NCBI RefSeq assembly: GCF_013839445.1
Contig: NZ_JACDIT010000007.1
Coordinates: 1-64,000, forward strand
DNA length: 64,000 nucleotides
Reading direction: 5' to 3'
Origin: Chthonobacter albigriseus
Lineage (GTDB): Bacteria; Pseudomonadota; Alphaproteobacteria; Rhizobiales; Pleomorphomonadaceae
The notes beneath the pieces were generated by a model. The model was not told the DNA's origin and ran no database searches. It saw only the letters and a program-made list of their open reading frames with translations. A program made the position numbers and the translations under genes. Positions 1 through 64,000 of this stretch are shown here, one piece after another (within the stretch, counting starts at the first letter, position 1; each line of letters begins with the position of its first letter).

Positions 1-101
1 ACGCCCCGCGCATCGGGGCAGCCTTGCATCCCATGCTCCGGCGGCACTCCGCGCGGAAACGAAGAGGTGCGCCTTTCCAGTCGGCCCACCCGCGGTGGGC
101 C

Positions 102-1184
102 TCATCCGGCAACCGAGGGTGTCGCGGGGATGGCGCCGTAAAGGACGAGATCCGTCGTCCGACGCCGGATCCGGACCCGGTGTTCCAGGTCGGCCAGGAG
201 GTCGTCCGGAACGCTTCCCGACCAGTCCACCGCAACGCCGCGGGGCACGAGGGTCTCGCCGGTTCCGACAAGCCTGGCGTTGGTGTCCCGGGCCCGGGCG
301 GTGGGGCCGTCCGGCGGCTGCTGACCGGGTTCGTAGCCCCAGATCGAACGGAAGCCGCCCATTTCGGTCAGGTTCTCCGCCAGCCAGACGTAGCGGCTGT
401 CGTTCAGGAAGACCGCCCAGCAGCTGAAACTGGAGATCGAGCAGATCATCAGGTCGGTTCGGGCGAGGACGAGCAGATCGGAGACGTCCCGATGGGTTTC
501 CTCCAGCGTGGTGACGCAGTCGAACTCGCGCGTGAAGGGCTCGATGTCGGCGGCGGTGCCGTCGGTTCCGACCACGAACTGGACCCGGGAACCGAAGTGT
601 CCGGCGATCCGCCGCGCCACCGCGATGTACCAGTCCATCGGGATCGCCGTGTTGAACCGCGCCCGAAAGTCCGCGGGGTCGAAGGCCGAGCCGAAGTCGC
701 CGCGGCGGATATGCACGCCGACGTGGAGGGCGTCGGGACGCAGCCGGCGAGACAGCGCATAGAGGTTGTCGAGCGTGTGCCGCGTCGACAGCAGCTTCTG
801 CAGCAGCGTGAGCCGGGCGTCGCGCAGGATGTCGAAGCCGCCCCACAGCCCGTCGAAGCCGAGGACGTAGGCGAGGCGGTCGCCGAGGCCCTCCCGCGCG
901 GCGAAGGCGAGGACGCTGTCGTGAAGGGAGCGGCCGGGAAGCAGGTCGCTTTCCCGGAACTCCAGATAGGGCAGGCCGGCCCTGAGGAGCCGGTGGGCGA
1001 CGAAGTCCAGCCGGTTGCTGCGGAAGTATCGCCAGTAGGCCCGCTTGTTGGCGCCCCAGGCCGGCGGAAGCGCGGGGATCCGCAGCGCCTGCCCCGCGAT
1101 GATCGCCTTGGCCCAGGGGATCATCTCGTTGCCCAGGCCGGATCCACGGCCATTCACCACCGGTAAAGCGAAGCGCAACGCCAT
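102..1184 (-). CDS. Fucosyltransferase-like glycosyltransferase
   Basis: Protein of 360 residues. The N-terminus (MALRF.LPVVNGRGSGLGNEM) fits the substrate-entry region of bacterial fucosyltransferase-like proteins. The stretch VGVHIRRGDF near residue 155 is the HxRRGD nucleotide-sugar motif of alpha-1,2 and alpha-1,6 fucosyltransferases, and a following segment (VQFVVGTDG, then a conserved SISSFSCWA) fits the second GT-B half. No signal peptide or membrane span is visible, so it should act on the cytoplasmic face. Together with the flippase and the second transferase upstream on the same strand, it probably decorates a surface polysaccharide. Donor and acceptor cannot be read from sequence; GDP-fucose is the family default only. 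Confidence 0.7.
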   Translation of the reverse strand: MALRFALPVVNGRGSGLGNEMIPWAKAIIAGQALRIPALPPAWGANKRAYWRYFRSNRLDFVAHRLLRAGLPYLEFRESDLLPGRSLHDSVLAFAAREGLGDRLAYVLGFDGLWGGFDILRDARLTLLQKLLSTRHTLDNLYALSRRLRPDALHVGVHIRRGDFGSAFDPADFRARFNTAIPMDWYIAVARRIAGHFGSRVQFVVGTDGTAADIEPFTREFDCVTTLEETHRDVSDLLVLARTDLMICSISSFSCWAVFLNDSRYVWLAENLTEMGGFRSIWGYEPGQQPPDGPTARARDTNARLVGTGETLVPRGVAVDWSGSVPDDLLADLEHRVRIRRRTTDLVLYGAIPATPSVAG

Positions 1185-1446
1185 GCTCGATCTCCCGCAT
1201 CGCCAGCTTTCATCGGGTCGGCAGGGCCCCGGTTCTTCTCACCGCCGCCCGGAGCGTCTCGACGAAGGGCTTGAGTTCCGCCAGCCGGGTGAGGATCGGC
1301 AGAAGGCACGCGGCCAGTACCAGCGCGACCGAACACCGGCACGACCGATCCTTTGCCGGTTACGGTCGAGCGTAGACGATCCCGAACCGGTGATGCCGGC
1401 TTTGGATGTCTTCCAAAAGATACCCACGGTGCTTGTTGGCGACATG
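1185..1446. other. Intergenic, possible gene remnant
   Basis: No full gene. On the minus strand, after an in-frame stop near 1360, an open run ends at a TGA at 1210-1212 and reads LAELKPFVETLRAAVRRTGA near its end, which looks like the C-terminus of a real protein. It has no convincing start, so it may be the tail of a broken transferase gene. Weak evidence. Confidence 0.25.
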
Positions 1447-2901
1447 TCATGGGGTAGTCACGCGAGAGACGAAAGCTGCGACTCGTCGTTGCCACTCGAA
1501 GTGTGTCTGACCGACCTCTAAACGGACCTTGAAAGCGTATGTGATGGTAAAAACAAAAGCCAAAACGAAAAAGCGGAAAGGGCTAGACAGGGATATCAGC
1601 AAATAATCGACAATGATGGCTGGTATCATCATCAACACTGTCGATGCCATAGGTGCAAGGATATCTCTGAGGAAATTTATTCCGTCGACCCAGGCGAATT
1701 TAACGGCACTTCCTATTAATATTATACTTCGAATGCCGTATGCTGCAAGAGTTACATAAGCCGCATGATAGACATCCTCGATCGGAAAAATCCAAAATCC
1801 TATACAGAATGTGGCTATACCCATCATCTGTGCAGTCAAATCAAAACCCAGGCGGTTGCGACCCCATAGTACGGCGCCACTGATCGACCCCAACAGCCGG
1901 AGCGCCATGACAATACCTATGATACCCAGTATCGGTGCTGCTTCGATCCAATTCTTTCCCAGCAATGTCTTTATGATTACTTCCGGAAAAAGCGCCACAA
2001 ACAAGTAGATGGGCATGACAAGGCAGATCGAAGCGTTGAGTATTTCTATGTACCTTCGAGCAGCTACTGCTGAATCATCTTGCTCATGAGCGCTGGAAAC
2101 CAATAGAGGAGACTGGATTACAGAGACGATCGCATCTGTTGGCGCTCGTCCCAAATTGAAAGACATTGAATAAAGTCCAAGGGAGCGCGGACCTAAGTAG
2201 TGGGATATAAATGCGTTGTCGATGGATTCGTTGATGAACTGCGCCATGTTCACAACAACCCCCTTTGCGCCGTAAGTCAGCAGATCTCTTCCTCCCCGCC
2301 AAGTTGGAACAAGCGGGCAATGTCCAACGATCCATGTCGCACACAAAGCTAGAAGGGTCTGCAGTATAAATGCTGCGATCAAGGCCCATACGGAGGGGAA
2401 GTAGATCGCAACCGGCAGACTTACGAACAAAAAGCTGATGATATACGCGGAAAGTTGAATAACCTGCGCTTCGAGCGCACGGTATTCACGACGTAGAACG
2501 CTCATCGGTACCGATGACAAAGCAAGCGGCACGATTGTCAGAGCTGCATACACGATAAGTGACCGATCTGCCTCTCGAATTCCTAACACTCGGGCGATCG
2601 ACTCCTGCAAAGCTACTATGGACAGAGCCACACAAGATGAATATACGAATGTCCAGAACAATCCAACTCGCAGCAGTTGATGACTGAACTGCGGAGATCT
2701 AACAAGAGCGGAACCAATGCCACCGTCGGACAGTATAGTTCCGAAGCCGACAATTAAGAGGTAAATAGCAAACTGACCGAGGATTTCCGGTCCGAGCAAT
2801 CGCATGAGGCAAACTTGCACAAATAGCGCTGCGATCGCCCGCGATAATGAGCCGAGCGTGTTCCATCTTATCGCGCGCCCGAATCCGTTTCCGCTGACCA
2901 T
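1447..2901 (-). CDS. Wzx-type polysaccharide flippase
   Basis: Protein of 484 residues made of about twelve to fourteen hydrophobic helices. It starts with a short cytoplasmic N-terminus (MVSGNGFGRAIRWNTLGSLS), typical of the polysaccharide transporter (PST/MATE-like, WzxC) family. Such proteins flip undecaprenyl-linked oligosaccharide repeat units across the inner membrane for O-antigen, capsule or exopolysaccharide assembly. Base composition is clearly AT-richer than the neighbourhood, and codon use includes many A/T-ending codons, suggesting horizontal acquisition together with the next gene upstream. Which polymer is handled cannot be inferred; no polymerase or ligase lies in the window. 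Confidence 0.85.
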   Translation of the reverse strand: MVSGNGFGRAIRWNTLGSLSRAIAALFVQVCLMRLLGPEILGQFAIYLLIVGFGTILSDGGIGSALVRSPQFSHQLLRVGLFWTFVYSSCVALSIVALQESIARVLGIREADRSLIVYAALTIVPLALSSVPMSVLRREYRALEAQVIQLSAYIISFLFVSLPVAIYFPSVWALIAAFILQTLLALCATWIVGHCPLVPTWRGGRDLLTYGAKGVVVNMAQFINESIDNAFISHYLGPRSLGLYSMSFNLGRAPTDAIVSVIQSPLLVSSAHEQDDSAVAARRYIEILNASICLVMPIYLFVALFPEVIIKTLLGKNWIEAAPILGIIGIVMALRLLGSISGAVLWGRNRLGFDLTAQMMGIATFCIGFWIFPIEDVYHAAYVTLAAYGIRSIILIGSAVKFAWVDGINFLRDILAPMASTVLMMIPAIIVDYLLISLSSPFRFFVLAFVFTITYAFKVRLEVGQTHFEWQRRVAAFVSRVTTP

Positions 2902-2935
2902 TCAAGATGACTCGATTTTACGAAGCTGAGCAATC

Positions 2936-3754
2936 TCAAGCGCGACGAAAAAGCATCCTAAGAAGATTCTTCCCCCCGAATTCGGGCCGTCCTCCAGCTT
3001 GCATTCGCGGGTTTATCAGTATCTTGCCCCCGTTCGACGTTATACCTGCGTGAAACGCTACGTGTTCACAGACTTCCCGGCCGTCGGCAGTCAGCCCTTC
3101 GTACCTTGAACTGACGTAAACCTCCTGACGATAGAGCGCCAATCCGGCGAAAGCCGATTTCACCTCAATCGCGGGGTGCTCTGGGGGGATCGTAATCATT
3201 TTTCCCTCGACCAGCAGTTTCCGGGCGACTGCTCTGTCCAACTTCTGCCCAAGCCGGTCGAGCGCAGCAAAACAGTCGTCTTCGACCCAGTCATCGCATC
3301 GCAGTGCAAAAACATCATAGTAACGCCCAAATCGATTCGCCGTGCAGACATCCCACTTCTGATCTATCGCAAAGCACGACATCAATCCTTCTTCGTTGAT
3401 GCCGTCGTTTATATTGTCAAGGTCAGCGACCAAAACGAAGTCGTGTCGTTCTGGAGATGTGAATACGAATTCAATGCAGGCGTTTCGGCAGAATGCCAGC
3501 CGCTGGGTGCGCAGTGGCATCTCCGACGCGAGCTGACCGAAAGACCTGAAATTGAAATCCGATCGTTTCGCAGATAGCGCCTCCAACATCCGGACCGTAC
3601 CGTCGCTGGAGTCGCTCTCGACAACGAAGTAGGTTCGCCGTCCGAACCCGGCAGTGGCGGCATCCAAGCGTTTGATGTCGCGGATCAGTGACCTTGTACC
3701 ATTCCGAATCGTCCCGACGATCACTACCGATGGTTTCTGAGCTTCGGAATGCAA
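2936..3754 (-). CDS. Glycosyltransferase-like protein
   Basis: Protein of 272 residues. It begins with a Rossmann-type strand (VVIVGTIRNGTRSLIRDI) followed by YFVVESDSSDGT, the GT-A nucleotide-binding pattern, and later has an acidic DxD-type motif in LVADLDNIN. This arrangement resembles GT2/GT69-like glycosyltransferases, but the protein is not a textbook family member. It lies 34 nt upstream of the flippase on the same strand and shares its low GC content, so the two likely form one acquired polysaccharide unit. No membrane segment is visible. Sugar specificity is unknown. Confidence 0.6.
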   Translation of the reverse strand: MHSEAQKPSVVIVGTIRNGTRSLIRDIKRLDAATAGFGRRTYFVVESDSSDGTVRMLEALSAKRSDFNFRSFGQLASEMPLRTQRLAFCRNACIEFVFTSPERHDFVLVADLDNINDGINEEGLMSCFAIDQKWDVCTANRFGRYYDVFALRCDDWVEDDCFAALDRLGQKLDRAVARKLLVEGKMITIPPEHPAIEVKSAFAGLALYRQEVYVSSRYEGLTADGREVCEHVAFHAGITSNGGKILINPRMQAGGRPEFGGKNLLRMLFRRA

Positions 3755-4093
3755 TGTTCACGCTTCCTGTTTTCGTATTCGACCCACTGAAGGCCGAAGA
3801 GTCGCAGGACCTCAAAGGAAGCTCCATCATGGAACAGAGCTTGTGATTCCGGATATCGCTACCCGTATTGCAGAAAATGACATCTCCTATGTTGAACGGC
3901 AACACGTTTCCGCCGCTTCAGTTGGATCGAAATGGAAAAGGCGAGGCCGAAGAGGGAGGCGGTGGCCGTGCGGACCCGCCCGAAAACTCCCCATTGGACA
4001 TCCGGCCGCCCGCCGACTTATACCAACCCCCGCTTCGAACACCCCCAACCGCTTACCCGCGCTCGTCAGCGGGAGTGAGCGAGGAGACACCTG
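3755..4093. other. Intergenic before thrS
   Basis: About 340 bases that pass from the AT-richer polysaccharide segment into typical GC-rich DNA near 3900. A good Shine-Dalgarno (GAGGAG, 4081-4086) precedes the thrS ATG. I see no tRNA-like or T-box-like leader and no convincing ORF. Confidence 0.6.
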
Positions 4094-6079
4094 ATGATCC
4101 ACGTCACCTTCCCCGACGGCTCCGTGCGCGACTTCGAGCCGGGCATCACCGGCCAGGCGATCGCGGAGGGCATTTCCAAGTCGCTCGCCAAGAAGGCGGT
4201 CGCGATGGCCCTCGACGGCACGCTCGCCGACCTCTCCGACCCCATCACCCGCGACGTGAAGCTGGAGATCGTGACGCGCGACGACCCGCGCGCGCTGGAG
4301 CTCATCCGCCACGACGCCGCGCACGTGATGGCCGAGGCGGTGCAGGAGCTGTTCCCGGGCACGCAGGTGACCATCGGGCCGGTGATCGAGAACGGCTTCT
4401 ACTACGACTTCTTTCGGCCCGAGGGCCCGTTCACGCCGGATGACCTGCCGAAGATCGAGGCGAAGATGCGCGAGATCATCGCGCGCGACGCCCGCTTCAC
4501 CAAGGAGGAGTGGACGCGCGACCAGGCCAAGGACTGGTTCGCCACCAAGGGCGAGGCCTTCAAGATCGAGCTCGTCGACGCCATCCCGGCCGACCAGAGC
4601 CTGAAGATCTACCGGCAGGGCCAGTGGCTGGATCTCTGCCGCGGCCCGCACATGACCTCCACGGGCAAGATCGGCAACGCCTTCAAGCTGATGAAGGTGG
4701 CCGGCGCCTATTGGCGGGGCGACAGCGACCGCGAGATGCTGACGCGCATCTACGCCACCGCCTGGCACACGGAGGAGGATCTCAAGGCCTACCTCCATAT
4801 GCTGGAGGAAGCCGAGAAGCGCGACCACCGCCGGCTCGGCCGGGAGATGGACCTCTTCCACTTCCAGGAGGAGGGGCCGGGCGTCGTGTTCTGGCACGGC
4901 AAGGGCTGGACGATGTTCCAGGAGCTGGTCGCCTACATGCGCCGGCGGCTGAAAGGCGGCTACCAGGAGGTCAACGCTCCGCAGGTGCTCGACAAAAGCC
5001 TGTGGGAGACCTCCGGCCACTGGGGCTGGTACAAGGAGAACATGTTCAAGGTTCAGTCCGCCGGCGACGACACCGAGGACGAGCGCGTGTTCGCGCTGAA
5101 GCCGATGAACTGCCCGGGCCATATCCAGATCTTCAAGCACGGGCTGAAGAGCTACCGCGAGCTGCCGATCCGCATGGCCGAGTTCGGTGCGGTGCATCGC
5201 TACGAACCGTCGGGCGCCATGCACGGGCTGATGCGCGTGCGCGGCTTCACGCAGGACGACGCGCACATCTTCTGCACCGAGGACCAGATGGCCGCCGAGT
5301 GCCACAAGATCAACGACCTGATCCTGTCGGTCTACGAGGACTTCGGCTTCTCCGAAGTGGTGGTCAAGCTCTCCACCCGGCCGGAAAAGCGGGTCGGCTC
5401 GGACGATCTCTGGGATCACGCCGAAGAGGTGATGACGCAGGTGCTGAACGAGATCGCGGAAGCTTCCGGCGGGCGCATCAAGACTGGCATCAACCCGGGC
5501 GAGGGCGCCTTCTACGGCCCGAAGTTCGAGTACACGCTGCGCGACGCGATCGGCCGCGAGTGGCAGTGCGGCACCACGCAGGTGGACTTCAACCTGCCGG
5601 AGCGGTTCGGCGCCTTCTACGTGGACAAGGACGGCGAGAAGAAGACGCCCGTGATGATCCACCGGGCCATCTGCGGCTCGATGGAGCGTTTCCTCGGCAT
5701 CCTGATCGAGAACTTCGCCGGCCATTTCCCGCTGTGGATCGCGCCGACGCAGGTGGTCGTCACCACGATCACCTCCGACGCGGACGACTATGCGAGCGAG
5801 GTCCACGCCAAGCTGATCGCCGCGGGCGTCAGGGCCGACCTCGATCTGCGCAACGAGAAGATCAACTACAAGGTCCGCGAGCACAGCCACGCCAAGGTCC
5901 CGCTGATCTTCGTCTGCGGCAAGCGCGAGGCGGAGGAGCAGGCTGTCAACGTCCGCCGGCTCGGCAGCCAGCACCCGCAGGGCATGGCCCTCGCCGACGC
6001 CCTCGCCATGGTCGCCGAGGAGATCGTCCCGCCGGACGTGAAACGGAAGCGAGCGGAGCTGGCGGTCGCGGCGGAGTAG
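4094..6079 (+). CDS. thrS: Threonyl-tRNA synthetase
   Basis: Protein of 661 residues, normal for the family. Domains in order: TGS (about 1-60), the editing/SAD domain with HDAAH and later [15 protein letters not shown], the class II catalytic core with motif 2 ([15 protein letters not shown] then [11 protein letters not shown]) and motif 3 ([13 protein letters not shown]), and the anticodon-binding domain from about residue 550. It charges tRNA-Thr in the cytoplasm and clears mis-acylated Ser-tRNA. The ATG at 4094 has a GAGGAG ribosome site. The last ~350 bases are duplicated 1.9 kb downstream at 7637-7990, making the 3' end the apparent anchor of the accessory array that follows. Confidence 0.98.
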
Positions 6080-6130
6080 GGGGCGGACTCAGGATGGGCG
6101 CATCAGTGGCGCCCATCCGCGACTGCGCAC

Positions 6131-6310
6131 TCATCGAGGAGTGCACTTCATCCCGTTCCGTTTGGCGTTGTCTATACAATCTGATTTGTTGCTGTAAGCC
6201 TGGGTAGATGAACCTACTATGCGGCCGTTGGAAGCTGTGCGACGCCACCGCCAACCGTCCGAATTGTAAATTTCCCACTTGTCCCCGTTTGTATCCGTGC
6301 AAGATTCCAT
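6131..6310 (-). CDS. Small YegP-like (DUF1508) protein
   Basis: Protein of 59 residues, convergent with thrS. The core reads KWEIYNSDGWRWRRTASNGR and continues with GSSTQAYSNKSDCIDNAKRNG, the pattern of the YegP/DUF1508 beta-hairpin domain (W-R-W, ASNG, Y-x-s-k-x-x-c). Start at 6310 is preferred over a longer reading to 6382 because a GGAGG site sits seven bases before it. YegP proteins are small, often stress-linked, and of unknown biochemical role. It lies between thrS and the candidate toxin genes and may be part of the inserted segment. Confidence 0.65.
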   Translation of the reverse strand: MESCTDTNGDKWEIYNSDGWRWRRTASNGRIVGSSTQAYSNKSDCIDNAKRNGMKCTPR

Positions 6311-6512
6311 TTCTTTACCTCCGCTTCTTTGGCGAGCGGAACTTCGGCTGAAGGGTCCGGGGCCACAACTAACTGAGTACAATCTGTGGTTTATTCCTGC
6401 TCGGTTTCATAGAACTTATCCCCGCACTTACAGTATAGGAAAATAATCCTTCTCCGATGATTTCACGGGGCAGGTCGGTGCACACGTCCGTTCAGGACAT
6501 CCAGAGCACGCA

Positions 6513-7226
6513 GTGGGCGCTTCTTCGTCTCAGGTGCGAGGTCGCTTGGTTTGCCTGGACCGGGCATTACGGCAGTTCGCGGCAAAGGCGGGGTTCGATC
6601 CGAACCAGCCTCGGGTGCCGCGCGGTCAGGCCGGCGGCGGCCGGTGGACGGATGCCGACGGACCTGCGGGCGGCGCTTCCTCCACGGGCGATGGGACGAG
6701 GCCCATCGTCCTCGCCCAGTCCAGACCGCGCGGCGGCATGGCCGGGCGGTCCGGCCAAATGGTCTTCACTGGCACGCCGCAGCAGGTGCCCGGAGAGATC
6801 CCTTTGCGACCGATGGGTTTCCCGAGCGAAGCGGCCTACGCCCGTTTCGTCCGGAGCGCCTACGACGAGTTGTCCGCGCTGGGCTATCCCAATGCGCTCA
6901 TCGGGATTCGGGGCAGCGCGGCGACGGGCTTCAGCTATCGGACCGGCCGGGCGTTCAACGACTCTTCGACGAAGCCGAGCGACATCGACCTCGCCATCAT
7001 CAGCCGAGACCTCTACGAAAGGATCGCAGTGATCGCACCGAGGCGGGTCAACAGCAAACAAGGTCGCACGGATCCACTGAAGTCCAGCGATGAATTGACA
7101 GTAGACCTCGGTATAGCGGACATCATTTTGCGAGCAAGATCGGGAACCGGTCAGCCTTCCTCGATCGTCGTCTATCGAGATCTGCAGACCTTTATTGACC
7201 GTCGATTTTTCGTAGCTGTGGAGTGA
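6513..7226 (+). CDS. Candidate nucleotidyltransferase-fold toxin
   Basis: Protein of 237 residues starting at GTG. Residues about 27-46 (FDPNQPRVPRGQAGGGRWTD) match a linker that I know from rhizobial phage-associated and polymorphic-toxin proteins, just before the C-terminal effector. Residues 100-237 look like a nucleotidyltransferase fold: GIRGSAATGFSY (G134-S135) followed by SDIDLAIIS (D157, D159), the GS...DxD metal/nucleotide pattern. No signal peptide is visible. The next gene starts 3 nt after the stop and is a small acidic protein, a toxin-immunity layout. A weakly conserved paralogue lies at 8415-9020. Toxin function is inferred from architecture and pairing; an MNT-type antitoxin or tRNA-modifying enzyme is the main alternative. 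Confidence 0.55.
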   Translation: MGASSSQVRGRLVCLDRALRQFAAKAGFDPNQPRVPRGQAGGGRWTDADGPAGGASSTGDGTRPIVLAQSRPRGGMAGRSGQMVFTGTPQQVPGEIPLRPMGFPSEAAYARFVRSAYDELSALGYPNALIGIRGSAATGFSYRTGRAFNDSSTKPSDIDLAIISRDLYERIAVIAPRRVNSKQGRTDPLKSSDELTVDLGIADIILRARSGTGQPSSIVVYRDLQTFIDRRFFVAVE

Positions 7227-7229
7227 GAG

Positions 7230-7631
7230 ATGTACATATATGCAGTGTTCGTATCTGAAAAAATGGAGCTCGAAGACGCGGCAAATCTCTGTTCGGAGGC
7301 CCTGGGGCTGACGGCGCAGGGAGGGGAATCTGACTACGCAGGCGTTCACTACGAGATAGAAACCAGTCTGGACGATGGATGCAGCTTGAGTAGCAATTTC
7401 GCATTCGATTATGAGGGCGATGAGCAGACTTGGTATACGTGCGACGAAGAATTTTCGCCCAACGCCGTGATTGTCCACGTGCGAACCGCGGATCCCGCGT
7501 CGCGTGTACTGGCCTTCTTCCTTGATCGACCGGAGTTGTTCACGCTCCGCAAGCCGATGGCGGTGTACCGAGGTCGGGAACGCATCTTCGAAGGCTATCC
7601 CCCCATTCCCGAAGCCGTCCTGCGGAGCTGA
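7230..7631 (+). CDS. Candidate immunity protein 1
   Basis: Acidic protein of 133 residues starting 3 nt after the candidate toxin, with the ribosome site inside the toxin stop region, implying translational coupling. I do not recognise a named family. It shares a layout with the proteins at 9026-9430 and 9532-9924: an N-terminal strand, then an alpha segment ending in LC, a middle containing a (V/I)W- or VHV-type strand, and a C-terminal signature P-[ED]-[LIV]-F-x-L ... [FW]-E-G-[YL]-P-P-[ILV]-P. The family is found here only next to nucleotidyltransferase-like genes or as an orphan, so immunity to that effector is the simplest reading. Confidence 0.5.
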
Positions 7632-7636
7632 CCGGC

Positions 7637-7990
7637 TTCACGCTGCGCGATGCGATCGGCCGGGAATGGCAGTGCGGCACCACGCATGTGGACTGCAACC
7701 TGCCAGCGAGGTCCACGCCAAGCTGATCGCCGCCGGCGTCAGGGCCGACCTCGACCTTCGCAACGAGAAGATCAACTACAAGGTCCGCGAGCACAGCCAC
7801 GCCAAGGTCCCGCTGATCTTCGTCTGCGGCAAGCGCGAGGCGGAAGAGCAGGCTGTCAACGTCCGCCGGCTCGGTAGCCAGCACCCGCAGGGCATGGCGC
7901 TCGCCGATGCCCTCGCCATGGTCGCCGAGGAGATCGTCCCGCCGGACGTGAAACGGAAGCGAGCAGGGCAGGCGGAGGCAGCGGAGTAGG
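7637..7990 (+). pseudogene. Duplicated thrS 3' end with deletion
   Basis: Second copy of the thrS 3' end. It begins at about 7637 (matching thrS 5532), runs to 7704, then skips thrS positions about 5599-5794 (roughly 196 bases) and continues to the stop near 7990. The reading after the junction is identical in protein to thrS from [10 protein letters not shown] through [11 protein letters not shown] count seven single-base differences over that conserved part, all synonymous, with amino-acid changes only in the last few codons. It has no start and cannot make a working synthetase. Pattern fits a thrS end brought in from a related strain and later trimmed. Confidence 0.9.
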
Positions 7991-8414
7991 CGAGCGCTTG
8001 GATGGCGAACAAGCTCGGGGCAGGCTCGGACCGGCCCCGTTTGTCTTTCCGGTCTATAAAAAAGTAATCCTCGCGCAGTGAGTATAGGATCAATGTCCTA
8101 AGTCCGCTCGGAAACGATTGGCCAGGTGAGCGGAAACCATGAACCGGAGCCGCAACTACACGGTTGGCTCATGGAAACGCCCTTTCGGCTGGAAAGAAAA
8201 AATCCGGTTTCCATTGTTGTTCCGCGTCTGGATTGGGCGGACTTGCGAAATATTGAATTATACCGCTGTGGCGGATGCCGGCTTGACTGTGTTCGTCGTG
8301 CTCATCAGGATATCGGGCGCAAGCTGCAAGGCCGATTGCTGCCATCGTTGAAGTCAAACAATAGAGCCATCTCGATAAAAACATGGATCTCCTGTCCAGC
8401 TGATAGGGCTTGCG
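7991..8414. other. Gap between thrS fragment and second module
   Basis: About 420 bases, somewhat AT-richer than the surroundings (runs of A near 8048 and 8200). Short open frames exist on both strands but none has a good start, ribosome site or recognisable sequence. Likely holds the promoter of the downstream pair and perhaps remnants of a deleted gene. Confidence 0.4.
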
Positions 8415-9020
8415 ATGTCCGACCTGAGCGAAGCGGCGCATTGGAAAAATCTGGAGCAGGAAATCGGCTATCGCGAGTTCGTTGCGGCCTTTCAAACCGG
8501 CTGCCTGGGGCGACGCCAATCGAACGGTGATGACAGGGGTTCCAAGGCCGGGCTTCCCCGACCTGTCCTTTCCCGGGTTCTCGGGGAGTATCGCCCCTTC
8601 CTCAACGAGGTTCCGCTGCTGCCCTTCGGGTTCCGATCTGCGGAGGCGTATGTCGGCTTCGTCACCGAATGCCACCGCCTTCTGCGGGAGAACGGCCAGC
8701 CACACGTCCTCGTCGCCATCCGGGGCGGAGGCGCAACAGGGTTCAGTTACGGTACCGGCCGAGTGTTCGACGATGACTGCGGCTATGAACTCGCCGTTGT
8801 CGGGCGGAGTCTCTTCGATCAAGCCAAGACCCTGGAACGATCCTACAGCACCGATCAGCGGACCTGTCCGATCAGAGAAAGATCGGCGGTCGCCTACGGC
8901 CTTGGGCTGAACGATCTTTTGACGGCTCTACGGGGTATAGCTCGGAGGGACATCAGCCTCATCATCCTTCGAGATTTAGCGGCGCTCGCAGCCCGTGGCC
9001 CTTTCACTGTCCTGGAGTAG
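8415..9020 (+). CDS. Degenerate nucleotidyltransferase-like protein
   Basis: Protein of 201 residues and a clear paralogue of the 6513-7226 product: PLLPFGFRSAEAYVGFV aligns with PLRPMGFPSEAAYARFV, and AIRGGGATGFSYGTGRVF with GIRGSAATGFSYRTGRAF. The catalytic region is altered: the GS pair is GG, and the DxD is G123-Y-E125, with a four-residue shortening before it. The FDPNQPRVP-type linker is absent. The fold may be kept without catalysis. It is followed after 5 nt by an immunity-like gene. It could be an inactivated toxin cassette kept with its immunity gene, or a protein with a binding role. Function is not known. Confidence 0.5.
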   Translation: MSDLSEAAHWKNLEQEIGYREFVAAFQTGCLGRRQSNGDDRGSKAGLPRPVLSRVLGEYRPFLNEVPLLPFGFRSAEAYVGFVTECHRLLRENGQPHVLVAIRGGGATGFSYGTGRVFDDDCGYELAVVGRSLFDQAKTLERSYSTDQRTCPIRERSAVAYGLGLNDLLTALRGIARRDISLIILRDLAALAARGPFTVLE

Positions 9021-9025
9021 ACCAG

Positions 9026-9430
9026 ATGATCTGCGCCGAGTTCGCGGTTCGATCAGACAGCGTAGCGGCGACAGTCGATCTCTGCGAAAGCCTGTTCGGC
9101 GCGGAATTTGCGCTTTGGCTAAACGACTTCGAGGATGGCTGTTATGCCTTCGATTTCTCGGACGGAGACATGCTCCACATACTTCCAAACTACACCATAG
9201 ATACGACGCTCCCCCCAACAATCCGGGCTGTGTGGCCGGACTGTCCGCAGGAAGCATCCAGGCTGTACTTCTCCGGGACCGACGCACGGTCACCATGCCT
9301 GAGCGCCTTGCTTGCGAACCCTGATATTTTCGTCCTCTACGGGCCGGCGACGATCTGGGAGCGCGGCATCAAAATTTTCGAGGGCTACCCGCCGCTACCG
9401 GAGAACGGCAGTCCTGGCGAGTCCGGATAA
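9026..9430 (+). CDS. Candidate immunity protein 2
   Basis: Protein of 134 residues, 5 nt downstream of the degenerate nucleotidyltransferase-like gene, with a GGAG site overlapping that gene's end. Paralogue of the proteins at 7230 and 9532: similar N-terminus (AEFAVRSDSVAATVDLCESL), central TIRAVWPDC strand (compare YAVWPEF in copy 3) and C-terminal NPDIFVLYGP with IFEGYPPLPEN. Strongly acidic, no signal peptide, so cytoplasmic. Its retention beside a catalytically impaired partner fits an immunity gene kept for protection against intact versions in kin. Functional assignment is inference. Confidence 0.5.
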   Translation: MICAEFAVRSDSVAATVDLCESLFGAEFALWLNDFEDGCYAFDFSDGDMLHILPNYTIDTTLPPTIRAVWPDCPQEASRLYFSGTDARSPCLSALLANPDIFVLYGPATIWERGIKIFEGYPPLPENGSPGESG

Positions 9431-9531
9431 GAAGGTCGAGCTTCAAATCAGGGCCTCGTCCCGGCATGGGCGGTGATAAGCGGCCGACGTGACTTCTTCC
9501 ACAGCGACTAGATCTTGCCGGGGTATTCGTC

Positions 9532-9924
9532 TTGCAACTCGTTGCCAATTTCACAATGAGCGCCGACCACCTCGATGAGGCCGTTGAACTCTGCGAGAAG
9601 CTGCTCGAGCTTCCTCTTGTGCGGACGCATCTGGGTTATCGGGACGTTCACTACAGCCATGCGGACCGCGGCGAGATACTGCAACTCGGGTACAACTTCG
9701 ATGTTTCCGGAACGATGCCGCCCTGTGTCTACGCGGTCTGGCCCGAGTTCAGCCAAATGCAATTGCGGGTCCGATTGATTTCGGAGCGGCGCGACATGCG
9801 GGTCCTCGGATCCTTGCTGGCCTATCCGGAGGTCTTCACCCTCTACAGGCGGCTGGAGATCTGGGACGATAGCCGGCAGGTCTGGGAAGGCCTTCCTCCG
9901 GTGCCGGATGGAATTTTCCATTGA
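9532..9924 (+). CDS. Candidate orphan immunity protein 3
   Basis: Protein of 130 residues with the same family signature (EAVELCEKLLEL, YAVWPEF, YPEVFTLYRRL, WEGLPPVPDG). The TTG at 9532 is preferred over the ATG at 9556 because the first strand (LVANF) aligns with the starts of copies 1 and 2; the ribosome site is weak. There is no effector gene between 9430 and 9532, so it is an orphan, as is common for the tail of toxin-immunity arrays. Function is inferred only from paralogy and position. Confidence 0.5.
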   Translation: MQLVANFTMSADHLDEAVELCEKLLELPLVRTHLGYRDVHYSHADRGEILQLGYNFDVSGTMPPCVYAVWPEFSQMQLRVRLISERRDMRVLGSLLAYPEVFTLYRRLEIWDDSRQVWEGLPPVPDGIFH

Positions 9925-9991
9925 AACGGAACGCGTCACCTCACCCTTATCCAACGTCGGCAGGTGCTCGAACTTCGCGGTCGACCCACCG

Positions 9992-10492
9992 TCACAACCT
10001 CCTCAAATCTTCCCGCCGTTCCTCCGCGTGGAGGCGGTCGAGAAAACCCTGGAGGATGTAGGCGGCGGCCATCTTGTCGACGACCTCGTCGCGGCGCCTG
10101 CGGGAGGTGTCAGCCTCGATCAGCATGCGCGTGACGGCGGCGGTGGAAAGGCGTTCGTCCCAGAACACGATCGGCAGCTCGGTGAGCGGGCGAAGGTTGC
10201 GGACGAAGGAGCGGGTGGATTGGGCGCGCGGGCCTTCGGAGCCGTCCATGTTGACGGGCAGGCCGATGACGATCCCGCCGACCTGCTGGCGGGCGGCAAG
10301 GGCCAGCAGTTTCTCCACGTCCTTGGTGAACTTGACGCGGGCGATCGTCTCCAGCGGGGAGGCGATCCGGTGGCCGCCGTCGGAGACCGCGACGCCGATG
10401 GTCTTGCTGCCGAGGTCGAGGCCGAACAGCCGGGCAGCGGGGGGCAGGGCGGCGGCGAAGGCGAGGGGGTCGTCGAAGATATCCGCGGGCAT
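9992..10492 (-). CDS. ruvX: RuvX/YqgF family Holliday junction resolvase
   Basis: Protein of 166 residues from the ATG at 10492; a longer reading to 10543 adds a proline-rich tail unlikely to be translated. The RNase H-like fold shows [15 protein letters not shown] with the first catalytic Asp, then [15 protein letters not shown], the YqgF hallmark, and [13 protein letters not shown] with a conserved DE. The family acts in the cytoplasm as a putative Holliday-junction nuclease or in pre-16S rRNA 5' end maturation. It lies downstream of an uncharacterised small gene on the same strand. Confidence 0.93.
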
Positions 10493-10539
10493 GGGCGGCG
10501 TGGTACCACAGGGGCGTGGCGGGGTCACGTCCACAGAGG

Positions 10540-10953
10540 TCACGTTCTCGGGGCGGGTGGCGGCAGGGCGGCCTTCTGCTCCAGGGCGGCGATGAGGCGC
10601 TTGGCGGCGACCGGGTCAACCTTCAGCAGCGCGAGCACGGCCTCCTCCGCCTTGTCCTCCAGCGCGCGGCGGGACTGGTGCTTGATCGCCTCAACCCGGT
10701 TGGCGATGCCACGCAGCCGCTCGACGGCCTCGGCGGGGCCGCCGTCGGCCATCTCCAGAAGCGCGTCGGTGAGGATTCCCAACTGCTTGCCGAAGCTGGC
10801 GATCTCCTCCACGACGCGCTGCTCGATCCGGCGGTCGCCCTCGTAGGTGACGATGGTCGGAGACAGCCAGTTGGCGACCGGCGCGATCCACTGCGCGTTC
10901 TGGTCGGCGACCGACATCTTGAGGTCCGGCCACGTCAGCGGGAAGGGGAACAT
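10540..10953 (-). CDS. Uncharacterised helical protein upstream of ruvX
   Basis: Protein of 137 residues that I do not recognise. The start at 10953 is chosen because GGAG lies 7 nt before it; the longer version has no ribosome site. After a short N-terminus ([13 protein letters not shown]) it is almost entirely alpha-helical and charged ([58 protein letters not shown]), ending in a proline-rich tail. No signal peptide or membrane span. It probably shares a transcript with ruvX, 47 nt downstream. No function can be proposed. Confidence 0.6.
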
Positions 10954-11138
10954 GGAGGCGCTCCAGGATTTGTGCATTGCACAAACGATAGCATGCAAGG
11001 GCCCGCCGCCCAAGCGATCTCCGGTGCGCCCCGTTGGCCCGCGCCGGGCCGCAAAGGCCTGTCACGGCATCGATAAAGATCTATGTTTCGGGTACCGGGC
11101 GGGACCGGTCCCGACCCTCGACAACGGAGAACATGCCC

Positions 11139-11840
11139 ATGAAGATCACCTGGTACGGCCATTCCGCCTTCCGCGTCGAGTTCGCCGGCGCCGTCGTGCT
11201 GATCGACCCCTTCCTGTCGCAGAACCCGTCGTTCAAGGGCAGCGTCGAGCAGGTGCAGGCGGGCGTCACCCACATCGTGCTCACCCACGGCCACGGCGAC
11301 CACCTCGGCGACACCCTCCCGATCGCCAAGGCGACGGGCGCTAGGGTCATCGCGAACGCCGACCTCGGGGCTTGGCTGTCCCTGCGCGGGCTGGAGAACG
11401 TCGACGAGATGGGGACGGGCGGCACCACGAACCAGGGCGCGTTCACCATCACCCTGGTCCATGCGCTGCATTCGTCGGCGACGCAGACCGACGACGGCGT
11501 CAGCCACGCGCTCGGCAATCCGAACGGCGTGATCCTGAAGGCGCCGGGCGAGAAGGTGCTCTACCACATGGGCGACACCGACATCTTCGGCGACATGGCG
11601 CTGATCAACGAGATCCACCGGCCGGAGATCGGCCTCGTGCCGATCGGCGACCGGTTCACAATGGGCGGCAAGGTGGCGGCGCTCGCCTGCCGCCGGTTCT
11701 TCGATTTTTCCGCGATCATCCCCTGCCACTACGGCACGTTCGGCCTGCTCGACCAGACGGCGGACACCTTCGTGGCCGGCATGGGGGACCAGGCCGGACG
11801 GGTGAAGGCGGTCCCGCCCGGGACCGTCCTGGAACTTTGA
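11139..11840 (+). CDS. UPF0173 metal-dependent hydrolase
   Basis: Protein of 233 residues with the metallo-beta-lactamase fold: [11 protein letters not shown] start, [10 protein letters not shown], and the metal site [14 protein letters not shown] (HxHxDH), followed by later His residues in VHALHSS and the terminal IIPCHYGTF. This is the pattern of the UPF0173/YtkL-like family. Start at 11139 keeps the canonical N-terminus and gives the GGAGA site proper spacing; an ATG two codons earlier is also possible. Substrate is unknown for most members. Convergent with the diguanylate cyclase gene, with only 7 nt between stops. Confidence 0.88.
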
Positions 11841-11847
11841 TGGTCGG

Positions 11848-12735
11848 TCAGCCGACGCTGAGGGGCGAGAAGCTGGAGACGCGGTTCCGGCCGCTGTTCT
11901 TGGCGTGGTAGAGCGCGGTGTCGGCGCGGCGCGCCATGTCCCCGATCGCCTCGCCGGCGGCGAGGTCGGAGACGCCGAAGCTGGCGGTGAAGGCGATCTC
12001 CTGGTCGCCGAACTCGATGGCGATGCCCTCGATCTGCTCGCGGAGGTACTCGGCGACCGACATCGCGCCGTCGAGCGGAACGTCCGGGATCGCCACGGCG
12101 AACTCCTCGCCACCGATGCGGCCGAAGATGGCGTCTGGCGGCATGCGCAGCTTGCCGATGTGGGCGATCACCTCGTCGCCCGCGGCATGGCCGTAGACGT
12201 CGTTGATGCGCTTGAAGTGATCCACGTCGAACAGGATCATGGAAAGGGCGCCGTCGGGCTGCAGGCCGGAGCGGACCTGCTCGACCTTCTCGAAGAAGGC
12301 GCGGCGGTTGAGGATCTTGGAGAGGTCGTCGACCGTGGCCATCGCGATCAGGTGCCGCTGCATCGTGAGCGTCCGCTCGGCGACGCGGAGGCGGGCGTTG
12401 AGTTCATCGGCGCGGGGTGGCTTCATCATGAAGTCGTCCGCGCCGGCGTCCAGAATGCCGACGACATGCTCCAGGTCGGTGTTGGCCGACATGGCGATCA
12501 CGTAGATCGGGCGACCGCCGTCGGCGATGACGCGGACTTCCCAACAGAGCTGCGAGCCGGACAGGCTGGCCAGTTCGAAGCTGGTGATCACCAGCTCGAC
12601 ATCCTCGTTGGCGCGGATGAAGTCGAGCGCCTCCTGACCATCGATGAAGTAGGTCACCAGGTCGCCCCGGTGCTCGATCATGCGGTGGAGGATCATCAAG
12701 CCGGTGCGGCTGCCGTCGACGACAACGATATGCAT
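11848..12735 (-). CDS. Diguanylate cyclase with pseudo-receiver
   Basis: Protein of 295 residues: receiver-like domain (1-115) then GGDEF domain (130-290). The GGDEF active site is intact (GGEEF at 208-212, DVDHFKRINDVYGHAAGD), so it should make cyclic di-GMP from two GTP. In the receiver, the usual phospho-accepting Asp position is Ser52 (VITSFELAS), the first acidic pocket is reduced to D7-G8, while the Lys (MMKPP, 105) is kept. It therefore probably cannot be switched by phosphorylation. I see no canonical RxxD inhibitory site just before GGEEF. No partner kinase gene is adjacent. Confidence 0.9.
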   Translation of the reverse strand: MHIVVVDGSRTGLMILHRMIEHRGDLVTYFIDGQEALDFIRANEDVELVITSFELASLSGSQLCWEVRVIADGGRPIYVIAMSANTDLEHVVGILDAGADDFMMKPPRADELNARLRVAERTLTMQRHLIAMATVDDLSKILNRRAFFEKVEQVRSGLQPDGALSMILFDVDHFKRINDVYGHAAGDEVIAHIGKLRMPPDAIFGRIGGEEFAVAIPDVPLDGAMSVAEYLREQIEGIAIEFGDQEIAFTASFGVSDLAAGEAIGDMARRADTALYHAKNSGRNRVSSFSPLSVG

Positions 12736-12930
12736 CTATTCCAATTTTCCGTTCTCGAACCGGCGGTTCCCTTGCCCAACCGACGGTCTCCCCCTACCGG
12801 CAATATCATGAAGCGGGCCGTGTTGCGACAAATCTCAATCGCTTCTCCGCGCGAGCCCGTTGGCGAGCGAAGGCGCGCTCTGCTATAGCGGCGCGGACAC
12901 CATCGTCTCACACCCAGGAACCGAAAACCC

Positions 12931-13218
12931 ATGTCCGTGGATACGGCCACTGTCCGACGCGTCGCCCGTCTCGCCCGCATCAAGGTGAGCGATGAGGAAG
13001 CTCTGCGGATGACGCACGAGCTCAATTCCATCCTCGGCTTCGTCGAGCAGTTGAACGAGGTCGACGTGACCGGTGTCGAACCGATGACCGCCGTCGTTTC
13101 CACCCGCATGAAGAAGCGCCAGGACGTGGTGACCGACGGCGATATCCCGGAACGCGTAACCGGAAACGCGCCGATCTCCGACGACAACTTCTTCATGGTG
13201 CCGAAGGTCGTCGAGTAG
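12931..13218 (+). CDS. gatC: Asp/Glu-tRNA amidotransferase subunit C
   Basis: Protein of 95 residues, normal GatC length, beginning [17 protein letters not shown] and containing the [18 protein letters not shown] core and the C-terminal [11 protein letters not shown]. It stabilises the GatCAB complex that converts Glu-tRNA(Gln), and usually Asp-tRNA(Asn), to the amidated forms. It is followed by gatA after 50 nt. gatB lies 4 kb away, beyond three secreted-protein genes. Confidence 0.96.
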
Positions 13219-13268
13219 CGCGCGCCGCCGCTCCGATCCCGCCCCTCCTCCTCCAGGACATCCAAGCC

Positions 13269-14744
13269 GTGACCGATCTCACCGACCTGACCATTGCCGA
13301 GGCCCGCGACGGGCTGAAGGCCAAGCGCTTCACCGCAACGGAACTGACCGAGGCCTACATCGGCGCCGTCGAGCGCGGCCGGTCGCTTAACGCCTACGTC
13401 GTGGAGACGCCGGAGAAGGCGCGGGCCATGGCCCGTGCTTCGGACGAGCGGTTCGCCCGCGGCGAGGAGCGGCCGCTGGAAGGCATCCCGCTCGGCATCA
13501 AGGACCTGTTCGCCACCGAAGGCGTGCACACCCAGGCCTGCAGCCACATCCTCGACCGATTCAAGCCCGCCTACGAGAGCACCGTTTCGGCCAACCTCTG
13601 GGCTGACGGCGCGGTGATGCTCGGCAAGCTCAACATGGACGAGTTCGCCATGGGCTCGTCCAACGAGACCAGTCACTACGGGCCGGTGACCAACCCTTGG
13701 CGCCGGCAGGGCTCCAACGCGACGCTGGTGCCGGGCGGCTCGTCCGGCGGGTCCGCGGCGGCGGTGGCGGCGCGGCTCTGCGCCGGGGCGACGGCCACGG
13801 ACACGGGCGGCTCGATCCGCCAGCCGGCCGCCTTCACCGGGACGGCCGGCATCAAGCCGACCTATGGCCGCTGTTCGCGCTGGGGCATCGTCGCCTTCGC
13901 CTCCTCGCTGGACCAGGCGGGGCCGATCGCCCGCGACGTGCGGGATACCGCGATTCTCCTGAAATCGATGGCCTCGGTCGACCCCAAGGACACCACCTCC
14001 GTCGACGTGCCGGTGCCCGACTACGAGGCGGCGATCGGCCAGTCCGTCAAGGGGCTGAAGATCGGCGTTCCCCGCGAGTACCGGCTGGACGGGGTGCCGG
14101 CCGAAATCGACGCACTCTGGCAGAAGGGGATCGACATCCTTCGGGATGCCGGGGCGGAGATCGTCGACATCTCGCTGCCGCACACGAAATACGCGCTGCC
14201 GGCCTACTACATCGTGGCGCCGGCGGAGGCCTCGTCCAACCTCGCCCGCTACGACGGCGTGCGCTACGGCCTGCGGGTGCCGGGCGACGACATCGTCGAC
14301 ATGTACGAGCGGACTCGTGCGGCCGGCTTTGGCGAGGAGGTGAAGCGCCGCATCCTGATCGGCACCTACGTGCTCTCGGCCGGCTACTACGACGCCTATT
14401 ATCTGAAGGCGCAGAAGGTCCGCACGCTGATCAAGCGCGACTTCGAGGCCGTCTACGCGAACGGGATCGATGCCATCCTGACGCCCGCCACACCGTCCGC
14501 CGCCTTCGCGATCGGCGAGAAGGCCGGCGCGGATCCGGTGGAGATGTACCTCAACGACGTGTTCACCGTGACGGTCAACATGGCCGGACTGCCGGGGCTC
14601 GCCGTGCCGGCCGGGCTTTCATCGGAAGGGTTGCCGCTCGGCCTGCAGCTGATCGGACGGCCATTCGACGAGGAGACGCTGTTCCGCGTCGGCAGCGCCA
14701 TCGAGGCGGCGGTGGGAACGTTCGCTCCGGCGAAATGGTGGTGA
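13269..14744 (+). CDS. gatA: Asp/Glu-tRNA amidotransferase subunit A
   Basis: Protein of 491 residues starting at GTG, the amidase subunit of GatCAB. The amidase signature region shows the catalytic Lys in [10 protein letters not shown], the [13 protein letters not shown] stretch with the cis-Ser, and [11 protein letters not shown] with the nucleophilic Ser. It releases ammonia from glutamine for transfer by GatB. It forms an operon with gatC; the usual direct neighbour gatB is displaced downstream. Confidence 0.97.
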
Positions 14745-14873
14745 AGACCGGGATCTCGCCGGTTCGACCCCGCACTCCGGGGAAGGCGTGGATGTCCAGC
14801 TGCCAGGCAGACCCGTTGTACTCCGGCCTGTACAACTGCTGAACACTTGTGCAACTTTTTGGCTAAATTGTCG

Positions 14874-14902
14874 TTGACAAAAACGACACCTGTTTGCATG
14901 CT
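14874..14902 (+). promoter_or_regulatory. Candidate sigma-70 promoter
   Basis: TTGACA at 14874-14879, 17-bp spacer, CATGCT at 14897-14902. It lies 64 bases before the first PGP-CTERM-like gene. The same TTGACA-N17-CAT pattern is seen before the third gene of the trio (16433), supporting a shared promoter design. Not tested. Confidence 0.45.
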
Positions 14903-14965
14903 CCGGCTATCCAGGGCGAGATGTATGGAGTGCGCCAGAAGCGCTTTTCAGGTGTGAGGTTTCCG

Positions 14966-15409
14966 ATGCTGAAGATGGCTGTGATGGCATCATTTGTTGC
15001 TGCAGGTCTTCTCGCGAGCGATCCGGCCGGTGCGGCCGGATCCTGCACGACGCCGCTGGCCGGCGGGCAGTGCACGGGGTTCAGCAGCGTGTCGGATTTC
15101 TACAGCTACATCTCGGGCACCGGGCTTTTCAGCTCCTTGGCTGGCCTGACCCAAACCCTAGGCTTCGGACAGCTGCCGGGGACCTATTTCTTCACGGCCA
15201 CGATCAGTGCTGTCACGGCGCTGAACTCCGCGACGACGTCCGTCACCACGACCGGGACCGGTTTCACGGTGCCCGGTTTCATCGCGGACAACTTCAGCGC
15301 AAGCAACACGGTTGCCGTTCCCGGGCCGGAACTCGGTGGGCTGTCCGTTGTCGCCGCACTCGCCGCCTTCGGTCTTTATCGGCGGCGCCGGCAGCAGCTG
15401 GCCGCCTGA
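14966..15409 (+). CDS. Secreted protein with PGP-CTERM-like signal (1)
   Basis: Protein of 147 residues from the ATG at 14966 (ribosome site GTGAGG). It has a signal peptide (MLKMAVMASFVAAGLLASDPAGAAG, cleavage likely after AGA), a Ser/Thr/Gly-rich secreted body and a tripartite C-terminus: PGPELGG, a hydrophobic segment, then YRRRRQQLAA. This resembles PEP-CTERM-type sorting signals recognised by exosortase-like enzymes in other Gram-negatives. Two further genes of the same design follow. No exosortase gene is in the window. The body (CTGFSSVSDFYSYI) resembles that of gene 2 (CSGFTNTVDFYNFI), so the two are paralogues. Role unknown. Confidence 0.6.
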   Translation: MLKMAVMASFVAAGLLASDPAGAAGSCTTPLAGGQCTGFSSVSDFYSYISGTGLFSSLAGLTQTLGFGQLPGTYFFTATISAVTALNSATTSVTTTGTGFTVPGFIADNFSASNTVAVPGPELGGLSVVAALAAFGLYRRRRQQLAA

Positions 15410-15645
15410 AGCCATCCTACGAGGTCGGGATGCTGGCGGGACGGCGGCTTGCTTCGTGAACCTCAGGCGCTCGGATGCGGGTGGCCGGAGCGGCGGGCGA
15501 GAGGTTCGTGAGGGGCGTGCTTTCGGACGACGGAGGTAGCGCCCGTAGCATGTGAACTTGGTAGCCTCTCTTTGCATGTGGTTCAAACGTTTCTGGCCAA
15601 CCGGCACTCGATGACTTCGGTGTGTAACAGTAATTTGGAGGGTCC

Positions 15646-16074
15646 ATGTTCAGGCAACTCGCTGCTGCAGCCGTTCTGACGTCCGGCCTTGCTGCTACTG
15701 CTCCTGCAAATGCTGCAGGGACCTGCACCTTTTCGTTGCCGATAGGGTGCTCCGGCTTCACCAATACGGTCGACTTCTACAATTTCATCAAGACGACCTA
15801 TTTCCCAATCTGGAGCGGTACGAACCAGACCTTCGGGTTCCTGCAACTGGCTCTTCCCAACCCGCTCGTCATCACCGCTTCCGTCGCCGTTGCGACGTCC
15901 GGCCAAGTCTCGACATTCACGACCATCGGCGCGGGCGTGAACGCATTTAACGGCCAGTCCACTTCGATCAACGAAGTCTTCGCCGTTCCGGGTCCGGCGA
16001 TCGGCGGGTTGCCGGTCATCGCAGGCATGGTCGCCTACGGTTTCTATCGGCGCCGCCGGGCCGTGGCGGCCTGA
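15646..16074 (+). CDS. Secreted protein with PGP-CTERM-like signal (2)
   Basis: Protein of 142 residues: signal peptide (MFRQLAAAAVLTSGLAATAP, cleavage near ANAAG), a body paralogous to protein 1 (CTFSLPIGCSGF, VDFYNFIKT, QTFGFLQL), and the C-terminus [20 protein letters not shown] followed by RRRR. Two conserved Cys close to the N-terminus of the mature part are shared with protein 1. It is followed by a strong terminator, so it appears to be expressed alone or with protein 1. Function unknown; cell-surface or exported after C-terminal processing is the inference. Confidence 0.6.
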   Translation: MFRQLAAAAVLTSGLAATAPANAAGTCTFSLPIGCSGFTNTVDFYNFIKTTYFPIWSGTNQTFGFLQLALPNPLVITASVAVATSGQVSTFTTIGAGVNAFNGQSTSINEVFAVPGPAIGGLPVIAGMVAYGFYRRRRAVAA

Positions 16075-16099
16075 GGGCGGGACAAGGCTTCGATCTGTC

Positions 16100-16141
16100 C
16101 GATCGGCCGGGGAGAACGCCTCGGCCGATCGTTGTTTTCGC
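16100..16141 (+). terminator. Intrinsic terminator
   Basis: CGATCGGCCG (16100-16109) pairs with CGGCCGATCG (16122-16131), 12-base loop, followed by TTGTTTTCG. Sits 25 bases after the second PGP-CTERM-like gene. Confidence 0.75.
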
Positions 16142-16432
16142 GACCGCGCTCGAAGCGCAGCCACCTTCTGGGGCGGGGCCGTCCTCCGGGCGCAGCGGAG
16201 ATGCCGCTGCAAACCGCGATTTCCTCGCCGGCCTGATTCGACGGTCGGCCGGCGCCAGACGGGGCGAGGCTGGCGGGATGGGTTGCGACCCTATCGGGCC
16301 CACCAGCGGTCGAAAAAATCCTTCGACGGGCAGGGGGCGGGTAAGTTGCTGAAACTACTTCGAACTCAAAATATGGCGGATTCTCGCGGGGTGTGCGGTG
16401 CAACCGAAGGACATTTCAACGTGAATCTCGCG

Positions 16433-16461
16433 TTGACAGACTCAACGGCATTAAACATAAA
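16433..16461 (+). promoter_or_regulatory. Candidate sigma-70 promoter
   Basis: TTGACA (16433-16438), 17-bp spacer, CATAAA (16456-16461), in a locally AT-rich stretch upstream of the third PGP-CTERM-like gene. The remaining ~290 bases between 16142 and 16432 show no gene. Confidence 0.5.
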
Positions 16462-16483
16462 AGCTAGAGGCGTAGGGTCGTGA

Positions 16484-16502
16484 GTCCCGGGAGGCCCGGG
16501 AC
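16484..16502 (+). repeat. Perfect hairpin in 5' leader
   Basis: GTCCCGGG-AGG-CCCGGGAC, eight-base arms and three-base loop, located about 23 bases after the candidate promoter and 47 bases before the start codon at 16549. No T-run follows, so it is unlikely to terminate; it could protect the mRNA 5' end or bind a protein. Confidence 0.5.
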
Positions 16503-16548
16503 TATTGGTGCGGCTCATTTGTTTCTGACAGCAATTGGAGTCAAACAA

Positions 16549-17100
16549 ATGATGAAGACATTGAGCGCAGCCACCGTTGTGGCAGTTGGGCTCCTGAGCT
16601 CCGGCTCGGCGTTCGCTCAGGTCGTCAAGGATGGAACCTTCGAGCAGTTCCTTGCGAACGGCACGACTCCGTGGAGCACGGGCGGCAACGCAACCGTCGA
16701 GCTGGGTGCCAACGGCAACATCTTCGATTTCGGCCAGATCACGCAGACCCTCACGGATGCCGTGGTGGGGCAGGTCTACAACCTGACCGTTTCGCTCGGG
16801 AAGACCAATCTCACCAGCCTCTACGGCACCAACAACTTCCTGTCGGTCTTCTACGGCGGGTCGAACCTCGGCAACTACGTCGCGTCTACGCTGCCGACGA
16901 CGCTGAGCACCAGCTTCACGGCGATCGCCGGTGGCTCGCTCCGCTTCGTGGGCGACAGCGGCAACGAGTTCGTCTCGTTCACCGTCGACGACGTGAAGAT
17001 CACCGCTATTCCGGGGCCGATCGCCGGCGCCGGGCTTCCGGTCATCGCGGGGATGATCGCCTACGGCTTCTACCGTCGCCGGCAGCAGATCGCCGCCTGA
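16549..17100 (+). CDS. Secreted protein with PGP-CTERM-like signal (3)
   Basis: Protein of 183 residues. The ATG at 16549 follows a GGAG site at 8 nt, excluding the longer reading from 16480. Signal peptide [20 protein letters not shown] ending SAFAQ. The mature part ([57 protein letters not shown]) has the look of a DUF642-like, galactose-binding-type beta-sandwich. The C-terminus is [20 protein letters not shown] then YRRRQQ, nearly the same as in protein 2, though the body is different. Anchoring or sorting by the shared tail is inferred. Ends at a strong terminator. Confidence 0.65.
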
Positions 17101-17126
17101 TCCCGCATCCTGGGATCAACGAGTTC

Positions 17127-17166
17127 ATCGGCTGCGGAGCGATCCGCAGCCGATTTCGTTTTCGCG
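17127..17166 (+). terminator. Intrinsic terminator
   Basis: Twelve-base perfect stem (ATCGGCTGCGGA at 17127-17138 with its complement at 17143-17154), four-base loop, then TTCGTTTTCG. Ends the transcript of the third PGP-CTERM-like gene and insulates gatB. Confidence 0.85.
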
Positions 17167-17257
17167 GGCCGCGTCCGTGCGAACCCTTGTCCGGCCGGCG
17201 AAAAACCGATATCCGGCGGCTGAAGACCCGTCCCATCCAAGCGAGATCGTTGCCGCC

Positions 17258-18739
17258 ATGACCGCCGCCGTCAGAACGCCCGACCCGAAGAAGTTGATCA
17301 AGGGCGCCACCGGCGACTGGGAGGTCGTCATCGGCCTGGAGGTGCATGCCCAGGTCACCTCCCAGTCCAAGCTGTTCTCCGGTGCCTCGGCTGAATACGG
17401 CGGGGCGCCGAACGCGCACGTCAGTCTGGTCGACGCCGCGATGCCGGGCATGCTGCCGGTGATCAACGAGGAATGCGTCGCGCAGGCAGTCCGCACCGGT
17501 CTGGGGCTGAAGGCGGCAATCAACCCCTATTCGGTGTTCGACCGGAAGAACTACTTCTACCCGGATCTGCCGCAGGGCTACCAGATCAGCCAGTACAAGC
17601 AGCCGATCGTCGGGGAAGGCGTGGTGGTCGTCGACCTTGCCGACGGCACGTCGATCGAGGTCGGGGTGGAGCGGCTTCACCTGGAGCAGGACGCCGGCAA
17701 GTCGATCCACGACCAGCATCCGACCATGTCCTTCGTCGACCTGAACCGGTCGGGCGTGGCGCTGATGGAGATCGTCTCCAAGCCGGACCTGCGGTCTTCG
17801 GAGGAGGCCAAGGCCTATCTCTCCAAGCTCCGGACCATCCTTCGCTATCTCGGCACCTGCGACGGCAACATGGAGGAGGGCTCGCTTCGGGCCGACATCA
17901 ACGTCTCCGTCCGCAAGCCGGGCGCGCCGCTCGGCACGCGCTGCGAGATCAAGAACGTCAATTCGATGCGGTTCGCGGGTCAGGCGATCGAGTACGAAGC
18001 CCGCCGGCAGATCGCGATCCTGGAGGATGGCGGCTCGATCGACCAGGAGACCCGGCTCTACGATCCCGGCAAGGGGGAGACGCGGTCGATGCGCTCCAAG
18101 GAGGAGGCGCACGACTACCGCTACTTCCCCGACCCCGACCTGCTGCCGCTCGAACTCGATCCTGCCTGGATCGAGAGCCTCAAGGCACACCTTCCCGAGC
18201 TTCCCGATGAGAAGAAGGCCCGGTTCGTCGCCGACTACGGCGTCACCACCTACGACGCCATGGTTCTGACGCTGGAGCGCGCCTCGGCGGACTTCTTCGA
18301 AAAGGTTGCCGCCGGACGGGACGGCAAGGCCGCGGCGAACTGGGTGATCAACGAACTGTTCGGCCGCCTCAACAAGGAGGGGCTCGGGATCGAGGAAACC
18401 CCCGTTTCGGCCGAACAGCTGGGCGCGATCGTCGACCTGATCCAGGACGGGACCATCTCCGGCAAGATCGCCAAGGACCTGTTCGAGATCGTCTGGACCG
18501 AAGGGGGCGATCCGAAAGCGCTGGTCGAACAGCGGGGGCTGAAGCAGGTCACCGACACCGGTGCGATCGAGAAGGCCGTCGACGAGGTCATCGCCGCCAA
18601 CCCGGACAAGGTCGAGCAGGCCAAGGCCAAGCCGACGCTGGCCGGCTGGTTCGTCGGGCAGGTGATGAAGGCAACCGGCGGCAAGGCGAACCCGCAGTCC
18701 GTCAACGATCTGGTCAAGCGCAAGCTCGGCATCGAGTGA
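17258..18739 (+). CDS. gatB: Asp/Glu-tRNA amidotransferase subunit B
   Basis: Protein of 493 residues from the ATG at 17258; the ORF could be extended upstream but that part overlaps the preceding terminator region and lacks family similarity. Key regions: [13 protein letters not shown], the [18 protein letters not shown] motif, [17 protein letters not shown], and the C-terminal helical YqeY-like tail ([18 protein letters not shown]). It phosphorylates the mis-acylated tRNA and accepts ammonia from GatA. It must use its own promoter or read-through because two terminators lie between gatA and it. Confidence 0.97.
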
Positions 18740-18777
18740 CCGCGGCGGCCGGTCGGGCCGGGTGAGGATCTTCGTCC

Positions 18778-20052
18778 GTGGTTCAGGATCCAGCACCGGA
18801 GATCGCCGGGACGATCGATTACCAGGGTGTCGACACAGGGGGAGGCGGCCGGATCCGCGCCGCCACGGCCGAGTTCCGGCGCGCCACCTGGGGCCTGTTC
18901 AGCGCGGGGTTCGCAACCTTCGCGCTGCTCTACAGCGTCCAGCCGCTCCTGCCTGAATTTTCACGTGAATTCGGTGTGACACCGGCGGTCGCCAGTCTGG
19001 CGCTGTCGCTGAGTACGGCCGTCCTTGCGGTGTTCATGCTGATCGCGTCCTCCTTCTCCGACGTGGTCGGGCGGAAGGGGATCATGGTGGTCGCCCTGGC
19101 CGCCTCGGCCTTGGCCACGCTGGCCGTGGCGTTCGCTTCGACTTGGCCGCACGTGTTGATCCTGCGGACCTTGATGGGGGCGACGTTGAGCGGACTGCCG
19201 GCGGTCGCGATGGCCTATCTGGTGGATGAGGTGGAAAGCGCCGCCGTCGGCCGCGCCATGGGGCTTTACATCGGCGGCAGCGCCTTCGGGGGAATGAGCG
19301 GACGGCTGATCATGTCCGTGCTTGTCGATGTGACGACATGGCGGATCGCGATGGCGGTCCTGGGCGCGGTGGGCCTTGCCTGCGCGATCCTACTCTGGAG
19401 GGGATTGCCGGCGTCGCGCCATTTCCAGCCGCGAAGGCTTCATCTGACGGCGCTGGCCGCATCGCTCGCAGGCCATCTGCGCGACCCTGGACTGCGGCTG
19501 CTCTTCCTGCTGGCCTTCCTTTTGATGGGCAGCTTCGTCACCGTCTACAACTACATCGCCTACCGGCTCCTCGCGCCGCCCTACGGGCTCAGCCAGACCG
19601 CGATCGGGCTGATCTTCGCCAGCTACCTGCTGGGCAGCCTCTCGTCGGCGTGGATGGGCGGGCTCGCGGACCGCTTCGGACGGCGTCGGGTGCTCTGGGC
19701 CGGCATTGTGATCATGCTGGCGGGAATCCTGATGACGCTGGGCTCCGGCCTCGTCCTCATCGTCGGGGGGATCGCGGTGATGACCTTCGGCTTCTTCGGG
19801 GCGCATTCGATCGCTTCGAGCTGGGTCGGCCTGCGGGCCAATGGAGCCAAGGCGCAGGCGTCGTCGCTCTACCTGCTCGCCTACTACATGGGCTCCAGCC
19901 TCGCCGGTACGGCGGGCGGTCTTCTCTGGGCGTGGAGCGGATGGCACGGGGTGGTGGCAGGCGTCACCGTCCTGTCGACGGCGGGACTCGCGGTCTCCGT
20001 CCTGCTTGCGCGGATCGCGCCTCCGGCGTGGATGAAACCCGGTCCCGGATAG
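18778..20052 (+). CDS. MFS transporter, YnfM/AraJ-like
   Basis: Protein of 424 residues with twelve predicted membrane helices after a 40-residue cytoplasmic N-terminus. MFS features: the loop 2-3 motif SFSDVVGRKG, and the second-half equivalent GGLADRFGRRRVL. The layout (QPLLPEFSREFGVTPAVASL, then LSTAVLAVFMLIAS) resembles the YnfM/CynX-like drug or metabolite exporters. It starts at GTG 38 bases after gatB and may be co-transcribed with it. Substrate unknown. Confidence 0.85.
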   Translation: MVQDPAPEIAGTIDYQGVDTGGGGRIRAATAEFRRATWGLFSAGFATFALLYSVQPLLPEFSREFGVTPAVASLALSLSTAVLAVFMLIASSFSDVVGRKGIMVVALAASALATLAVAFASTWPHVLILRTLMGATLSGLPAVAMAYLVDEVESAAVGRAMGLYIGGSAFGGMSGRLIMSVLVDVTTWRIAMAVLGAVGLACAILLWRGLPASRHFQPRRLHLTALAASLAGHLRDPGLRLLFLLAFLLMGSFVTVYNYIAYRLLAPPYGLSQTAIGLIFASYLLGSLSSAWMGGLADRFGRRRVLWAGIVIMLAGILMTLGSGLVLIVGGIAVMTFGFFGAHSIASSWVGLRANGAKAQASSLYLLAYYMGSSLAGTAGGLLWAWSGWHGVVAGVTVLSTAGLAVSVLLARIAPPAWMKPGPG

Positions 20053-20415
20053 TGATGGCCTAAGTCTGCGTGACTGTTGACCCGACGTTCGAGAGCCCCG
20101 CAAAAGGTCGCTTGTCCGGCCCCGAGAACTCTCCGCGCAACGGGATACCACCGCCGCCCCCGTGCTGGGGCAATAGGGCCAGTCGGAGTCCGTACTGTCC
20201 GGCGTGATGGGGCTCGCCGATACCGCTCCGTTGTTCCCTGTCGCTCCGTTTTGGCGGGCCAATGGGCTGGCCGACCTGGTGATCGAGAAGACCGCGCCGG
20301 CGCTGGCGTCGGCCAGACCTGTCCGATCAGCGGCCGTTCCAACGGCTTCCTTCCCAACGGCTCCGCACTCCGCTAAGACCGCCGCAACCAAATTCGAGCG
20401 GCGCGATCCCCGTCC
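20053..20415. other. Intergenic, no feature seen
   Basis: About 360 bases of GC-rich sequence between the MFS gene and the PMT-type gene. Open frames on both strands look like chance reading of GC-rich DNA. No convincing terminator, RNA or gene. Confidence 0.5.
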
Positions 20416-22023
20416 ATGAACGTCAACTCCAAGTCCGCCGATGGGCGAGGCGAAGCCGGAAGCGGCTTCTGGACGGCGGTCGACCGTATCCTGGAGCGGT
20501 GGTCGTCGCCCGGCTCCGTCGCGCTGGTGTTCTTCGCCTATGGGCTGCTGCACGCGGGGCTGCGCCTCGCCTTCTCGGCGACGCTGCCCTTCGACGACGC
20601 GCTTGCCGAGGAAACGCTGCAACGGACCTTCGCGCTCGCCTACCAGGTGCGCAATCCGCCGCTCTGGGAGTGGTTGATCCATCTCCTGCACGGACTGGCC
20701 GGACCAGGTCTCACTGCCCACTTGGTGCTGCGCTATGGGCTCATGGTGGCGATCGGCCTGTCGCTCCGGGCGGCGGTCGAGGAGGCCACCGGCGACCGGC
20801 GGACCGCTGCGGCGGCCGCCTACAGCCTGTTCGCCTTCTACTGGTTCGGCTGGCACTTCCACGAGTTCGTGACGCACACTCTGCTGCTGATCACGGCCTG
20901 CCTCGTACACCTCAGGCTCACCCTTCGCTGGATCAAGGCGCCGGACGGGCGGACGGCCCTGCTGCTGGCGCTGGTCACGGCGGTCGGCCTCATCACGAAG
21001 TGGAACTTCACGCTCTATCTGGCTCTGCTCGTCGCGGCCATGGCCCTTCGACCGGAGACCCGGCGGCGGCTGTTCGACGCGCGCCTGCTCGGCATTCTGC
21101 CGGCGTCGGCGCTGACGCTGGGTCCGGTCCTCACCGGCATCTCCCAACTCGGCGGCGACGTGGTGGCGATGTCGCGCTCGAACCTGATCGGAACCAAGCC
21201 CTATTGGGAGCGGCTGGCTGAAGGGCTGGGCGACGCCGCTGCCAATGTGCCGCTCTTCTTCATGCCGTGGGCGCTGCTCGTCGGAATCGCGCTCTACGGC
21301 AGCCGCAAGGTGGACGGCGGGCCGGTGGTCGGCTTTCTCCTCCGGTTCTCGGTTCTGGCGGTGTCGGCACTGGTGATCGGTGTCGCCGTGCTCGGGGTGC
21401 GCGAGATCGGGACCCGGTACCTCTATCCGATCGGGCTTCCGATGGTCGTCGCGGCGCTCGCGGTGGTGGCCGCGCGGGGGAGGGGCGTGCGGTCCGGGCG
21501 GATCGTGGCCGTCGCCGCGCCGGTGCTGGTCGTTCTGGTGCTGGCGGTCAGGGTGACTGCGCTCGCGTCGCCGGGGTTCACCGAGAAGAACCGGAACCGC
21601 AACTACGAGCCCTATGCCGCGGTCGCGATGCGTCTGTCGGAGATGGGCTACGGATCGGCTGCTTTCGTGACGGCCCTCCACCAGGAATCAGGCAACCTGA
21701 TCGCGGCGCTCCCCGACGCGATGGCGGGATCGGCTGTGACCGTGCGGCTGATGCGTCCGATGAGCTATGCTGCGGAACGGACCTGCGTGCTGTTCTGGAA
21801 CGCCGGCTACCGCACTCCGGGCAGGCCGGAACCGGACCTTGCATTACCCGAGGCCCTGCTCGCGCTTGCGCCCGACGCGGCGACGCGGACAGCGGTGGAC
21901 CTGGAGGTTCCCTGGGCGAAGACGCTGCTCGGTTCGCCGCGGGTGGGGGTCTACAGGCTGATCGATCTCGGCCGGAACGCCGAGCCCTGCAGGCAGGTCT
22001 TCGGGCCTGTCACCGACAGGTGA
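20416..22023 (+). CDS. PMT/ArnT-type membrane glycosyltransferase
   Basis: Protein of 535 residues with about ten to twelve membrane helices. After the first helix comes PFDDALAEETLQRT, an acidic-pair loop like the catalytic first periplasmic loop of GT39/GT83 enzymes (PMT, ArnT, RgtABCD), and a little further PPLWEWLIHL fits the conserved region following it. Such enzymes move a sugar from a polyprenyl-phosphate donor to lipid A, protein or other acceptors at the periplasmic face. Donor and acceptor are not predictable here. Stands alone on the plus strand. Confidence 0.75.
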   Translation: MNVNSKSADGRGEAGSGFWTAVDRILERWSSPGSVALVFFAYGLLHAGLRLAFSATLPFDDALAEETLQRTFALAYQVRNPPLWEWLIHLLHGLAGPGLTAHLVLRYGLMVAIGLSLRAAVEEATGDRRTAAAAAYSLFAFYWFGWHFHEFVTHTLLLITACLVHLRLTLRWIKAPDGRTALLLALVTAVGLITKWNFTLYLALLVAAMALRPETRRRLFDARLLGILPASALTLGPVLTGISQLGGDVVAMSRSNLIGTKPYWERLAEGLGDAAANVPLFFMPWALLVGIALYGSRKVDGGPVVGFLLRFSVLAVSALVIGVAVLGVREIGTRYLYPIGLPMVVAALAVVAARGRGVRSGRIVAVAAPVLVVLVLAVRVTALASPGFTEKNRNRNYEPYAAVAMRLSEMGYGSAAFVTALHQESGNLIAALPDAMAGSAVTVRLMRPMSYAAERTCVLFWNAGYRTPGRPEPDLALPEALLALAPDAATRTAVDLEVPWAKTLLGSPRVGVYRLIDLGRNAEPCRQVFGPVTDR

Positions 22024-22115
22024 TCGCGCCGGGACTTCCGGCCGCCACGGGGTGGGGATATTTCTGCGGACAGGCTGACCAGCAGGTCATTCTCGAACGA
22101 CATGGGAGAGTTGCG

Positions 22116-22817
22116 GTGAACCAGACGAAGCCGATCGACCTCTACTACTGGCCGACCCCGAACGGGTGGAAGATCACCATCATGCTCGAAGAGCTGGGGG
22201 TGCCCTACAACGTCCATTACATCAACATCGGCAAAGGCGATCAGTTCAAGCCCGAGTTCCTCACGTTCTCGCCCAACAACAAGATGCCGGCGATCATCGA
22301 TCCTGAAGGGCCGGACGGCAAGCCGATCTCGGTGTTCGAATCGGGGGCGATCCTGCAGTATCTCGGCCGCAAGTTCGGACGCTTCTATCCGACCGACGAA
22401 CGCGCCCGGGTCGACGTCGACCAGTGGCTGTTCTGGCAGATGGGCGGCTTCGGCCCAATGCTCGGGCAGTTCCACCACTTCTCGATCTACGCGCCGGAGA
22501 AGCTGCCCTATGCCATCACCCGCTACACCAACGAGGCGCATCGTCTCTACGGCGTGCTGAACAAGCAGCTGGAAGGCCGGGACTACGTGGCTGGCGACTA
22601 CTCCATCGCCGACATGGCCATCATCGGCTGGGCGAAGCTCTGGGAGCGTCACGAGGTGACGGAAAAGGAGATTCCGAACGTGGTGGCCTGGGTCAACCGG
22701 CTGCTTGCCCGTCCGGCCGTCGCAAAGGGGCTCGCGGTCAAGTCCGAAGAGCCGCCGGTGAACCTCGCCGAGGACAAGGAAGCGCAGAAGGTCCTGTTCA
22801 ACCAGCGCGCCCGCTGA
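22116..22817 (+). CDS. Glutathione S-transferase, YfcG/YghU-like
   Basis: Protein of 233 residues. The GTG at 22116 follows GGAGAG at five bases, the best start in a longer open frame. The thioredoxin-like N-domain reads DLYYWPTPNGWKITIMLEE, then INIGKGDQFKPEFLTFSPNN and KMPAIID, typical of the YfcG/YghU (Nu-class) group that binds glutathione and has disulfide-bond reductase and peroxidase activity. The C-domain includes YSIADMAIIGW. Cytoplasmic redox role is the family expectation. Followed by an intrinsic terminator. Confidence 0.9.
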   Translation: MNQTKPIDLYYWPTPNGWKITIMLEELGVPYNVHYINIGKGDQFKPEFLTFSPNNKMPAIIDPEGPDGKPISVFESGAILQYLGRKFGRFYPTDERARVDVDQWLFWQMGGFGPMLGQFHHFSIYAPEKLPYAITRYTNEAHRLYGVLNKQLEGRDYVAGDYSIADMAIIGWAKLWERHEVTEKEIPNVVAWVNRLLARPAVAKGLAVKSEEPPVNLAEDKEAQKVLFNQRAR

Positions 22818-22841
22818 CGACGTCCGATCATCGTTGCAACA

Positions 22842-22874
22842 GCCCGGCCGGGTCCATCCCGTGCCGGGCTTTTC
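22842..22874 (+). terminator. Intrinsic terminator
   Basis: GCCCGGC (22842-22848) pairs with GCCGGGC (22863-22869) followed by TTTTCATT. Ends the GST transcript. Confidence 0.75.
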
Positions 22875-23158
22875 ATTGAACGGCGTCTGCTGTCGACGAA
22901 ACCGTATCCGTTGAGTTTGGTGAATAAATTGTGTACAAATTCAGCAACTTATCGGGACCATCAGATCGTTAGATCGGCTGAATACCGGGATATTTAAAGT
23001 AAAAATCCGTTCACCCAGTGTGGCAAGACCCGAGCAATTTTCAGAAAATTAAGCGCGTGGTTTAACAGCCTATTCAAGGAGCAGCGTCACCATCATCTCA
23101 TCTTCGAAGAACTCGAAGACATTGATCCGACAGACCTAGAGAACCCAGGAACAAGTCG
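22875..23158 (+). other. AT-rich leader with open stretch
   Basis: An AT-rich region (22910-23060) probably holds the promoter of the Sel1-repeat gene. Just before that gene, about 38 codons are open in another frame (ending KEQRHHHLIFEELEDIDPT... with a TGA at 23160-23162 that overlaps the ATG at 23159). The stretch reads like real protein but has no ATG, GTG or TTG start that I can find. It could be an upstream coupling peptide or a sign that the Sel1 protein's N-terminus is longer through a frame change. Confidence 0.3.
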
Positions 23159-23428
23159 ATGATGGCGCGTTTCAACACTGCTTCCGCCGAAATGATTGCC
23201 GAAGGTCAGAATGCTTCCGGTGATGTCCTTTTCCAGTTGGGCATCATGTACGCGACCGGGCGGACGGTTCCGATCGACCTGGTGGCCGCGCACAAGTGGT
23301 TCAATCTCGCCGCACTCCGCGGGAGCAACGAGGCGGCCCGCTACCGCCGCGAAGTCGCCGAGGAGATGACCGCCGCCGACATCGCCGCCGCGCAGCGCGA
23401 CGCCCGCGAGTGGCTGTCCCGGCATTGA
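23159..23428 (+). CDS. Short Sel1-repeat protein
   Basis: Protein of 89 residues. The middle, ASGDVLFQLGIMYATGRTVP then DLVAAHKWFNLAALRGSNEA, is one and a half Sel1-like helical repeats (A-x-x-x-LG-x-Y-x-x-G; A-x-x-W-x-x-x-A-A-x-x-G). The C-terminus is a charged helix. Small proteins of this type are common in alphaproteobacteria, cytoplasmic, and of unknown role; Sel1 repeats usually bind protein partners. It lies 131 bases before pyrE on the same strand. Confidence 0.75.
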   Translation: MMARFNTASAEMIAEGQNASGDVLFQLGIMYATGRTVPIDLVAAHKWFNLAALRGSNEAARYRREVAEEMTAADIAAAQRDAREWLSRH

Positions 23429-23559
23429 CCGCGGCCGCTTGATCGAGGTTGTCCAAGGTCTCGTGCGCGGTGTTCTTGGCATCGCCGCCCGCGGGTGATA
23501 TTGCCGCCTTTGTCGAGGGCGCCGACAGTCGGCGTCTGCGGTGAAGGGATCAGCAGGCG

Positions 23560-24252
23560 ATGGACAACGCGTTCATGGCGTCGCAGACGGCGCGGATGAT
23601 GCTGGAAGTGAAAGCTATCCAGTTCAACGCCGAGACGCCGTTCATCTTCACGTCGGGCTGGGCGAGCCCGGTCTACGTGGACTGCCGCAAGCTCATCTCG
23701 TTCCCGCGCCTGCGCAAGCGGATCATGGATTTCGCGGCGGAGAAGATCCTCGCGGAGATCGGCGCGGAATCGCTCGACGCGATCGCCGGCGGCGAGACGG
23801 CGGGCATTCCCTTCGCGGCCTGGATCGCGGATCGGCTGGAACTGCCGATGCTCTACGTCCGCAAGAAGCCCAAGGGCTTCGGCCGCAACGCTCAGATCGA
23901 GGGCGATGTGCGTGAAGGCGCGCGCGTGCTTCTCGTCGAGGATCTGGCGACAGACGGCCGCTCCAAGCTCCTCTTCACCGACGCGATCCGCAAGGCCGGG
24001 TGCAGCGTCGCCCATACGCTGGTCGTGTTCCACTACGGCATCTTCAAGGAGAGCACCTCCGTACTTGCGGAAGAGGGCATCAAGCTCCACGCCTTGGCGA
24101 CGTGGTGGGACATCCTGGCCGAGGCCCGAGCCTCCGGCGCCTTCCCGGCCGCGACGCTCGACGCGGTGGAGGCATTCCTCAACGATCCGGCGGGCTGGTC
24201 CGCGGCACACGGCGGACGGTCGGAGTTCGAGAAGCCCAAGCAGGACGGCTGA
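23560..24252 (+). CDS. pyrE: Orotate phosphoribosyltransferase
   Basis: Protein of 230 residues. It contains [14 protein letters not shown] near the N-terminus, [15 protein letters not shown] and the PRPP-binding signature [14 protein letters not shown]. It transfers phosphoribosyl from PRPP to orotate to give OMP in pyrimidine synthesis. The signature has LATDGRS rather than the more common VITTGGS, as in the longer alphaproteobacterial PyrE type. An alternative start is the ATG five codons in. Confidence 0.95.
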
Positions 24253-24311
24253 GCCCTCCGCCTGCCGCGCACATCTTTTCAAGACCGGCCCGGCTTCCCA
24301 TATATCGATGT

Positions 24312-24362
24312 GGCGGGGACGACCCCGCCCCCCATTCACCACCACGCGGCAGGGACGGCCCT
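24312..24362 (+). promoter_or_regulatory. Guanidine-II (mini-ykkC) riboswitch
   Basis: Two consecutive hairpins with ACGR tetraloops: GGCGGGG-ACGA-CCCCGCC (24312-24329) and AGGG-ACGG-CCCT (24351-24362), 21 bases apart, starting 77 bases before the ATG of an SMR-family gene with the SugE/Gdx signature. Two ACGR-capped hairpins in tandem are the defining pattern of the mini-ykkC motif, known to bind guanidinium and to control Gdx exporters and related genes. The AT-poor linker and the position match. No conserved-model search could be run. Confidence 0.85.
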
Positions 24363-24388
24363 CCGGAGCAAAACCAGAGCGTCGTTCC

Positions 24389-24703
24389 ATGTCTTGGTTC
24401 GTTCTTCTCGTCGCCGGCCTCCTGGAGGTCGGCTGGGCCATCGGGCTCAAGTACACCGACGGCTTCACACGACCGCTTCCGAGCATTGCAACCCTGGTCG
24501 CCATGGCCCTCAGCCTTTTCCTGTTGGCTGTCGCGGTGCGTGACCTGCCGCTCGGAACCGCCTATGCCGTCTGGACCGGGATCGGGACCATCGGCACGGT
24601 GATCTTCGGGATCGCATTCCTGGGCGAGCCTGCCGATGTTGTGCGCCTCGGCTGCATCGCCCTGATCGCAGCCGGAATTGCAGGGCTTAAGATCCTGACC
24701 TGA
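24389..24703 (+). CDS. gdx: Guanidinium exporter, SMR family (SugE/Gdx)
   Basis: Protein of 104 residues with four membrane helices: [20 protein letters not shown] with the essential Glu13, then [19 protein letters not shown], then [20 protein letters not shown] and the C-terminal helix. The W-A-IGLKY and [11 protein letters not shown] stretches match the SugE subgroup now known as guanidinium/proton antiporters (Gdx, GdnE). The start at 24389 is fixed by family similarity. The upstream two-hairpin riboswitch makes the guanidinium assignment strong: rising guanidinium should raise expression. Confidence 0.92.
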
Positions 24704-24874
24704 TCGGTGCGCGGACGGGATGGTCGTCTCTTTGCGCGGCTCAACGGATGCGTTCCGGCAAAAAAAGTCCCTTCGCAGTGAACGATCGACGTTCTTGGAC
24801 GTTGTCGCATCGTCTCGGGTTCCGTGCCGCTGCTTCGGCACAGCCGGAGCCGGACATGACGCGGTGGTACACTT

Positions 24875-24906
24875 GGCCCCGGCGCAGGTCGCCGGGGCCC
24901 TTTCCG
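24875..24906 (+). terminator. Candidate terminator
   Basis: GGCCCCGGC (24875-24883) and GCCGGGGCC (24891-24899) form a nine-base stem with a seven-base loop followed by CTTTCC. It lies about 170 bases after gdx in a 346-base gap before the next gene; nothing else is seen in that gap. Confidence 0.5.
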
Positions 24907-25049
24907 CATGCAGCAAAAACGGGCGCGAACGCCGCGGCGACGCTTATGTTGACGCCGATCGTTCACGGTGTGGAACCAATAGGGCCTCTCGCGCGATGAA
25001 TGGCCAGAAGGCGGCCGCCTTCGGAACCCAAAAAAGTCGGAGGAAGCTC

Positions 25050-25430
25050 ATGACGCTGGACAACGGGCCGAGGGAGCCCCGCTCGAGTTCCCGAAACACC
25101 ACGGTGCTGGTCGTTCTGGCGGTGGCGGTGATCCTGGCGATCATCTTCATCTTCGGTTTCGGCGGGACGGATGACACGGTCGACACGACGACGGATGCGC
25201 CGGTGAGCGGCGACACCGCAACGCCCCCGGCCACGACCACGCCGGACGCGACGCCTCCGGCCACGACCACGCCGGAGCCGACGACCCCGCCGGCGACCAC
25301 GACTCCGGAGCCGACTACGCCTCCGGCGACGACGCCCGATACCACGACGCCGGATACGACGACGCCGCCGGCCACCACGCCGGACACCACCACGCCTCCG
25401 GCAGGTGGAGCGACGCCTCCGGCCCAGTAA
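25050..25430 (+). CDS. Single-pass protein with Thr/Pro repeat tail
   Basis: Protein of 126 residues. The ATG at 25050 has a GGAGG site; an upstream extension of the frame is not supported. A 20-residue charged N-terminus is followed by one membrane helix (VLVVLAVAVILAIIFIFGFG) and then a tail made almost wholly of Thr, Pro and Ala with Asp or Glu, in repeats such as TPPATTTPE and TPDTTTPPA. Topology suggests a short cytoplasmic end and an extended periplasmic tail. Repeat number is probably unstable between strains. Function unknown. Confidence 0.75.
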   Translation: MTLDNGPREPRSSSRNTTVLVVLAVAVILAIIFIFGFGGTDDTVDTTTDAPVSGDTATPPATTTPDATPPATTTPEPTTPPATTTPEPTTPPATTPDTTTPDTTTPPATTPDTTTPPAGGATPPAQ

Positions 25431-25462
25431 CGGTCGGCGGGTTTCCGCAGGATCGATCAGGA

Positions 25463-25495
25463 GGGGTCACCGCGCCGCGGTGGCCCCTTCTTGCG
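25463..25495 (+). terminator. Intrinsic terminator
   Basis: GGGGTCACCG (25463-25472) pairs with CGGTGGCCCC (25478-25487) with one G-T pair, followed by TTCTTGCG. It ends the Thr/Pro-repeat gene just before the convergent zinc-ribbon gene. Confidence 0.75.
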
Positions 25496-25500
25496 TTCGC

Positions 25501-25764
25501 CTAACGAGGACTGGTGTCGCCGAGGATGCGGTCGGCGTCAAAGACGAGGACATGGCTGCAGTCCACGCAGGTGAAGGCGAAGACACGCAGGTATCCGGGC
25601 GATCCGAACCACGACACCGGATGATCCTCGTAAAGCAGCGCCAGGGGCTTGCCGTCCTTCGACACGGAGGCGGCAAGCTCCGATCCGCCGCAGGCGGGGC
25701 AGCCGAGGGTCCGGCCTTTAGCGCTGAACCGCTCCCGCAGAGCCTCGATCGTCAGTCGTGCCAT
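25501..25764 (-). CDS. Small zinc-ribbon-like protein
   Basis: Protein of 87 residues from the ATG at 25764, which has GGAGGTG six bases upstream; the longer start would use the GTG inside that ribosome site. A CPACGG pair near residue 25 and CVDCS near residue 66 form a likely four-Cys zinc ribbon. Between them are beta strands (PLALLYEDHPVSWFGSPGYL). Cytoplasmic, function unknown. Confidence 0.65.
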   Translation of the reverse strand: MARLTIEALRERFSAKGRTLGCPACGGSELAASVSKDGKPLALLYEDHPVSWFGSPGYLRVFAFTCVDCSHVLVFDADRILGDTSPR

Positions 25765-25975
25765 CGGCGGCACCTCCCGAATTTTCTTCTTGGCGGATCG
25801 TCACCGTTCGGCCGCCACTGAACAGACAGACTTTACCGGCGTCAACCACGCCGGATCGTTCAATGGGGCTGGCTTGCGCATTGGTCGCGACGGGGGTGGA
25901 AAGCCGGCGCCAAATGCAGAAGAATTGAGCCATTCCGCCAAGGCCGTCCGTTGCCGGCGCGGAGCGGGGGAATCG

Positions 25976-26647
25976 ATGCGACTGCTCCTGGTGGAGGATG
26001 CGGAGGACCTTGGTCACGCGATCGAGCGCCATCTCGCACGCGGTGGGCATGTCGTGGAATGGGTGCGCGACGGCGCAGACGCGATCCAGCTGGCCGAGGC
26101 CGGAGACTTCGACGCGGTGCTGCTGGACCTCAACCTGCCGGTCCGCTCGGGAACCAGCGTGCTGGAACGCCTGCGCAGTCGCCAGGACCCGACACCGGTG
26201 CTGGTGATGACCGCACGGGGCGAGATCGAAGACAAGATCCGTCATTTCCAGCTCGGCGCCGACGACTATCTCGTCAAGCCGTTCGATCTGCGGGAGCTCG
26301 ATGCAAGGCTTTCGGCGCTGCTTCGCCGCCGACACGGATATTCCGGGGAGCGGATCACCGTCGGCAACCTCCTGTTCGACGCGGAGGGACGCCGCGTCCT
26401 CGTCAACGACCAGCTGGTCGAACTCTCGGCGCGCGAGTATCGGCTGCTGGAGTACTTCATCGTCGGGAGGGGCAGGGTGCTCTCCAAGGAGCAGATTCTC
26501 GACCATCTCGTCGGGCTCAACGAAGAGATCGGGCTGAACGCCGTCGAACTCTACGTCTCGCGACTGCGCAAGAAGCTGGATGGATGCAGCTTCCAGATCC
26601 GTACGATCCGCGGGCTCGGCTACGTGGCCGAGGAGGGCCGATCATGA
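25976..26647 (+). CDS. tctD: Response regulator, TctD-like OmpR family
   Basis: Protein of 223 residues: receiver domain with acidic pocket (LLLVEDAEDL), phospho-acceptor Asp in AVLLDLNLP and Lys in YLVKPFD, then a winged-helix DNA-binding domain (VELSAREYRLLEYFIVGRGR, LYVSRLRKKL, IRTIRGLGYVAEE). The start is at 25976 behind a G-rich ribosome site. The stop overlaps the start of the kinase gene (ATGA). With tctCBA downstream it should activate the transporter genes when citrate-like compounds are present. A direct repeat at 29403-29420 is a candidate binding site. Confidence 0.88.
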   Translation: MRLLLVEDAEDLGHAIERHLARGGHVVEWVRDGADAIQLAEAGDFDAVLLDLNLPVRSGTSVLERLRSRQDPTPVLVMTARGEIEDKIRHFQLGADDYLVKPFDLRELDARLSALLRRRHGYSGERITVGNLLFDAEGRRVLVNDQLVELSAREYRLLEYFIVGRGRVLSKEQILDHLVGLNEEIGLNAVELYVSRLRKKLDGCSFQIRTIRGLGYVAEEGRS

Positions 26648-28047
26648 AGACGGCCCGCAGCTATTCGATCGCGCGCCGGCTTGCGATCGCCGGAGGTGCT
26701 TCGGTGGTCGCCTTTGTCGCCGTGATGGCGCTGATCGTGATCTCGTTCTCGGACCGCGCCTCCAACGAGGCCTACGATCGCCTGCTGCTCGCTTCCGCCC
26801 AGTCGATCGCCGACGCCATCCGCATCGTCGGGGCGGACCTGACGGTGGACGTGCCGATCTCGGCCTTTTCCATGCTGGCGATCGGGAAGTCCGACCGCAT
26901 CTTCTATCGCGTGACGGAGGAGCCCTCCTCGGCGATCACCGGCTACGGCGACCTGGCACCCGGTTTCCGCTTCGCGCCCGGTCGCGACGTTGCCTATGCG
27001 GACGATGTCTACCTCGGCTTGCCCGTGCGCGTGGCCGCGACGCGCCGGTTGATCAGCGCGGCCGGCGAGCCGCGGCGTGTCGTTGTGCTGGTGGCAGAGA
27101 CACGGGAAAGCCGGCAGGTGCTGGCTGCGGAGATCCGGACCTACGCGCTGGTGCCGCTGTTCGTCGTCTGCGTGGCGGCGGTGGTGATGATCCCGTTCTC
27201 CATCCGGCAGGTGATGCGGCCGATCGCGGCGCTGGAGCAAACGGTGAAGGCGCGAGAGCCGACCGACCTCGGCCCGCTCGACCCGCCCTCGGTGCCGCGC
27301 GAGATCGCCCCGCTCGTCGAGGCGCTTGACCACTTCGTGGCACGGCTGAAGGAGACACTCGCGCAGAACCGGGCCTTCATCGACGAAACCGCGCATCAGC
27401 TCCGCACTCCGCTGGCAAGCCTGCGCGGCATGGCGGAGGTGGCGGCCAACGAGCAGGATCCTGTCGCGCTGCGCAACCAGATCGCCCGGATCCACCGCAG
27501 CGCCGTCTCGGCCGCTCGCATCACCAACCAGCTGCTCGCCGACGCGGCAGTGGCCAATCGGCTGCAGACCGGACGGCGGCAGGCGGTGCGGCTGGACATG
27601 CTGGCCGCCGAGGCGGTCAACGACGCGGTGGGCTTCTCCGGTGCGCGGACCATTCGCTTCGACGTGTCGGAGGCGGCGGAGGGGACGCTCGTCGCAGCCG
27701 ATTCCGCGGCGCTGCGCGAAGCGGTCCGCAATCTCATCGAAAATGCGCTGGTGCATGGAGCCCCTGGGGGAACGGTGGAGGTGACGGTCGAGCGCCCCAA
27801 TCTCATGATGGCCTCGGTCCAGGTGGCGGATCGCGGGCCCGGCATACCCGCCGAAGAAAAGCCCCGCCTGCTTCGCCGGTTCGAGCGTGGGGCGGGGGCG
27901 GGCGAGGGCGGCTCGGGCCTTGGCCTGGCCATCGTGGAGCGGGTCGCGGTTGCGCACGGGGGAACGGTAAGCCTGGAGGATCGCGAAGGCGGAGGGCTGG
28001 TCGCGTCCATCCGGCTCCCGGTGCAAGACCCCTATGAGGGAGCATGA
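26644..28047 (+). CDS. tctE: Sensor histidine kinase, TctE-like
   Basis: Protein of 467 residues: N-terminal helix (about 14-35), periplasmic domain (about 36-165), second helix (LVPLFVVCVAAVVMIPFSI), a linker, the H-box FIDETAHQLRTPLASLRG with the phosphorylated His, and ATPase boxes (REAVRNLIENALVHG, VADRGPGIP, GEGGSGLGLAIV). It overlaps both neighbours by four bases. Family members sense tricarboxylates or hand on a signal from a binding protein. The binding protein gene fused to this operon suggests that it signals through that partner. Confidence 0.9.
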   Translation: MKTARSYSIARRLAIAGGASVVAFVAVMALIVISFSDRASNEAYDRLLLASAQSIADAIRIVGADLTVDVPISAFSMLAIGKSDRIFYRVTEEPSSAITGYGDLAPGFRFAPGRDVAYADDVYLGLPVRVAATRRLISAAGEPRRVVVLVAETRESRQVLAAEIRTYALVPLFVVCVAAVVMIPFSIRQVMRPIAALEQTVKAREPTDLGPLDPPSVPREIAPLVEALDHFVARLKETLAQNRAFIDETAHQLRTPLASLRGMAEVAANEQDPVALRNQIARIHRSAVSAARITNQLLADAAVANRLQTGRRQAVRLDMLAAEAVNDAVGFSGARTIRFDVSEAAEGTLVAADSAALREAVRNLIENALVHGAPGGTVEVTVERPNLMMASVQVADRGPGIPAEEKPRLLRRFERGAGAGEGGSGLGLAIVERVAVAHGGTVSLEDREGGGLVASIRLPVQDPYEGA

Positions 28048-29042
28048 CGATGACGCGGGAGATGCTCTTCGCGCTGGCCGTGCTCTTCGCCGGCCCCGCG
28101 TCGGCCGCCGGCCTGGTGGTGGCCGGATCGACGGACCGCGCGGCGATGGAGCCGCTGCTGGTGGCGTTCCGTGCCGCCAACCCGGACATCGCCGTCACCT
28201 ACCTGGAGCAGGAAACGGTCGAACTCTACGAGGCGGTGACGAGCGGGTCGCTGCAGCCACAGCCGGATGTGGTGATCTCGTCGGCGGCGGATCTCCAGAT
28301 CCGCCTCGTCAATGACGGCTACACCCGCAGCCATGCCTCGGACGCGACGGCTCGCCTGCCGGACTGGGCGCGATGGCGCGACGAGGCCTTCGGCTTCACC
28401 TTCGAACCGCTGGTGTTCGTGGTCAATCCCGTGCTGCTGCCCGTGGAGAACCGTCCCCGGACGCGGGAGGCGCTGGCGCAGCTGGTGGCGGCAGGAGGCG
28501 TGGACGGACCGAAGGTCGCGACCTACGACGTCGGGCAGAGCGGGATCGGATATCTCGCGGCAAGCTTCGACGCGGGCACCATGAGCGACTACTGGCCGTT
28601 CGTGGAGCGGACCAGCGGAACCGGCCTGCTGACGGCATGCTGCACGTCACTGGTGCTGGACATGGTGGAGGATGGCCGAGCGCTGGTCGGCTACAACGTG
28701 CTCGGGTCCTACGCCCGGGCTCGGGTTGCGGAGGGCGGAGCCGTCGCGATCGTTGAACCGGAGGACTTCACCGTCGCGATCACGCGGGTGGCGATCCTCC
28801 TGAAGGACGGGCGGAACCCGCTGCCGGCCAACCGCTTCCTGGACTTCCTCGTGTCGCCGGCGGCACAGGCGACGTTGGGCGACGAGGCGCTCCTGCCGCA
28901 GGCTGGCGAAAGCGCGGTTCCCGCGGCGCGGGGACCGGTGCGGCCGATCCCGCTCAATGCAAGCTTGCTGGCGCTGACGGACCCGCTCCGCCGCCGCCAG
29001 TTCATCGACCTCTGGCGGTCGGTGACAAGCGGCGGTCCCTGA
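28044..29042 (+). CDS. Periplasmic substrate-binding protein of the TctDE operon
   Basis: Protein of 332 residues overlapping the kinase gene by four bases. Signal peptide MTREMLFALAVLFAGPASAA; the mature part begins LVVAGSTDRAAMEPLLVAFR, the fold start of family 1/Fe-type ABC binding proteins, with a phosphate- or carboxylate-type pocket later (QSGIGYLAASFD). No ABC permease gene is nearby. Translational coupling to the sensor kinase suggests a sensory co-receptor rather than a transport subunit, distinct from TctC at 29563. Ligand unknown; a tricarboxylate is a guess from context. Confidence 0.75.
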   Translation: MTMTREMLFALAVLFAGPASAAGLVVAGSTDRAAMEPLLVAFRAANPDIAVTYLEQETVELYEAVTSGSLQPQPDVVISSAADLQIRLVNDGYTRSHASDATARLPDWARWRDEAFGFTFEPLVFVVNPVLLPVENRPRTREALAQLVAAGGVDGPKVATYDVGQSGIGYLAASFDAGTMSDYWPFVERTSGTGLLTACCTSLVLDMVEDGRALVGYNVLGSYARARVAEGGAVAIVEPEDFTVAITRVAILLKDGRNPLPANRFLDFLVSPAAQATLGDEALLPQAGESAVPAARGPVRPIPLNASLLALTDPLRRRQFIDLWRSVTSGGP

Positions 29043-29056
29043 GCTCCGTCCGAACT

Positions 29057-29230
29057 CTAGAACAGGCGCGTGTTGTCGAAGGCGTCCGGGCGGATGCCGA
29101 GCTTGACGAGTGCGGCGCGGGACGGCTTGCGGCCGGTGTCGATGGCACCGGCGGCCTGGACGGCACCCTCGAAGGCGCCGACCATGTCACGGATGGTGCG
29201 GGCGAGAGAGGCGGTACGGCGGGTCAACAT
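29057..29230 (-). CDS. Small conserved-looking helical protein
   Basis: Protein of 57 residues, beginning MLTRRTASLARTIRDMVGAF, then EGAVQAAGAIDTGRKPSRAA and ending in LVKLGIRPDAFDNTRLF. A GAGGA ribosome site precedes the ATG at 29230. I recall short proteins of this kind with a P-x-x-L-x-x-LG-I pattern in Rhizobiales, without function. Convergent with the binding protein gene, 14 bases between stops. Confidence 0.55.
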   Translation of the reverse strand: MLTRRTASLARTIRDMVGAFEGAVQAAGAIDTGRKPSRAALVKLGIRPDAFDNTRLF

Positions 29231-29402
29231 CTGGTCCTCGATCCAGCCGGCGCGGGCGCCACGGTGCGGCCCGCCAACATCTCCGGCTGCGCCTAAGATG
29301 CGCCTTCGACCGCGCCGGGAGTAGGGCGTGCATCGGATTGCTGCCCTGCAACAAACACATGCATCGAACGAAACGCCAAGTTTCGGGTTCGGTTGGCGGG
29401 CC

Positions 29403-29420
29403 TGACAGGCTCGTGACAGG
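29403..29420 (+). promoter_or_regulatory. Direct repeat, candidate TctD site
   Basis: TGACAGG at 29403-29409 and again at 29414-29420, an 11-base period, as expected for two OmpR-type monomers on one DNA face. A related CGACAGG lies at 29529-29535. The site is about 150 bases upstream of tctC, the expected target of the adjacent regulator. Binding is inference. Confidence 0.45.
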
Positions 29421-29562
29421 TCCGCAACCCATGTTCGGCGTGTCCGGGCACGGCAGAGCCACCCGGGGGATGTCAGAGGAGCGGCCCCAAGCCGTGACAT
29501 CCGCCGGATCTGCCACGCCACGACCAATCGACAGGCGGCTTTTGTCGCCAGGGAGGAATTCA

Positions 29563-30513
29563 GTGAAGAAGTTCATCATCAGCCTGCTGGCTGCGGGCGC
29601 GCTCGCCCTTCCCAGCCTTGCCAACGCAGCGGACTACAAGATCATGGCGCCGGCCGCCCCGGGCGGCGGCTGGGACCAGACCGCTCGCACCATGCAGACG
29701 GCGCTCCAGGACGAAGGCATCTCCGGCAGCGTGCAGGTGACCAACGTGCCGGGCGCGGGCGGTACCATCGGCCTGGCGCAGTTCGTCAACCAGGCGAGCG
29801 GCGATCCGACGTCGCTGATCGTCGGCGGCTACGTGATGGTCGGCGCGATCCTGACCAACGCCTCGCCGGTGAGCCTCAAGGACGTGACGCCGATCGCCCG
29901 CCTGACGGGTGAATCCGAGGCGATCGTCGTTCCCGCCGCTTCCGACATCAAGTCGATGGATGATCTCGTCGCCCAGTTGAAGGCGGATCCAGGCTCGGTG
30001 TCCTGGGCCGGCGGTTCGGCCGGTGGCACCGACCATATCGCGGCCGGACTGATCGCCAAGGCGGTCGGGGTCGACCCGACCAAGATCAACTACATCGCCT
30101 ACTCCGGCGGCGGCGAAGCGCTCGCGGCCATCCTCGGCGGCCAGGTGACGGCCGGCATCTCCGGCTACGGCGAGTTCGCCTCGCAGGTGGAAGCCGGCGC
30201 GCTGCGGCTAATCGCAGTGTCCGGCGACACGCGGATCCCGGGTGCCGACGCGCCGACGCTGAAGGAAGCCGGCGTCGACGTGGTGCTGCAGAACTGGCGC
30301 ATGGTCGCCGCCGCGCCGGGTCTCTCCGACGAGCAAAAGGCCGCGGTGACTGCCGACATCGAGAAGATGGCGAAGTCGAAGTCCTGGCAGGACGCGCTGG
30401 CCGCCAAGGGCTGGGCGGACACCTTCCTCGCCGGTCCGGCCTTCGAGGAACAGCTTGCCAAGGACATCACGGCCACCGAGGGCATCCTCAAAGACATCGG
30501 CCTGGTGAAGTGA
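29563..30513 (+). CDS. tctC: Tripartite tricarboxylate transporter binding protein
   Basis: Protein of 316 residues starting at GTG behind GGGAGG. Signal peptide [20 protein letters not shown] ending NAA. The mature part shows the TctC/Bug fold: [34 protein letters not shown], then [12 protein letters not shown]. It captures citrate or another carboxylate in the periplasm and delivers it to TctAB. First gene of tctC-tctB-tctA; its stop overlaps the tctB start. Confidence 0.93.
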
Positions 30514-31001
30514 TGTCGGAGCTCGGCTCCCAACGCGACGAGCGCCGCCCTGATCGGGCGGCGCTGGTCATCGCGGCCGGGCTGGCAGTGCTGTCGGGCG
30601 TGATCTTCTGGAACACGGCCAGCATCGGCACGGCCGGCAGCTATGCCCGGATCGGGCCGACCGCGTTTCCCTATGCGATCGCAGGGGCGTTGCTGCTGAT
30701 CTCGATCGGCACCGCGCTCCGCGCGTGGCGCGGCCATTTCCCGGTTCGGGAAGCCGACGAGCCGGCGCCGATCCTGTGGATCGTGGGCGGGCTGGCGGCG
30801 CAGATGCTGCTCCTCAAGGTGGCGGGGTTTGCGATCGCGACCGGCATCCTGTTCGCGTTGACGGCACGCGGCTTCGGACGGGGACCGCTGTGGATGACGC
30901 TGCCGATCGGCATCGGCCTGTCGCTGGCGATCTGGCTGGTGTTCGCCCGCCTGCTCCAGCTCTCTCTTCCCGCTGGCCCCCTCGAGCGTCTCTTCCTTTG
31001 A
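30513..31001 (+). CDS. tctB: Tripartite tricarboxylate transporter small subunit
   Basis: Protein of 162 residues with four membrane helices ([60 protein letters not shown] and the C-terminal pair). Size, topology and position between tctC and tctA identify it as TctB. The ATG at 30513 overlaps the tctC stop (TGATG); a GTG three bases earlier is equivalent. Confidence 0.9.
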
Positions 31002-31011
31002 AGGCTGCGCC

Positions 31012-32529
<1,518 letters not shown>

Positions 32530-32539
32530 TTGACAGGAT

Positions 32540-32566
32540 CGCCGCCGGCCTTCATAGCCGGCGGCG
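32540..32566 (+). terminator. Hairpin after tctA
   Basis: CGCCGCCGGC (32540-32549) pairs perfectly with GCCGGCGGCG (32557-32566), seven-base loop. No T-run follows, so it may end the tct transcript inefficiently or protect its 3' end. Confidence 0.5.
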
Positions 32567-32752
32567 CGCGGCCATCCGGCCGCTCTCGTGCCAGGCCGGG
32601 CCCCTCTGGCAGCGCTCCCTGCGCTGCGATGTCGGACTGGAAATCAGACAAGACAGGCTCGACGGAATTACCGTGGTGGAGACCGCCAGCCCTCCTGGCG
32701 GAATGGGCGTCCGACGAGCCGACCCCTCAATGACGGAAGGGTTGGCACATCC

Positions 32753-33397
32753 ATGGAAGTGTTTACGAGTGAGGGCTTCGCAGCCCTCCTTCAGGTGATC
32801 GCGATCGACCTTGTGCTTGCGGGCGACAATGCGATCGTGATCGGCCTCGCCGCGGCGGGGCTGCCCAAGGACCAGCGCAACAAGGCGATCCTGATCGGCA
32901 TCATCGCTGCGACGGTGCTGCGCATCGGCTTCGCCGCGGTCACCACCCAACTGCTGCAGATCCTCGGCCTCTTGCTGGTCGGCGGCATTCTGCTGCTCTG
33001 GGTCTGCTGGAAGATGTGGCGTGAGCTGAGCACCAGCCATGCCGACGAGGTGAACGCCGAGGAGGCGCTCGCCAACCAGGACCTCAACGCAGATGGAACC
33101 GTGGCGGGCGGAGCGCCACGCAAGACCTTCGCGCAAGCGGCCTGGCAGATCGTGGTGGCGGACGTGTCGATGTCGCTCGACAACGTGCTGGCCGTGGCCG
33201 GCGCCGCGCGGGACCACCCGACGGTGCTGATCATCGGCCTGGTGCTCTCCATCGCGCTGATGGGTCTGGCGGCGAGCTTCATCGCCCAGCTGCTGCAGAA
33301 GCATCGCTGGATCGCCTACGTCGGCCTGGTCATCATCCTCTACGTCGCGCTGGAGATGATCTACCGCGGCAGCATGGAAGTCCTGGCCGCGACCTGA
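32753..33397 (+). CDS. TerC family membrane protein (YjbE-like)
   Basis: Protein of 214 residues with about seven helices. Family motifs: IDLVLAGDNAIVIGLAAAG with the Asp/Asn pair and, in the second repeat, VVADVSMSLDNVLAVAGAA. TerC/YjbE members are linked to metal (manganese or calcium) export and tellurite resistance. Between the two halves is a charged loop (TSHADEVNAEEALANQDLNA). Start at 32753 gives the conserved N-terminus. I checked the 186-base leader for a manganese (yybP-ykoY) riboswitch and do not see one. Confidence 0.88.
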   Translation: MEVFTSEGFAALLQVIAIDLVLAGDNAIVIGLAAAGLPKDQRNKAILIGIIAATVLRIGFAAVTTQLLQILGLLLVGGILLLWVCWKMWRELSTSHADEVNAEEALANQDLNADGTVAGGAPRKTFAQAAWQIVVADVSMSLDNVLAVAGAARDHPTVLIIGLVLSIALMGLAASFIAQLLQKHRWIAYVGLVIILYVALEMIYRGSMEVLAAT

Positions 33398-33430
33398 CGG
33401 GCCGGCCCCAGATATCCGTGCCGACATGCA

Positions 33431-33465
33431 AAAGCCCCGGGCCGATGGTCCGGGGCTTTTCGTTG
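33431..33465 (+). terminator. Bidirectional intrinsic terminator
   Basis: AAAGCCCCGG (33431-33440) pairs with CCGGGGCTTT (33450-33459), flanked by an A-run before and TTTTCGTT after. It can end both the TerC gene and the convergent YidB-like gene. Confidence 0.9.
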
Positions 33466-33484
33466 ACGGGGCTATCCGAACGGA

Positions 33485-33970
33485 TCAGGCGCCGAACTCG
33501 TCCTCGCGCGGGATGCGGCCCTGCGGGGTGTAACGGTCGACGGCCTCCGGGAGAGTCCGGGAAAGGCGCGCCAGCAGTTCGTCCCGCGACAGACCTGTCT
33601 GTTCGCTGAGGTCGGCCAGGGTATCGTCGCCGATGGCCTGCTCCAGTTCGGACGGGGCGAGTTCGCGGTTCGGCCCGGTGCCGACCCAGCTGTCGGCGAC
33701 ATCGCCCTTGCCGTTGCGGCGGAACTGCTCGACAAGGTCGCCGAGACCGCCGCTGAGCACGCCGCCGGGGCTGCTCTGGCTGCCGCCGAGAGCGCCGGTG
33801 AGGCCACCCAGGATCGATCCGAGCCCCCCGCCCGAGGCGCCGGCCGGATTGGCGCCGCCGGAGCCGGTCCGCGACTGGCCGAGATACTCTGCGATCTTGT
33901 CGCGGTTCTGATAGCCGGCCACGGCCAGCAAGCCGAGCAGTGCGGTCATTGACGGAAATCCACGTGCCAT
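33485..33970 (-). CDS. YidB-like (DUF937) protein
   Basis: Protein of 161 residues from the ATG at 33970, which has GGAGG five bases upstream. It opens with a short hydrophobic helix ([20 protein letters not shown]), then a long Gly/Ser-rich stretch ([17 protein letters not shown]), then the helical C-terminus [20 protein letters not shown] with [18 protein letters not shown] and YTPQGRIP. This is the DUF937/YidB pattern. Function unknown. Confidence 0.85.
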
Positions 33971-34172
33971 TTCTACCTCCATCGGGTTGCTGGACGAACG
34001 GCCGCGACGGCGGAATGGTTCCTGCATGCTATGGGTTGGGCGCGACGACTGCGGTGGGGGAGACCGATGGCCAGAGCTTCAAACAGACCCGGTGCGGACC
34101 GGCAAGGCGGGTGCGGGGCGTCACGCGCCGAGCGGCAGCTTCCGCTTGACAACTTCGGTGTGCGGCTCCTTA

Positions 34173-34195
34173 ACTGGTCTACTGTATGGACCAGT
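34173..34195 (+). promoter_or_regulatory. GntR operator 1
   Basis: ACTGGTC-N9-GACCAGT, a perfect seven-base inverted repeat with an inner CTACTG/CAGTAG repeat, 20 bases before the regulator's ATG. A TTGACA lies at 34146-34151. The same 23-bp palindrome, with one differing central base, recurs at 36130-36152. Likely autoregulatory site of the FadR-type repressor at 34216. Confidence 0.8.
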
Positions 34196-34215
34196 AGGTC
34201 AGTGAAGGTTCAGCG

Positions 34216-34989
34216 ATGACCTCCCGCCGTACTCTTTCCGTGCTGAAGCAGATGCCCGAACTGCGGGACGGCGTGTCGCGCCAGACCGTACGGGACATCG
34301 TGGCCGACAAGATCGCCTCGCTGATCGCTTCGGGCATTCTCCAGGTCGGCGATGCCCTGCCGAGCGAACGCGACCTCGCCGCGGCGTTCCAGGTGAGCCG
34401 GGAGACCGTGCGTGGTGGCATCCAGATCCTCGCCGCGCGCGGCGTGATCGAAGTCTGGCAGGGCGCGCGGACGCGGGTGGTCAGCGCCGACGTCGCGCCA
34501 CTGGCTTCGGGGCTTCGCGAGCCACGGCTGATCAACAGCTACGACCTGGATTCGATCCACGCTGCCCGGCTCCTGGTCGAGAGGCAGGTGGTGGCCGACG
34601 CGGCCGAGCGCATGGACGCGGCGACGCTCGCCAAGCTTGACGCTTCGCTCGCCGAGCAGAGGGCGGCTCTCGACGAGCCGGTCCGCTTCCTGATCTGCGA
34701 CCGCGAGTTCCACCTCTCGATCTACAAAAGCTGCGGGAACCCGGTGCTCGGCGATTTCGTGAGCGACCTCTACAGCTACATGATGGAGCACCGCCGGGTA
34801 GCGGTGTCGAAGCCGGGGTCGATCCAGAAGAGCTTCGACGACCACGTGCTGATCGTTGAAGGCCTCCGTGCCCGCGACCCCGCGGCCGTCGTGGCCGCCT
34901 TCGACATCCACCTGGACCGGATCTACACCACCACGCGGTCGCTGCTCGTTGCCGACGATCGCGTTTCGCAGCATGAGGCGGCGGGTTAG
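34216..34989 (+). CDS. FadR-subfamily GntR transcriptional regulator
   Basis: Protein of 257 residues. The winged helix-turn-helix (about 20-85) includes VADKIASLIASGILQVGDAL then PSERDLAAAFQVSRETVRGG, the GntR hallmark; the C-terminal helical FCD domain binds a small ligand (DREFHLSIYKSCGNPVLGDF supplies Asp/His metal ligands). It should repress the adjacent dehydrogenase gene and the transport/kinase operon at 36232 through the two identical-type palindromes, released by a substrate or intermediate. Confidence 0.9.
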   Translation: MTSRRTLSVLKQMPELRDGVSRQTVRDIVADKIASLIASGILQVGDALPSERDLAAAFQVSRETVRGGIQILAARGVIEVWQGARTRVVSADVAPLASGLREPRLINSYDLDSIHAARLLVERQVVADAAERMDAATLAKLDASLAEQRAALDEPVRFLICDREFHLSIYKSCGNPVLGDFVSDLYSYMMEHRRVAVSKPGSIQKSFDDHVLIVEGLRARDPAAVVAAFDIHLDRIYTTTRSLLVADDRVSQHEAAG

Positions 34990-35047
34990 GGCGGATGCCC
35001 TGCACGTCGTCGCCCTGTCCTCCCGCGTGCCAGAAAGGCCGACCTTC

Positions 35048-36046
35048 ATGCACGTCCTGATCCTCGGAGCCGGAGGGATGATCGGCCAGAAGCTTGTTGC
35101 CAGACTGGCAGCGGACGGCGCAGTCGCGGGACGGGAGATCGGGACGCTGACCCTGGTCGACGTCGAGGCCCCGCCGGTACCGCCGGCCTTCAGTGGGACT
35201 GCGGCCCGCATCGCTGCCGACATCTCCGACCCGGCGACTGCCGAGCGACTGGTGGGCGAGCGCCCGGACCTGATCTTCCATCTGGCGGCGATCGTCTCGG
35301 GCGAGGCGGAGGCGAACTTCGAGCTCGGCTACCGGATCAACCTCGACGGGACGCGCCACCTCCTAGAGGCCATCCGCCTGGCGCATGGCGCGACGGGCTA
35401 CACGCCGCGGCTGGTGTTCGCCTCCTCGGTCGCCGTGTTCGGCGCCCCGTTCCCGGAGCGGATCGGCGACACGTTCTTCACCACCCCGCTCACCAGCTAC
35501 GGCACCCAGAAGGCGATCTGCGAACTGCTTCTCGCCGACTACAGCCGGCGCGGTTTCCTCGGCGGCATCGGTATCCGCCTGCCGACGATCTGCGTGCGTC
35601 CAGGCCGGCCGAACAAGGCGGCGTCGGGTTTCTTCTCCAACATCCTGCGCGAGCCGTTGGTCGGGCAGGAAGCGCTGCTTCCGGTGTCGGAGGACGTGCG
35701 CCACTGGTTCGCCAGCCCGCGCGCGGCGGTCGGCTTCCTGCTGCACGCCGCCGGCATCGACCTTTCGCGAGTCGGCCCCCGCTGCAATCTCAACATGCCG
35801 GGTCTCTCCGCCACAGTCGCGGAGGAGATCGAGGCGCTGCGGCGCGTCGCCGGCGATCGGGCGGTGGCGCTGATCCGGCGTGAACCGGATCCGGTGATCG
35901 ACCGGATCGTCGCCGGGTGGGCGCGGGACTTCGACGCGCGGCGGGCGGTGGGGCTTGGCTTTGCAGCCGAGCGCTCGTTCGACGAGATCCTGGCCGTGCA
36001 CATCGAGGATGAACTCGGGGGCGTAGTTCCCGGCCAAGCGGCCTGA
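35048..36046 (+). CDS. NAD-dependent epimerase/dehydrogenase, DenD-like
   Basis: Protein of 332 residues of the extended short-chain dehydrogenase family: MHVLILGAGGMIGQKLVARL (Gly-rich NAD site), HLAAIVSGEAEANFELGY, FASSVAVFG, and the catalytic YGTQK (Tyr-x3-Lys). The layout resembles D-erythronate dehydrogenase (DenD), which oxidises D-erythronate at C2, but other sugar-acid substrates are possible. It lies just after the FadR-type regulator, in the same unit, and its neighbour at 36232 is a second hydroxyacid dehydrogenase, as in tetronate pathways. Confidence 0.7.
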   Translation: MHVLILGAGGMIGQKLVARLAADGAVAGREIGTLTLVDVEAPPVPPAFSGTAARIAADISDPATAERLVGERPDLIFHLAAIVSGEAEANFELGYRINLDGTRHLLEAIRLAHGATGYTPRLVFASSVAVFGAPFPERIGDTFFTTPLTSYGTQKAICELLLADYSRRGFLGGIGIRLPTICVRPGRPNKAASGFFSNILREPLVGQEALLPVSEDVRHWFASPRAAVGFLLHAAGIDLSRVGPRCNLNMPGLSATVAEEIEALRRVAGDRAVALIRREPDPVIDRIVAGWARDFDARRAVGLGFAAERSFDEILAVHIEDELGGVVPGQAA

Positions 36047-36129
36047 GGACGGCGACGCTCATTCGTGAGTCCTGGCGACAATTGTGCATGCCGGGATCTT
36101 GACAACCCATCCCGCCATGGCTTCACTTA

Positions 36130-36152
36130 ACTGGTCTACTGTTTGGACCAGT
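36130..36152 (+). promoter_or_regulatory. GntR operator 2
   Basis: ACTGGTC-N9-GACCAGT, matching operator 1 at 34173 except for one base in the centre. A TTGACA is present 31 bases upstream. It precedes the first gene of the transport/kinase operon by about 80 bases, making that operon the likely main target of the regulator. Confidence 0.8.
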
Positions 36153-36231
36153 AGTGCAGTGCGATCGAGAGCGGCCGGGCGCCTAAGGCGCCGCAGAGAC
36201 CGCCGATCAGAGGCTTCTCCGGGAGGATGCG

Positions 36232-37110
36232 TTGGCCACAATCGCTCACATCGGGCTCGGGATCATGGGCAGCGGCATGGCCCGCAACAGCCTGAAAGCC
36301 GGCCATGCGGTCACCGTCTGGAACCGGACCGATCGAGACCTGCATCCCGATCTCGCAAGCGCGACGCGCGCCAAGTCGATCGCCGAGGCTGCGCAGGCCA
36401 GCGACCGCATCCTGGTCTGCCTGACAGGTCCCGACGCGCAGCGCGACGTGCTGCTCGGGCCGGACGGTCTTGCGGCGCACCTGCGGCGCGGCACCATCGT
36501 TGCCGACGCGACCACCACCGATCCGAAGCTCACCCACGAGATCGCTGCCGCGGTGACCGCCGCCGGTGCGGTCTATCTGGACACGCCGGTGTTCGGCAGC
36601 CGGAACGAGGCCTGGGAGGGCAAGCTCGATTTCGTGTGCGGCGGCCCGCGCGACGCGTTCGAGGCGTTTCGCCCGCTGTTCGACCCGCTCTCCAACAGCG
36701 TCCACTATCTCGGCGAGACCGGGACCGGCGCGACGATGAAGCTGGTCGGCAATCTGCTGGTCGCTGCGCAGATGGCATCGCTCGGCGAGGCGCTGTCGAT
36801 GGCGCGCAAGGCGAACCTCGACCCGGAGGCCGTCATGGGCGTGCTCGACGTCACCGACTACTCCTCCGCGCTGATCCGCGGCGTCGGGCGGGCGTCGTTC
36901 AAGGGTGACTTCTCGCCCCATTTCTATCTCCGCCACATGCTGAAGGACGCCCGTCTGATCGGCGACACGGCCCGCGATCTCGGCGTGCCGCTCTCCGCGA
37001 CGTCGGCGATCGCACAGCTCTACCAGGCGGCGGTCAATCTCGGCCTCGGCGACCTCAACGCCTCGGGCCTGCACAAGATGCAGTTCGACATGGCCGGCCT
37101 GAAGGACTGA
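36232..37110 (+). CDS. Beta-hydroxyacid dehydrogenase (LtnD/GarR-like)
   Basis: Protein of 292 residues starting at TTG five bases after GGGAGG. N-terminal NAD site [18 protein letters not shown], substrate segment [20 protein letters not shown], and catalytic Lys region [18 protein letters not shown], as in 3-hydroxyisobutyrate, tartronate-semialdehyde and L-threonate dehydrogenases. With the erythronate-dehydrogenase-like gene beside it, oxidation of a C4 sugar acid such as L-threonate is a reasonable proposal. Exact substrate is open. Confidence 0.8.
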
Positions 37111-37196
37111 GGTCCAAGAGGTCGCGCATCGAAAACCCGCCGGTGTCGCCTGCACCCGGACGGGAAACCCAGAGCAGGCTTGGGAGGATATTCGGC

Positions 37197-38189
37197 ATGA
37201 AGAAGATCGTCGGAATCTCGTCGCTTGCTGTCGCCGTAGCCTTCGGCGCCGCCACGCTTGCGGGCGTCGCCGTCGCGCAGGAGAAACTGGACATCCCGAC
37301 CGTCGTGAAGATCTCCGGCATCCAGTGGTTCAACCGGATGGAGGAGGGCGTGAAGAAATACGCCGCCGAATCCGGACACAACGCCTTCCAGGTCGGACCG
37401 GCCAAGGCCGATGCCCAGCTGCAGGTCCAGATCCTGGAGGACATGATCGCCCAGAAGGTCGACGCCATCACCGTGGTTCCGTTCTCGCCGGAGGCGCTGG
37501 AGCCGGTTCTGCAGAAGGCACGCGACCAGGGCATCAAGGTCGTGGCGCACGAAGCCTCTTCGATTCAGAACGTTGACTACGACATCGAGGCCTTCAAGAA
37601 CGAGGACTTCGGCGCCCAGCTGATGGACCGCCTGGCGGCCTGCATGGGTGAAGAGGGCGAGTACGCCGTGTTCGTCGGCAGCCTCACCTCCAAGACCCAT
37701 AACCAGTGGGTCGATGGCGCGATCGCGCGCCAGAAGGAGGCCTATCCGAAGATGACGCTGGTCGGGTCCAAGAACGAGACCTACGACGACCAGCAGCAGG
37801 CCTATGCCAAGGCGCAGGAGGTGATGCGCGCCTTTCCGAACGTGAAGGGCTTCCAGGGCTCCGCGTCGACGGACGTCGCCGGCATCGGGCTCGCCATCGA
37901 GGAGCGCGGCCTTGAGGCTCAGACCTGCGTGGCCGGCACCAGCCTCCCGTCGATCGCCGGCCAGTACCTCGAGACCGACGCGGTGGATGCGATCGGCTTC
38001 TGGGATCCGGCCGACGCCGCGATCGTGATGAACAAGGTCGCTGCGACGCTGATCGAGGGCGGCAAGATCGAGGACGGCGCCAACCTCGGCGTTCCGGGCT
38101 ACGAAGCCATCAAGCTGGACGGCAAGGTGATCTACGGCGAAGCCTACAAGCTCGTCGACAAGACCAACATGAAGGACTTCCCCTTCTGA
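37197..38189 (+). CDS. Sugar ABC transporter binding protein (LsrB/RhaS type)
   Basis: Protein of 330 residues. Signal peptide [20 protein letters not shown] up to VAVAQ. The mature part is a type I periplasmic fold of the ribose/AI-2 group: [20 protein letters not shown], the [20 protein letters not shown] segment, and EGLGL-like [13 protein letters not shown]. It should bind a short sugar or polyol and feed the two-permease importer encoded just downstream. Ligand cannot be deduced. Confidence 0.88.
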
Positions 38190-38202
38190 TCGGGTCTCAC
38201 CC

Positions 38203-38234
38203 GGGCTCCCGGCGTGCTTTTGCGCCGGGAGCCC
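38203..38234 (+). repeat. Intercistronic 12-bp hairpin
   Basis: GGGCTCCCGGCG (38203-38214) and its exact complement (38223-38234) with an eight-base loop, between the binding-protein stop and the ATPase start. Such elements usually cause higher expression of the binding protein by protecting the upstream mRNA or partly ending transcription. Confidence 0.75.
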
Positions 38235-38255
38235 CCAATCTGCCGACGGTGCTCC

Positions 38256-39749
38256 ATGACCGATCTGCCCCTGGTGAAGCTCTCCGGGATCTCCAAGGCG
38301 TTCGCCGGCGTCCACGCGCTTGATGACGTGAGCCTTTCCGTGGGGCGGGGCGAGATCGTCTGCCTCGCCGGCGAGAACGGCAGCGGCAAGTCCACGCTGA
38401 TCAAGATCCTCGCCGGGGCGCAGGGCGCCGACAGCGGGACCATCGAGATCGACGGGCAGGCGCGCGGCTCGCTCCATCCGATCGAGGCCGTGCGAGCCGG
38501 CATCCAGGTGATTTACCAGGACTTCTCGCTGTTCCCGAACCTTTCCGTCGCCGAAAACATCGCCTTCAACGACCAGCTGGTGCACGGCCGCCGCCTCGTC
38601 GACAAGCGCCGCAACCGGCGGATCGCGCGCGAGGCGCTCGCCCGGATCGGTGTCGACATGGACCTCGACCGCGTGGTGGAGACGCTGCCGGTCGCCGACA
38701 AGCAGCTCGTCGCGATCAGCCGGGCGCTGCTCCACGATGCGCGGCTGATCGTGATGGACGAGCCCACGACTGCGCTCACGGAGCGCGAGGTGCGCGCACT
38801 GCTCCAGGTGATCCGCAAGCTGCAGAAGGACGGCGTCGCGGTGCTCTTCGTCAGCCACAAGCTGAAGGAGATCTTTGCCGTCTGCGAGAAGATCGTGGTG
38901 CTGCGGAACGGTCGGAAGGTCGCCGACGGGCCGGCGCGCGAGTTCGACCTTGCCTCGCTCACCTACCACATGACCGGCCGCCACGTGACGGCGGTGGAGC
39001 TGCCACCGGCGCCCGGCGAGGGCAGCGCGGAGCTCCTGCGCGTGGAAGACCTCGGCCGCGGCAGCCAGTTCGACGGGGTCAGCTTCAGCCTCCGCGCGGG
39101 CGAGGTGCTCGGCATCACGGGGCTGCTCGGCTCCGGCCGGACGGATCTCGCAAAGGCGCTGTTCGGGCTCGCGCCCGCCGATCGGGGGCGGATCGTCGTC
39201 GGGGGTCGTCCCGTTGCGATCACCAGCGTCAAGGACGCGATCGGCCTCGGCATAGGCTATGTGCCGGAGGACCGACTGACCGAAGGGCTTTTCCTGCCAC
39301 AGGCGATCGGCCGCAACGTCGCCGTCGGCATCCTCGACCGCTTCGCCGGCCGTTCCGGTGTCGTGGATCGGCCGCGGCTCTCGGATGCGGTGGAAGGATG
39401 GGTGCGCCGGCTGAAAGTGGCGACGCCATCGACGGCGCTGCCGGTGCAGAGCCTCTCCGGCGGCAACCAGCAGCGCGTCGTGCTCGCCCGCTGGCTGGCG
39501 ATCAACCCGCGGATTCTCATCCTCAACGGGCCTACGGTAGGAGTCGACGTCGGTTCCAAGGCCGACATTCACGCCATCATCGCCGACCTCGCGCGCGAAG
39601 GGCTCGGGGTGATCGTGATCTCCGACGACCTGCCGGAGGTGCTTGCCGCCTGCCACCGCATCCTGGTGATGCGGGAGGGGCGGATCATCGAGGAGGTCGG
39701 GCGGGACTCCGCGGACGAGGACACGCTCGCCCACCGCCTGGCGAGCTGA
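38256..39749 (+). CDS. Sugar ABC transporter ATPase, two NBDs (RbsA-like)
   Basis: Protein of 497 residues holding two nucleotide-binding domains. NBD1: Walker A GENGSGKSTL, Walker B RLIVMDEPTTAL. NBD2: Walker A-like LLGSGRTDLAKALFG, signature LSGGNQQRVVLARWL, and a Walker B that reads LILNGPTVGVDVG, in which the usual Asp-Glu is Asn-Gly. The second site is therefore probably non-hydrolytic, and transport is driven by one site. Belongs to the operon 36232-43469. Confidence 0.93.
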   Translation: MTDLPLVKLSGISKAFAGVHALDDVSLSVGRGEIVCLAGENGSGKSTLIKILAGAQGADSGTIEIDGQARGSLHPIEAVRAGIQVIYQDFSLFPNLSVAENIAFNDQLVHGRRLVDKRRNRRIAREALARIGVDMDLDRVVETLPVADKQLVAISRALLHDARLIVMDEPTTALTEREVRALLQVIRKLQKDGVAVLFVSHKLKEIFAVCEKIVVLRNGRKVADGPAREFDLASLTYHMTGRHVTAVELPPAPGEGSAELLRVEDLGRGSQFDGVSFSLRAGEVLGITGLLGSGRTDLAKALFGLAPADRGRIVVGGRPVAITSVKDAIGLGIGYVPEDRLTEGLFLPQAIGRNVAVGILDRFAGRSGVVDRPRLSDAVEGWVRRLKVATPSTALPVQSLSGGNQQRVVLARWLAINPRILILNGPTVGVDVGSKADIHAIIADLAREGLGVIVISDDLPEVLAACHRILVMREGRIIEEVGRDSADEDTLAHRLAS

Positions 39750-39764
39750 CGGGAGGCACGGACG

Positions 39765-40751
39765 ATGCGATCGCTGTTCTCCCGCAACGAAACCCTGGTG
39801 GCGCTGATCATCGTCGCCTTCTGCGTGGTGACCGCGATCGTGGAGCCGCGCTTCCTGACGATCACCACGATCACGGATCTCCTGCGCAACGGCATCGTGA
39901 TCGGCATCTTCGCCATCGCGGCGATGCTGGTGCTCGTTTCCGGCGGCATCGACGTCTCGTTCACGGCGATCGCGGCCTTCAGCATGTACTCGGCGACGAA
40001 GCTGATGATCGCGCTCGGGGTCGGGGACCAGATCATCGTCGCCTTCCTTGTTGCAGCCGCGATCGGGCTGACGCTCGGGCTGATCAACGCGGTCTTCATC
40101 GGTACCCTCAAGCTGCCGACGCTGATCGTCACGCTCGGCACGCTCACCGCCTTCCGTGGGTTCCTGCTCACGTTCGTCGGCAGCCAGCTGATCACCAACG
40201 TGCCGCCAGGCATGCGCGACTTCGCCCGCAGCATGATCTTCCGCGGCGAGACGCCCGGCGGATCGTTCGTGGCGGTGCCGACCGCGACGCTGTTCCTCGT
40301 CGGTGCGGTGGTGCTGACGTGGTTCATCCTGAACCGGACGGTGCTCGGGCGCAGCATCGTTGCGATGGGCGGTTCGCGGGAATCGGCGGCGCGCGTCGGG
40401 ATCAACGTCACGGCGATGCAGTATTTCGTCTACGGCTACGTCGGCGTGCTGTCTGGGCTCGCCGGCATCGTTCACGCCTCGCTCGCTCGGGTCGCGAACC
40501 CCTTCGACCTGGTGGGCCTGGAGCTCCAGGTGATCGCGGCCGTGGTGCTCGGTGGGGCGCGGCTGACCGGAGGCCACGGCACCATCACGGGCACGCTGCT
40601 CGGCGTGACGCTGATCGTGCTCATCAACAACAGCCTGATCATGCTCGGCATTCCGTCCACCTGGCAGAACGTGGTGATCGGCTTCCTCATCCTGCTCGGC
40701 ACCGGTATGCCCGCCTGGCAGGCGCGGCGCCGCGCGGCGGCATCGGCCTGA
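39765..40751 (+). CDS. Sugar ABC transporter permease 1 (RbsC-like)
   Basis: Protein of 328 residues with about eight to ten helices. RbsC-type motifs: MLVLVSGGIDVSFTAIAAFS in the first half and the cytoplasmic coupling region VLGRSIVAMGGSRESAARVG with GINVTAMQYFVYGYVG. Starts 15 bases after the ATPase stop. Two different permease genes suggest a heterodimeric channel. Confidence 0.92.
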   Translation: MRSLFSRNETLVALIIVAFCVVTAIVEPRFLTITTITDLLRNGIVIGIFAIAAMLVLVSGGIDVSFTAIAAFSMYSATKLMIALGVGDQIIVAFLVAAAIGLTLGLINAVFIGTLKLPTLIVTLGTLTAFRGFLLTFVGSQLITNVPPGMRDFARSMIFRGETPGGSFVAVPTATLFLVGAVVLTWFILNRTVLGRSIVAMGGSRESAARVGINVTAMQYFVYGYVGVLSGLAGIVHASLARVANPFDLVGLELQVIAAVVLGGARLTGGHGTITGTLLGVTLIVLINNSLIMLGIPSTWQNVVIGFLILLGTGMPAWQARRRAAASA

Positions 40752-40771
40752 AAGCGGAGCGCACGCCACCC

Positions 40772-41830
40772 ATGCAGACGCCCAATCCCTCAACGACCGC
40801 AGATCCAACAGCGTCCCGCCTCGCATCGCCGTTCCGGGGCGATCCGACGATGGCGCGGCTACTTGCGATCACCATCGCCATCTTCGTGGTGATGAGCCTC
40901 CTGAAGCCCGGGCTGTTCTTCACCTGGGGCAACTTCAGCTCCATGGCTTTCCAGTTCCCGGAGTTCGCCATCCTGTCGCTTGCGATGATGATTGCCATGC
41001 TGACCGGCGGCATCGACCTTTCCGTGATCGGGCTCGCCAACCTCTCCGCGATCCTCGCCGCCTTCGTGCTCACCGCCTTCGGCCCGGACCTCGCCGCCGG
41101 CGGCTCCGCGTTCGGCGTGATCGCACTCGCCGTCGCGACGGCGCTGGCCATCGGTGCGATCGGCGGGCTCGTCAACGGGTTGATCATCGCGGTGATCGGC
41201 ATCCCGCCGATCCTGGCGACGCTCGGCACCGGCCTGATCTTCACCGGCATCGCCGTCGTGCTGACGGAGGGACAGGCGGTGCTCGGCTTTCCCGCCGCCT
41301 TCAGCGTGATCGGCAACGGCTCGATCTACGGGATCCCGGTGCCGCTGGTCATCTTCGCGGTGCTGGCAGTCGCGGTGGCGTTCCTGCTCAACCGCACGGC
41401 CTTCGGGCTGAAGCTCTACCTGATGGGCACCAACGCGCTCGCCTCGCGGTTCGCGGGCGTCGACAACACCGGGCTCACCGTCCGGGCCTATCTCCTCAGC
41501 GGCACGCTCGCCTCGATCGCCGGGGTGGTGCTGATGTCGCGCGCCAACTCGGCCAAGGCCGATTACGGCACGTCCTACCTGCTGCTCTCGATCCTGATCG
41601 CCGTGCTCGGGGGCATCAATCCCTACGGCGGGTTCGGCAAGGTCGGCGGCCTGGTGCTCGCCGTGCTGTCGCTGCAGTTCCTGTCCAGCGGCTTCAACAT
41701 GCTCCAGTTCAGCAACTTCGCGAAGGAGTTCATCTGGGGCGCGCTGCTGCTGCTGGTGATGGTGGTCAACGGACTTCAATTCGGCCGGACCCGTCCGCGG
41801 GCGGCCGCCAGGGAGGGAGGGAATCCATGA
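40772..41830 (+). CDS. Sugar ABC transporter permease 2 (RbsC-like)
   Basis: Protein of 352 residues, a second RbsC-type permease: [20 protein letters not shown], the coupling segment [20 protein letters not shown], and the terminal [20 protein letters not shown]. Start at 40772 was chosen as first in-frame ATG after the previous gene; the N-terminal 30 residues are non-hydrophobic. Its stop overlaps the start of dhaK by four bases. Confidence 0.92.
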
Positions 41831-42825
41831 AGAAGATCCTGAACAAGGCCGAGAACTTCGTTCCGGAGATGCTCGACGGGCTCCTCAAGGCGCACCCCGA
41901 TCAGCTCGCCCATGCCGGGGAACTGCACGCGATCGTGCGCGCCGACGCACCGGTCCAGGGGAAGGTGGCGCTCGCCACCGGCGGCGGCTCGGGCCATCTG
42001 CCGGTGTTCCTCGGCTATGTCGGAAAGGGCCTGCTCGACGGCTGCGCCGTCGGCGACGTGTTCTCCTCGCCCTCGGCGGAGCAGATGCTGGCCGTCACGC
42101 GGCGGATCAGCGGGGGCAAGGGCGTCGTCTACATCTACGGCAACTACGGCGGCGACGTGATGAACTTCGACATGGCGGCCGAGATGGCCGAGATGGACGA
42201 CATCCCCGTCCGCACCGTGCTGGTGCGCGACGACGTCGCGTCTGCGCCGCCGGCCGAGTGGGAGCGCCGCCGCGGTGTCGCGGGCATGGTGTTCGCCTTC
42301 AAGGTGGCGGGCGCGCTTGCCGAGAAGGGCGGCTCGCTCGACGAGGTTGCCGCGATCGCGGAGAAGACGCTCGCCAATCTCCGCACCATGGGCGTCGCGC
42401 TGTCGCCCTGCACGGTTCCGCTCGCCGGCCGGCCGACCTTCACCATCGGCGACAACGAGATGGAAATCGGCATGGGTATCCACGGCGAGCCCGGCATGAA
42501 GCGCGAGACGCTGCAGACCGCCGACGAGATTGCCACGCGCATGCTGACGGCAATCCTGGACGATCTGAAGCCCGCCGCCGGCGATCGGGTGGCGGTCATG
42601 GTCAACGGTCTCGGCGCTACGCCGCCGGAGGAACTCTACATCCTCTACCGTACCGTCCACGACCTGCTCGCCGAGAGGAACATCCGCGTGCATCGGGCCT
42701 ATGTCGGGGAGTACGCGACCAGCATGGAGATGGCTGGCGCGTCCTTCACGATCCTGCGGCTCGACGACGAATTGGCCGACCTCCTCGACGCGCCCGCGCG
42801 CTCGCCGTTCTTCGTGCAGGTTTGA
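41827..42825 (+). CDS. dhaK: DhaK-like sugar kinase, substrate-binding subunit
   Basis: Protein of 332 residues of the dihydroxyacetone kinase K-domain type. It begins with [13 protein letters not shown], contains [34 protein letters not shown], and the substrate-binding His in [13 protein letters not shown]. The K subunit forms a hemiaminal with the ketone. Paired with an L-type subunit next door and a sugar importer, it probably phosphorylates a ketose such as an erythrulose or apulose, as shown for related DhaKL-type kinases, rather than dihydroxyacetone. Specificity is inference. Confidence 0.85.
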
Positions 42826-42827
42826 CC

Positions 42828-43469
42828 ATGAGCGAGATCGATGCAGCCGCCGTTGCAGCGGCGATGCGGCGGGTCGGGGCGGCGCTGGAAGCCGCGCGAG
42901 ACCGGCTGACCGAACTGGACCAGGCCGTCGGGGACGGCGACCTCGGCATCACGGCCGGCAAGGCGGGGCAGGCGATCGCCGCGCATGCCGACGGGGATCC
43001 GGGCGAAGACCTCGGCAAGTTCGTCGCGCAGGGCGGCATGGCGGTCAACCGTGTCGCCTCTTCGACCATGGGCACGTTGCTCGCCACGGCGCTGATGCGC
43101 GCGGGCAAGGCGGCGAGCGGCAAGGCGACGCTGACCAGCGCCGACCTTGTCGCGATGCTGCTCGCCGCCGACCAGGGCATCCAGGAACGCGGCAAGGCGA
43201 AGCCGGGCGACAAGACCGTCGTCGACGCGTTGCATCCGGCGGCGCTGGCCTTCGAGGCGGCGATCGGGGAGGGCGCTTCGCTTGCCGATGCCGGGCAGCG
43301 GATGCTCGAGGCGGCACGCCAGGGGCTCGACGCCGTCACGCCGCTCCGGAACAGGATCGGTCGCGCCGGCTGGGTCGGAGAACGGACCGAAGGCGCGGTC
43401 GATCCCGGCTGTGCGGCAATGGTTGTGATCCTGGAAGCTCTGTCGAGGTCGGACCGGGCGAGCCCTTAG
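42828..43469 (+). CDS. dhaL: DhaL-like kinase, nucleotide-binding subunit
   Basis: Protein of 213 residues, all-helical DhaL type. The phosphate/Mg site reads [16 protein letters not shown], keeping the three Asp but with Leu where many DhaL have His. Later motifs are [20 protein letters not shown] and [17 protein letters not shown], then [16 protein letters not shown]. It should use ATP directly with DhaK, as no DhaM or PTS gene is present. Its 3' end overlaps the convergent sulfotransferase gene by four bases. Confidence 0.87.
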
Positions 43470-44449
43470 GCCTCACACGGCTCGTAGAACCTCGCGCAGA
43501 CCGTTTCGGTACCCCGGTCGATCCTGTCGATCTGTTCGTTCGTCAGCCGCTTCTTCCAGTTGTCGAGGTTCTTCCGGCTGTCCAGGCGCACGCCGAAACC
43601 GTCCTGATCGCTTGGATTGTGGGAACCGCTCACCTGCTCGACGAACCGGGCCTGCTTCGGACCGAAGTGGAGGTCCACAGCCTTGAAGAGGGCCCTGAAG
43701 CCGCTCACCGGATCCCGCGACAGGTCCTCATGCCGCGCGAAAACCCAGTCGGGGTGCTTCTCCCGGTAGACATCCGCGCGGTGGTAAATGCAGTTCCACA
43801 ACAGAATTCCCTGGTCGACGATGTCAGGTTGTCGTCTCGCGTAGGCTGCGATTTGCTCCCGGAAGGGTGCGAGAGTTTCCATCAACTTCGGTTGTGACGA
43901 GAGATTGGTGAAGTCGAAGTTCCAACCCTTGACGAGCAAGCTCGACACGAAGGCGCGGGGATGCCTGATCATCACCACGGGTCGCATGCCGAAATGGGCG
44001 GCGAGCCATTCGGCGGAGAAGAAGGCCAGCGGGTCCTTGTAGATCACGCGGCTGGAGCGCCGAAGAACGTACTTGGATCTCCGGAGAGCATACTTGGCGA
44101 GAGGCTTCAGCCCCGGACGGAGAAGCACCGCTTCCTGCCAGTAGGGGTAATCCTTGATCGTCGAGGCGATACTGGCGCGGTAGGCCGGATCGGAGTCCTC
44201 GTGGAGATAGAGGTACCAGTGACGCGGGTCGAAGTTTCGCTGCTCGTTCCTCAAATGGATGTTGAACGGCTCGAACACCAGTCTCGTGGCTGGCGCGGAA
44301 CTCAGCACGGAGCCGACCCAGGTCGTACCGGATCTATGCGACCCCGTGACCAGGACAGGGCCTCTTCGGTCTCTCAGCCCGATCATTTTTCGGGCCTCGT
44401 CGGCAAACAACGCTTTCTTGTCATGCAGCGGCTTCCAAGCCGCGCGCAT
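43466..44449 (-). CDS. Sulfotransferase family protein
   Basis: Protein of 327 residues. The PAPS-binding 5'-phosphosulfate loop is [20 protein letters not shown] near residue 35 and the 3'-phosphate segment is [20 protein letters not shown] near residue 158. This is the bacterial Sulfotransfer_1/3 pattern with a soluble fold. It moves a sulfo group from PAPS to an acceptor, often a glycan or lipid; acceptor unknown. It is a single gene with no PAPS synthesis genes nearby. Convergent with dhaL. Confidence 0.85.
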
Positions 44450-44911
44450 ACGCTTTCGGAGGGGCGAAATCCGGCCCTAAACCAAGCAAAACGAACGGAC
44501 TGTCTGCTCAAAACGAAGGGTTGAATGCACCCGGCTCTTTCGATCGTCTCGACGCACGTGCCTATGACCATAGTATCCTCATGCACGAGTCCGCCGCTCC
44601 GTTCCCGCTGGATGCGAGCGGACGGACCTGAAAATGCTCCAATGACGAACGGGCTCCGGCCGCGAAGGTTGCCCGCCTCAGACGTTGAACGCGCAGTCCC
44701 GACACCGCTGCCGCAAAAATGAGCGGTTCATGGCGTCGGTACGGTTGTCCGGCGGATTGGCGGCCGGAATAGCCACCCGGCTCTGCCCCGGGCTCCATGC
44801 GATTAGGTAAAGATACATATTCGCATGCTAAACGGCAACAGTTGGGCGACGACATCGTGCCGGTCGCTTGCCAACCTCCCGGATCGGATGTCCGGCCGCT
44901 GCCTCAGCCGG
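44450..44911. other. Intergenic, no feature seen
   Basis: About 460 bases upstream of the sulfotransferase, with slightly lower GC near 44805-44850. Probably holds its promoter. No credible ORF, repeat or RNA found. Confidence 0.5.
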
Positions 44912-45253
44912 TTATCGAGTCCACGTCCCGACGGGTTCGCCGTCATGGAAGATCGTGGCGACTCGCCCGTCGATCTCCGCGACGAAGCACTTCTCCGCCT
45001 GTTCCTCCCAGCGAAGGCAGAACGCCTCGGCGCGCACTGCCCAGCGGCCTTTCCACGCCTTGTCCGGCGCCGAAAGCAGCGCGGTCCCGTCGGGCAGCAG
45101 GATGAAGGTCGCGACCAGGCCGGAGAAGGTCTTCGCCTGGAACGGCTTGCCGTTGGCGAAGGCGCTGACGAGTTCGGCGACCGCCGGTTCCTGGGCTGCG
45201 GCCGCGGTGACCATCGTCGTCAAGACGACCAGCAGACTTGCCAGCTTGCCCAT
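44912..45253 (-). CDS. Small secreted protein
   Basis: Protein of 113 residues from the ATG at 45253 (AGGAG site). Signal peptide MGKLASLLVVLTTMVTAAAA followed by QEP. The mature 92 residues (AELVSAFANGKPFQAKTFSG, FILLPDGTALLSAPDKAWKG, CLRWEEQAEKCFVAEIDGR) look like a compact beta-rich domain with two Cys that could form a disulfide. No named family recognised. Periplasmic. Confidence 0.65.
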   Translation of the reverse strand: MGKLASLLVVLTTMVTAAAAQEPAVAELVSAFANGKPFQAKTFSGLVATFILLPDGTALLSAPDKAWKGRWAVRAEAFCLRWEEQAEKCFVAEIDGRVATIFHDGEPVGTWTR

Positions 45254-45447
45254 CGCGCTCCTCGCCGCCGGATTCGACGAGCTTAGCGAGAGGCGTGGAG
45301 TCGGGGCTAGGGACATATTCCCTATTCTGCAAACTTCGTATCGGAAAGCAGCTGGAAGCCTGATTGCGGTTCGCCAGGACCGCCTGCCGCGCGTCCGGAA
45401 CCGGAGATGAACGAGGCAACGTCGCGCCGGCCGGGTGATGCCGCCGT

Positions 45448-45720
45448 CTAGTCGACCGCGTTCGGCGGCTGATCGCGGGAGAGCAGAGCGGTTCCCAGCC
45501 CTTCCACCTGGATGATCGACACCCCCGCCTCTTCGAAGGCGCGCAGAACCTGCGCTTCCGTGGCGCGATGGAGTTCATGCGCGCCGACTTCGAAATCCTT
45601 GATCGTGCTGCGGGAGACCTGGGCCCGTTCCGCGAGGTCGGCTTGCGACCAGTCCAGCAGGCCACGCGCGCCTCGACAGAATGCCGGTGTCAAACTGCGG
45701 TTTCTAACGTCTTGAACCAT
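45448..45720 (-). CDS. XRE-family regulator
   Basis: Protein of 90 residues. A helix-turn-helix occupies about residues 10-60: GARGLLDWSQADLAERAQVS then RSTIKDFEVGAHELHRATEA, the Cro/CI type. A short C-terminal strand segment follows (VSIIQVEGLG). It is divergent from the antiporter gene at 45798, and the 78-base gap contains a ten-base-arm palindrome, the probable binding site. The start at 45720 is preferred; four more residues are possible. Confidence 0.85.
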   Translation of the reverse strand: MVQDVRNRSLTPAFCRGARGLLDWSQADLAERAQVSRSTIKDFEVGAHELHRATEAQVLRAFEEAGVSIIQVEGLGTALLSRDQPPNAVD

Positions 45721-45731
45721 AGTGCATGTCA

Positions 45732-45762
45732 ACCATATTGGTTGGTATCACCCCAATATGGT
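45732..45762. promoter_or_regulatory. Palindromic operator between XRE and antiporter
   Basis: ACCATATTGG (45732-45741) and CCAATATGGT (45753-45762), perfect inverted repeat with an 11-base spacer, centred in the divergent promoter region. AT-rich in a GC-rich setting. It suits a dimeric XRE repressor controlling itself and the antiporter. Confidence 0.8.
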
Positions 45763-45797
45763 GCTTTCCAGCAAGAAATCCAGACCGAGGACAGCTC

Positions 45798-47684
45798 ATG
45801 CCGCACGACACACCCCTGATCTCTACGATCGTCGCGGGCCTCGTGCTGGCTTTCATCTTCGGTGCCATCGCCAATCGGTTTCGTCTGCCACCGCTGGTCG
45901 GCTATCTCGTCGCCGGCATCCTGGTAGGACCTTACACGCCCGGTTTCGTGGCCGATCAAAGTCTTGCGCCCGAACTCGCCGAGATCGGCGTCATCCTGCT
46001 CATGTTCGGTGTCGGGCTGCATTTCTCCCTGAAGGACCTGATGTCCGTCCGCTTCATCGCGGTGCCCGGCGCGCTGGCCCAGATCGGCTTCGCCACGCTG
46101 CTCGGCTGGGCCCTCGGCTGGGCGATGGGATGGACAACGGGCGGGGGTCTCGTATTCGGCCTGGCACTCTCCGTCGCCTCCACGGTGGTCCTCCTGAAGG
46201 CGCTCCAGGAGCGGCGGCTGGTCGATACCGAACGCGGCAAGATCGCGGTAGGGTGGCTGATCGTGGAGGACCTTGCGATGGTCCTGGCGCTCGTGCTGAT
46301 CCCGGCTGCGGCCAGCGTCAGCGACGGCGGCCACGGCGGCGGCGATCCCATGGTGGCGACCTTGGGGCAACTCCTCGGCGTGGATCTCGGCCTGACCGGG
46401 ATCATCGGCGTGACCCTGCTGAAGGTGGCCGCCTTTGTCGGTCTCATGCTGGTGGTCGGCCGGCGCGTGATCCCCTGGATCCTGCACCGGATCGCGCACT
46501 CTGGAAGCCGCGAGCTGTTCCGCCTCGGCGTGCTGGCGATCGCGCTGGGGGTGGCCTTCGGGGCCGCCAAGCTGTTCGGCGTCTCGCTCGCGCTCGGCGC
46601 GTTCTTCGCCGGCATGATCCTGTCGGAGAGCGAGCTCAGCCATCGAGCCGCGCAGGAGAGCCTGCCGCTGCGCGACGCCTTCGCCGTGCTGTTCTTCGTC
46701 TCGGTCGGCATGCTGTTCAATCCGGCGATCCTCATGGAGAGCCCGGGGCCGTTGCTTGCCACCGTCGCCATCATCGTGGTCGGCAAATCGATCGCGGCCT
46801 TCCTGATCGTCTTGGCGTTTCGCCGCAGCACCGGCACGGCGCTGACGATCTCGGCCAGCCTGGCGCAAATCGGCGAGTTCTCCTTCATCCTCGCCGAACT
46901 CGGGGTGGGGCTGAACCTGCTGCCGGAGGAGGGCCGGAACCTGATCCTGGCCGGCGCCATCATCTCGATCATCCTCAACCCGCTGATCTTCTGGCTGGCC
47001 GAAACGGTCAAGCCGGGGCTTGAGACCCGCGTCATCCGCCAGCCGCCCCGCGCCGCAACCGAACCGGCGGCCGAGACACGGGTGACCGCCCCGCCGGCCG
47101 GAAACGGACCCGCCGCTGCTGCGCCGGAAATCGAGGCCGCCCGCTCGGGGCCCGATGCTGCAGGACGGGCGGATGTCCCGGAGGCAGCCGGCGAGGTCGA
47201 GGACATCCGTCCGACCTCGCTCACCGGGCATACGGTGCTGGTCGGCTACGGCCGGGTCGGAAGCCTGATCGGCAGCGCACTGACTGCCGATGGCGCGCCG
47301 CTGGTGGTGATTGAGGATGCCGACCAGCGTGTCGACGCCCTGCAGGCGGCTGGCATCGAGGTGATCGTCGGCAACGCCGCGGCGGCCGACGTCCTCGCCC
47401 TCGCCAACCTTGCGGCCGCCCGTTGCATCCTGGTCGCGATCCCGGAGTCCTTCGAGGCTGGTCAGGTGGTCGAACAGGCCCGCAAGGCCAATCCCGGCAT
47501 TCTGATCATCGGGCGCGCGCACTCCGACGCGGAGGTCGATCACCTCACGGGGCTGGGGGCGGACGTCGTGATCATGGGCGAGCGGGAGATCGCCCGCGGC
47601 ATGCTGGATCGTGTGCGGCGTCAGCCGGACCTCCCGGTTGCCGCGGAGGCGAGCGCGGGGTCGACGGCGGGCGCTCCGGTCTGA
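45798..47684 (+). CDS. CPA2 cation/proton antiporter, YbaL/KefB-like
   Basis: Protein of 628 residues. Twelve or so helices with the CPA2 patterns PLVGYLVAGILVGPYTPGF, GVILLMFGVGLHFSLKDL and GVSLALGAFFAGMILSESEL. A low-complexity Ala/Pro linker (about residues 425-480) leads to a cytosolic TrkA-N Rossmann domain (GHTVLVGYGRVGSLIGSALT, then VEDADQRVDAL-like). This matches YbaL, a putative potassium or sodium/proton exchanger gated by nucleotide. ATG at 45798 has a GAGGA site. The divergent XRE gene probably represses it. Confidence 0.9.
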   Translation: MPHDTPLISTIVAGLVLAFIFGAIANRFRLPPLVGYLVAGILVGPYTPGFVADQSLAPELAEIGVILLMFGVGLHFSLKDLMSVRFIAVPGALAQIGFATLLGWALGWAMGWTTGGGLVFGLALSVASTVVLLKALQERRLVDTERGKIAVGWLIVEDLAMVLALVLIPAAASVSDGGHGGGDPMVATLGQLLGVDLGLTGIIGVTLLKVAAFVGLMLVVGRRVIPWILHRIAHSGSRELFRLGVLAIALGVAFGAAKLFGVSLALGAFFAGMILSESELSHRAAQESLPLRDAFAVLFFVSVGMLFNPAILMESPGPLLATVAIIVVGKSIAAFLIVLAFRRSTGTALTISASLAQIGEFSFILAELGVGLNLLPEEGRNLILAGAIISIILNPLIFWLAETVKPGLETRVIRQPPRAATEPAAETRVTAPPAGNGPAAAAPEIEAARSGPDAAGRADVPEAAGEVEDIRPTSLTGHTVLVGYGRVGSLIGSALTADGAPLVVIEDADQRVDALQAAGIEVIVGNAAAADVLALANLAAARCILVAIPESFEAGQVVEQARKANPGILIIGRAHSDAEVDHLTGLGADVVIMGEREIARGMLDRVRRQPDLPVAAEASAGSTAGAPV

Positions 47685-47696
47685 TAGGCATCAAGG

Positions 47697-48110
47697 ATGA
47701 CGTTCGCGAACCTTCGAGGCAGCGGGATCGACCAGACGCCGGCATCCGTCGGCGCCCGGTCGCGCGCGACCGCGACGGTTGTCGCTCTCGTCTTCGCCTA
47801 CATCGGCTTTCTGCTTGGGGCGCCTGCACCGGACTTCCGGATCGGATCGGCGCAAGCAGGCGTCCAGGGCGCGCAAGGCTGGCAGCACCTGGCCGGCCGC
47901 GAGGGTCCTCGGGCCGTCGCCACAGTCGACCGACCGGATCCGCGGGTACCGTCGCCGCCGTCCCCGCCGGCCCTCGGGCCCGCGCGCGCCGCCGGCCTCC
48001 CGACGGTCGACCGTTCCGGCGAGGTCGTCGTCCGGCGGCCTACGACGCCCCGGGCGGTCTCCCTTTCCCGCGCCCACCCGCCGCGAGCGCCTCCCACCGT
48101 GCCGGCCTGA
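47697..48110 (+). CDS. Doubtful hypothetical protein
   Basis: Open frame of 137 residues between the antiporter and secDF. It has one possible membrane helix (TATVVALVFAYIGFLLGAPA) and a proline/arginine-rich tail without recognisable sequence. The AAGG before the ATG is too close to act well. The minus strand is also open here, as is common in GC-rich DNA, so this may not be a gene. Confidence 0.3.
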   Translation: MTFANLRGSGIDQTPASVGARSRATATVVALVFAYIGFLLGAPAPDFRIGSAQAGVQGAQGWQHLAGREGPRAVATVDRPDPRVPSPPSPPALGPARAAGLPTVDRSGEVVVRRPTTPRAVSLSRAHPPRAPPTVPA

Positions 48111-48188
48111 TCCTCATCCCTGATCAAGGCGCGCCCCCGCTTCGATGCCGAACGGCTCGACGCTGTCGGCGCAGGCACGGACATTCCC

Positions 48189-50708
48189 ATGAAGACCTCT
48201 CCCTGGTTGGTGGCCACCTACGTGGTCATCGTCGCGCTCGGCATCCTGACCGCCCTGCCGAACATTCTCTCACAGTCCACCCTCGACTCGCTCCCGTCCT
48301 GGCTCCCGCGGGACAAGGTCTCGCTCGGCCTCGACCTGCGCGGCGGCTCCCATCTCGTCCTGGAGGTCGACGGGGCCGACCTCGCACGGGAGCGCCTGCA
48401 GACCCTGACGCAGGACGCCCGGCGCGCGCTCCGTGACGCTGGCATCGCCGACACGACGATCAGGCGCTCCGACAGCGGGCTCGTCGTTCGCCTCGGCAAC
48501 CCGGCCGACCGAGCGGCCGCTCTCACCGCGCTCAACGGCCTGGCGACGACCGTCGGCATCTCCGGCACCCCGGACCTGGCGTTCGCAGGGGAGGGTGGCA
48601 CCATCACCATCGGTCTGACGCAAGCCGGCCTTTCCGATCGGACGAGCGCGGCCGTCGAGCAAAGCCTGGAGATCATCCGTCAGCGCATCGACCAGGTGGG
48701 CGTCGCCGAACCGACCATTCAGCGCGTCGGCGCCGACAGGATCCTCGTCCAGCTGCCGGGCGTTCAAGACCCGGCGCGTATCCGCGACCTCCTCGGCTCG
48801 ACCGCCAAGATGAGCTTCCACCTTCTGTCGGAGAGCGCCGTAGACGGAGCGGTGCCGCCGGGCGTGACGATGCTGCGCGACGACGAGGGCCGCAGCTACC
48901 CGGTCGACGACCGCATCGAGCTCAACGGCGACCGGCTGACCGACGCCCGGGTCGGCTTCGATCCGAACACCAACGAACCGATCGTGTCGTTCCGCTTCGA
49001 CACGGCGGGCGCCGCGCGGTTCGCGGAGATCACACGCGCCAACGTCGGCAAGCCCTTTGCCATCGTGCTCGACGCCAAGGTGCTCTCGGCGCCGGTGATC
49101 CGCGAGCCGATCACCGGCGGATCGGGTCAGATCTCCGGTAACTTCTCCGTGGAGAGCGCCACCGATCTCGCCGCGCTGCTGCGCGCGGGTGCCCTGCCGG
49201 CCAAGCTCACCGTCATCGAGGAGCGCACGGTGGGCGCCGATCTGGGTGCGGACGCGATTGCCATGGGCGTCACCACCGGCCTGATCGGCTTCGGCCTGGT
49301 GGTCGGGTTCATGGTGGTTCTCTACGGCGCGTGGGGGCTGCTGGCCAACCTGGCGCTCGGCCTCAACGTGATCCTCACCTTCGCCGGCCTGTCGCTGCTG
49401 GGGGCGACGCTGACGCTGCCGGGCATCGCGGGCATCGTGCTCGGCATCGGTCTCGCCGTCGACGCCAACGTCCTGATCAACGAGCGCATCCGGGAGGAGA
49501 CGCGCAAGGGACGCAGCGCGATCGCGGCCCTGGACGCCGGCTTCAAGCGCGCCTTCGCCACCATCGTCGACGGCAACGTCACGGCGCTGATCGCCTCGGT
49601 GCTGCTGTTCTGGTTCGGCTCGGGCCCGGTGCGCGGCTTCGCAGTGACCATGGGCCTCGGCATCGCGATCTCGATGTTCACCGCGGTCTCGATCGTGCGC
49701 GTTGCGATGCTGGCCATCGTGCGCCGTTTCAAGCTGAAGACGCTGAACATCCGGCCGCTGCTGCCCGTTCGGCTCATTCCGGACGGCACGCGCATCAACT
49801 TCATGAAGGCGCGGTTCTTCGGCATCGGCTTCTCGGCCTTCCTGTCGGCGGCCTCGATCGTTCTGTTCGTGACGCCCGGCCTCAACTACGGCGTCGACTT
49901 CCGCGGCGGCATCCAGATGGAGGTGGTCACCGAAGGGCCGGCTGACCTCGCCGCTTTCCGCTCCGGGCTCGACGATCTCGGCCTTGGAGAGGTCGCGCTT
50001 CAGGAGTTCGGCGACGCCCGCCACGTGCTGGTCCGGGTGGAGCGCCAGCCGGGCGGAGAGGTGGCGCAGACCGCCGCCGTGGAGACGCTGAAAGCGGAGG
50101 TGCGAGCGATCGACCCGACCGCCGAGGTGGAACGGACGGAGGTCGTCGGACCGAAGGTTTCAGGCGAATTGGCCACGGCCGGCCTGCTTTCCGTCGTGTT
50201 CGCCAGCCTGGCGATGCTGGTCTACATCTGGGTCCGGTTCGAATGGCCCTTTGCAGTCGGGGCAATCGCTACGTTGATCCTGGACGTCACCAAGACGGTC
50301 GGCTTCTTCGCGCTGACCGGCCTCGACTTCAACCTGACCGCCATCGCCGCCCTGCTGACGCTGGTCGGCTATTCCGTCAACGACAAGGTCGTGGTGTATG
50401 ACCGGATGCGGGAGAACATGCGCCTCTACAAGGCGATGCCGCTGCGCGAGATCATCGATCTCTCGATCAACGAGACGCTCGCGCGCAGCCTCTACACCTC
50501 GGTGACGGCCTTCCTGTCGCTGCTGCCGATGGCGATCTGGGGTGGTAGCGCGGTGGAGAGCTTCGCCGTGCCGATGATCTTCGGCATCGTCATCGCCGCG
50601 TCCTCATCGGTCTTCATCGCCGCGCCGATCCTCCTGTTCCTCGGCGATTGGCGCCGGCGGCGGGCGGCAGGCATGGCGAACCGGATCGAAGGGAGCGCCC
50701 CGGCCTGA
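48189..50708 (+). CDS. secDF: Fused SecD-SecF translocase subunit
   Basis: Protein of 839 residues joining SecD (1-520) and SecF (540-839), each with six helices. SecD part: LGLDLRGGSHLVLEV, the P1 periplasmic domain, GGSGQISGNFSVESATDLA and the GLAVDANVLINERIREE motif in TM4. SecF part: GLNYGVDFRGGIQMEV and TLVGYSVNDKVVVYDRMREN. It uses the proton gradient to pull proteins through SecYEG at the periplasmic side. Fused forms occur in some alphaproteobacteria and Gram-positives. yajC is not adjacent. Confidence 0.95.
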   Translation: MKTSPWLVATYVVIVALGILTALPNILSQSTLDSLPSWLPRDKVSLGLDLRGGSHLVLEVDGADLARERLQTLTQDARRALRDAGIADTTIRRSDSGLVVRLGNPADRAAALTALNGLATTVGISGTPDLAFAGEGGTITIGLTQAGLSDRTSAAVEQSLEIIRQRIDQVGVAEPTIQRVGADRILVQLPGVQDPARIRDLLGSTAKMSFHLLSESAVDGAVPPGVTMLRDDEGRSYPVDDRIELNGDRLTDARVGFDPNTNEPIVSFRFDTAGAARFAEITRANVGKPFAIVLDAKVLSAPVIREPITGGSGQISGNFSVESATDLAALLRAGALPAKLTVIEERTVGADLGADAIAMGVTTGLIGFGLVVGFMVVLYGAWGLLANLALGLNVILTFAGLSLLGATLTLPGIAGIVLGIGLAVDANVLINERIREETRKGRSAIAALDAGFKRAFATIVDGNVTALIASVLLFWFGSGPVRGFAVTMGLGIAISMFTAVSIVRVAMLAIVRRFKLKTLNIRPLLPVRLIPDGTRINFMKARFFGIGFSAFLSAASIVLFVTPGLNYGVDFRGGIQMEVVTEGPADLAAFRSGLDDLGLGEVALQEFGDARHVLVRVERQPGGEVAQTAAVETLKAEVRAIDPTAEVERTEVVGPKVSGELATAGLLSVVFASLAMLVYIWVRFEWPFAVGAIATLILDVTKTVGFFALTGLDFNLTAIAALLTLVGYSVNDKVVVYDRMRENMRLYKAMPLREIIDLSINETLARSLYTSVTAFLSLLPMAIWGGSAVESFAVPMIFGIVIAASSSVFIAAPILLFLGDWRRRRAAGMANRIEGSAPA

Positions 50709-50726
50709 GGCCGCACCCGAGCGTCG

Positions 50727-50762
50727 ACGTGCCGGCCGGCGCCTGAATTCGGCCGGCACGTT
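50727..50762 (+). terminator. Hairpin after secDF
   Basis: ACGTGCCGGCCG (50727-50738) pairs with CGGCCGGCACGT (50750-50761), 11-base loop. No long T-run follows, but strength and position suggest it ends the secDF transcript. Confidence 0.6.
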
Positions 50763-51100
50763 CATGCCGGCGATCCGTAGTCGTGGGTAGTTCCGTTCGA
50801 ACTTTACCGTACAGATTCTTCGATCTCCTCCTGGAATGGGACATCGGATGATCAATCCAATCCAACTCCCTAATAGTTAACGTTGTTATATTTGCTCCTC
50901 GTGCATTATGAAATTACTTTTCCGAAGAAAATGTCAGGATGACATACTTTTTTGTGTTGGATAGCTTCAAAGTATTCGATCAGCAGTTGCCCCTTCTCGT
51001 ATTACTCGTGAAATCGGGGTAGACAGATCTGGAACCGGAGAGGGGGGCTTATCCGGGATCTCACGACTGCCATGTATTGAGCATGGTTCAACGTGGAAGG
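50763..51100. other. AT-rich intergenic region
   Basis: About 340 bases. 50800-51000 is clearly AT-richer than the rest of the window, with no ORF that stands out. It may hold the promoter of the PAS/chemoreceptor pair or of a small RNA ending at the hairpin 51101-51131. Confidence 0.4.
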
Positions 51101-51131
51101 CGACCGCTGCTCCTTCAGCAGCGGTCGTTTG
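51101..51131 (+). terminator. Terminator-like hairpin upstream of PAS gene
   Basis: CGACCGCTGC (51101-51110) pairs with GCAGCGGTCG (51118-51127), seven-base loop, followed by TTTGC; outer GGAA/TTCC bases can also pair. It lies 44 bases before the PAS gene start and points toward it, so it could end a small RNA transcribed from the AT-rich region upstream or attenuate the PAS/receptor operon. Confidence 0.6.
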
Positions 51132-51174
51132 CATTCCGGAGTTGCTGCCCCTGCAACGGAGCACAGCAGCACGC

Positions 51175-51699
51175 ATGTCGACACAGGCACCATCGCCGAC
51201 GGGACGGGAGAGCCCCTTCTTCGAGAACGAGTTCATAGTGACGAAGACGGACATGAAAGGCCGTCTGACTTATGCCAACGACGTTTTCCTGCGCGTGTCG
51301 CGGTTCAATTCGAACGACGTGATCGGCAAGCCTCACAACATCATTCGGCACCCGGACATGCCCCGGGCCATCTTTCAGCTCCTGTGGGAGAAGATCGAGG
51401 CTCGCTGCGAGATCTTTGCCTATGTCGTCAATCTGGCGTCCAACGGCGACCACTACTGGGTGCTTGCCCACGTGACGCCGAGCTTCGACGGCGCCGGCAA
51501 CGTCGTGGGCTACCACTCGAACCGTCGGAAACCGGACGGGCCGCAGGTTGCTGCCATCAAACCCCTCTATGCCGCACTCCTCGAGGAGGAGCGCCGACCG
51601 ACGAAGCGGAAGGACGGGCTGCATTCCTCTCGCTTCCTGCTCGACACCATCCTCCGTGACAAAGGGCTCGGCTATGATGAGTTCGTCCTATCTCTTTAA
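51175..51699 (+). CDS. Stand-alone PAS sensor protein (Aer-like)
   Basis: Protein of 174 residues. It starts at an ATG that gives the usual Aer-type N-terminus, and the PAS core reads ENEFIVTKTDMKGRLTYAND then GKPHNIIRHPDMPRAIFQLL and DHYWVLAHVTPSFD, very close to the PAS domain of Aer receptors (which binds FAD). In Aer this is followed in the same chain by a membrane segment, HAMP and signalling domain; here the protein stops and the receptor is encoded separately from an overlapping start (51674). It likely senses redox or energy state and acts on the receptor. Confidence 0.85.
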   Translation: MSTQAPSPTGRESPFFENEFIVTKTDMKGRLTYANDVFLRVSRFNSNDVIGKPHNIIRHPDMPRAIFQLLWEKIEARCEIFAYVVNLASNGDHYWVLAHVTPSFDGAGNVVGYHSNRRKPDGPQVAAIKPLYAALLEEERRPTKRKDGLHSSRFLLDTILRDKGLGYDEFVLSL

Positions 51700-52972
51700 G
51701 TCCAGACTGGCGATCCTCTCTGCGGGTATCCTGCTGTTCTTGCTGTTCGTCCTGCGCGTCATCGATTTGCTGCCTGTCGTGGTGGAGCTTTCGATCTTCG
51801 CACTCGCCGCCGCTGTCCTTGGAGCGGGGATGTACTTTACGGCGATGCTGGAGGGTCTTCTCGATCGGGTGGCCTCGGTCTGCGAGGCAGCGAGCCAAGG
51901 CGACCTGGAGGCCCGCGTTCTCGATGCGATCCAACCGGGGCCGGTCGGACGACTTCAGGGCTCGGTCAATCGCGTCCTCGATGTGTCGGATGCGTTTGTG
52001 AGGGAAGCCGCCGGATCGATGGCAGCGGTGGCTGCGGGCAAGTACTTCCGAAAGGTCATGTTGCGCGGCATGCCGGGCGCCTACGCCAATGCGGCTCGAA
52101 CCCTCAATGCCGCCACCCACACGATCGACGAGCGCACCGTCGCGTTCGCGCGGTTTGCCGAGGAGAACGTCCGCAGCGTGATGGGCAGCGTCTCGGCCGC
52201 TGCCGCAGAGATGGAGGCCAGCGCCGGTTCGTTCGCGTCCTTCGCCAAACGGAGCGAGACCCTGGCCACCTCGGCAGCAAGCGCGTCGACACAAACCACT
52301 GCAAACGTGCAGTCCGTTGCCGCGGCCGCGGAACAACTCGCAGCGTCGGTGGACGAGATCTCGCGGCGCGTGAACGATTCGTCAGGTGTCACGCAGTCTG
52401 CTGTGGAACAGGCGCGCCGCACCAATGATCTTGTGGGCAGGCTCGCGGCGGCTGCGGAGCGGATCGGCGACGTGGTGCAGCTCATCACGTCGATCGCCGA
52501 ACAGACGAATCTGCTCGCGCTCAACGCCACCATCGAAGCGGCGAGGGCGGGGGAGGCCGGACGAGGTTTCGCCGTCGTTGCGAGCGAGGTCAAGAGTCTT
52601 GCTGGTCAGACCGCCAGTGCGACCGACGAGATCCGGGCGCAGATCGCCTCGATCCAGGCGGAGACACGCAAGGCGGCGGCTGAGATCGGTGCCATCAGCG
52701 ACACGATCCAGGGTGTCGACCAGATCGCGGCCGCCATCGCCGCCGCTGTCGAACAACAGGGGGCGACGACGCGGGAGATCTCCCGGAACGCCAGTGAGGC
52801 TGCGCAAGGCGCAGACGAAGTCACGCAGAGCGTCGTCGGCGTCAGCGCCGCCGCGATAGAAACCGGTGGTGCCGCAGGTCAGGTCTTGGAAGCCGCGGCG
52901 GAGCTGTCACGCAACGCTCAACTCCTGAGTGGCCAGATCGACAACTTCCTTGATCGCATGAAAGCGGCGTAG
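51674..52972 (+). CDS. Methyl-accepting chemotaxis protein, partner of PAS gene
   Basis: Protein of 432 residues starting 26 bases inside the PAS gene in another frame. Two N-terminal helices (LAILSAGILLFLLFVLRVID and VELSIFALAAAVLGAGMYFT) with no sizeable periplasmic domain, then a HAMP-like segment and the signalling domain with the hairpin tip IAEQTNLLALNATIEAARAG followed by EAGRGFAVVASEVKSLA. It has everything of an Aer receptor except the PAS domain, which the preceding gene supplies. Output would go through CheA/CheW, not in this window. Confidence 0.92.
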   Translation: MMSSSYLFKSRLAILSAGILLFLLFVLRVIDLLPVVVELSIFALAAAVLGAGMYFTAMLEGLLDRVASVCEAASQGDLEARVLDAIQPGPVGRLQGSVNRVLDVSDAFVREAAGSMAAVAAGKYFRKVMLRGMPGAYANAARTLNAATHTIDERTVAFARFAEENVRSVMGSVSAAAAEMEASAGSFASFAKRSETLATSAASASTQTTANVQSVAAAAEQLAASVDEISRRVNDSSGVTQSAVEQARRTNDLVGRLAAAAERIGDVVQLITSIAEQTNLLALNATIEAARAGEAGRGFAVVASEVKSLAGQTASATDEIRAQIASIQAETRKAAAEIGAISDTIQGVDQIAAAIAAAVEQQGATTREISRNASEAAQGADEVTQSVVGVSAAAIETGGAAGQVLEAAAELSRNAQLLSGQIDNFLDRMKAA

Positions 52973-53432
52973 GCGGCCCGCTCCGCCGTACTGGAGGCGA
53001 GCGACGTGCGAACACGGCCGAAGGCTTGCCTCCCGTATCGCTCTGGCGCGATCCTTGCCCCGGAGCGACGATACATGCGGCCCCTGATCGAAGCGGCCGG
53101 GTCGAGGAACGCAAGTATCTGCCGATCGCCAGCGCGCATGCATCATCGCAGAACGTCTTGACGGCAGAGCACCGGTGACACCGGCCGGATGGCAGCAAGG
53201 CGGATGTTTCAGCTGTTCCTGCCCGCGCAAGAACGAACACCCCCGCTGCCGATCGTGGCCGACACTGCCGACATCCGCGCTCTGCCCGTTCTCGGCCTTT
53301 GCCCTGGCGACAATCGGCCTTAGGGTCTGCGCGGAGGAGATCCGTCTTTTGCAGTTAAAGGTCGGATCCGCCGCGGCCTGGACTGGAAACGCCAGCCTGG
53401 AGCCAACCTTACGACGGAACGGAGAGAAAGCC
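52973..53432. other. Intergenic, no feature seen
   Basis: About 460 bases between the chemoreceptor and the OmpA-like gene. Frames open on both strands are weak. GGAGAG ahead of the ATG at 53433 is the only clear signal. Confidence 0.5.
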
Positions 53433-54437
53433 ATGGCTCGGTTGGGGAGAATTGCAGGCGTGGTCCTTTTCCTGCTGCCGCTGGCCTGGAGCGCAGCCGC
53501 TGGCGCCGCGGACGTCGCGGGGTCGAAGGACGACCCGCTGATCGGCCGTTACGAGGGCTCGGAGATCGTCGAGTACTCCACCACCGAGTTCGATGCGGCG
53601 AAGGTGATCACGGGGCCGATCGATCCAGCGACGATCGACACGGGAGCAGGCGAGGGCTGGCTCCCCGTGGAGGGCAAGGTGACGCTGATCTACTACATGC
53701 TGCCACCGGACCGTTCCACGCTGGAAGTCCTGCGCAACTACCAGTCCTCCATTGAAGGGAAGGGTGGCGCTGTCGCCTTTACCTGCGACACCCAGGACGG
53801 CACCTGCTACGCGGGGGGCAGCGAGACCGCCGGGTACCTGCTCGGACAGGCGGTCGGTCCGGTCCTGGCGCTGCCCAAGCTGAACGGCGACTACGTGCAC
53901 AACTGGTTCGGCAACCGCGGTCGCTATCTCTACGCCACGTTCGACAAGCCGGAAGGCAAGGTCCACGCGGAGGTATTCCTCGGCGAGAGCGGCTCCGGCA
54001 ATGTCGCGGTGGTCCGCGTGGTCGAGACCACGGCCATGGAAGCCGACAAGATCACCTTCGTCGACGCCTCCCAGATGCGGTCCGCGATCGACGAGACGGG
54101 CCGGATCAGCCTCTATGGCATCCTGTTCGACTTCGACAAGGCGACCCTGAAGGATGAATCCAAGCCGACGCTGGACGAGATCGCCAAGCTGCTCACCGAG
54201 GATCCCGACCTGGAACTCCTGGTCGTCGGGCACACGGATTCGGAGGGCAGCTTCGACTACAACCTCGACCTCTCCAATCGCCGCGCCGCCGCCGTCGCGG
54301 CCGCGCTGGTGGAGACCTACGGCATCCCACAGGCGCGGCTTTCCTCGTTCGGCTGTTCGTTCGCGGCCCCGGTCGCATCCAACGCCGACGAGGCAGGACG
54401 GGCTAAAAATCGCCGAGTGGAACTGGTGCAGCGCTGA
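53433..54437 (+). CDS. OmpA-family outer membrane/periplasmic protein
   Basis: Protein of 334 residues. Signal peptide RIAGVVLFLLPLAWSAAAGA followed by ADVAG. Middle part (YEGSEIVEYSTTEFDAAKVI, VEGKVTLIYYMLPPDRSTLE, NYQSSIEGKGGAVAF) fits the DUF4892 pattern, and the C-terminal OmpA domain (from about 225) has LYGILFDFDKATLKDESKPT, LLVVGHTDSEGSFDYNLDLS and NRRAAAVAAALVE with the NRRVE end, which binds peptidoglycan. Such two-domain proteins link the cell wall to the envelope. Function otherwise unknown. Confidence 0.87.
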   Translation: MARLGRIAGVVLFLLPLAWSAAAGAADVAGSKDDPLIGRYEGSEIVEYSTTEFDAAKVITGPIDPATIDTGAGEGWLPVEGKVTLIYYMLPPDRSTLEVLRNYQSSIEGKGGAVAFTCDTQDGTCYAGGSETAGYLLGQAVGPVLALPKLNGDYVHNWFGNRGRYLYATFDKPEGKVHAEVFLGESGSGNVAVVRVVETTAMEADKITFVDASQMRSAIDETGRISLYGILFDFDKATLKDESKPTLDEIAKLLTEDPDLELLVVGHTDSEGSFDYNLDLSNRRAAAVAAALVETYGIPQARLSSFGCSFAAPVASNADEAGRAKNRRVELVQR

Positions 54438-54578
54438 GGGCGGGGCCGGCAAAGACCTGGGGTCGCGCGTCCGAGCGGTTCCTCGGAGCGAAAAAGGCAA
54501 GGTCAGCGCTGGTGCCGGCCGGTGCCGCCGCGGCCACGACGGGGCGATGCGGCCCAGCCCATCAGTTCAAAAAAGAGA

Positions 54579-54672
54579 TGGCGGAGCCGGAGGGATTCGA
54601 ACCCTCGGTACGGGTTTACGCCCGTACAACGGTTTAGCAAACCGCCGCCTTCAGCCTCTCGGCCACAGCTCC
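54579..54672 (-). tRNA. tRNA-Ser (anticodon GCU)
   Basis: Reading the minus strand: acceptor GGAGCTG ... CGGCTCC with a G discriminator and encoded CCA (54579-54581), D arm TGGCCGAGAGGCTGAAGGC, anticodon loop TTGCTAA (GCU) on a GGCGGT-type stem, a long variable arm (TGTACGGGCGTAAACCCGTACC) and T loop GGTTCGAATCC. The long variable arm and identity bases are typical of class II tRNA-Ser. Length 94 with CCA. Confidence 0.97.
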
Positions 54673-55160
54673 AACGGCTGGAATGCGTAGTGGATGACCG
54701 AGGTCCGGTCAACCCCCGCAGGGATGCGCGGTGGGGAAGTCGGCAGGGCCGCGGGCAGGGGCTGCCGCACTTGCGGGTTCTCGGCTTTCGGCCCGCGGTT
54801 TTGGCACGCAGTCGGGGGTGCCGTCCGAGGGGGGTGACGGCCGTTGGGCGCCCGATCGCATGACGGCTGCGAGCGATTCGACGCGGTGTCCGTGCGCGGA
54901 ATGATGCCGCCTGGCTCGGCCGTGCCGGCCTCGCGCCGTGCGCAAAGCCGGGAGGCAAAGGGCGGCCGTCGAGGCCGGGCGGTCGCGTGGAGGCTTGTCT
55001 CCTGGGATGCTCCGGATCGCTGCCGTCTCTCAAGAAACTCGTAACTTGCATGATTTGGCGCAAGGGAAAGCCGGGCGTTCGGGCGTATCCTTTCGATCCT
55101 CGAGCCCGGCGCCGGCTGGAAACACGCAGCGGAAGCCGTGGCCGGAGCAGGAGGCATCGC
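54673..55160. other. Intergenic, no gene seen
   Basis: About 490 bases. The part next to the tRNA serves as its promoter on the minus strand; AGGAGG at 55149-55154 is the ribosome site for the next plus-strand gene. No other feature is convincing. Confidence 0.5.
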
Positions 55161-55616
55161 ATGACACACACAGACCACCTCGACGCGCTGGAGTGGCTGA
55201 TCGTCTTCGACGGCCGCAAGATGCTGGCCTTCCAGAACAGCGGGACGCGCCGGACGCCGACCCTCGCGCTCCGCTTCGAGAGACTTGCGGTGACGGGACC
55301 TGCACGGTCGCTTGGAACCGACCGTCCCGGCCGGGTGCAGCCCTCCGTCGGCACCGCGGGTAGCGCCGTGGAGACCCCGGACCTTCACGACGCGGCAGAA
55401 GCTGCGTTCGTCCGGGAGACGGCCACGCTTCTGGACGCCTCCGTCAGGGACGGGACGATCCGCTCGGCCGTGGTCGTCGCCCCACCACGGGCGATCGGCA
55501 TCTTCCGCGAGGCCGCTCCGGTGACCCTGAAGGCGGTGATCCGCGCCGAGCTGACCGCCGACCTGACGAAGGAGCCGGTCACCGACCTTGAACGGCGCTT
55601 CTCACCTCAGGGCTGA
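55161..55616 (+). CDS. baeRF-family / host-attachment-like protein
   Basis: Protein of 151 residues with AGGAGG six bases before the ATG. WLIVFDGRKMLAFQNSGTRR near the N-terminus is the VV-x-D-x-x-x-A-x-x-x-x-N pattern of the bacterial eRF1-like (baeRF, host attachment) family, and the C-terminal half (ASVRDGTIRSAVVVAPPRAI then GIFREAA, LTADLTKEPVTDLERRF) fits it. Proteins of this group are thought to act on ribosome-linked RNA or simply as adhesion-related factors in plant-associated bacteria; role here is open. Confidence 0.75.
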   Translation: MTHTDHLDALEWLIVFDGRKMLAFQNSGTRRTPTLALRFERLAVTGPARSLGTDRPGRVQPSVGTAGSAVETPDLHDAAEAAFVRETATLLDASVRDGTIRSAVVVAPPRAIGIFREAAPVTLKAVIRAELTADLTKEPVTDLERRFSPQG

Positions 55617-55708
55617 GGGGGCGTCAACCGGCTGGAAAGGGGTCCCCCCACTAGAGTGGAGGGCGTGGGGAGCCCCTGTAACTTCCCGCTAAGGTGTCGG
55701 GGGGTATC

Positions 55709-56227
55709 ATGATCTTTCATAGGGAAAACAAAAACCGTCCGATGCTTATGGAGCAGGTGGTGGCCATTACGCGATCTGTGCCGGTCTCGAGCGATCAGCC
55801 CGTCGGCCGGGGGATTGGGCGGATCGTCTTCGATGAGACCCCCTCCGGTACGAAGAGCCGCAAGGCCGCCAAGCCTGTGCGGAAGGAGCCGGGGATCAAT
55901 TGGCTTGCCTGGATCGTCTGCGGCCTCGCGGTCGCTGTGCTCTGCGTCGGCGCAACCGCCAGCATCGTCCACGTCGTCAACCGGCCGGTTGTCGTGCCGT
56001 TGCCGAAGAACGTGACCACGGAGCGCCCCGGCGACACCAACTGGTACCAGCGGATGAACGGGCAGTACCAGCATTGGGTGATGAAGCCGGACGGCTCCTT
56101 CGAGTATGTCGGGGCCGTTGAAGCCGGACGCGACCCGAATTTCAGCGACCGCAAGTCCAACGCGGCCACGGCCGACCAGCGCCGCAAGGCGCTGCGCGAT
56201 GCGGCGAACGGGACGGCCTCTCAGTAG
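55709..56227 (+). CDS. Single-pass membrane protein of unknown function
   Basis: Protein of 172 residues, start at 55709 with GGGG before it; a GTG five codons upstream is possible. The N-terminal 65 residues are charged and probably cytoplasmic, one helix follows (AWIVCGLAVAVLCVGATASI), and the C-terminal ~85 residues (DTNWYQRMNGQYQHWVMKPD then GSFEYVGAVEAG) would be periplasmic. No family recognised. Confidence 0.6.
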   Translation: MIFHRENKNRPMLMEQVVAITRSVPVSSDQPVGRGIGRIVFDETPSGTKSRKAAKPVRKEPGINWLAWIVCGLAVAVLCVGATASIVHVVNRPVVVPLPKNVTTERPGDTNWYQRMNGQYQHWVMKPDGSFEYVGAVEAGRDPNFSDRKSNAATADQRRKALRDAANGTASQ

Positions 56228-56285
56228 CCTGCGGTGGAACCGATCGGCCGTCCCGCGTCTTCTTCCCCGAAAGCGGGAGAACGGC

Positions 56286-56480
56286 ATGGCCAACAACAGC
56301 AACAGCGATCCGGAACGGCGGTCCGGCCACATGGGGCAGGGCGCGAACCAGCAGGGCCAGACGGCACCCCCGCGCGGCGCTTCGCTCGGCCATCGCGTCA
56401 CGCTCGACGAGGATGGCGAGCCTCGGCCCGAAAAGCCGGATGTCGCCCGCGCGCGCAAGGGAATCCACACGGACGACTGA
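56286..56480 (+). CDS. Small hydrophilic protein
   Basis: Protein of 64 residues, ATG at 56286 with GGGAGA five bases upstream. It is very polar and without predicted folding: MANNSNSDPERRSGHMGQGA, then QQGQTAPPRG and a charged end ARARKGIHTDD. Possibly a desiccation- or stress-related disordered protein. Unknown family. Confidence 0.55.
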   Translation: MANNSNSDPERRSGHMGQGANQQGQTAPPRGASLGHRVTLDEDGEPRPEKPDVARARKGIHTDD

Positions 56481-56489
56481 TGGTGGCGG

Positions 56490-57518
56490 TCAGGCGTCCT
56501 CGAAGCCGGAAAGCACGTTCACGGCGTTGATCCCCACTTCCGCCACGGCGTAACCGCCTTCCAGAAGGAAGAGGGTGGGAAGCCCGGCTTGTCCGATCAG
56601 CCCGCCGTAGCGACGGAAGTCGTCGCTGGTCAGCTTGAAGAAGCTGATCGGGTCGCGCTCGAAGGTGTCGACGCCGAGCGACACCACGATCGCCTCGGCC
56701 CCGAAGGCCCTGATGCGCCGCAGTGCGTCAGCCAGGGCGTCCGACCACTGGTCGTATGCCGTGCCGGGAGGCATCGGGTAGTTCACGGTGAAGCCTTCGC
56801 CGGCGCCTTCACCGACCTCATCGGCATAGCCCATGAAATGCGGGAACGCGTCGGCCGGGTCGCCGTGGAGCGAGGCGAAGAAGACGTCGCCGCGCCGGTA
56901 GAAGATGTCCTGCGTGCCGTTCCCGTGGTGGAAGTCCACGTCGAGGATCGCGACTCGTCCAGCGCCGGCGTCGCGCAAGTGCTGGGCGGCGACGGCGGCG
57001 TTGTTGATAAAGCAGTAGCCGCCGTAGAGATCGTAGGCGGCGTGGTGGCCGGGCGGGCGGCAGAGGCCGAATGCGCCCTTCTCACCGCCCGCGACGAGCG
57101 CGGCGGCCGTCAGCGCGACGTCCTTGGAGGCCTGCGCGGCTTCCCACGTCCCGGGCCCGATCGACGTCTCGGTCGACATGGCGTAGTAGCCGAGCTTGCC
57201 GTCGACGTGACGGGGCACGCGGTCGACCATCCGCCGGGCCGGCCAGCAGGTCGGGATGGCCTCGCCCTCATAGCCGGCGGCGGCCCACTCGTCCTCCACC
57301 GTCGACAGGAATTCGATCAGGCCCGCGTCGTGCACTTTCAGCACCGGGTCCAGGCCATGTCGGGTCGGCGCCACCACGTCTCCCAACCCGACCTCCTGGA
57401 CACGGTCAAGGACGATGCGTGCGCGCTCGGCCCGTTCGTGCGGTGGCACCAGCACACCGCCGTAGAGTTCGGTGCGGACGTTTCGTTTCTCGTGGTCGGC
57501 TGAGAAGACGGTGATCAT
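56490..57518 (-). CDS. HDAC-superfamily amidohydrolase (acetylpolyamine type)
   Basis: Protein of 342 residues of the arginase/deacetylase fold. Zinc and catalytic motifs: CRPPGHHAAYDLYGGYCFIN with the His pair, ILDVDFHHGNGTQDIFY with the metal Asp/His, and ERDPISFFKLTSDDFRRYGG. The N-terminus and the loop TETSIGPGTWEAA fit acetylpolyamine amidohydrolases (AphA) rather than acetoin-utilisation AcuC proteins. It would release acetate from acetylated polyamines or another acyl-amide in the cytoplasm. Convergent with the preceding small gene. Confidence 0.87.
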   Translation of the reverse strand: MITVFSADHEKRNVRTELYGGVLVPPHERAERARIVLDRVQEVGLGDVVAPTRHGLDPVLKVHDAGLIEFLSTVEDEWAAAGYEGEAIPTCWPARRMVDRVPRHVDGKLGYYAMSTETSIGPGTWEAAQASKDVALTAAALVAGGEKGAFGLCRPPGHHAAYDLYGGYCFINNAAVAAQHLRDAGAGRVAILDVDFHHGNGTQDIFYRRGDVFFASLHGDPADAFPHFMGYADEVGEGAGEGFTVNYPMPPGTAYDQWSDALADALRRIRAFGAEAIVVSLGVDTFERDPISFFKLTSDDFRRYGGLIGQAGLPTLFLLEGGYAVAEVGINAVNVLSGFEDA

Positions 57519-58033
57519 GCTTGGCTTGTCCCAGGGGTCACGCGGGTTGGCGGACCGTCATGCTAGAGCGCTTTGCAGTCCGGCGAAATCGCCGGGTTGG
57601 TCGGTACCGCAGAAACGGGATGCTGCAGATACAGGCGGGGTCGCAATCGCCGCGACGCCGGCTTATCAGGCTGTTCGCCGAGCCGGTTCGGGCGCTAGCG
57701 GCGCGCGGACGATGGTAGATGGCCGGTGGGATGCGATCGACGTGCCAACTGCCGCGCCGGCTGCGGCTGTTCATCGCCTTGGTAAGGTTCTGTCGGGCTA
57801 AGGTGAATCAAACGTATCGGTTCGAGGGGTTCAGTCTGGCGTTTCGGTTGTTCGGCGACAGATACGCGTCGGTTGTTTCTAGCAAAACGGAGCTCTGATC
57901 GTTGTTGTATCACAAATCATGGATCTGTCTGGATCCGGTTTTCTATGTGATCAGATTAAACATTTATAAGATTTTGGATGAGAGGCTTGCCGCTAACGGG
58001 ACAACATCTGGCTCCCGTCATGGAGGCTTGAAG
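57519..58033. other. Intergenic upstream of pilin genes
   Basis: About 515 bases. 57900-58000 is AT-rich (TTTATAAGATTTTGG around 57962) and likely carries the pilin promoter. I find no gene; short frames lack ribosome sites. Confidence 0.45.
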
Positions 58034-58198
58034 ATGGTTGGGAAGTTTCACGAGTTTCTGCGCAACGAGTCTGGTGCGACGGCCATTGAATATGGCCTTA
58101 TCGCTTCGCTGATCGCCGTCGTCATCATCGGTGCTGCGACAACCCTGGGCACCAAGATCTCGAACACCTTCGGCCGGGTTTCCAACCAGCTCAGGTAA
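58034..58198 (+). CDS. Flp/Fap type IVb pilin 1
   Basis: Protein of 54 residues with GGAGG before the ATG. It contains the class III signal ESG|ATAIEYGLIASLIAVVII: prepilin peptidase cleavage after Gly, then Glu at mature position 5 and the following Tyr, as in Flp pilins assembled by the Tad system. Nearly identical to the second pilin at 58461. No tad genes are in the window. Ends at a strong terminator. Confidence 0.93.
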   Translation: MVGKFHEFLRNESGATAIEYGLIASLIAVVIIGAATTLGTKISNTFGRVSNQLR

Positions 58199-58230
58199 TA
58201 CGGCCGGATCCCAAGTCGATCCCCGCGCAA

Positions 58231-58261
58231 AGGTCGCCCCGTCGGGCGACCTCTTTTTTTG
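58231..58261 (+). terminator. Intrinsic terminator
   Basis: AGGTCGCCC (58231-58239) pairs with GGGCGACCT (58244-58252), four-base loop, followed by C and seven T. Ends pilin 1. Confidence 0.95.
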
Positions 58262-58348
58262 TCCGGGCCCTGTCGGATCCTGGCGGTTCGTCGGTTCGCC
58301 CGACGAGCGGACCGACAGAAACCTGGAGCTTGTTCTTAAAATCTTCAG

Positions 58349-58364
58349 GTTAAGTGTACTTAAC
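58349..58364 (+). promoter_or_regulatory. Palindrome upstream of pilin 2
   Basis: GTTAAGT-GT-ACTTAAC, a perfect palindrome of seven-base arms, 97 bases before the second pilin. No copy is seen before the first pilin. Candidate regulator site giving pilin 2 separate control. Confidence 0.5.
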
Positions 58365-58460
58365 GGGATTCACCGATGTCGGTTAGCATGTCTGTAGAGG
58401 TGGGCCTGCTAGGTTGTTTTCAGCGAGGACAACTCGCAACAGACATACGGAGAGGCCCCA

Positions 58461-58625
58461 ATGCGTCAGACCATCAAGAACTTCATCCGCAACGAATCCG
58501 GTGCCACGGCGATCGAATACGGCCTGATCGCCTCGCTGATCGCAGTCGTCATCATCGGCGCTGCTTCGACCCTGGGTTCGAAGATCAGCAACACCTTCTC
58601 GCAGGTTTCCAACCAGCTGCGTTGA
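58461..58625 (+). CDS. Flp/Fap type IVb pilin 2
   Basis: Protein of 54 residues: MRQTIKNFIRNESGATAIEY then GLIASLIAVVIIGAASTLGS and KISNTFSQVSNQLR. It differs from pilin 1 at only a few positions outside the N-terminal leader. GGAGAGG precedes the ATG. The same Tad-type cleavage site is present. Own leader and terminator show that it is a separate transcript. Confidence 0.93.
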   Translation: MRQTIKNFIRNESGATAIEYGLIASLIAVVIIGAASTLGSKISNTFSQVSNQLR

Positions 58626-58659
58626 TCCGTCCGGATCCAGACCATCCGGCGGTGCCAAT

Positions 58660-58693
58660 GGCCGTCCCTTTCGGGGGACGGCCTTTTCTTTTT
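58660..58693 (+). terminator. Intrinsic terminator
   Basis: GGCCGTCCC (58660-58668) pairs with GGGACGGCC (58675-58683), followed by TTTTCTTTTT. Ends pilin 2. Confidence 0.95.
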
Positions 58694-58706
58694 CCGGGCG
58701 GGCAGG

Positions 58707-58743
58707 CGAAAAAAAGGGCTCTTCCCTTTCGAGAAGAGCCCTT
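58707..58743 (-). terminator. Intrinsic terminator (minus strand)
   Basis: AAGGGCTCTTC (58714-58724) pairs with GAAGAGCCCTT (58733-58743); on the minus strand it is followed by a run of T (A-run 58709-58715 on plus). Ends the serine-cycle transcript after hprA. Confidence 0.9.
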
Positions 58744-58839
58744 CAGTGAGGCTCGCATCCCCCATTTGTCCGCGAGCCGGAGCGGAGCCGGATCGTCCCG
58801 CTGTCCCCCGACGGGGGACGATCCGGACCTCGATGCCGA

Positions 58840-59811
58840 TCAGGCCACCCGGTCGGGCGGCGTGCGGCCATCGAAGAAAGCTTCAAGATTGGAGAGGACG
58901 CGCCAGCCCATCGCCTCGCGGGTCGAGGCAGTCGCGCTGCCGAGGTGCGGCAGCAGCACCGCGTTCTCGCACTCGTAGAGGTCGGTGACGATCCGCGGCT
59001 CGCCTTCGAACACGTCGAGGCCGGCGCCCTTGATCACGCCCGCCTTCAGTGCGTTGGCGAGCGCCACGCCGTCGACGACCTCGCCGCGGGCGGTGTTGAC
59101 CAGGATCGACGTCGGCTTCATCAGCTTCAGCCGGTCGGTGCTGATCAGGTGGTAGTTCTCCTTGCCGCCGGGCATGTGCAGCGAGACCACATCGGCCTCG
59201 CGCAGCACGTCCTCGATGGTGTCGCGCTTCTCGGCGCCAGTCTCGGCGGCGAGTTCGGGCTTCACCGGGAACGGGTCGAAGTAGATCACCTTCATGCCGA
59301 AGCCGAAGTGGGCGCGCTTGGCGGCTTCGCGTCCGATGCGGCCGAAGCCGAGCACGCCGAACACGCCGCCGGAGACCTTGGTGCCGATCATGTGGGTCGG
59401 GCGCCAGCCGGTCCACTTGTGCGCGCGCACTTCGCGCTCACCTTCGCCGGCACGGCGGGCGGCCATCAGCATCAGCGTGATGGCGAGGTCGGCGGTGCAC
59501 TCGGAGAGCACCTCCGGCGTGTTGGAAACCTGGATGCCGGCCTTCTTGGCAGCTTCCGTGTCGATGTGGCTGTAGCCGACGCCGTAGCTCGCCAGCATCT
59601 TGGCGCGCGGGTTGGTCACGTCGAGCGCGGCGGCGTCCACCTTGTCGGACACGGTCGGGCAGACCGCATCGTAGGCGAGCAGCGCCTCGCGGATCTCGGC
59701 GCCGGTCATCGGGATGTCGCTCTCGTTCAGCGTCACGTCGTAGAGCGCCTTGAGCTTCTCCTCGACGACCGTGGGCCAGCGGCGGGTGACGAGCACTTTC
59801 TTCTTCGACAC
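58840..59811 (-). CDS. hprA: Hydroxypyruvate reductase / D-glycerate dehydrogenase
   Basis: Protein of 323 residues starting at GTG (59811) behind AGAGGA; the open frame goes further but without a site. D-isomer 2-hydroxyacid dehydrogenase features: NAD site GVFGVLGFGRIGREAAKRA, catalytic Arg in LVNTARGEVVDG, Glu in FEGEPRIV and His in LLPHLGSAT. In the serine cycle it reduces hydroxypyruvate to glycerate. Last gene of the minus-strand cluster with mtkAB, mcl and sga, which supports this role over phosphoglycerate dehydrogenase. Confidence 0.9.
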   Translation of the reverse strand: MSKKKVLVTRRWPTVVEEKLKALYDVTLNESDIPMTGAEIREALLAYDAVCPTVSDKVDAAALDVTNPRAKMLASYGVGYSHIDTEAAKKAGIQVSNTPEVLSECTADLAITLMLMAARRAGEGEREVRAHKWTGWRPTHMIGTKVSGGVFGVLGFGRIGREAAKRAHFGFGMKVIYFDPFPVKPELAAETGAEKRDTIEDVLREADVVSLHMPGGKENYHLISTDRLKLMKPTSILVNTARGEVVDGVALANALKAGVIKGAGLDVFEGEPRIVTDLYECENAVLLPHLGSATASTREAMGWRVLSNLEAFFDGRTPPDRVA

Positions 59812-60043
59812 GGGTGTTTCCTCTGAGGTTCTTGGGGAAAGCAGGACCGGGTCCCGCCGCCTCCGTGATGGCCCGCGGAGGCGGACCACCCACGCATTCT
59901 GCCTTCGATTTCGCTTCCCTACAGCCCTGAAAGCTCCGCTCGAAGCCGTGCGGCACATCCGTCCGTCGATCGGGAGGCGGGCGGCCGGACGGATCCGGCT
60001 CCGGGGAGGAGATACCACCGTTCCTTCCGGCCGCCCGTTCCCG

Positions 60044-60946
60044 TCACTCCGCTGCGACGCGCAGGCCGGAGAGCATCTTCTGCACGGTGGAGGCGAACTC
60101 GGCCGGCGTCGGGACGATGGTCACGCCGCATTCCTTCAGGAGTTCCACCTTCTCGGCCGCGGATTCGCCGACCGACGACACGATGGCGCCGGCGTGGCCC
60201 ATCTTGCGGCCCTTGGGCGCCGACAGGCCGGCGATGTAGGCGCAGACCGGCTTGGTCATGTGGTCGCGGGCATACATGCCGGCTTCCACTTCCTGCGGTC
60301 CGCCGATCTCGCCGATCATGATCACGGCGTCGGTGTCGGGATCGTTCTCGAACAGTTCGAGAATGTCGCGATGCGAGCAGCCGTTGATCGGGTCGCCGCC
60401 GATACCGACGGAGGTCGAGACGCCGATGCCGATCTCCTTCAGCTGCGAGGCGGCCTCGTAGCCGAGGGTGCCGGAGCGGCCGACGATGCCGATGCGGCCA
60501 GGCAGGTAGATGTGGCCCGGCATGATGCCGACCAGCGCCTCGCCCGGGGTGATGATGCCCGCGCAGTTCGGCCCGAGCAGCCGCATGCGGTTCTCGGCCT
60601 TGTAGCGCTTCATGTAGCGCTTCACGCGCATCATGTCCTGGGTGGGGATGCCGTCGGTGATGCAGACCGCGACCTTGATGCCGGCATCGGCGGCTTCCAT
60701 GATCGAGTCGGCTGCGAACGGAGGCGGCACGAAGACGATGGAGACGTCGGCGCCGGTGGCCGCGACGGCATCCTTGACGGTGTTGAACACCGGCTTGCCG
60801 TGGATCTCGGTGCCGCCCTTACCCGGGGTGACGCCGCCGACGACCGGCGAGCCGTAGCGGATCATGTCCTCGGCGTGGAACGAGCCGATCTTGCCGGTGA
60901 TTCCCTGGACGATGATCTTGGAGTTCTTGTTGACCAGAACGGACAT
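60044..60946 (-). CDS. mtkB: Malate-CoA ligase (malate thiokinase) small subunit
   Basis: Protein of 300 residues of the succinyl-CoA synthetase alpha type: MSVLVNKNSKIIVQGITGKI, GGVTPGKGGTEIHGKPVFN, and the phospho-His segment KMGHAGAIVSS. By sequence it could be SucD, but neighbours malyl-CoA lyase and serine-glyoxylate aminotransferase, and the absence of mdh/sucA, point to MtkB, which with MtkA makes malyl-CoA from malate, CoA and ATP in the serine cycle. GGAG-rich site precedes the ATG. It follows mtkA with 24 bases between. Confidence 0.85.
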   Translation of the reverse strand: MSVLVNKNSKIIVQGITGKIGSFHAEDMIRYGSPVVGGVTPGKGGTEIHGKPVFNTVKDAVAATGADVSIVFVPPPFAADSIMEAADAGIKVAVCITDGIPTQDMMRVKRYMKRYKAENRMRLLGPNCAGIITPGEALVGIMPGHIYLPGRIGIVGRSGTLGYEAASQLKEIGIGVSTSVGIGGDPINGCSHRDILELFENDPDTDAVIMIGEIGGPQEVEAGMYARDHMTKPVCAYIAGLSAPKGRKMGHAGAIVSSVGESAAEKVELLKECGVTIVPTPAEFASTVQKMLSGLRVAAE

Positions 60947-60970
60947 TGGTTCTCTCCTTCGCTCGGGCGA

Positions 60971-62152
60971 TCAGGCCGCGACGGCCTTGCCGGTCTTGGC
61001 GGCGGCGACCGACAGACGGGCGGCTTCGGCGAGGGTGGTGGCGGAGATCACGTTGATCCCGCTCTCGTTGATGATCTTGCGGCCTTCGTCGACGTTGGTG
61101 CCGGCGAGGCGGACGACGAGCGGCAGGTCGAGGCCGGCGATCTCCACGGCCTTCACCACGCCCTGGGCGACCCAGTCGCAGCGGTTGATGCCGGCGAAGA
61201 TGTTGACGAGCACGACCTTGACGTTCTTGTCCTGGGTGACCAGGCGGAAGGCCTTGGCGACGCGCTCGGGCGTGGCACCGCCGCCGATGTCGAGGAAGTT
61301 GGCCGGGGCGCCGCCTTCGAGCAGGATCATGTCCATTGTGGCCATGGCGAGACCTGCGCCGTTGACGATGCAGCCGACGTCGCCGTCGAGGCCGACGTAG
61401 GAGAGGCCGCGGTCGGCGGCTTGCGTCTCGCGCGGATCCTCCTGGCTCTTGTCGCGGAGCTCGGAGATGTCGGGGTGGCGGAACATCGCGTTGTCGTCGA
61501 AGCTCATCTTGGCGTCGAGCGCGATCAGCGTGCCCTCGCCGGTGAAGACGAGCGGGTTGATCTCCAGCATCATGCCGTCCTTGTCGCGGAAGGCACGGTA
61601 GGCGCCGAGGATCACGCGGGTCGCGTCGGCGACGGCGGTGCCCGGGATGCCGAGCTGGAAGGCGAGTTCGCGGGCCTGGAAGGCCTGCATGCCGACGGCC
61701 GGCTCGACCGAGATCTTGACGATCGACTCCGGCTTCTGCTCGGCGACTTCCTCGATGTCCATGCCGCCTTCGGTGGAGCCGATGACGATGACGCGCTGCT
61801 CGGCGCGGTCGAGCACGAAGCCGAGGTAGAGCTCCTTGGCGATGTTGACGCCGCCTTCCACGTAGAGGCGGTTCACCATCTTGCCGGCCGGGCCGGACTG
61901 GTGGGTGACGAGCTTGCGGCCGAGCATCTTCTCGGCGGCTTCCTCGACCTCGTTCTCCGACTTGCAGACCTTGACGCCGCCGGCCTTGCCGCGGCCGCCG
62001 GTGTGGACCTGCGCCTTGACGACCCATACGGAGCCGCCGATCTCGCGGGCGCGGTAGGCGGCCTGCTCGGGGCTGTAGGCGAGGCCGCCCTTGGGGATGG
62101 GGACGCCGAACTTGGCCAGGATCTCCTTGGCCTGGTATTCATGGATATCCAT
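60971..62152 (-). CDS. mtkA: Malate-CoA ligase (malate thiokinase) large subunit
   Basis: Protein of 393 residues with the ATP-grasp N-terminal region [40 protein letters not shown], and the C-terminal ligase domain with [20 protein letters not shown] and [19 protein letters not shown]. Same fold as SucC. Its place next to mtkB and mcl makes malate thiokinase more likely than succinyl-CoA synthetase. Together with MtkB it supplies malyl-CoA to the lyase. Confidence 0.87.
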
Positions 62153-62213
62153 CGGTCTCTTCCTCTGGGTCTCGTTGGCGGCGGATCCGGCCCGTTGGCG
62201 TGGTCCACCCAGT

Positions 62214-62238
62214 CCCTCCCCCGGTCAGGAGGGGAGGG
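62214..62238 (-). repeat. Intercistronic hairpin mcl-mtkA
   Basis: CCCTCCCC (62214-62221) and GGGGAGGG (62231-62238) can pair with a nine-base loop, in the 124-base gap between mcl and mtkA. No T-run; may tune relative mRNA levels. Confidence 0.4.
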
Positions 62239-62276
62239 CGCTCATCCGTTGATCGAGAGGGGCTTCGCCCCCGTCC

Positions 62277-63233
62277 TCAGGCCGCCTTGGCGGCCTTGCC
62301 CTTCGCCTCGATGGCGTCGGCCACCATGACGATGTTCTGCGCCATGCGGGCGGAGGCCGCGTCGATCAGGCGGCCGTCGAGGGAGGCAGCGCCCTTGCCC
62401 TGCGCAGCAGCCTCGTCGAGCGCCACGAGCACGCGGCGGGCGCGGTCCACTTCCGCCGGCGGGGGCGAGAAGACGTCGTTGGCAAGTGCGATCTGGGAGG
62501 GGTGGATCGCCCACTTGCCTTCGCAACCGAGCACCGCCGCGCGCTTGGCAGCCTTCACGTAGTCCTCAGGCGAGGAGAAGTCGCCGAACGGGCCGTCGAT
62601 GGCGCGCAGGCCGTAGGCGCGGCAGGCCGTGACCATGCGGTCGATCGCAGCGTGCCACTGGTCGCCCGGATAGTCCGGGTTGAGGCCGCCGATGACGACG
62701 GTGCGCGAGCGGCGCGATGCGGAGAAGTCGGCGACGCCGAAGTGCAGCGCCTCCAGGTTCCGGGCGGCCGCGATCGCCTCCACGTTGGCCATGCCGAGGG
62801 TGGTCTCGATCAGGGCTTCGAGGCCGATCTCGTTGGGGATCGACTTGGCCTCGCGGATCTGCGCCACCATGGCCTCGACCATATAGACGTCGCCGGGCAC
62901 GCCGACCTTGGGGATCAGGATGGTGTCGAGGAACTCGCCGGCCTGCTCCACCACGTCGACGACGTCGCGGTACATCCAGTGGGTGTCGAGGCCGTTGATG
63001 CGGACCGAGATGGTCTTGCCCTTGGCGCGCCAGGGCATCTCCTTCAGGGCCTTGATGATGTTCTCGCGGGCCTGGACCTTGTCGTTCGGCGCGACGGCGT
63101 CTTCCAGGTCGAGGAAGATGAAGTCGACTTCCGAGTTCAGCGCCTTCTCGAACATCTGCGGGTTGGAGCCCGGCACCGCCAGTTCGGAGCGCTGGACGCG
63201 CGTCTTGACGGGTTTGTACTGGGTGAAGCTCAT
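62277..63233 (-). CDS. mcl: L-malyl-CoA / beta-methylmalyl-CoA lyase
   Basis: Protein of 318 residues of the HpcH/CitE aldolase family: RSELAVPGSNPQMFEKALNS, FIFLDLEDAVAPNDKVQARE with the metal Asp, SVRINGLDTHWMYRD, and EALIETTLGMANVEAIAAA with the metal Glu. It splits malyl-CoA into acetyl-CoA and glyoxylate, the step feeding glyoxylate to the aminotransferase encoded next. GGAGG lies before the ATG. Upstream on the transcript is sga. Confidence 0.93.
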   Translation of the reverse strand: MSFTQYKPVKTRVQRSELAVPGSNPQMFEKALNSEVDFIFLDLEDAVAPNDKVQARENIIKALKEMPWRAKGKTISVRINGLDTHWMYRDVVDVVEQAGEFLDTILIPKVGVPGDVYMVEAMVAQIREAKSIPNEIGLEALIETTLGMANVEAIAAARNLEALHFGVADFSASRRSRTVVIGGLNPDYPGDQWHAAIDRMVTACRAYGLRAIDGPFGDFSSPEDYVKAAKRAAVLGCEGKWAIHPSQIALANDVFSPPPAEVDRARRVLVALDEAAAQGKGAASLDGRLIDAASARMAQNIVMVADAIEAKGKAAKAA

Positions 63234-63364
63234 GGATTTCCTCCGGAATTTCTCTGTGGCCGAACCTGCGGCCGGTCCGCTGGTCGCCCTTCGCGGCCTC
63301 CCGCGAAGGAGGCCGAAGGGTCTGACGCGGGCAGGGCGGTCGGCTGGATGTCGAATGCGATGCC

Positions 63365-63410
63365 GGGGCGGACGGGGCGGATCCGGGCGTTCCTCGCGCC
63401 CGTCCGCCCC
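63365..63410 (-). repeat. Strong hairpin between sga and mcl
   Basis: GGGGCGGACGGG (63365-63376) pairs with CCCGTCCGCCCC (63399-63410), 22-base loop, directly after the sga stop. Lacking a T-run on the minus strand, it looks like a processing or partial termination site. Confidence 0.6.
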
Positions 63411-63416
63411 GATCGA

Positions 63417-64000
63417 TCAGGCCGCCGCCGCGGTGATGTTGCGGCGCGAGCCGTAGTAGGCCTGCGCGGCCGCCACGCCGGAGCCGAACTCGATGTCGGC
63501 GCCGCAGTCGACCAGGGCCATCTCGGCCGCGGCCACCGCGCCGAGCAGCATCAGCTCGTTGGTGGCGCCGAGGTGGCCGATGCGGAACACCTTGCCGGCG
63601 ACCTTGTTGAGGCCGACGCCGAAGGACACGCCGTAGCGGCTGTAGGCCTGGCGGACGACCTGGGCGCTGTCGACGTTCGACGGCACCAGGATCGCCGACA
63701 CCGTGTCGGAGTACCACTTGGGCTCCTTGGCGCAGAGCGTCATGCCCCAGGCCTCGACCGCCTTGCGCACGCCCTCGGCGATGTGGTTGTGGCGGATGAA
63801 GACGTTCTCCAGGCCCTCTTCGAAGAGGAGGTCCAGCGAGCAGCGCAGGCCGCGCAGCAGCGTGGTGGCCGGGGTGTAGGGGAAGTAGCCGTCCTTGTTG
63901 GTGCGCATCATGTCTTCGAAGGAGAAGAAGCAGCGCGGGAACTTGGACGACTTGTGCGCCTCGAGGGCCTTCTGCGACACGCAGATGATGGCCAGACCCG
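63417..64000 (-). CDS. sga: Serine-glyoxylate aminotransferase, C-terminal part
   Basis: The last ~194 residues of a class V PLP aminotransferase; the N-terminal part and PLP Lys lie beyond the window edge at 64000. Visible segments: GLAIICVSQKALEAH at the edge, FFSFEDMMRTNKDGYFPYTP, then TTLLRGLRCSLDLLFEEGLE, AWGMTLCAKEPKWYSDTVSA and VFRIGHLGATNELMLLGAVA, typical of Sga/alanine-glyoxylate enzymes. It makes glycine and hydroxypyruvate from serine and glyoxylate. First visible gene of the serine-cycle unit. Confidence 0.9.
   Translation of the reverse strand, partial: GLAIICVSQKALEAHKSSKFPRCFFSFEDMMRTNKDGYFPYTPATTLLRGLRCSLDLLFEEGLENVFIRHNHIAEGVRKAVEAWGMTLCAKEPKWYSDTVSAILVPSNVDSAQVVRQAYSRYGVSFGVGLNKVAGKVFRIGHLGATNELMLLGAVAAAEMALVDCGADIEFGSGVAAAQAYYGSRRNITAAAA

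Follow-up and report, generated by a model that had tools for sequence, protein, structure and literature searches.

The three small secreted proteins encoded between gatA and gatB of Chthonobacter albigriseus are very probably substrates of an unnamed subtype of the exosortase system. At the level of sequence, we found a tail family, an enzyme family with a triad, co-occurrence and adjacency of the two, a partner protein and a fusion of partner to enzyme. Tail and enzyme together look like an unannotated surface protein-sorting system in rhizobia and other alphaproteobacteria.

Results

Three tail-bearing proteins between gatA and gatB

The window, i.e. the whole stretch of 64,000 nucleotides of contig NZ_JACDIT010000007.1 that was analysed, contains gatA at 13269..14744 (+ strand; ORF list, name recognised by eye) and gatB at about 17258..18739 (+ strand; ORF list), both mentioned for context only. 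Three + strand ORFs lie between them. T1 (14966..15409) encodes a small secreted protein of 147 aa with two Cys in its body, T2 (15646..16074) a paralogue of T1 with 142 aa, and T3 (16549..17100) a secreted protein of 183 aa. Their N-termini are signal-like as judged by eye, and each C-terminus has V/I-PGP..G.., then a helix, then RRR. Tail profiles placed the tails on the + strand at 15317..15406 in T1 (VPGPELGG...RRRR), 15985..16071 in T2 (VPGPAIGGLPV...RRRR) and 17008..17097 in T3 (ending RRR), the last scoring highest of the three. Thus, the three secreted tail proteins described in the initial annotation are present, and two of their bodies are indeed paralogous: T1 and T2 share 40% identity over full length (E 6e-24) and 39% over 87 aa without the tail (E 2e-9). 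The similarity of T3 to T2 is confined to the final 34 aa (68%), BLAST found no relation of the T3 body to the T1 or T2 body, and the only repeat common to all three genes at the DNA level is 73 nt of tail-coding sequence. A single-sequence structure model of low confidence (mean pLDDT 44) gave the T3 body mostly as strands. We found no relatives of T3 in viral contigs and none of T1 or T3 on plasmids.

The gaps upstream of the three genes are 221, 236 and 474 bp. The genes had been assigned their own TTGACA-N17-CAT promoters; a motif scan found such promoter-like sites on the + strand before T1 (14874..14902) and T3 (16433..16461) and none before T2, so that this claim stands for two of the genes only. 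A further copy of the motif lies at 32530. Both strong terminators reported earlier were recovered on the + strand by folding against shuffles, after T2 (16100..16138, z -4.5) and after T3 (17127..17162, z -5.6), with 0 of 200 shuffles as good. A scan of the region gave 4 terminator-like sites against 2.9 expected, none of them directly after T1; the stems of the T2 and T3 terminators are by far the longest of the four. A regular-expression search found no sigma-54 site in the 320 bp before the seven tail genes of this genome, nor was one found at the trio with one mismatch allowed. A common regulatory word upstream of these seven genes was rejected, as no 9-mer occurs in three or more of the upstream regions.

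The split of gatA from gatB by the trio is real but modest. A Sinorhizobium meliloti replicon shows the same order of ruvX, a hydrolase gene, gatC and gatB (its annotation table is incomplete and lacks gatA). Because a different small gene precedes gatB there, the gatA-gatB junction looks variable.

A tail family on unlike bodies

The collection of tail proteins in the genome that the initial annotation called for yielded seven with PGPxxG.GLP, a helix and an Arg cluster. Four of them were found by tail profiles beyond the trio, and therefore the likeness of the trio tails is more than chance. Among the 21 body pairs of the seven proteins, only T1/T2 aligned at E<0.001 by BLAST; the PGP..G.GLP motif is near-fixed on these otherwise unaligned bodies.

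No family model reached its cut-off with T1, T2 or T3. T1 scored 13.2 bits with the GlyGly-CTERM model TIGR03501 (cut-off 15.5; T2 and T3 unlisted), 14.5 bits with the MYXO-CTERM model (cut-off 20) and 9.4 bits with the LPXTG anchor model (cut-off 15.9). The LPXTG anchor model matched 13 of 24 tails weakly when tails alone were searched, none with an LPXTG motif, and it gave 18.7 bits for one relative (L090), also without the motif. TIGR03370 (VPLPA-CTERM) and TIGR02595 (PEP-CTERM) each matched 2 of the 24 tails alone (members not specified), with best E values of 0.0025 and 0.014, respectively; neither was listed at E<=10 for the full-length trio proteins, in a search whose filters drop most matches above 0.1. 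TIGR04126 (PGF-CTERM) matched 1 of 13 tails (E 0.11).

Two tail surveys scored at most 40 and at most 21 candidates per genome and missed the tails of genomes G129, G551 and G401; their negatives are therefore weak. The weak survey matches inspected (L014 and L018 left out) had no PGP..G.GLP tail; the tails of L016 and L038 are of other, PEP/VPLPA-like types. Locus L068 of Bradyrhizobium elkanii contains three genuine tails, with a DNA-pattern match over one of them, while a strict regular expression found no tail at 35 other, out-of-frame DNA-pattern matches in contigs of named genomes.

A divergent exosortase-like enzyme

The initial annotation would have been refuted by the lack of any sortase-like gene in tail-carrying genomes; this outcome did not arise, as the C. 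albigriseus genome (G000) has two divergent exosortase/archaeosortase-like genes, matching TIGR04178 with 33.5 and 31.1 bits (cut-off 23): copy 1 at C16:228285-229085 and copy 2 at C19:109428-110246. Both are in polysaccharide clusters on contigs other than that of the trio, as expected from the earlier proposal of an unlinked sorting enzyme. The copy serving the trio could be either. A linked enzyme close to the tails of this genome was rejected, as the tail neighbourhoods of C. albigriseus and G188 have no enzyme in common.

TIGR04178 exceeded its cut-off twice in C. albigriseus, once in G188 and in neither of two tail-free congeners of G188. Enzymes P0004-P0007 scored 30.1, 26.4, 25.5 and 24.4 bits, respectively, and 11 of 12 enzyme relatives matched at E<=0.1; the G292 enzyme was unlisted in the TIGR04178 genome search. 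Since 9 of 14 control genomes matched at E<=1, 3 of them over the cut-off, a TIGR04178 match alone is weak evidence. A profile of the enzyme matched nine canonical exosortases with E 3.3e-7 (probability 93%). Cys, N-x-x-R and H-x-x-x-G are kept in 12/12 relatives; replacement of the last Gly by Ser in Brady_G631 is the sole case among 31 divergent rows. C-x-S takes the place of C-x-G in all 12 relatives and in 19/19 rows of the tail-bearing clade, whereas canonical rows have Gly in 9/9. That clade has moderate support (84/87). No family model beyond the generic TIGR04178 reached its cut-off with P0004-P0007, the XrtD model giving 20.2 bits with P0005 (cut-off 400), and the enzyme profile found no related solved structure at E<=1. 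A simple hydropathy scan found 5-6 strong TM segments in 4/4 enzymes; the criterion for canonical EpsH is at least eight TM helices.

The canonical exosortase model PF09721 had no match in C. albigriseus. It listed none of 11 clade members at E<=0.1 and only one of the 12 relatives, P0007, which is outside the clade (E 0.014, 15.2 bits, cut-off 25.7). PF09721 is present in 13 of 199 genomes of the order, and the tail-rich C. albigriseus and G188 are not among them.

Tails follow one enzyme clade

At E<=1e-3, tails were found in 10 of 12 genomes or replicons with the enzyme clade, a count that is partly circular because 8 of the 10 contributed tails to the counting profile; in 0 of 7 whose divergent enzymes lie outside the clade; and in 0 of 17 without the enzyme, these last chosen by hand. 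The two clade-positive genomes with no tail match are G473 and G324 (74% complete), and in G058, which possesses both a divergent enzyme and the partner, the profile found no tail. Two plasmids, one of Rhizobium sp. WL3 and one of R. gallicum, were picked out via the enzyme alone and have four tails each, all outside the profile and within 30 kb of the enzyme. B. elkanii WSM2783 was noticed via its tails; an enzyme was predicted and then found at 267.7 bits. These two plasmids and the B. elkanii prediction are independent checks on co-occurrence. The enzyme occurs in 8 of 60 sampled Bradyrhizobium genomes.

At 9 of 19 clade loci the enzyme has a tail gene no more than 1.2 kb away; these nine are not all independent, as two Bradyrhizobium pairs are close relatives. 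Tail ORFs were 11/488 near the enzyme versus 2/2130 farther away (Fisher p 4.7e-7). For three Bradyrhizobium enzymes the flank examined contained no tail; the genome of one of them, G581, has 11 tails at other places. The PGP-tailed proteins beside the enzyme include tiny ones of 70-100 aa. The sporadic tail distribution appears to follow one enzyme clade, and this, with the frequent adjacency, favours the earlier suggestion that the tail is a sorting signal.

A small partner protein

Of the 19 clade loci, 17 have a small partner gene downstream of the enzyme; the partner model was built without 9 of the 17. The partner has two invariant Cys and is fused to the enzyme once, in Microvirga ossetica. 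None of 9 members matched any NCBIfam family; in Pfam, only two unrelated weak matches appeared at E<=0.1 and no model reached its cut-off. Polysaccharide genes (Wzz/GNVR, glycosyltransferases, Wzy_C) neighbour the enzyme. VanZ was rejected as a constant neighbour, being present at only 3 loci. In the one annotated record, that of Rhizobium sp. WL3, the enzyme, the partner and 4/4 tail proteins are annotated 'hypothetical protein'. The C-x-S motif, a clade of its own with moderate support and a partner of its own mark the PGP form as a separate subtype, as the initial annotation had surmised.

Discussion

We infer a model that covers export, cleavage site, transpeptidation, acceptor and surface location. 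Judging from their N-termini, the trio proteins would be exported by Sec. The C-terminal helix would hold each protein in the inner membrane with PGPxxG.GLP at the periplasmic face, where the Cys of the divergent exosortase, aided by Arg and His, may attack near the motif. The enzyme would then remove the helix and hand the protein on; the probable acceptor would be a membrane lipid or else a polysaccharide-pathway product. The small two-Cys partner may assist, in the place that EpsI takes beside EpsH. A biofilm role of the protein set, also put forward in the initial annotation, is conjectural. A bolder version, to which we give rather little credence, is a two-component sortase in which the C-x-S exosortase and the Cys-bearing partner join PGP-tailed proteins to the lipid-linked or growing polysaccharide of the same cluster. 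Such a sortase, if real, would act as a protein-to-polysaccharide ligase, and an exosortase acceptor would be revealed.

The tails might instead be ordinary C-terminal membrane anchors, unprocessed and inherited or convergent. A helix with an Arg cluster would anchor a protein, and the trio is unlinked to the enzymes. However, a near-fixed motif on bodies unjoined by BLAST, a sporadic distribution that tracks one enzyme clade and tail genes adjoining the enzyme make this reading quite improbable. We consider it very unlikely that a rhomboid or CPBP-type protease (rhombosortase- or myxosortase-like) cuts the Gly-rich helix while the exosortase-like enzyme has other substrates. The start of the helix is Gly/Ala-rich, T1 is weakly similar to GlyGly-CTERM and MYXO-CTERM, and rhomboids are present; but they are present in 10/10 genomes, with or without tails found, for which reason the rhomboid was rejected as cognate enzyme. 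Furthermore, Cys occurs in 0/24 tails, and it is the exosortase-like gene that tail genes adjoin. If the trio were classical PEP-CTERM or VPLPA-CTERM proteins processed by a canonical exosortase, the tripartite architecture, the polysaccharide context, the upstream gaps and the few matches of tails alone to TIGR03370 and TIGR02595 would be accounted for, but the absence of PF09721 from C. albigriseus and G188, the full-length trio proteins unlisted by both models and the lack of a sigma-54 site before the seven tail genes leave this reading barely credible.

Substrates of an unnamed exosortase subtype, the reading that we prefer, would enlarge the exosortase superfamily by a tag-enzyme pair, in an enzyme clade that PF09721 passes over. 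Its genes occur in bacteria that live in nodules or in association with plants (Bradyrhizobium, Rhizobium, Microvirga). Minimal natural pairs, with one enzyme beside a tag protein some 100 aa long, would offer a direct test of the acceptor to which exosortases join their substrates. 'PGP-CTERM' and the tail strings did not occur in the literature searched, save for two unrelated matches of one string. Among the matches listed from the exosortase, archaeosortase and CTERM/sortase literature, judged by titles and abstract starts, none describes this tail-enzyme pair, and an earlier mention is possible.

Comparison with known systems

GlyGly-CTERM/rhombosortase and MYXO-CTERM/myxosortase have a similar tail architecture and an analogous role; however, their enzymes are unrelated to the exosortase-like enzyme, and the invariant tail Cys of MYXO-CTERM is absent here. 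PGF-CTERM/archaeosortase A shares the enzyme superfamily TIGR04178 and Pro-Gly in the motif, but is archaeal, with a single weak tail match to its model. VPLPA-CTERM/XrtD shares the V-P-x-P start and the helix with an Arg cluster, but TIGR03370 is unlisted for the trio and the XrtD model falls far short of its cut-off.

The EpsH description of Haft et al. 2006 (PMC1569441) presents a multi-TM enzyme in polysaccharide loci, with Cys, Asn-x-x-Arg and His-x-x-x-Gly, a conserved Gly in C-x-G, and EpsI downstream or fused. Its substrates have tripartite tails on diverse secreted bodies, and their genes have upstream gaps of >200 nt (PMC1569441). The trio does not fit a strict definition of PEP-CTERM: the tail is PGP..G.GLP rather than PEP, the enzyme has C-x-S and is below the PF09721 cut-off, the partner is unmatched by EpsI (TIGR02914) models although it is in the same place, and no sigma-54 site was seen before the tail genes. 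The tripartite tail, the triad motifs, the polysaccharide loci, the small downstream or fused protein and the upstream gaps are common to both systems.

Results

Three small secreted proteins with a C-terminal PGP tail, T1 (14966-15409), T2 (15646-16074) and T3 (16549-17100), are encoded on the + strand between gatA and gatB, separating the two genes as the initial annotation had described. The proposed paralogy of T1 and T2 was confirmed (40% identity, E 6e-24; 39% over 87 aa with the tail removed). Similarity between T3 and T2 is confined to the last 34 residues, and the only DNA repeat common to all three genes is the 73 nt coding for the tail. The gaps upstream of T1, T2 and T3 are 221, 236 and 474 bp, respectively. 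Each gene had been assigned its own TTGACA-N17-CAT promoter; such a site lies upstream of T1 and T3, and none was found for T2. The two strong terminators are present, one 3' of T2 and one 3' of T3.

With about 78% identity to its counterparts in Shinella and Sinorhizobium, the GatB encoded here points to an alphaproteobacterial genome. In the annotation of a S. meliloti replicon, ruvX, a hydrolase gene, gatC and gatB are ordered as in the window, where ruvX, hydrolase, gatC and gatA were named by eye. Because S. meliloti keeps this order but has a different small gene before gatB, the gatA/gatB junction seems to be variable rather than tied to translation. Elsewhere in the window, two + strand ORFs (6513-7226 and 8415-9020) have by eye a common stretch resembling IRG..ATGFSY.TGR.F.D and are possibly nucleotidyltransferase-like or toxin-like genes.

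Using tail profiles built from three tails (A2) and then from six (A4), we collected seven tail proteins in this genome, namely T1-T3 plus two each on contigs C15 and C1. Among the 21 pairs of bodies, only T1/T2 aligned at E<0.001. The consensus of 24 tails is roughly x-PGP-x-x-G-[AV]-G-L-P, followed by a short mostly hydrophobic stretch and an Arg cluster. T1-T3 reached the cut-off of no NCBIfam model and had nothing listed in Pfam. Weak hits of the 24 isolated tails were scattered over 19 models, most commonly LPXTG (13/24) and MYXO-CTERM (10/24), and a full-length relative (L090) scored above the LPXTG cut-off (18.7 vs. 15.9) yet has no LPXTG motif. Three of ten tail proteins scanned weakly resembled known surface-protein families, all below cut-off. 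These resemblances were to Npun_F0296 exosortase-dependent surface proteins for one body from our genome (21.8 bits against a cut-off of 29), to choice-of-anchor C for one from R. gallicum and to LEVG for one from Rhizobium sp. WL3.

Some tail match at E<=0.01 was seen in 12 of 199 genomes of the order, and several tails only in ours (7) and in G188 (6), whose two congeners had no match at E<=0.001. A survey of 385 genomes of the class added one clear tail, in G292. The negatives of these surveys are weak because at most 40 or 21 candidates were scored per genome and the tails of G129, G551 and G401 were missed.

The initial annotation had proposed to couple this genome-wide collection with a search for an exosortase-like gene, and two TIGR04178 genes were found (33.5 and 31.1 bits, cut-off 23). 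PF09721 (EpsH) had zero matches in the same genome, and G188 is absent from the 13 of 199 order genomes carrying it. TIGR04178 also matched one gene in G188 (28.7 bits) and two above cut-off in G058; the remaining seven of ten genomes, including both tail-free G188 congeners, had none above cut-off. Such matches alone mean little, because control genomes match too (9 of 14 at E<=1, three above cut-off) and the enzyme of G292 was not listed.

The divergent enzymes P0004-P0007 all have Cys197, Asn240-x-x-Arg243 and His258-x-x-x-Gly262, and the Cys, Asn-x-x-Arg and His-x-x-x-Gly are kept in 12/12 relatives. The enzyme profile matched a profile of nine canonical exosortases (E 3.3e-7, probability 93%), and the enzyme belongs to the exosortase/archaeosortase superfamily. 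Specific exosortase subtype models were all far below cut-off with P0004-P0007; over 12 members the best was archaeosortase D (E 1.1e-4, judged by E-value only). In a 40-row tree, which has several long branches, the nine canonical exosortases formed one clade (support 99/98). One 19-row clade, moderately supported (84/87), took in every row that has a strict neighbouring tail or tails in the same genome, the one exception being the second G551 enzyme; it also contains four rows with no tail seen. Around the G188 enzyme (contig C4, L124), third-position GC is low (0.48) and transposase-like ORFs and glycosyltransferases are seen by eye, a setting that would fit recent acquisition.

At 9 of the 19 clade loci, no more than 1.2 kb separates the enzyme from a tail gene (G292, G129, G551 with two tails, G401, Microvirga ossetica with two, and four Bradyrhizobium). 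These nine are not all independent, because the Bradyrhizobium loci include two pairs of close relatives. A tail regular expression matched 11/488 near ORFs at clade loci vs. 2/2130 farther ORFs (Fisher p 4.7e-7); of the two far matches, the R. gallicum one is a true tail and the L147 one is junk by eye. In 63 control loci 2/2320 ORFs matched, both without a helix by eye. Of twelve other divergent enzymes, three have a variant tail nearby (G551 second copy, G304 and Bradyrhizobium G606), with one additional, apparently spurious, near match in G304. Small variant-tail proteins beside divergent enzymes outside the main clade (L149:10573-10746, L154:5343-5693 and L207:9310-9504) carry SPAPELSMGLVGL, APGPDFGLGA and APGPEIGDGM, respectively. 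Because these out-of-clade enzymes adjoin variant tails, the data hint that tail motif and enzyme vary together. In the M. ossetica record NZ_CP016617.1, tail-gene pairs at 72261-72951 and 188034-188727, the latter adjoining the enzyme, are about 115 kb apart and may be a duplicated module.

Co-occurrence was tabulated for 36 genomes or records, tail-positive meaning a best match of E<=1e-8. Tails were present in 10/12 with the enzyme clade, 0/7 with other divergent enzymes and 0/17 enzyme-negatives, a count that is partly circular because 8 of the 10 tail-positives contributed tails to the search profile. The 17 enzyme-negatives were hand-picked (15 negative by enzyme profile, G579 and G580 by TIGR04178 only), and two had marginal single tail matches (E 0.0029 and 0.0083). 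The clade-positives without a tail in the profile search were G473 and G324 (74% complete). Two checks were independent of this count. A tblastn plasmid search with P0004 gave three records. Two of them, the replicons of Rhizobium sp. WL3 (0.70 Mb) and R. gallicum (2.39 Mb), hold four tails each, none of which went into the tail profile, at most 30 kb from the enzyme. In B. elkanii WSM2783 the tails (11 in the genome) were spotted first, and the enzyme was then found there too. Eight of 60 sampled Bradyrhizobium genomes have the enzyme, one (G606) outside the clade; in three of the eight the fetched enzyme flank held no tail: G581 (B. elkanii) and, where the search covered the flank only, G614 and G635.

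A partner protein is encoded downstream of the enzyme at 17/19 clade loci, the exceptions being our second copy and G324; nine of the 17 were not part of the partner model. Most separate copies are about 150-180 aa, two Cys are invariant in an alignment of nine, and both partners checked (P0008 and P0009) have an N-terminal TM segment. In M. ossetica, enzyme and partner form a single 479-aa ORF. Nine members matched no NCBIfam family, and Pfam gave two unrelated weak matches only.

The enzymes have polysaccharide genes around them: ten neighbours scanned from six loci included Wzz/GNVR proteins, glycosyltransferases and Wzy_C. In WL3 the enzyme lies within an annotated polysaccharide cluster, and enzyme, partner and all four tail proteins are annotated as hypothetical protein. 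A VanZ-like small membrane protein is encoded near an enzyme or tail gene at L148:8685-9077, L202:8170-8526 and L209:819-1178; the WL3 copy is annotated VanZ family. The link may be chance, because a profile of the three found no further copy at other enzyme loci.

Discussion

The adjacency and co-occurrence of tails and enzyme, the C-x-S motif and the failure of canonical features support the earlier proposal of a sorting signal of a separate PGP subtype. It is likely that the tails, including those of the trio, and the enzyme constitute an exosortase-type sorting system of a distinct subtype. An exosortase-like action is predicted on the grounds of the triad, the build of the tail, the genomic setting and the joint occurrence of tail and enzyme. 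Plain membrane anchors would suit the hydrophobic stretch and Arg cluster, and are less likely for tails that accompany a particular enzyme clade. Processing by a canonical exosortase, a relative by profile that forms a separate clade, is also less likely. A rhomboid- or CPBP-like protease is another less likely candidate for the processing enzyme, judging from a survey of rhomboids, which occur in 10/10 genomes with or without tails found.

The substrates of archaeosortase A are cut and lipid-anchored (PMC7157517), and on that analogy a lipid may be the acceptor of the tail proteins in such an exosortase-type system; a polysaccharide-linked acceptor is likewise a candidate.

The system falls outside canonical EpsH/PEP-CTERM on PF09721, C-x-G, the PEP motif, EpsI models and the sigma-54 site. 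Haft et al. 2006 (PMC1569441) give six perfectly conserved EpsH residues, C-x-G, N-x-x-R and H-x-x-x-G; by that list the divergent enzymes keep five, the Gly of C-x-G being Ser in 12/12. Although the partner is not matched by EpsI models, its position and fusion habit are those of EpsI as that paper describes it.
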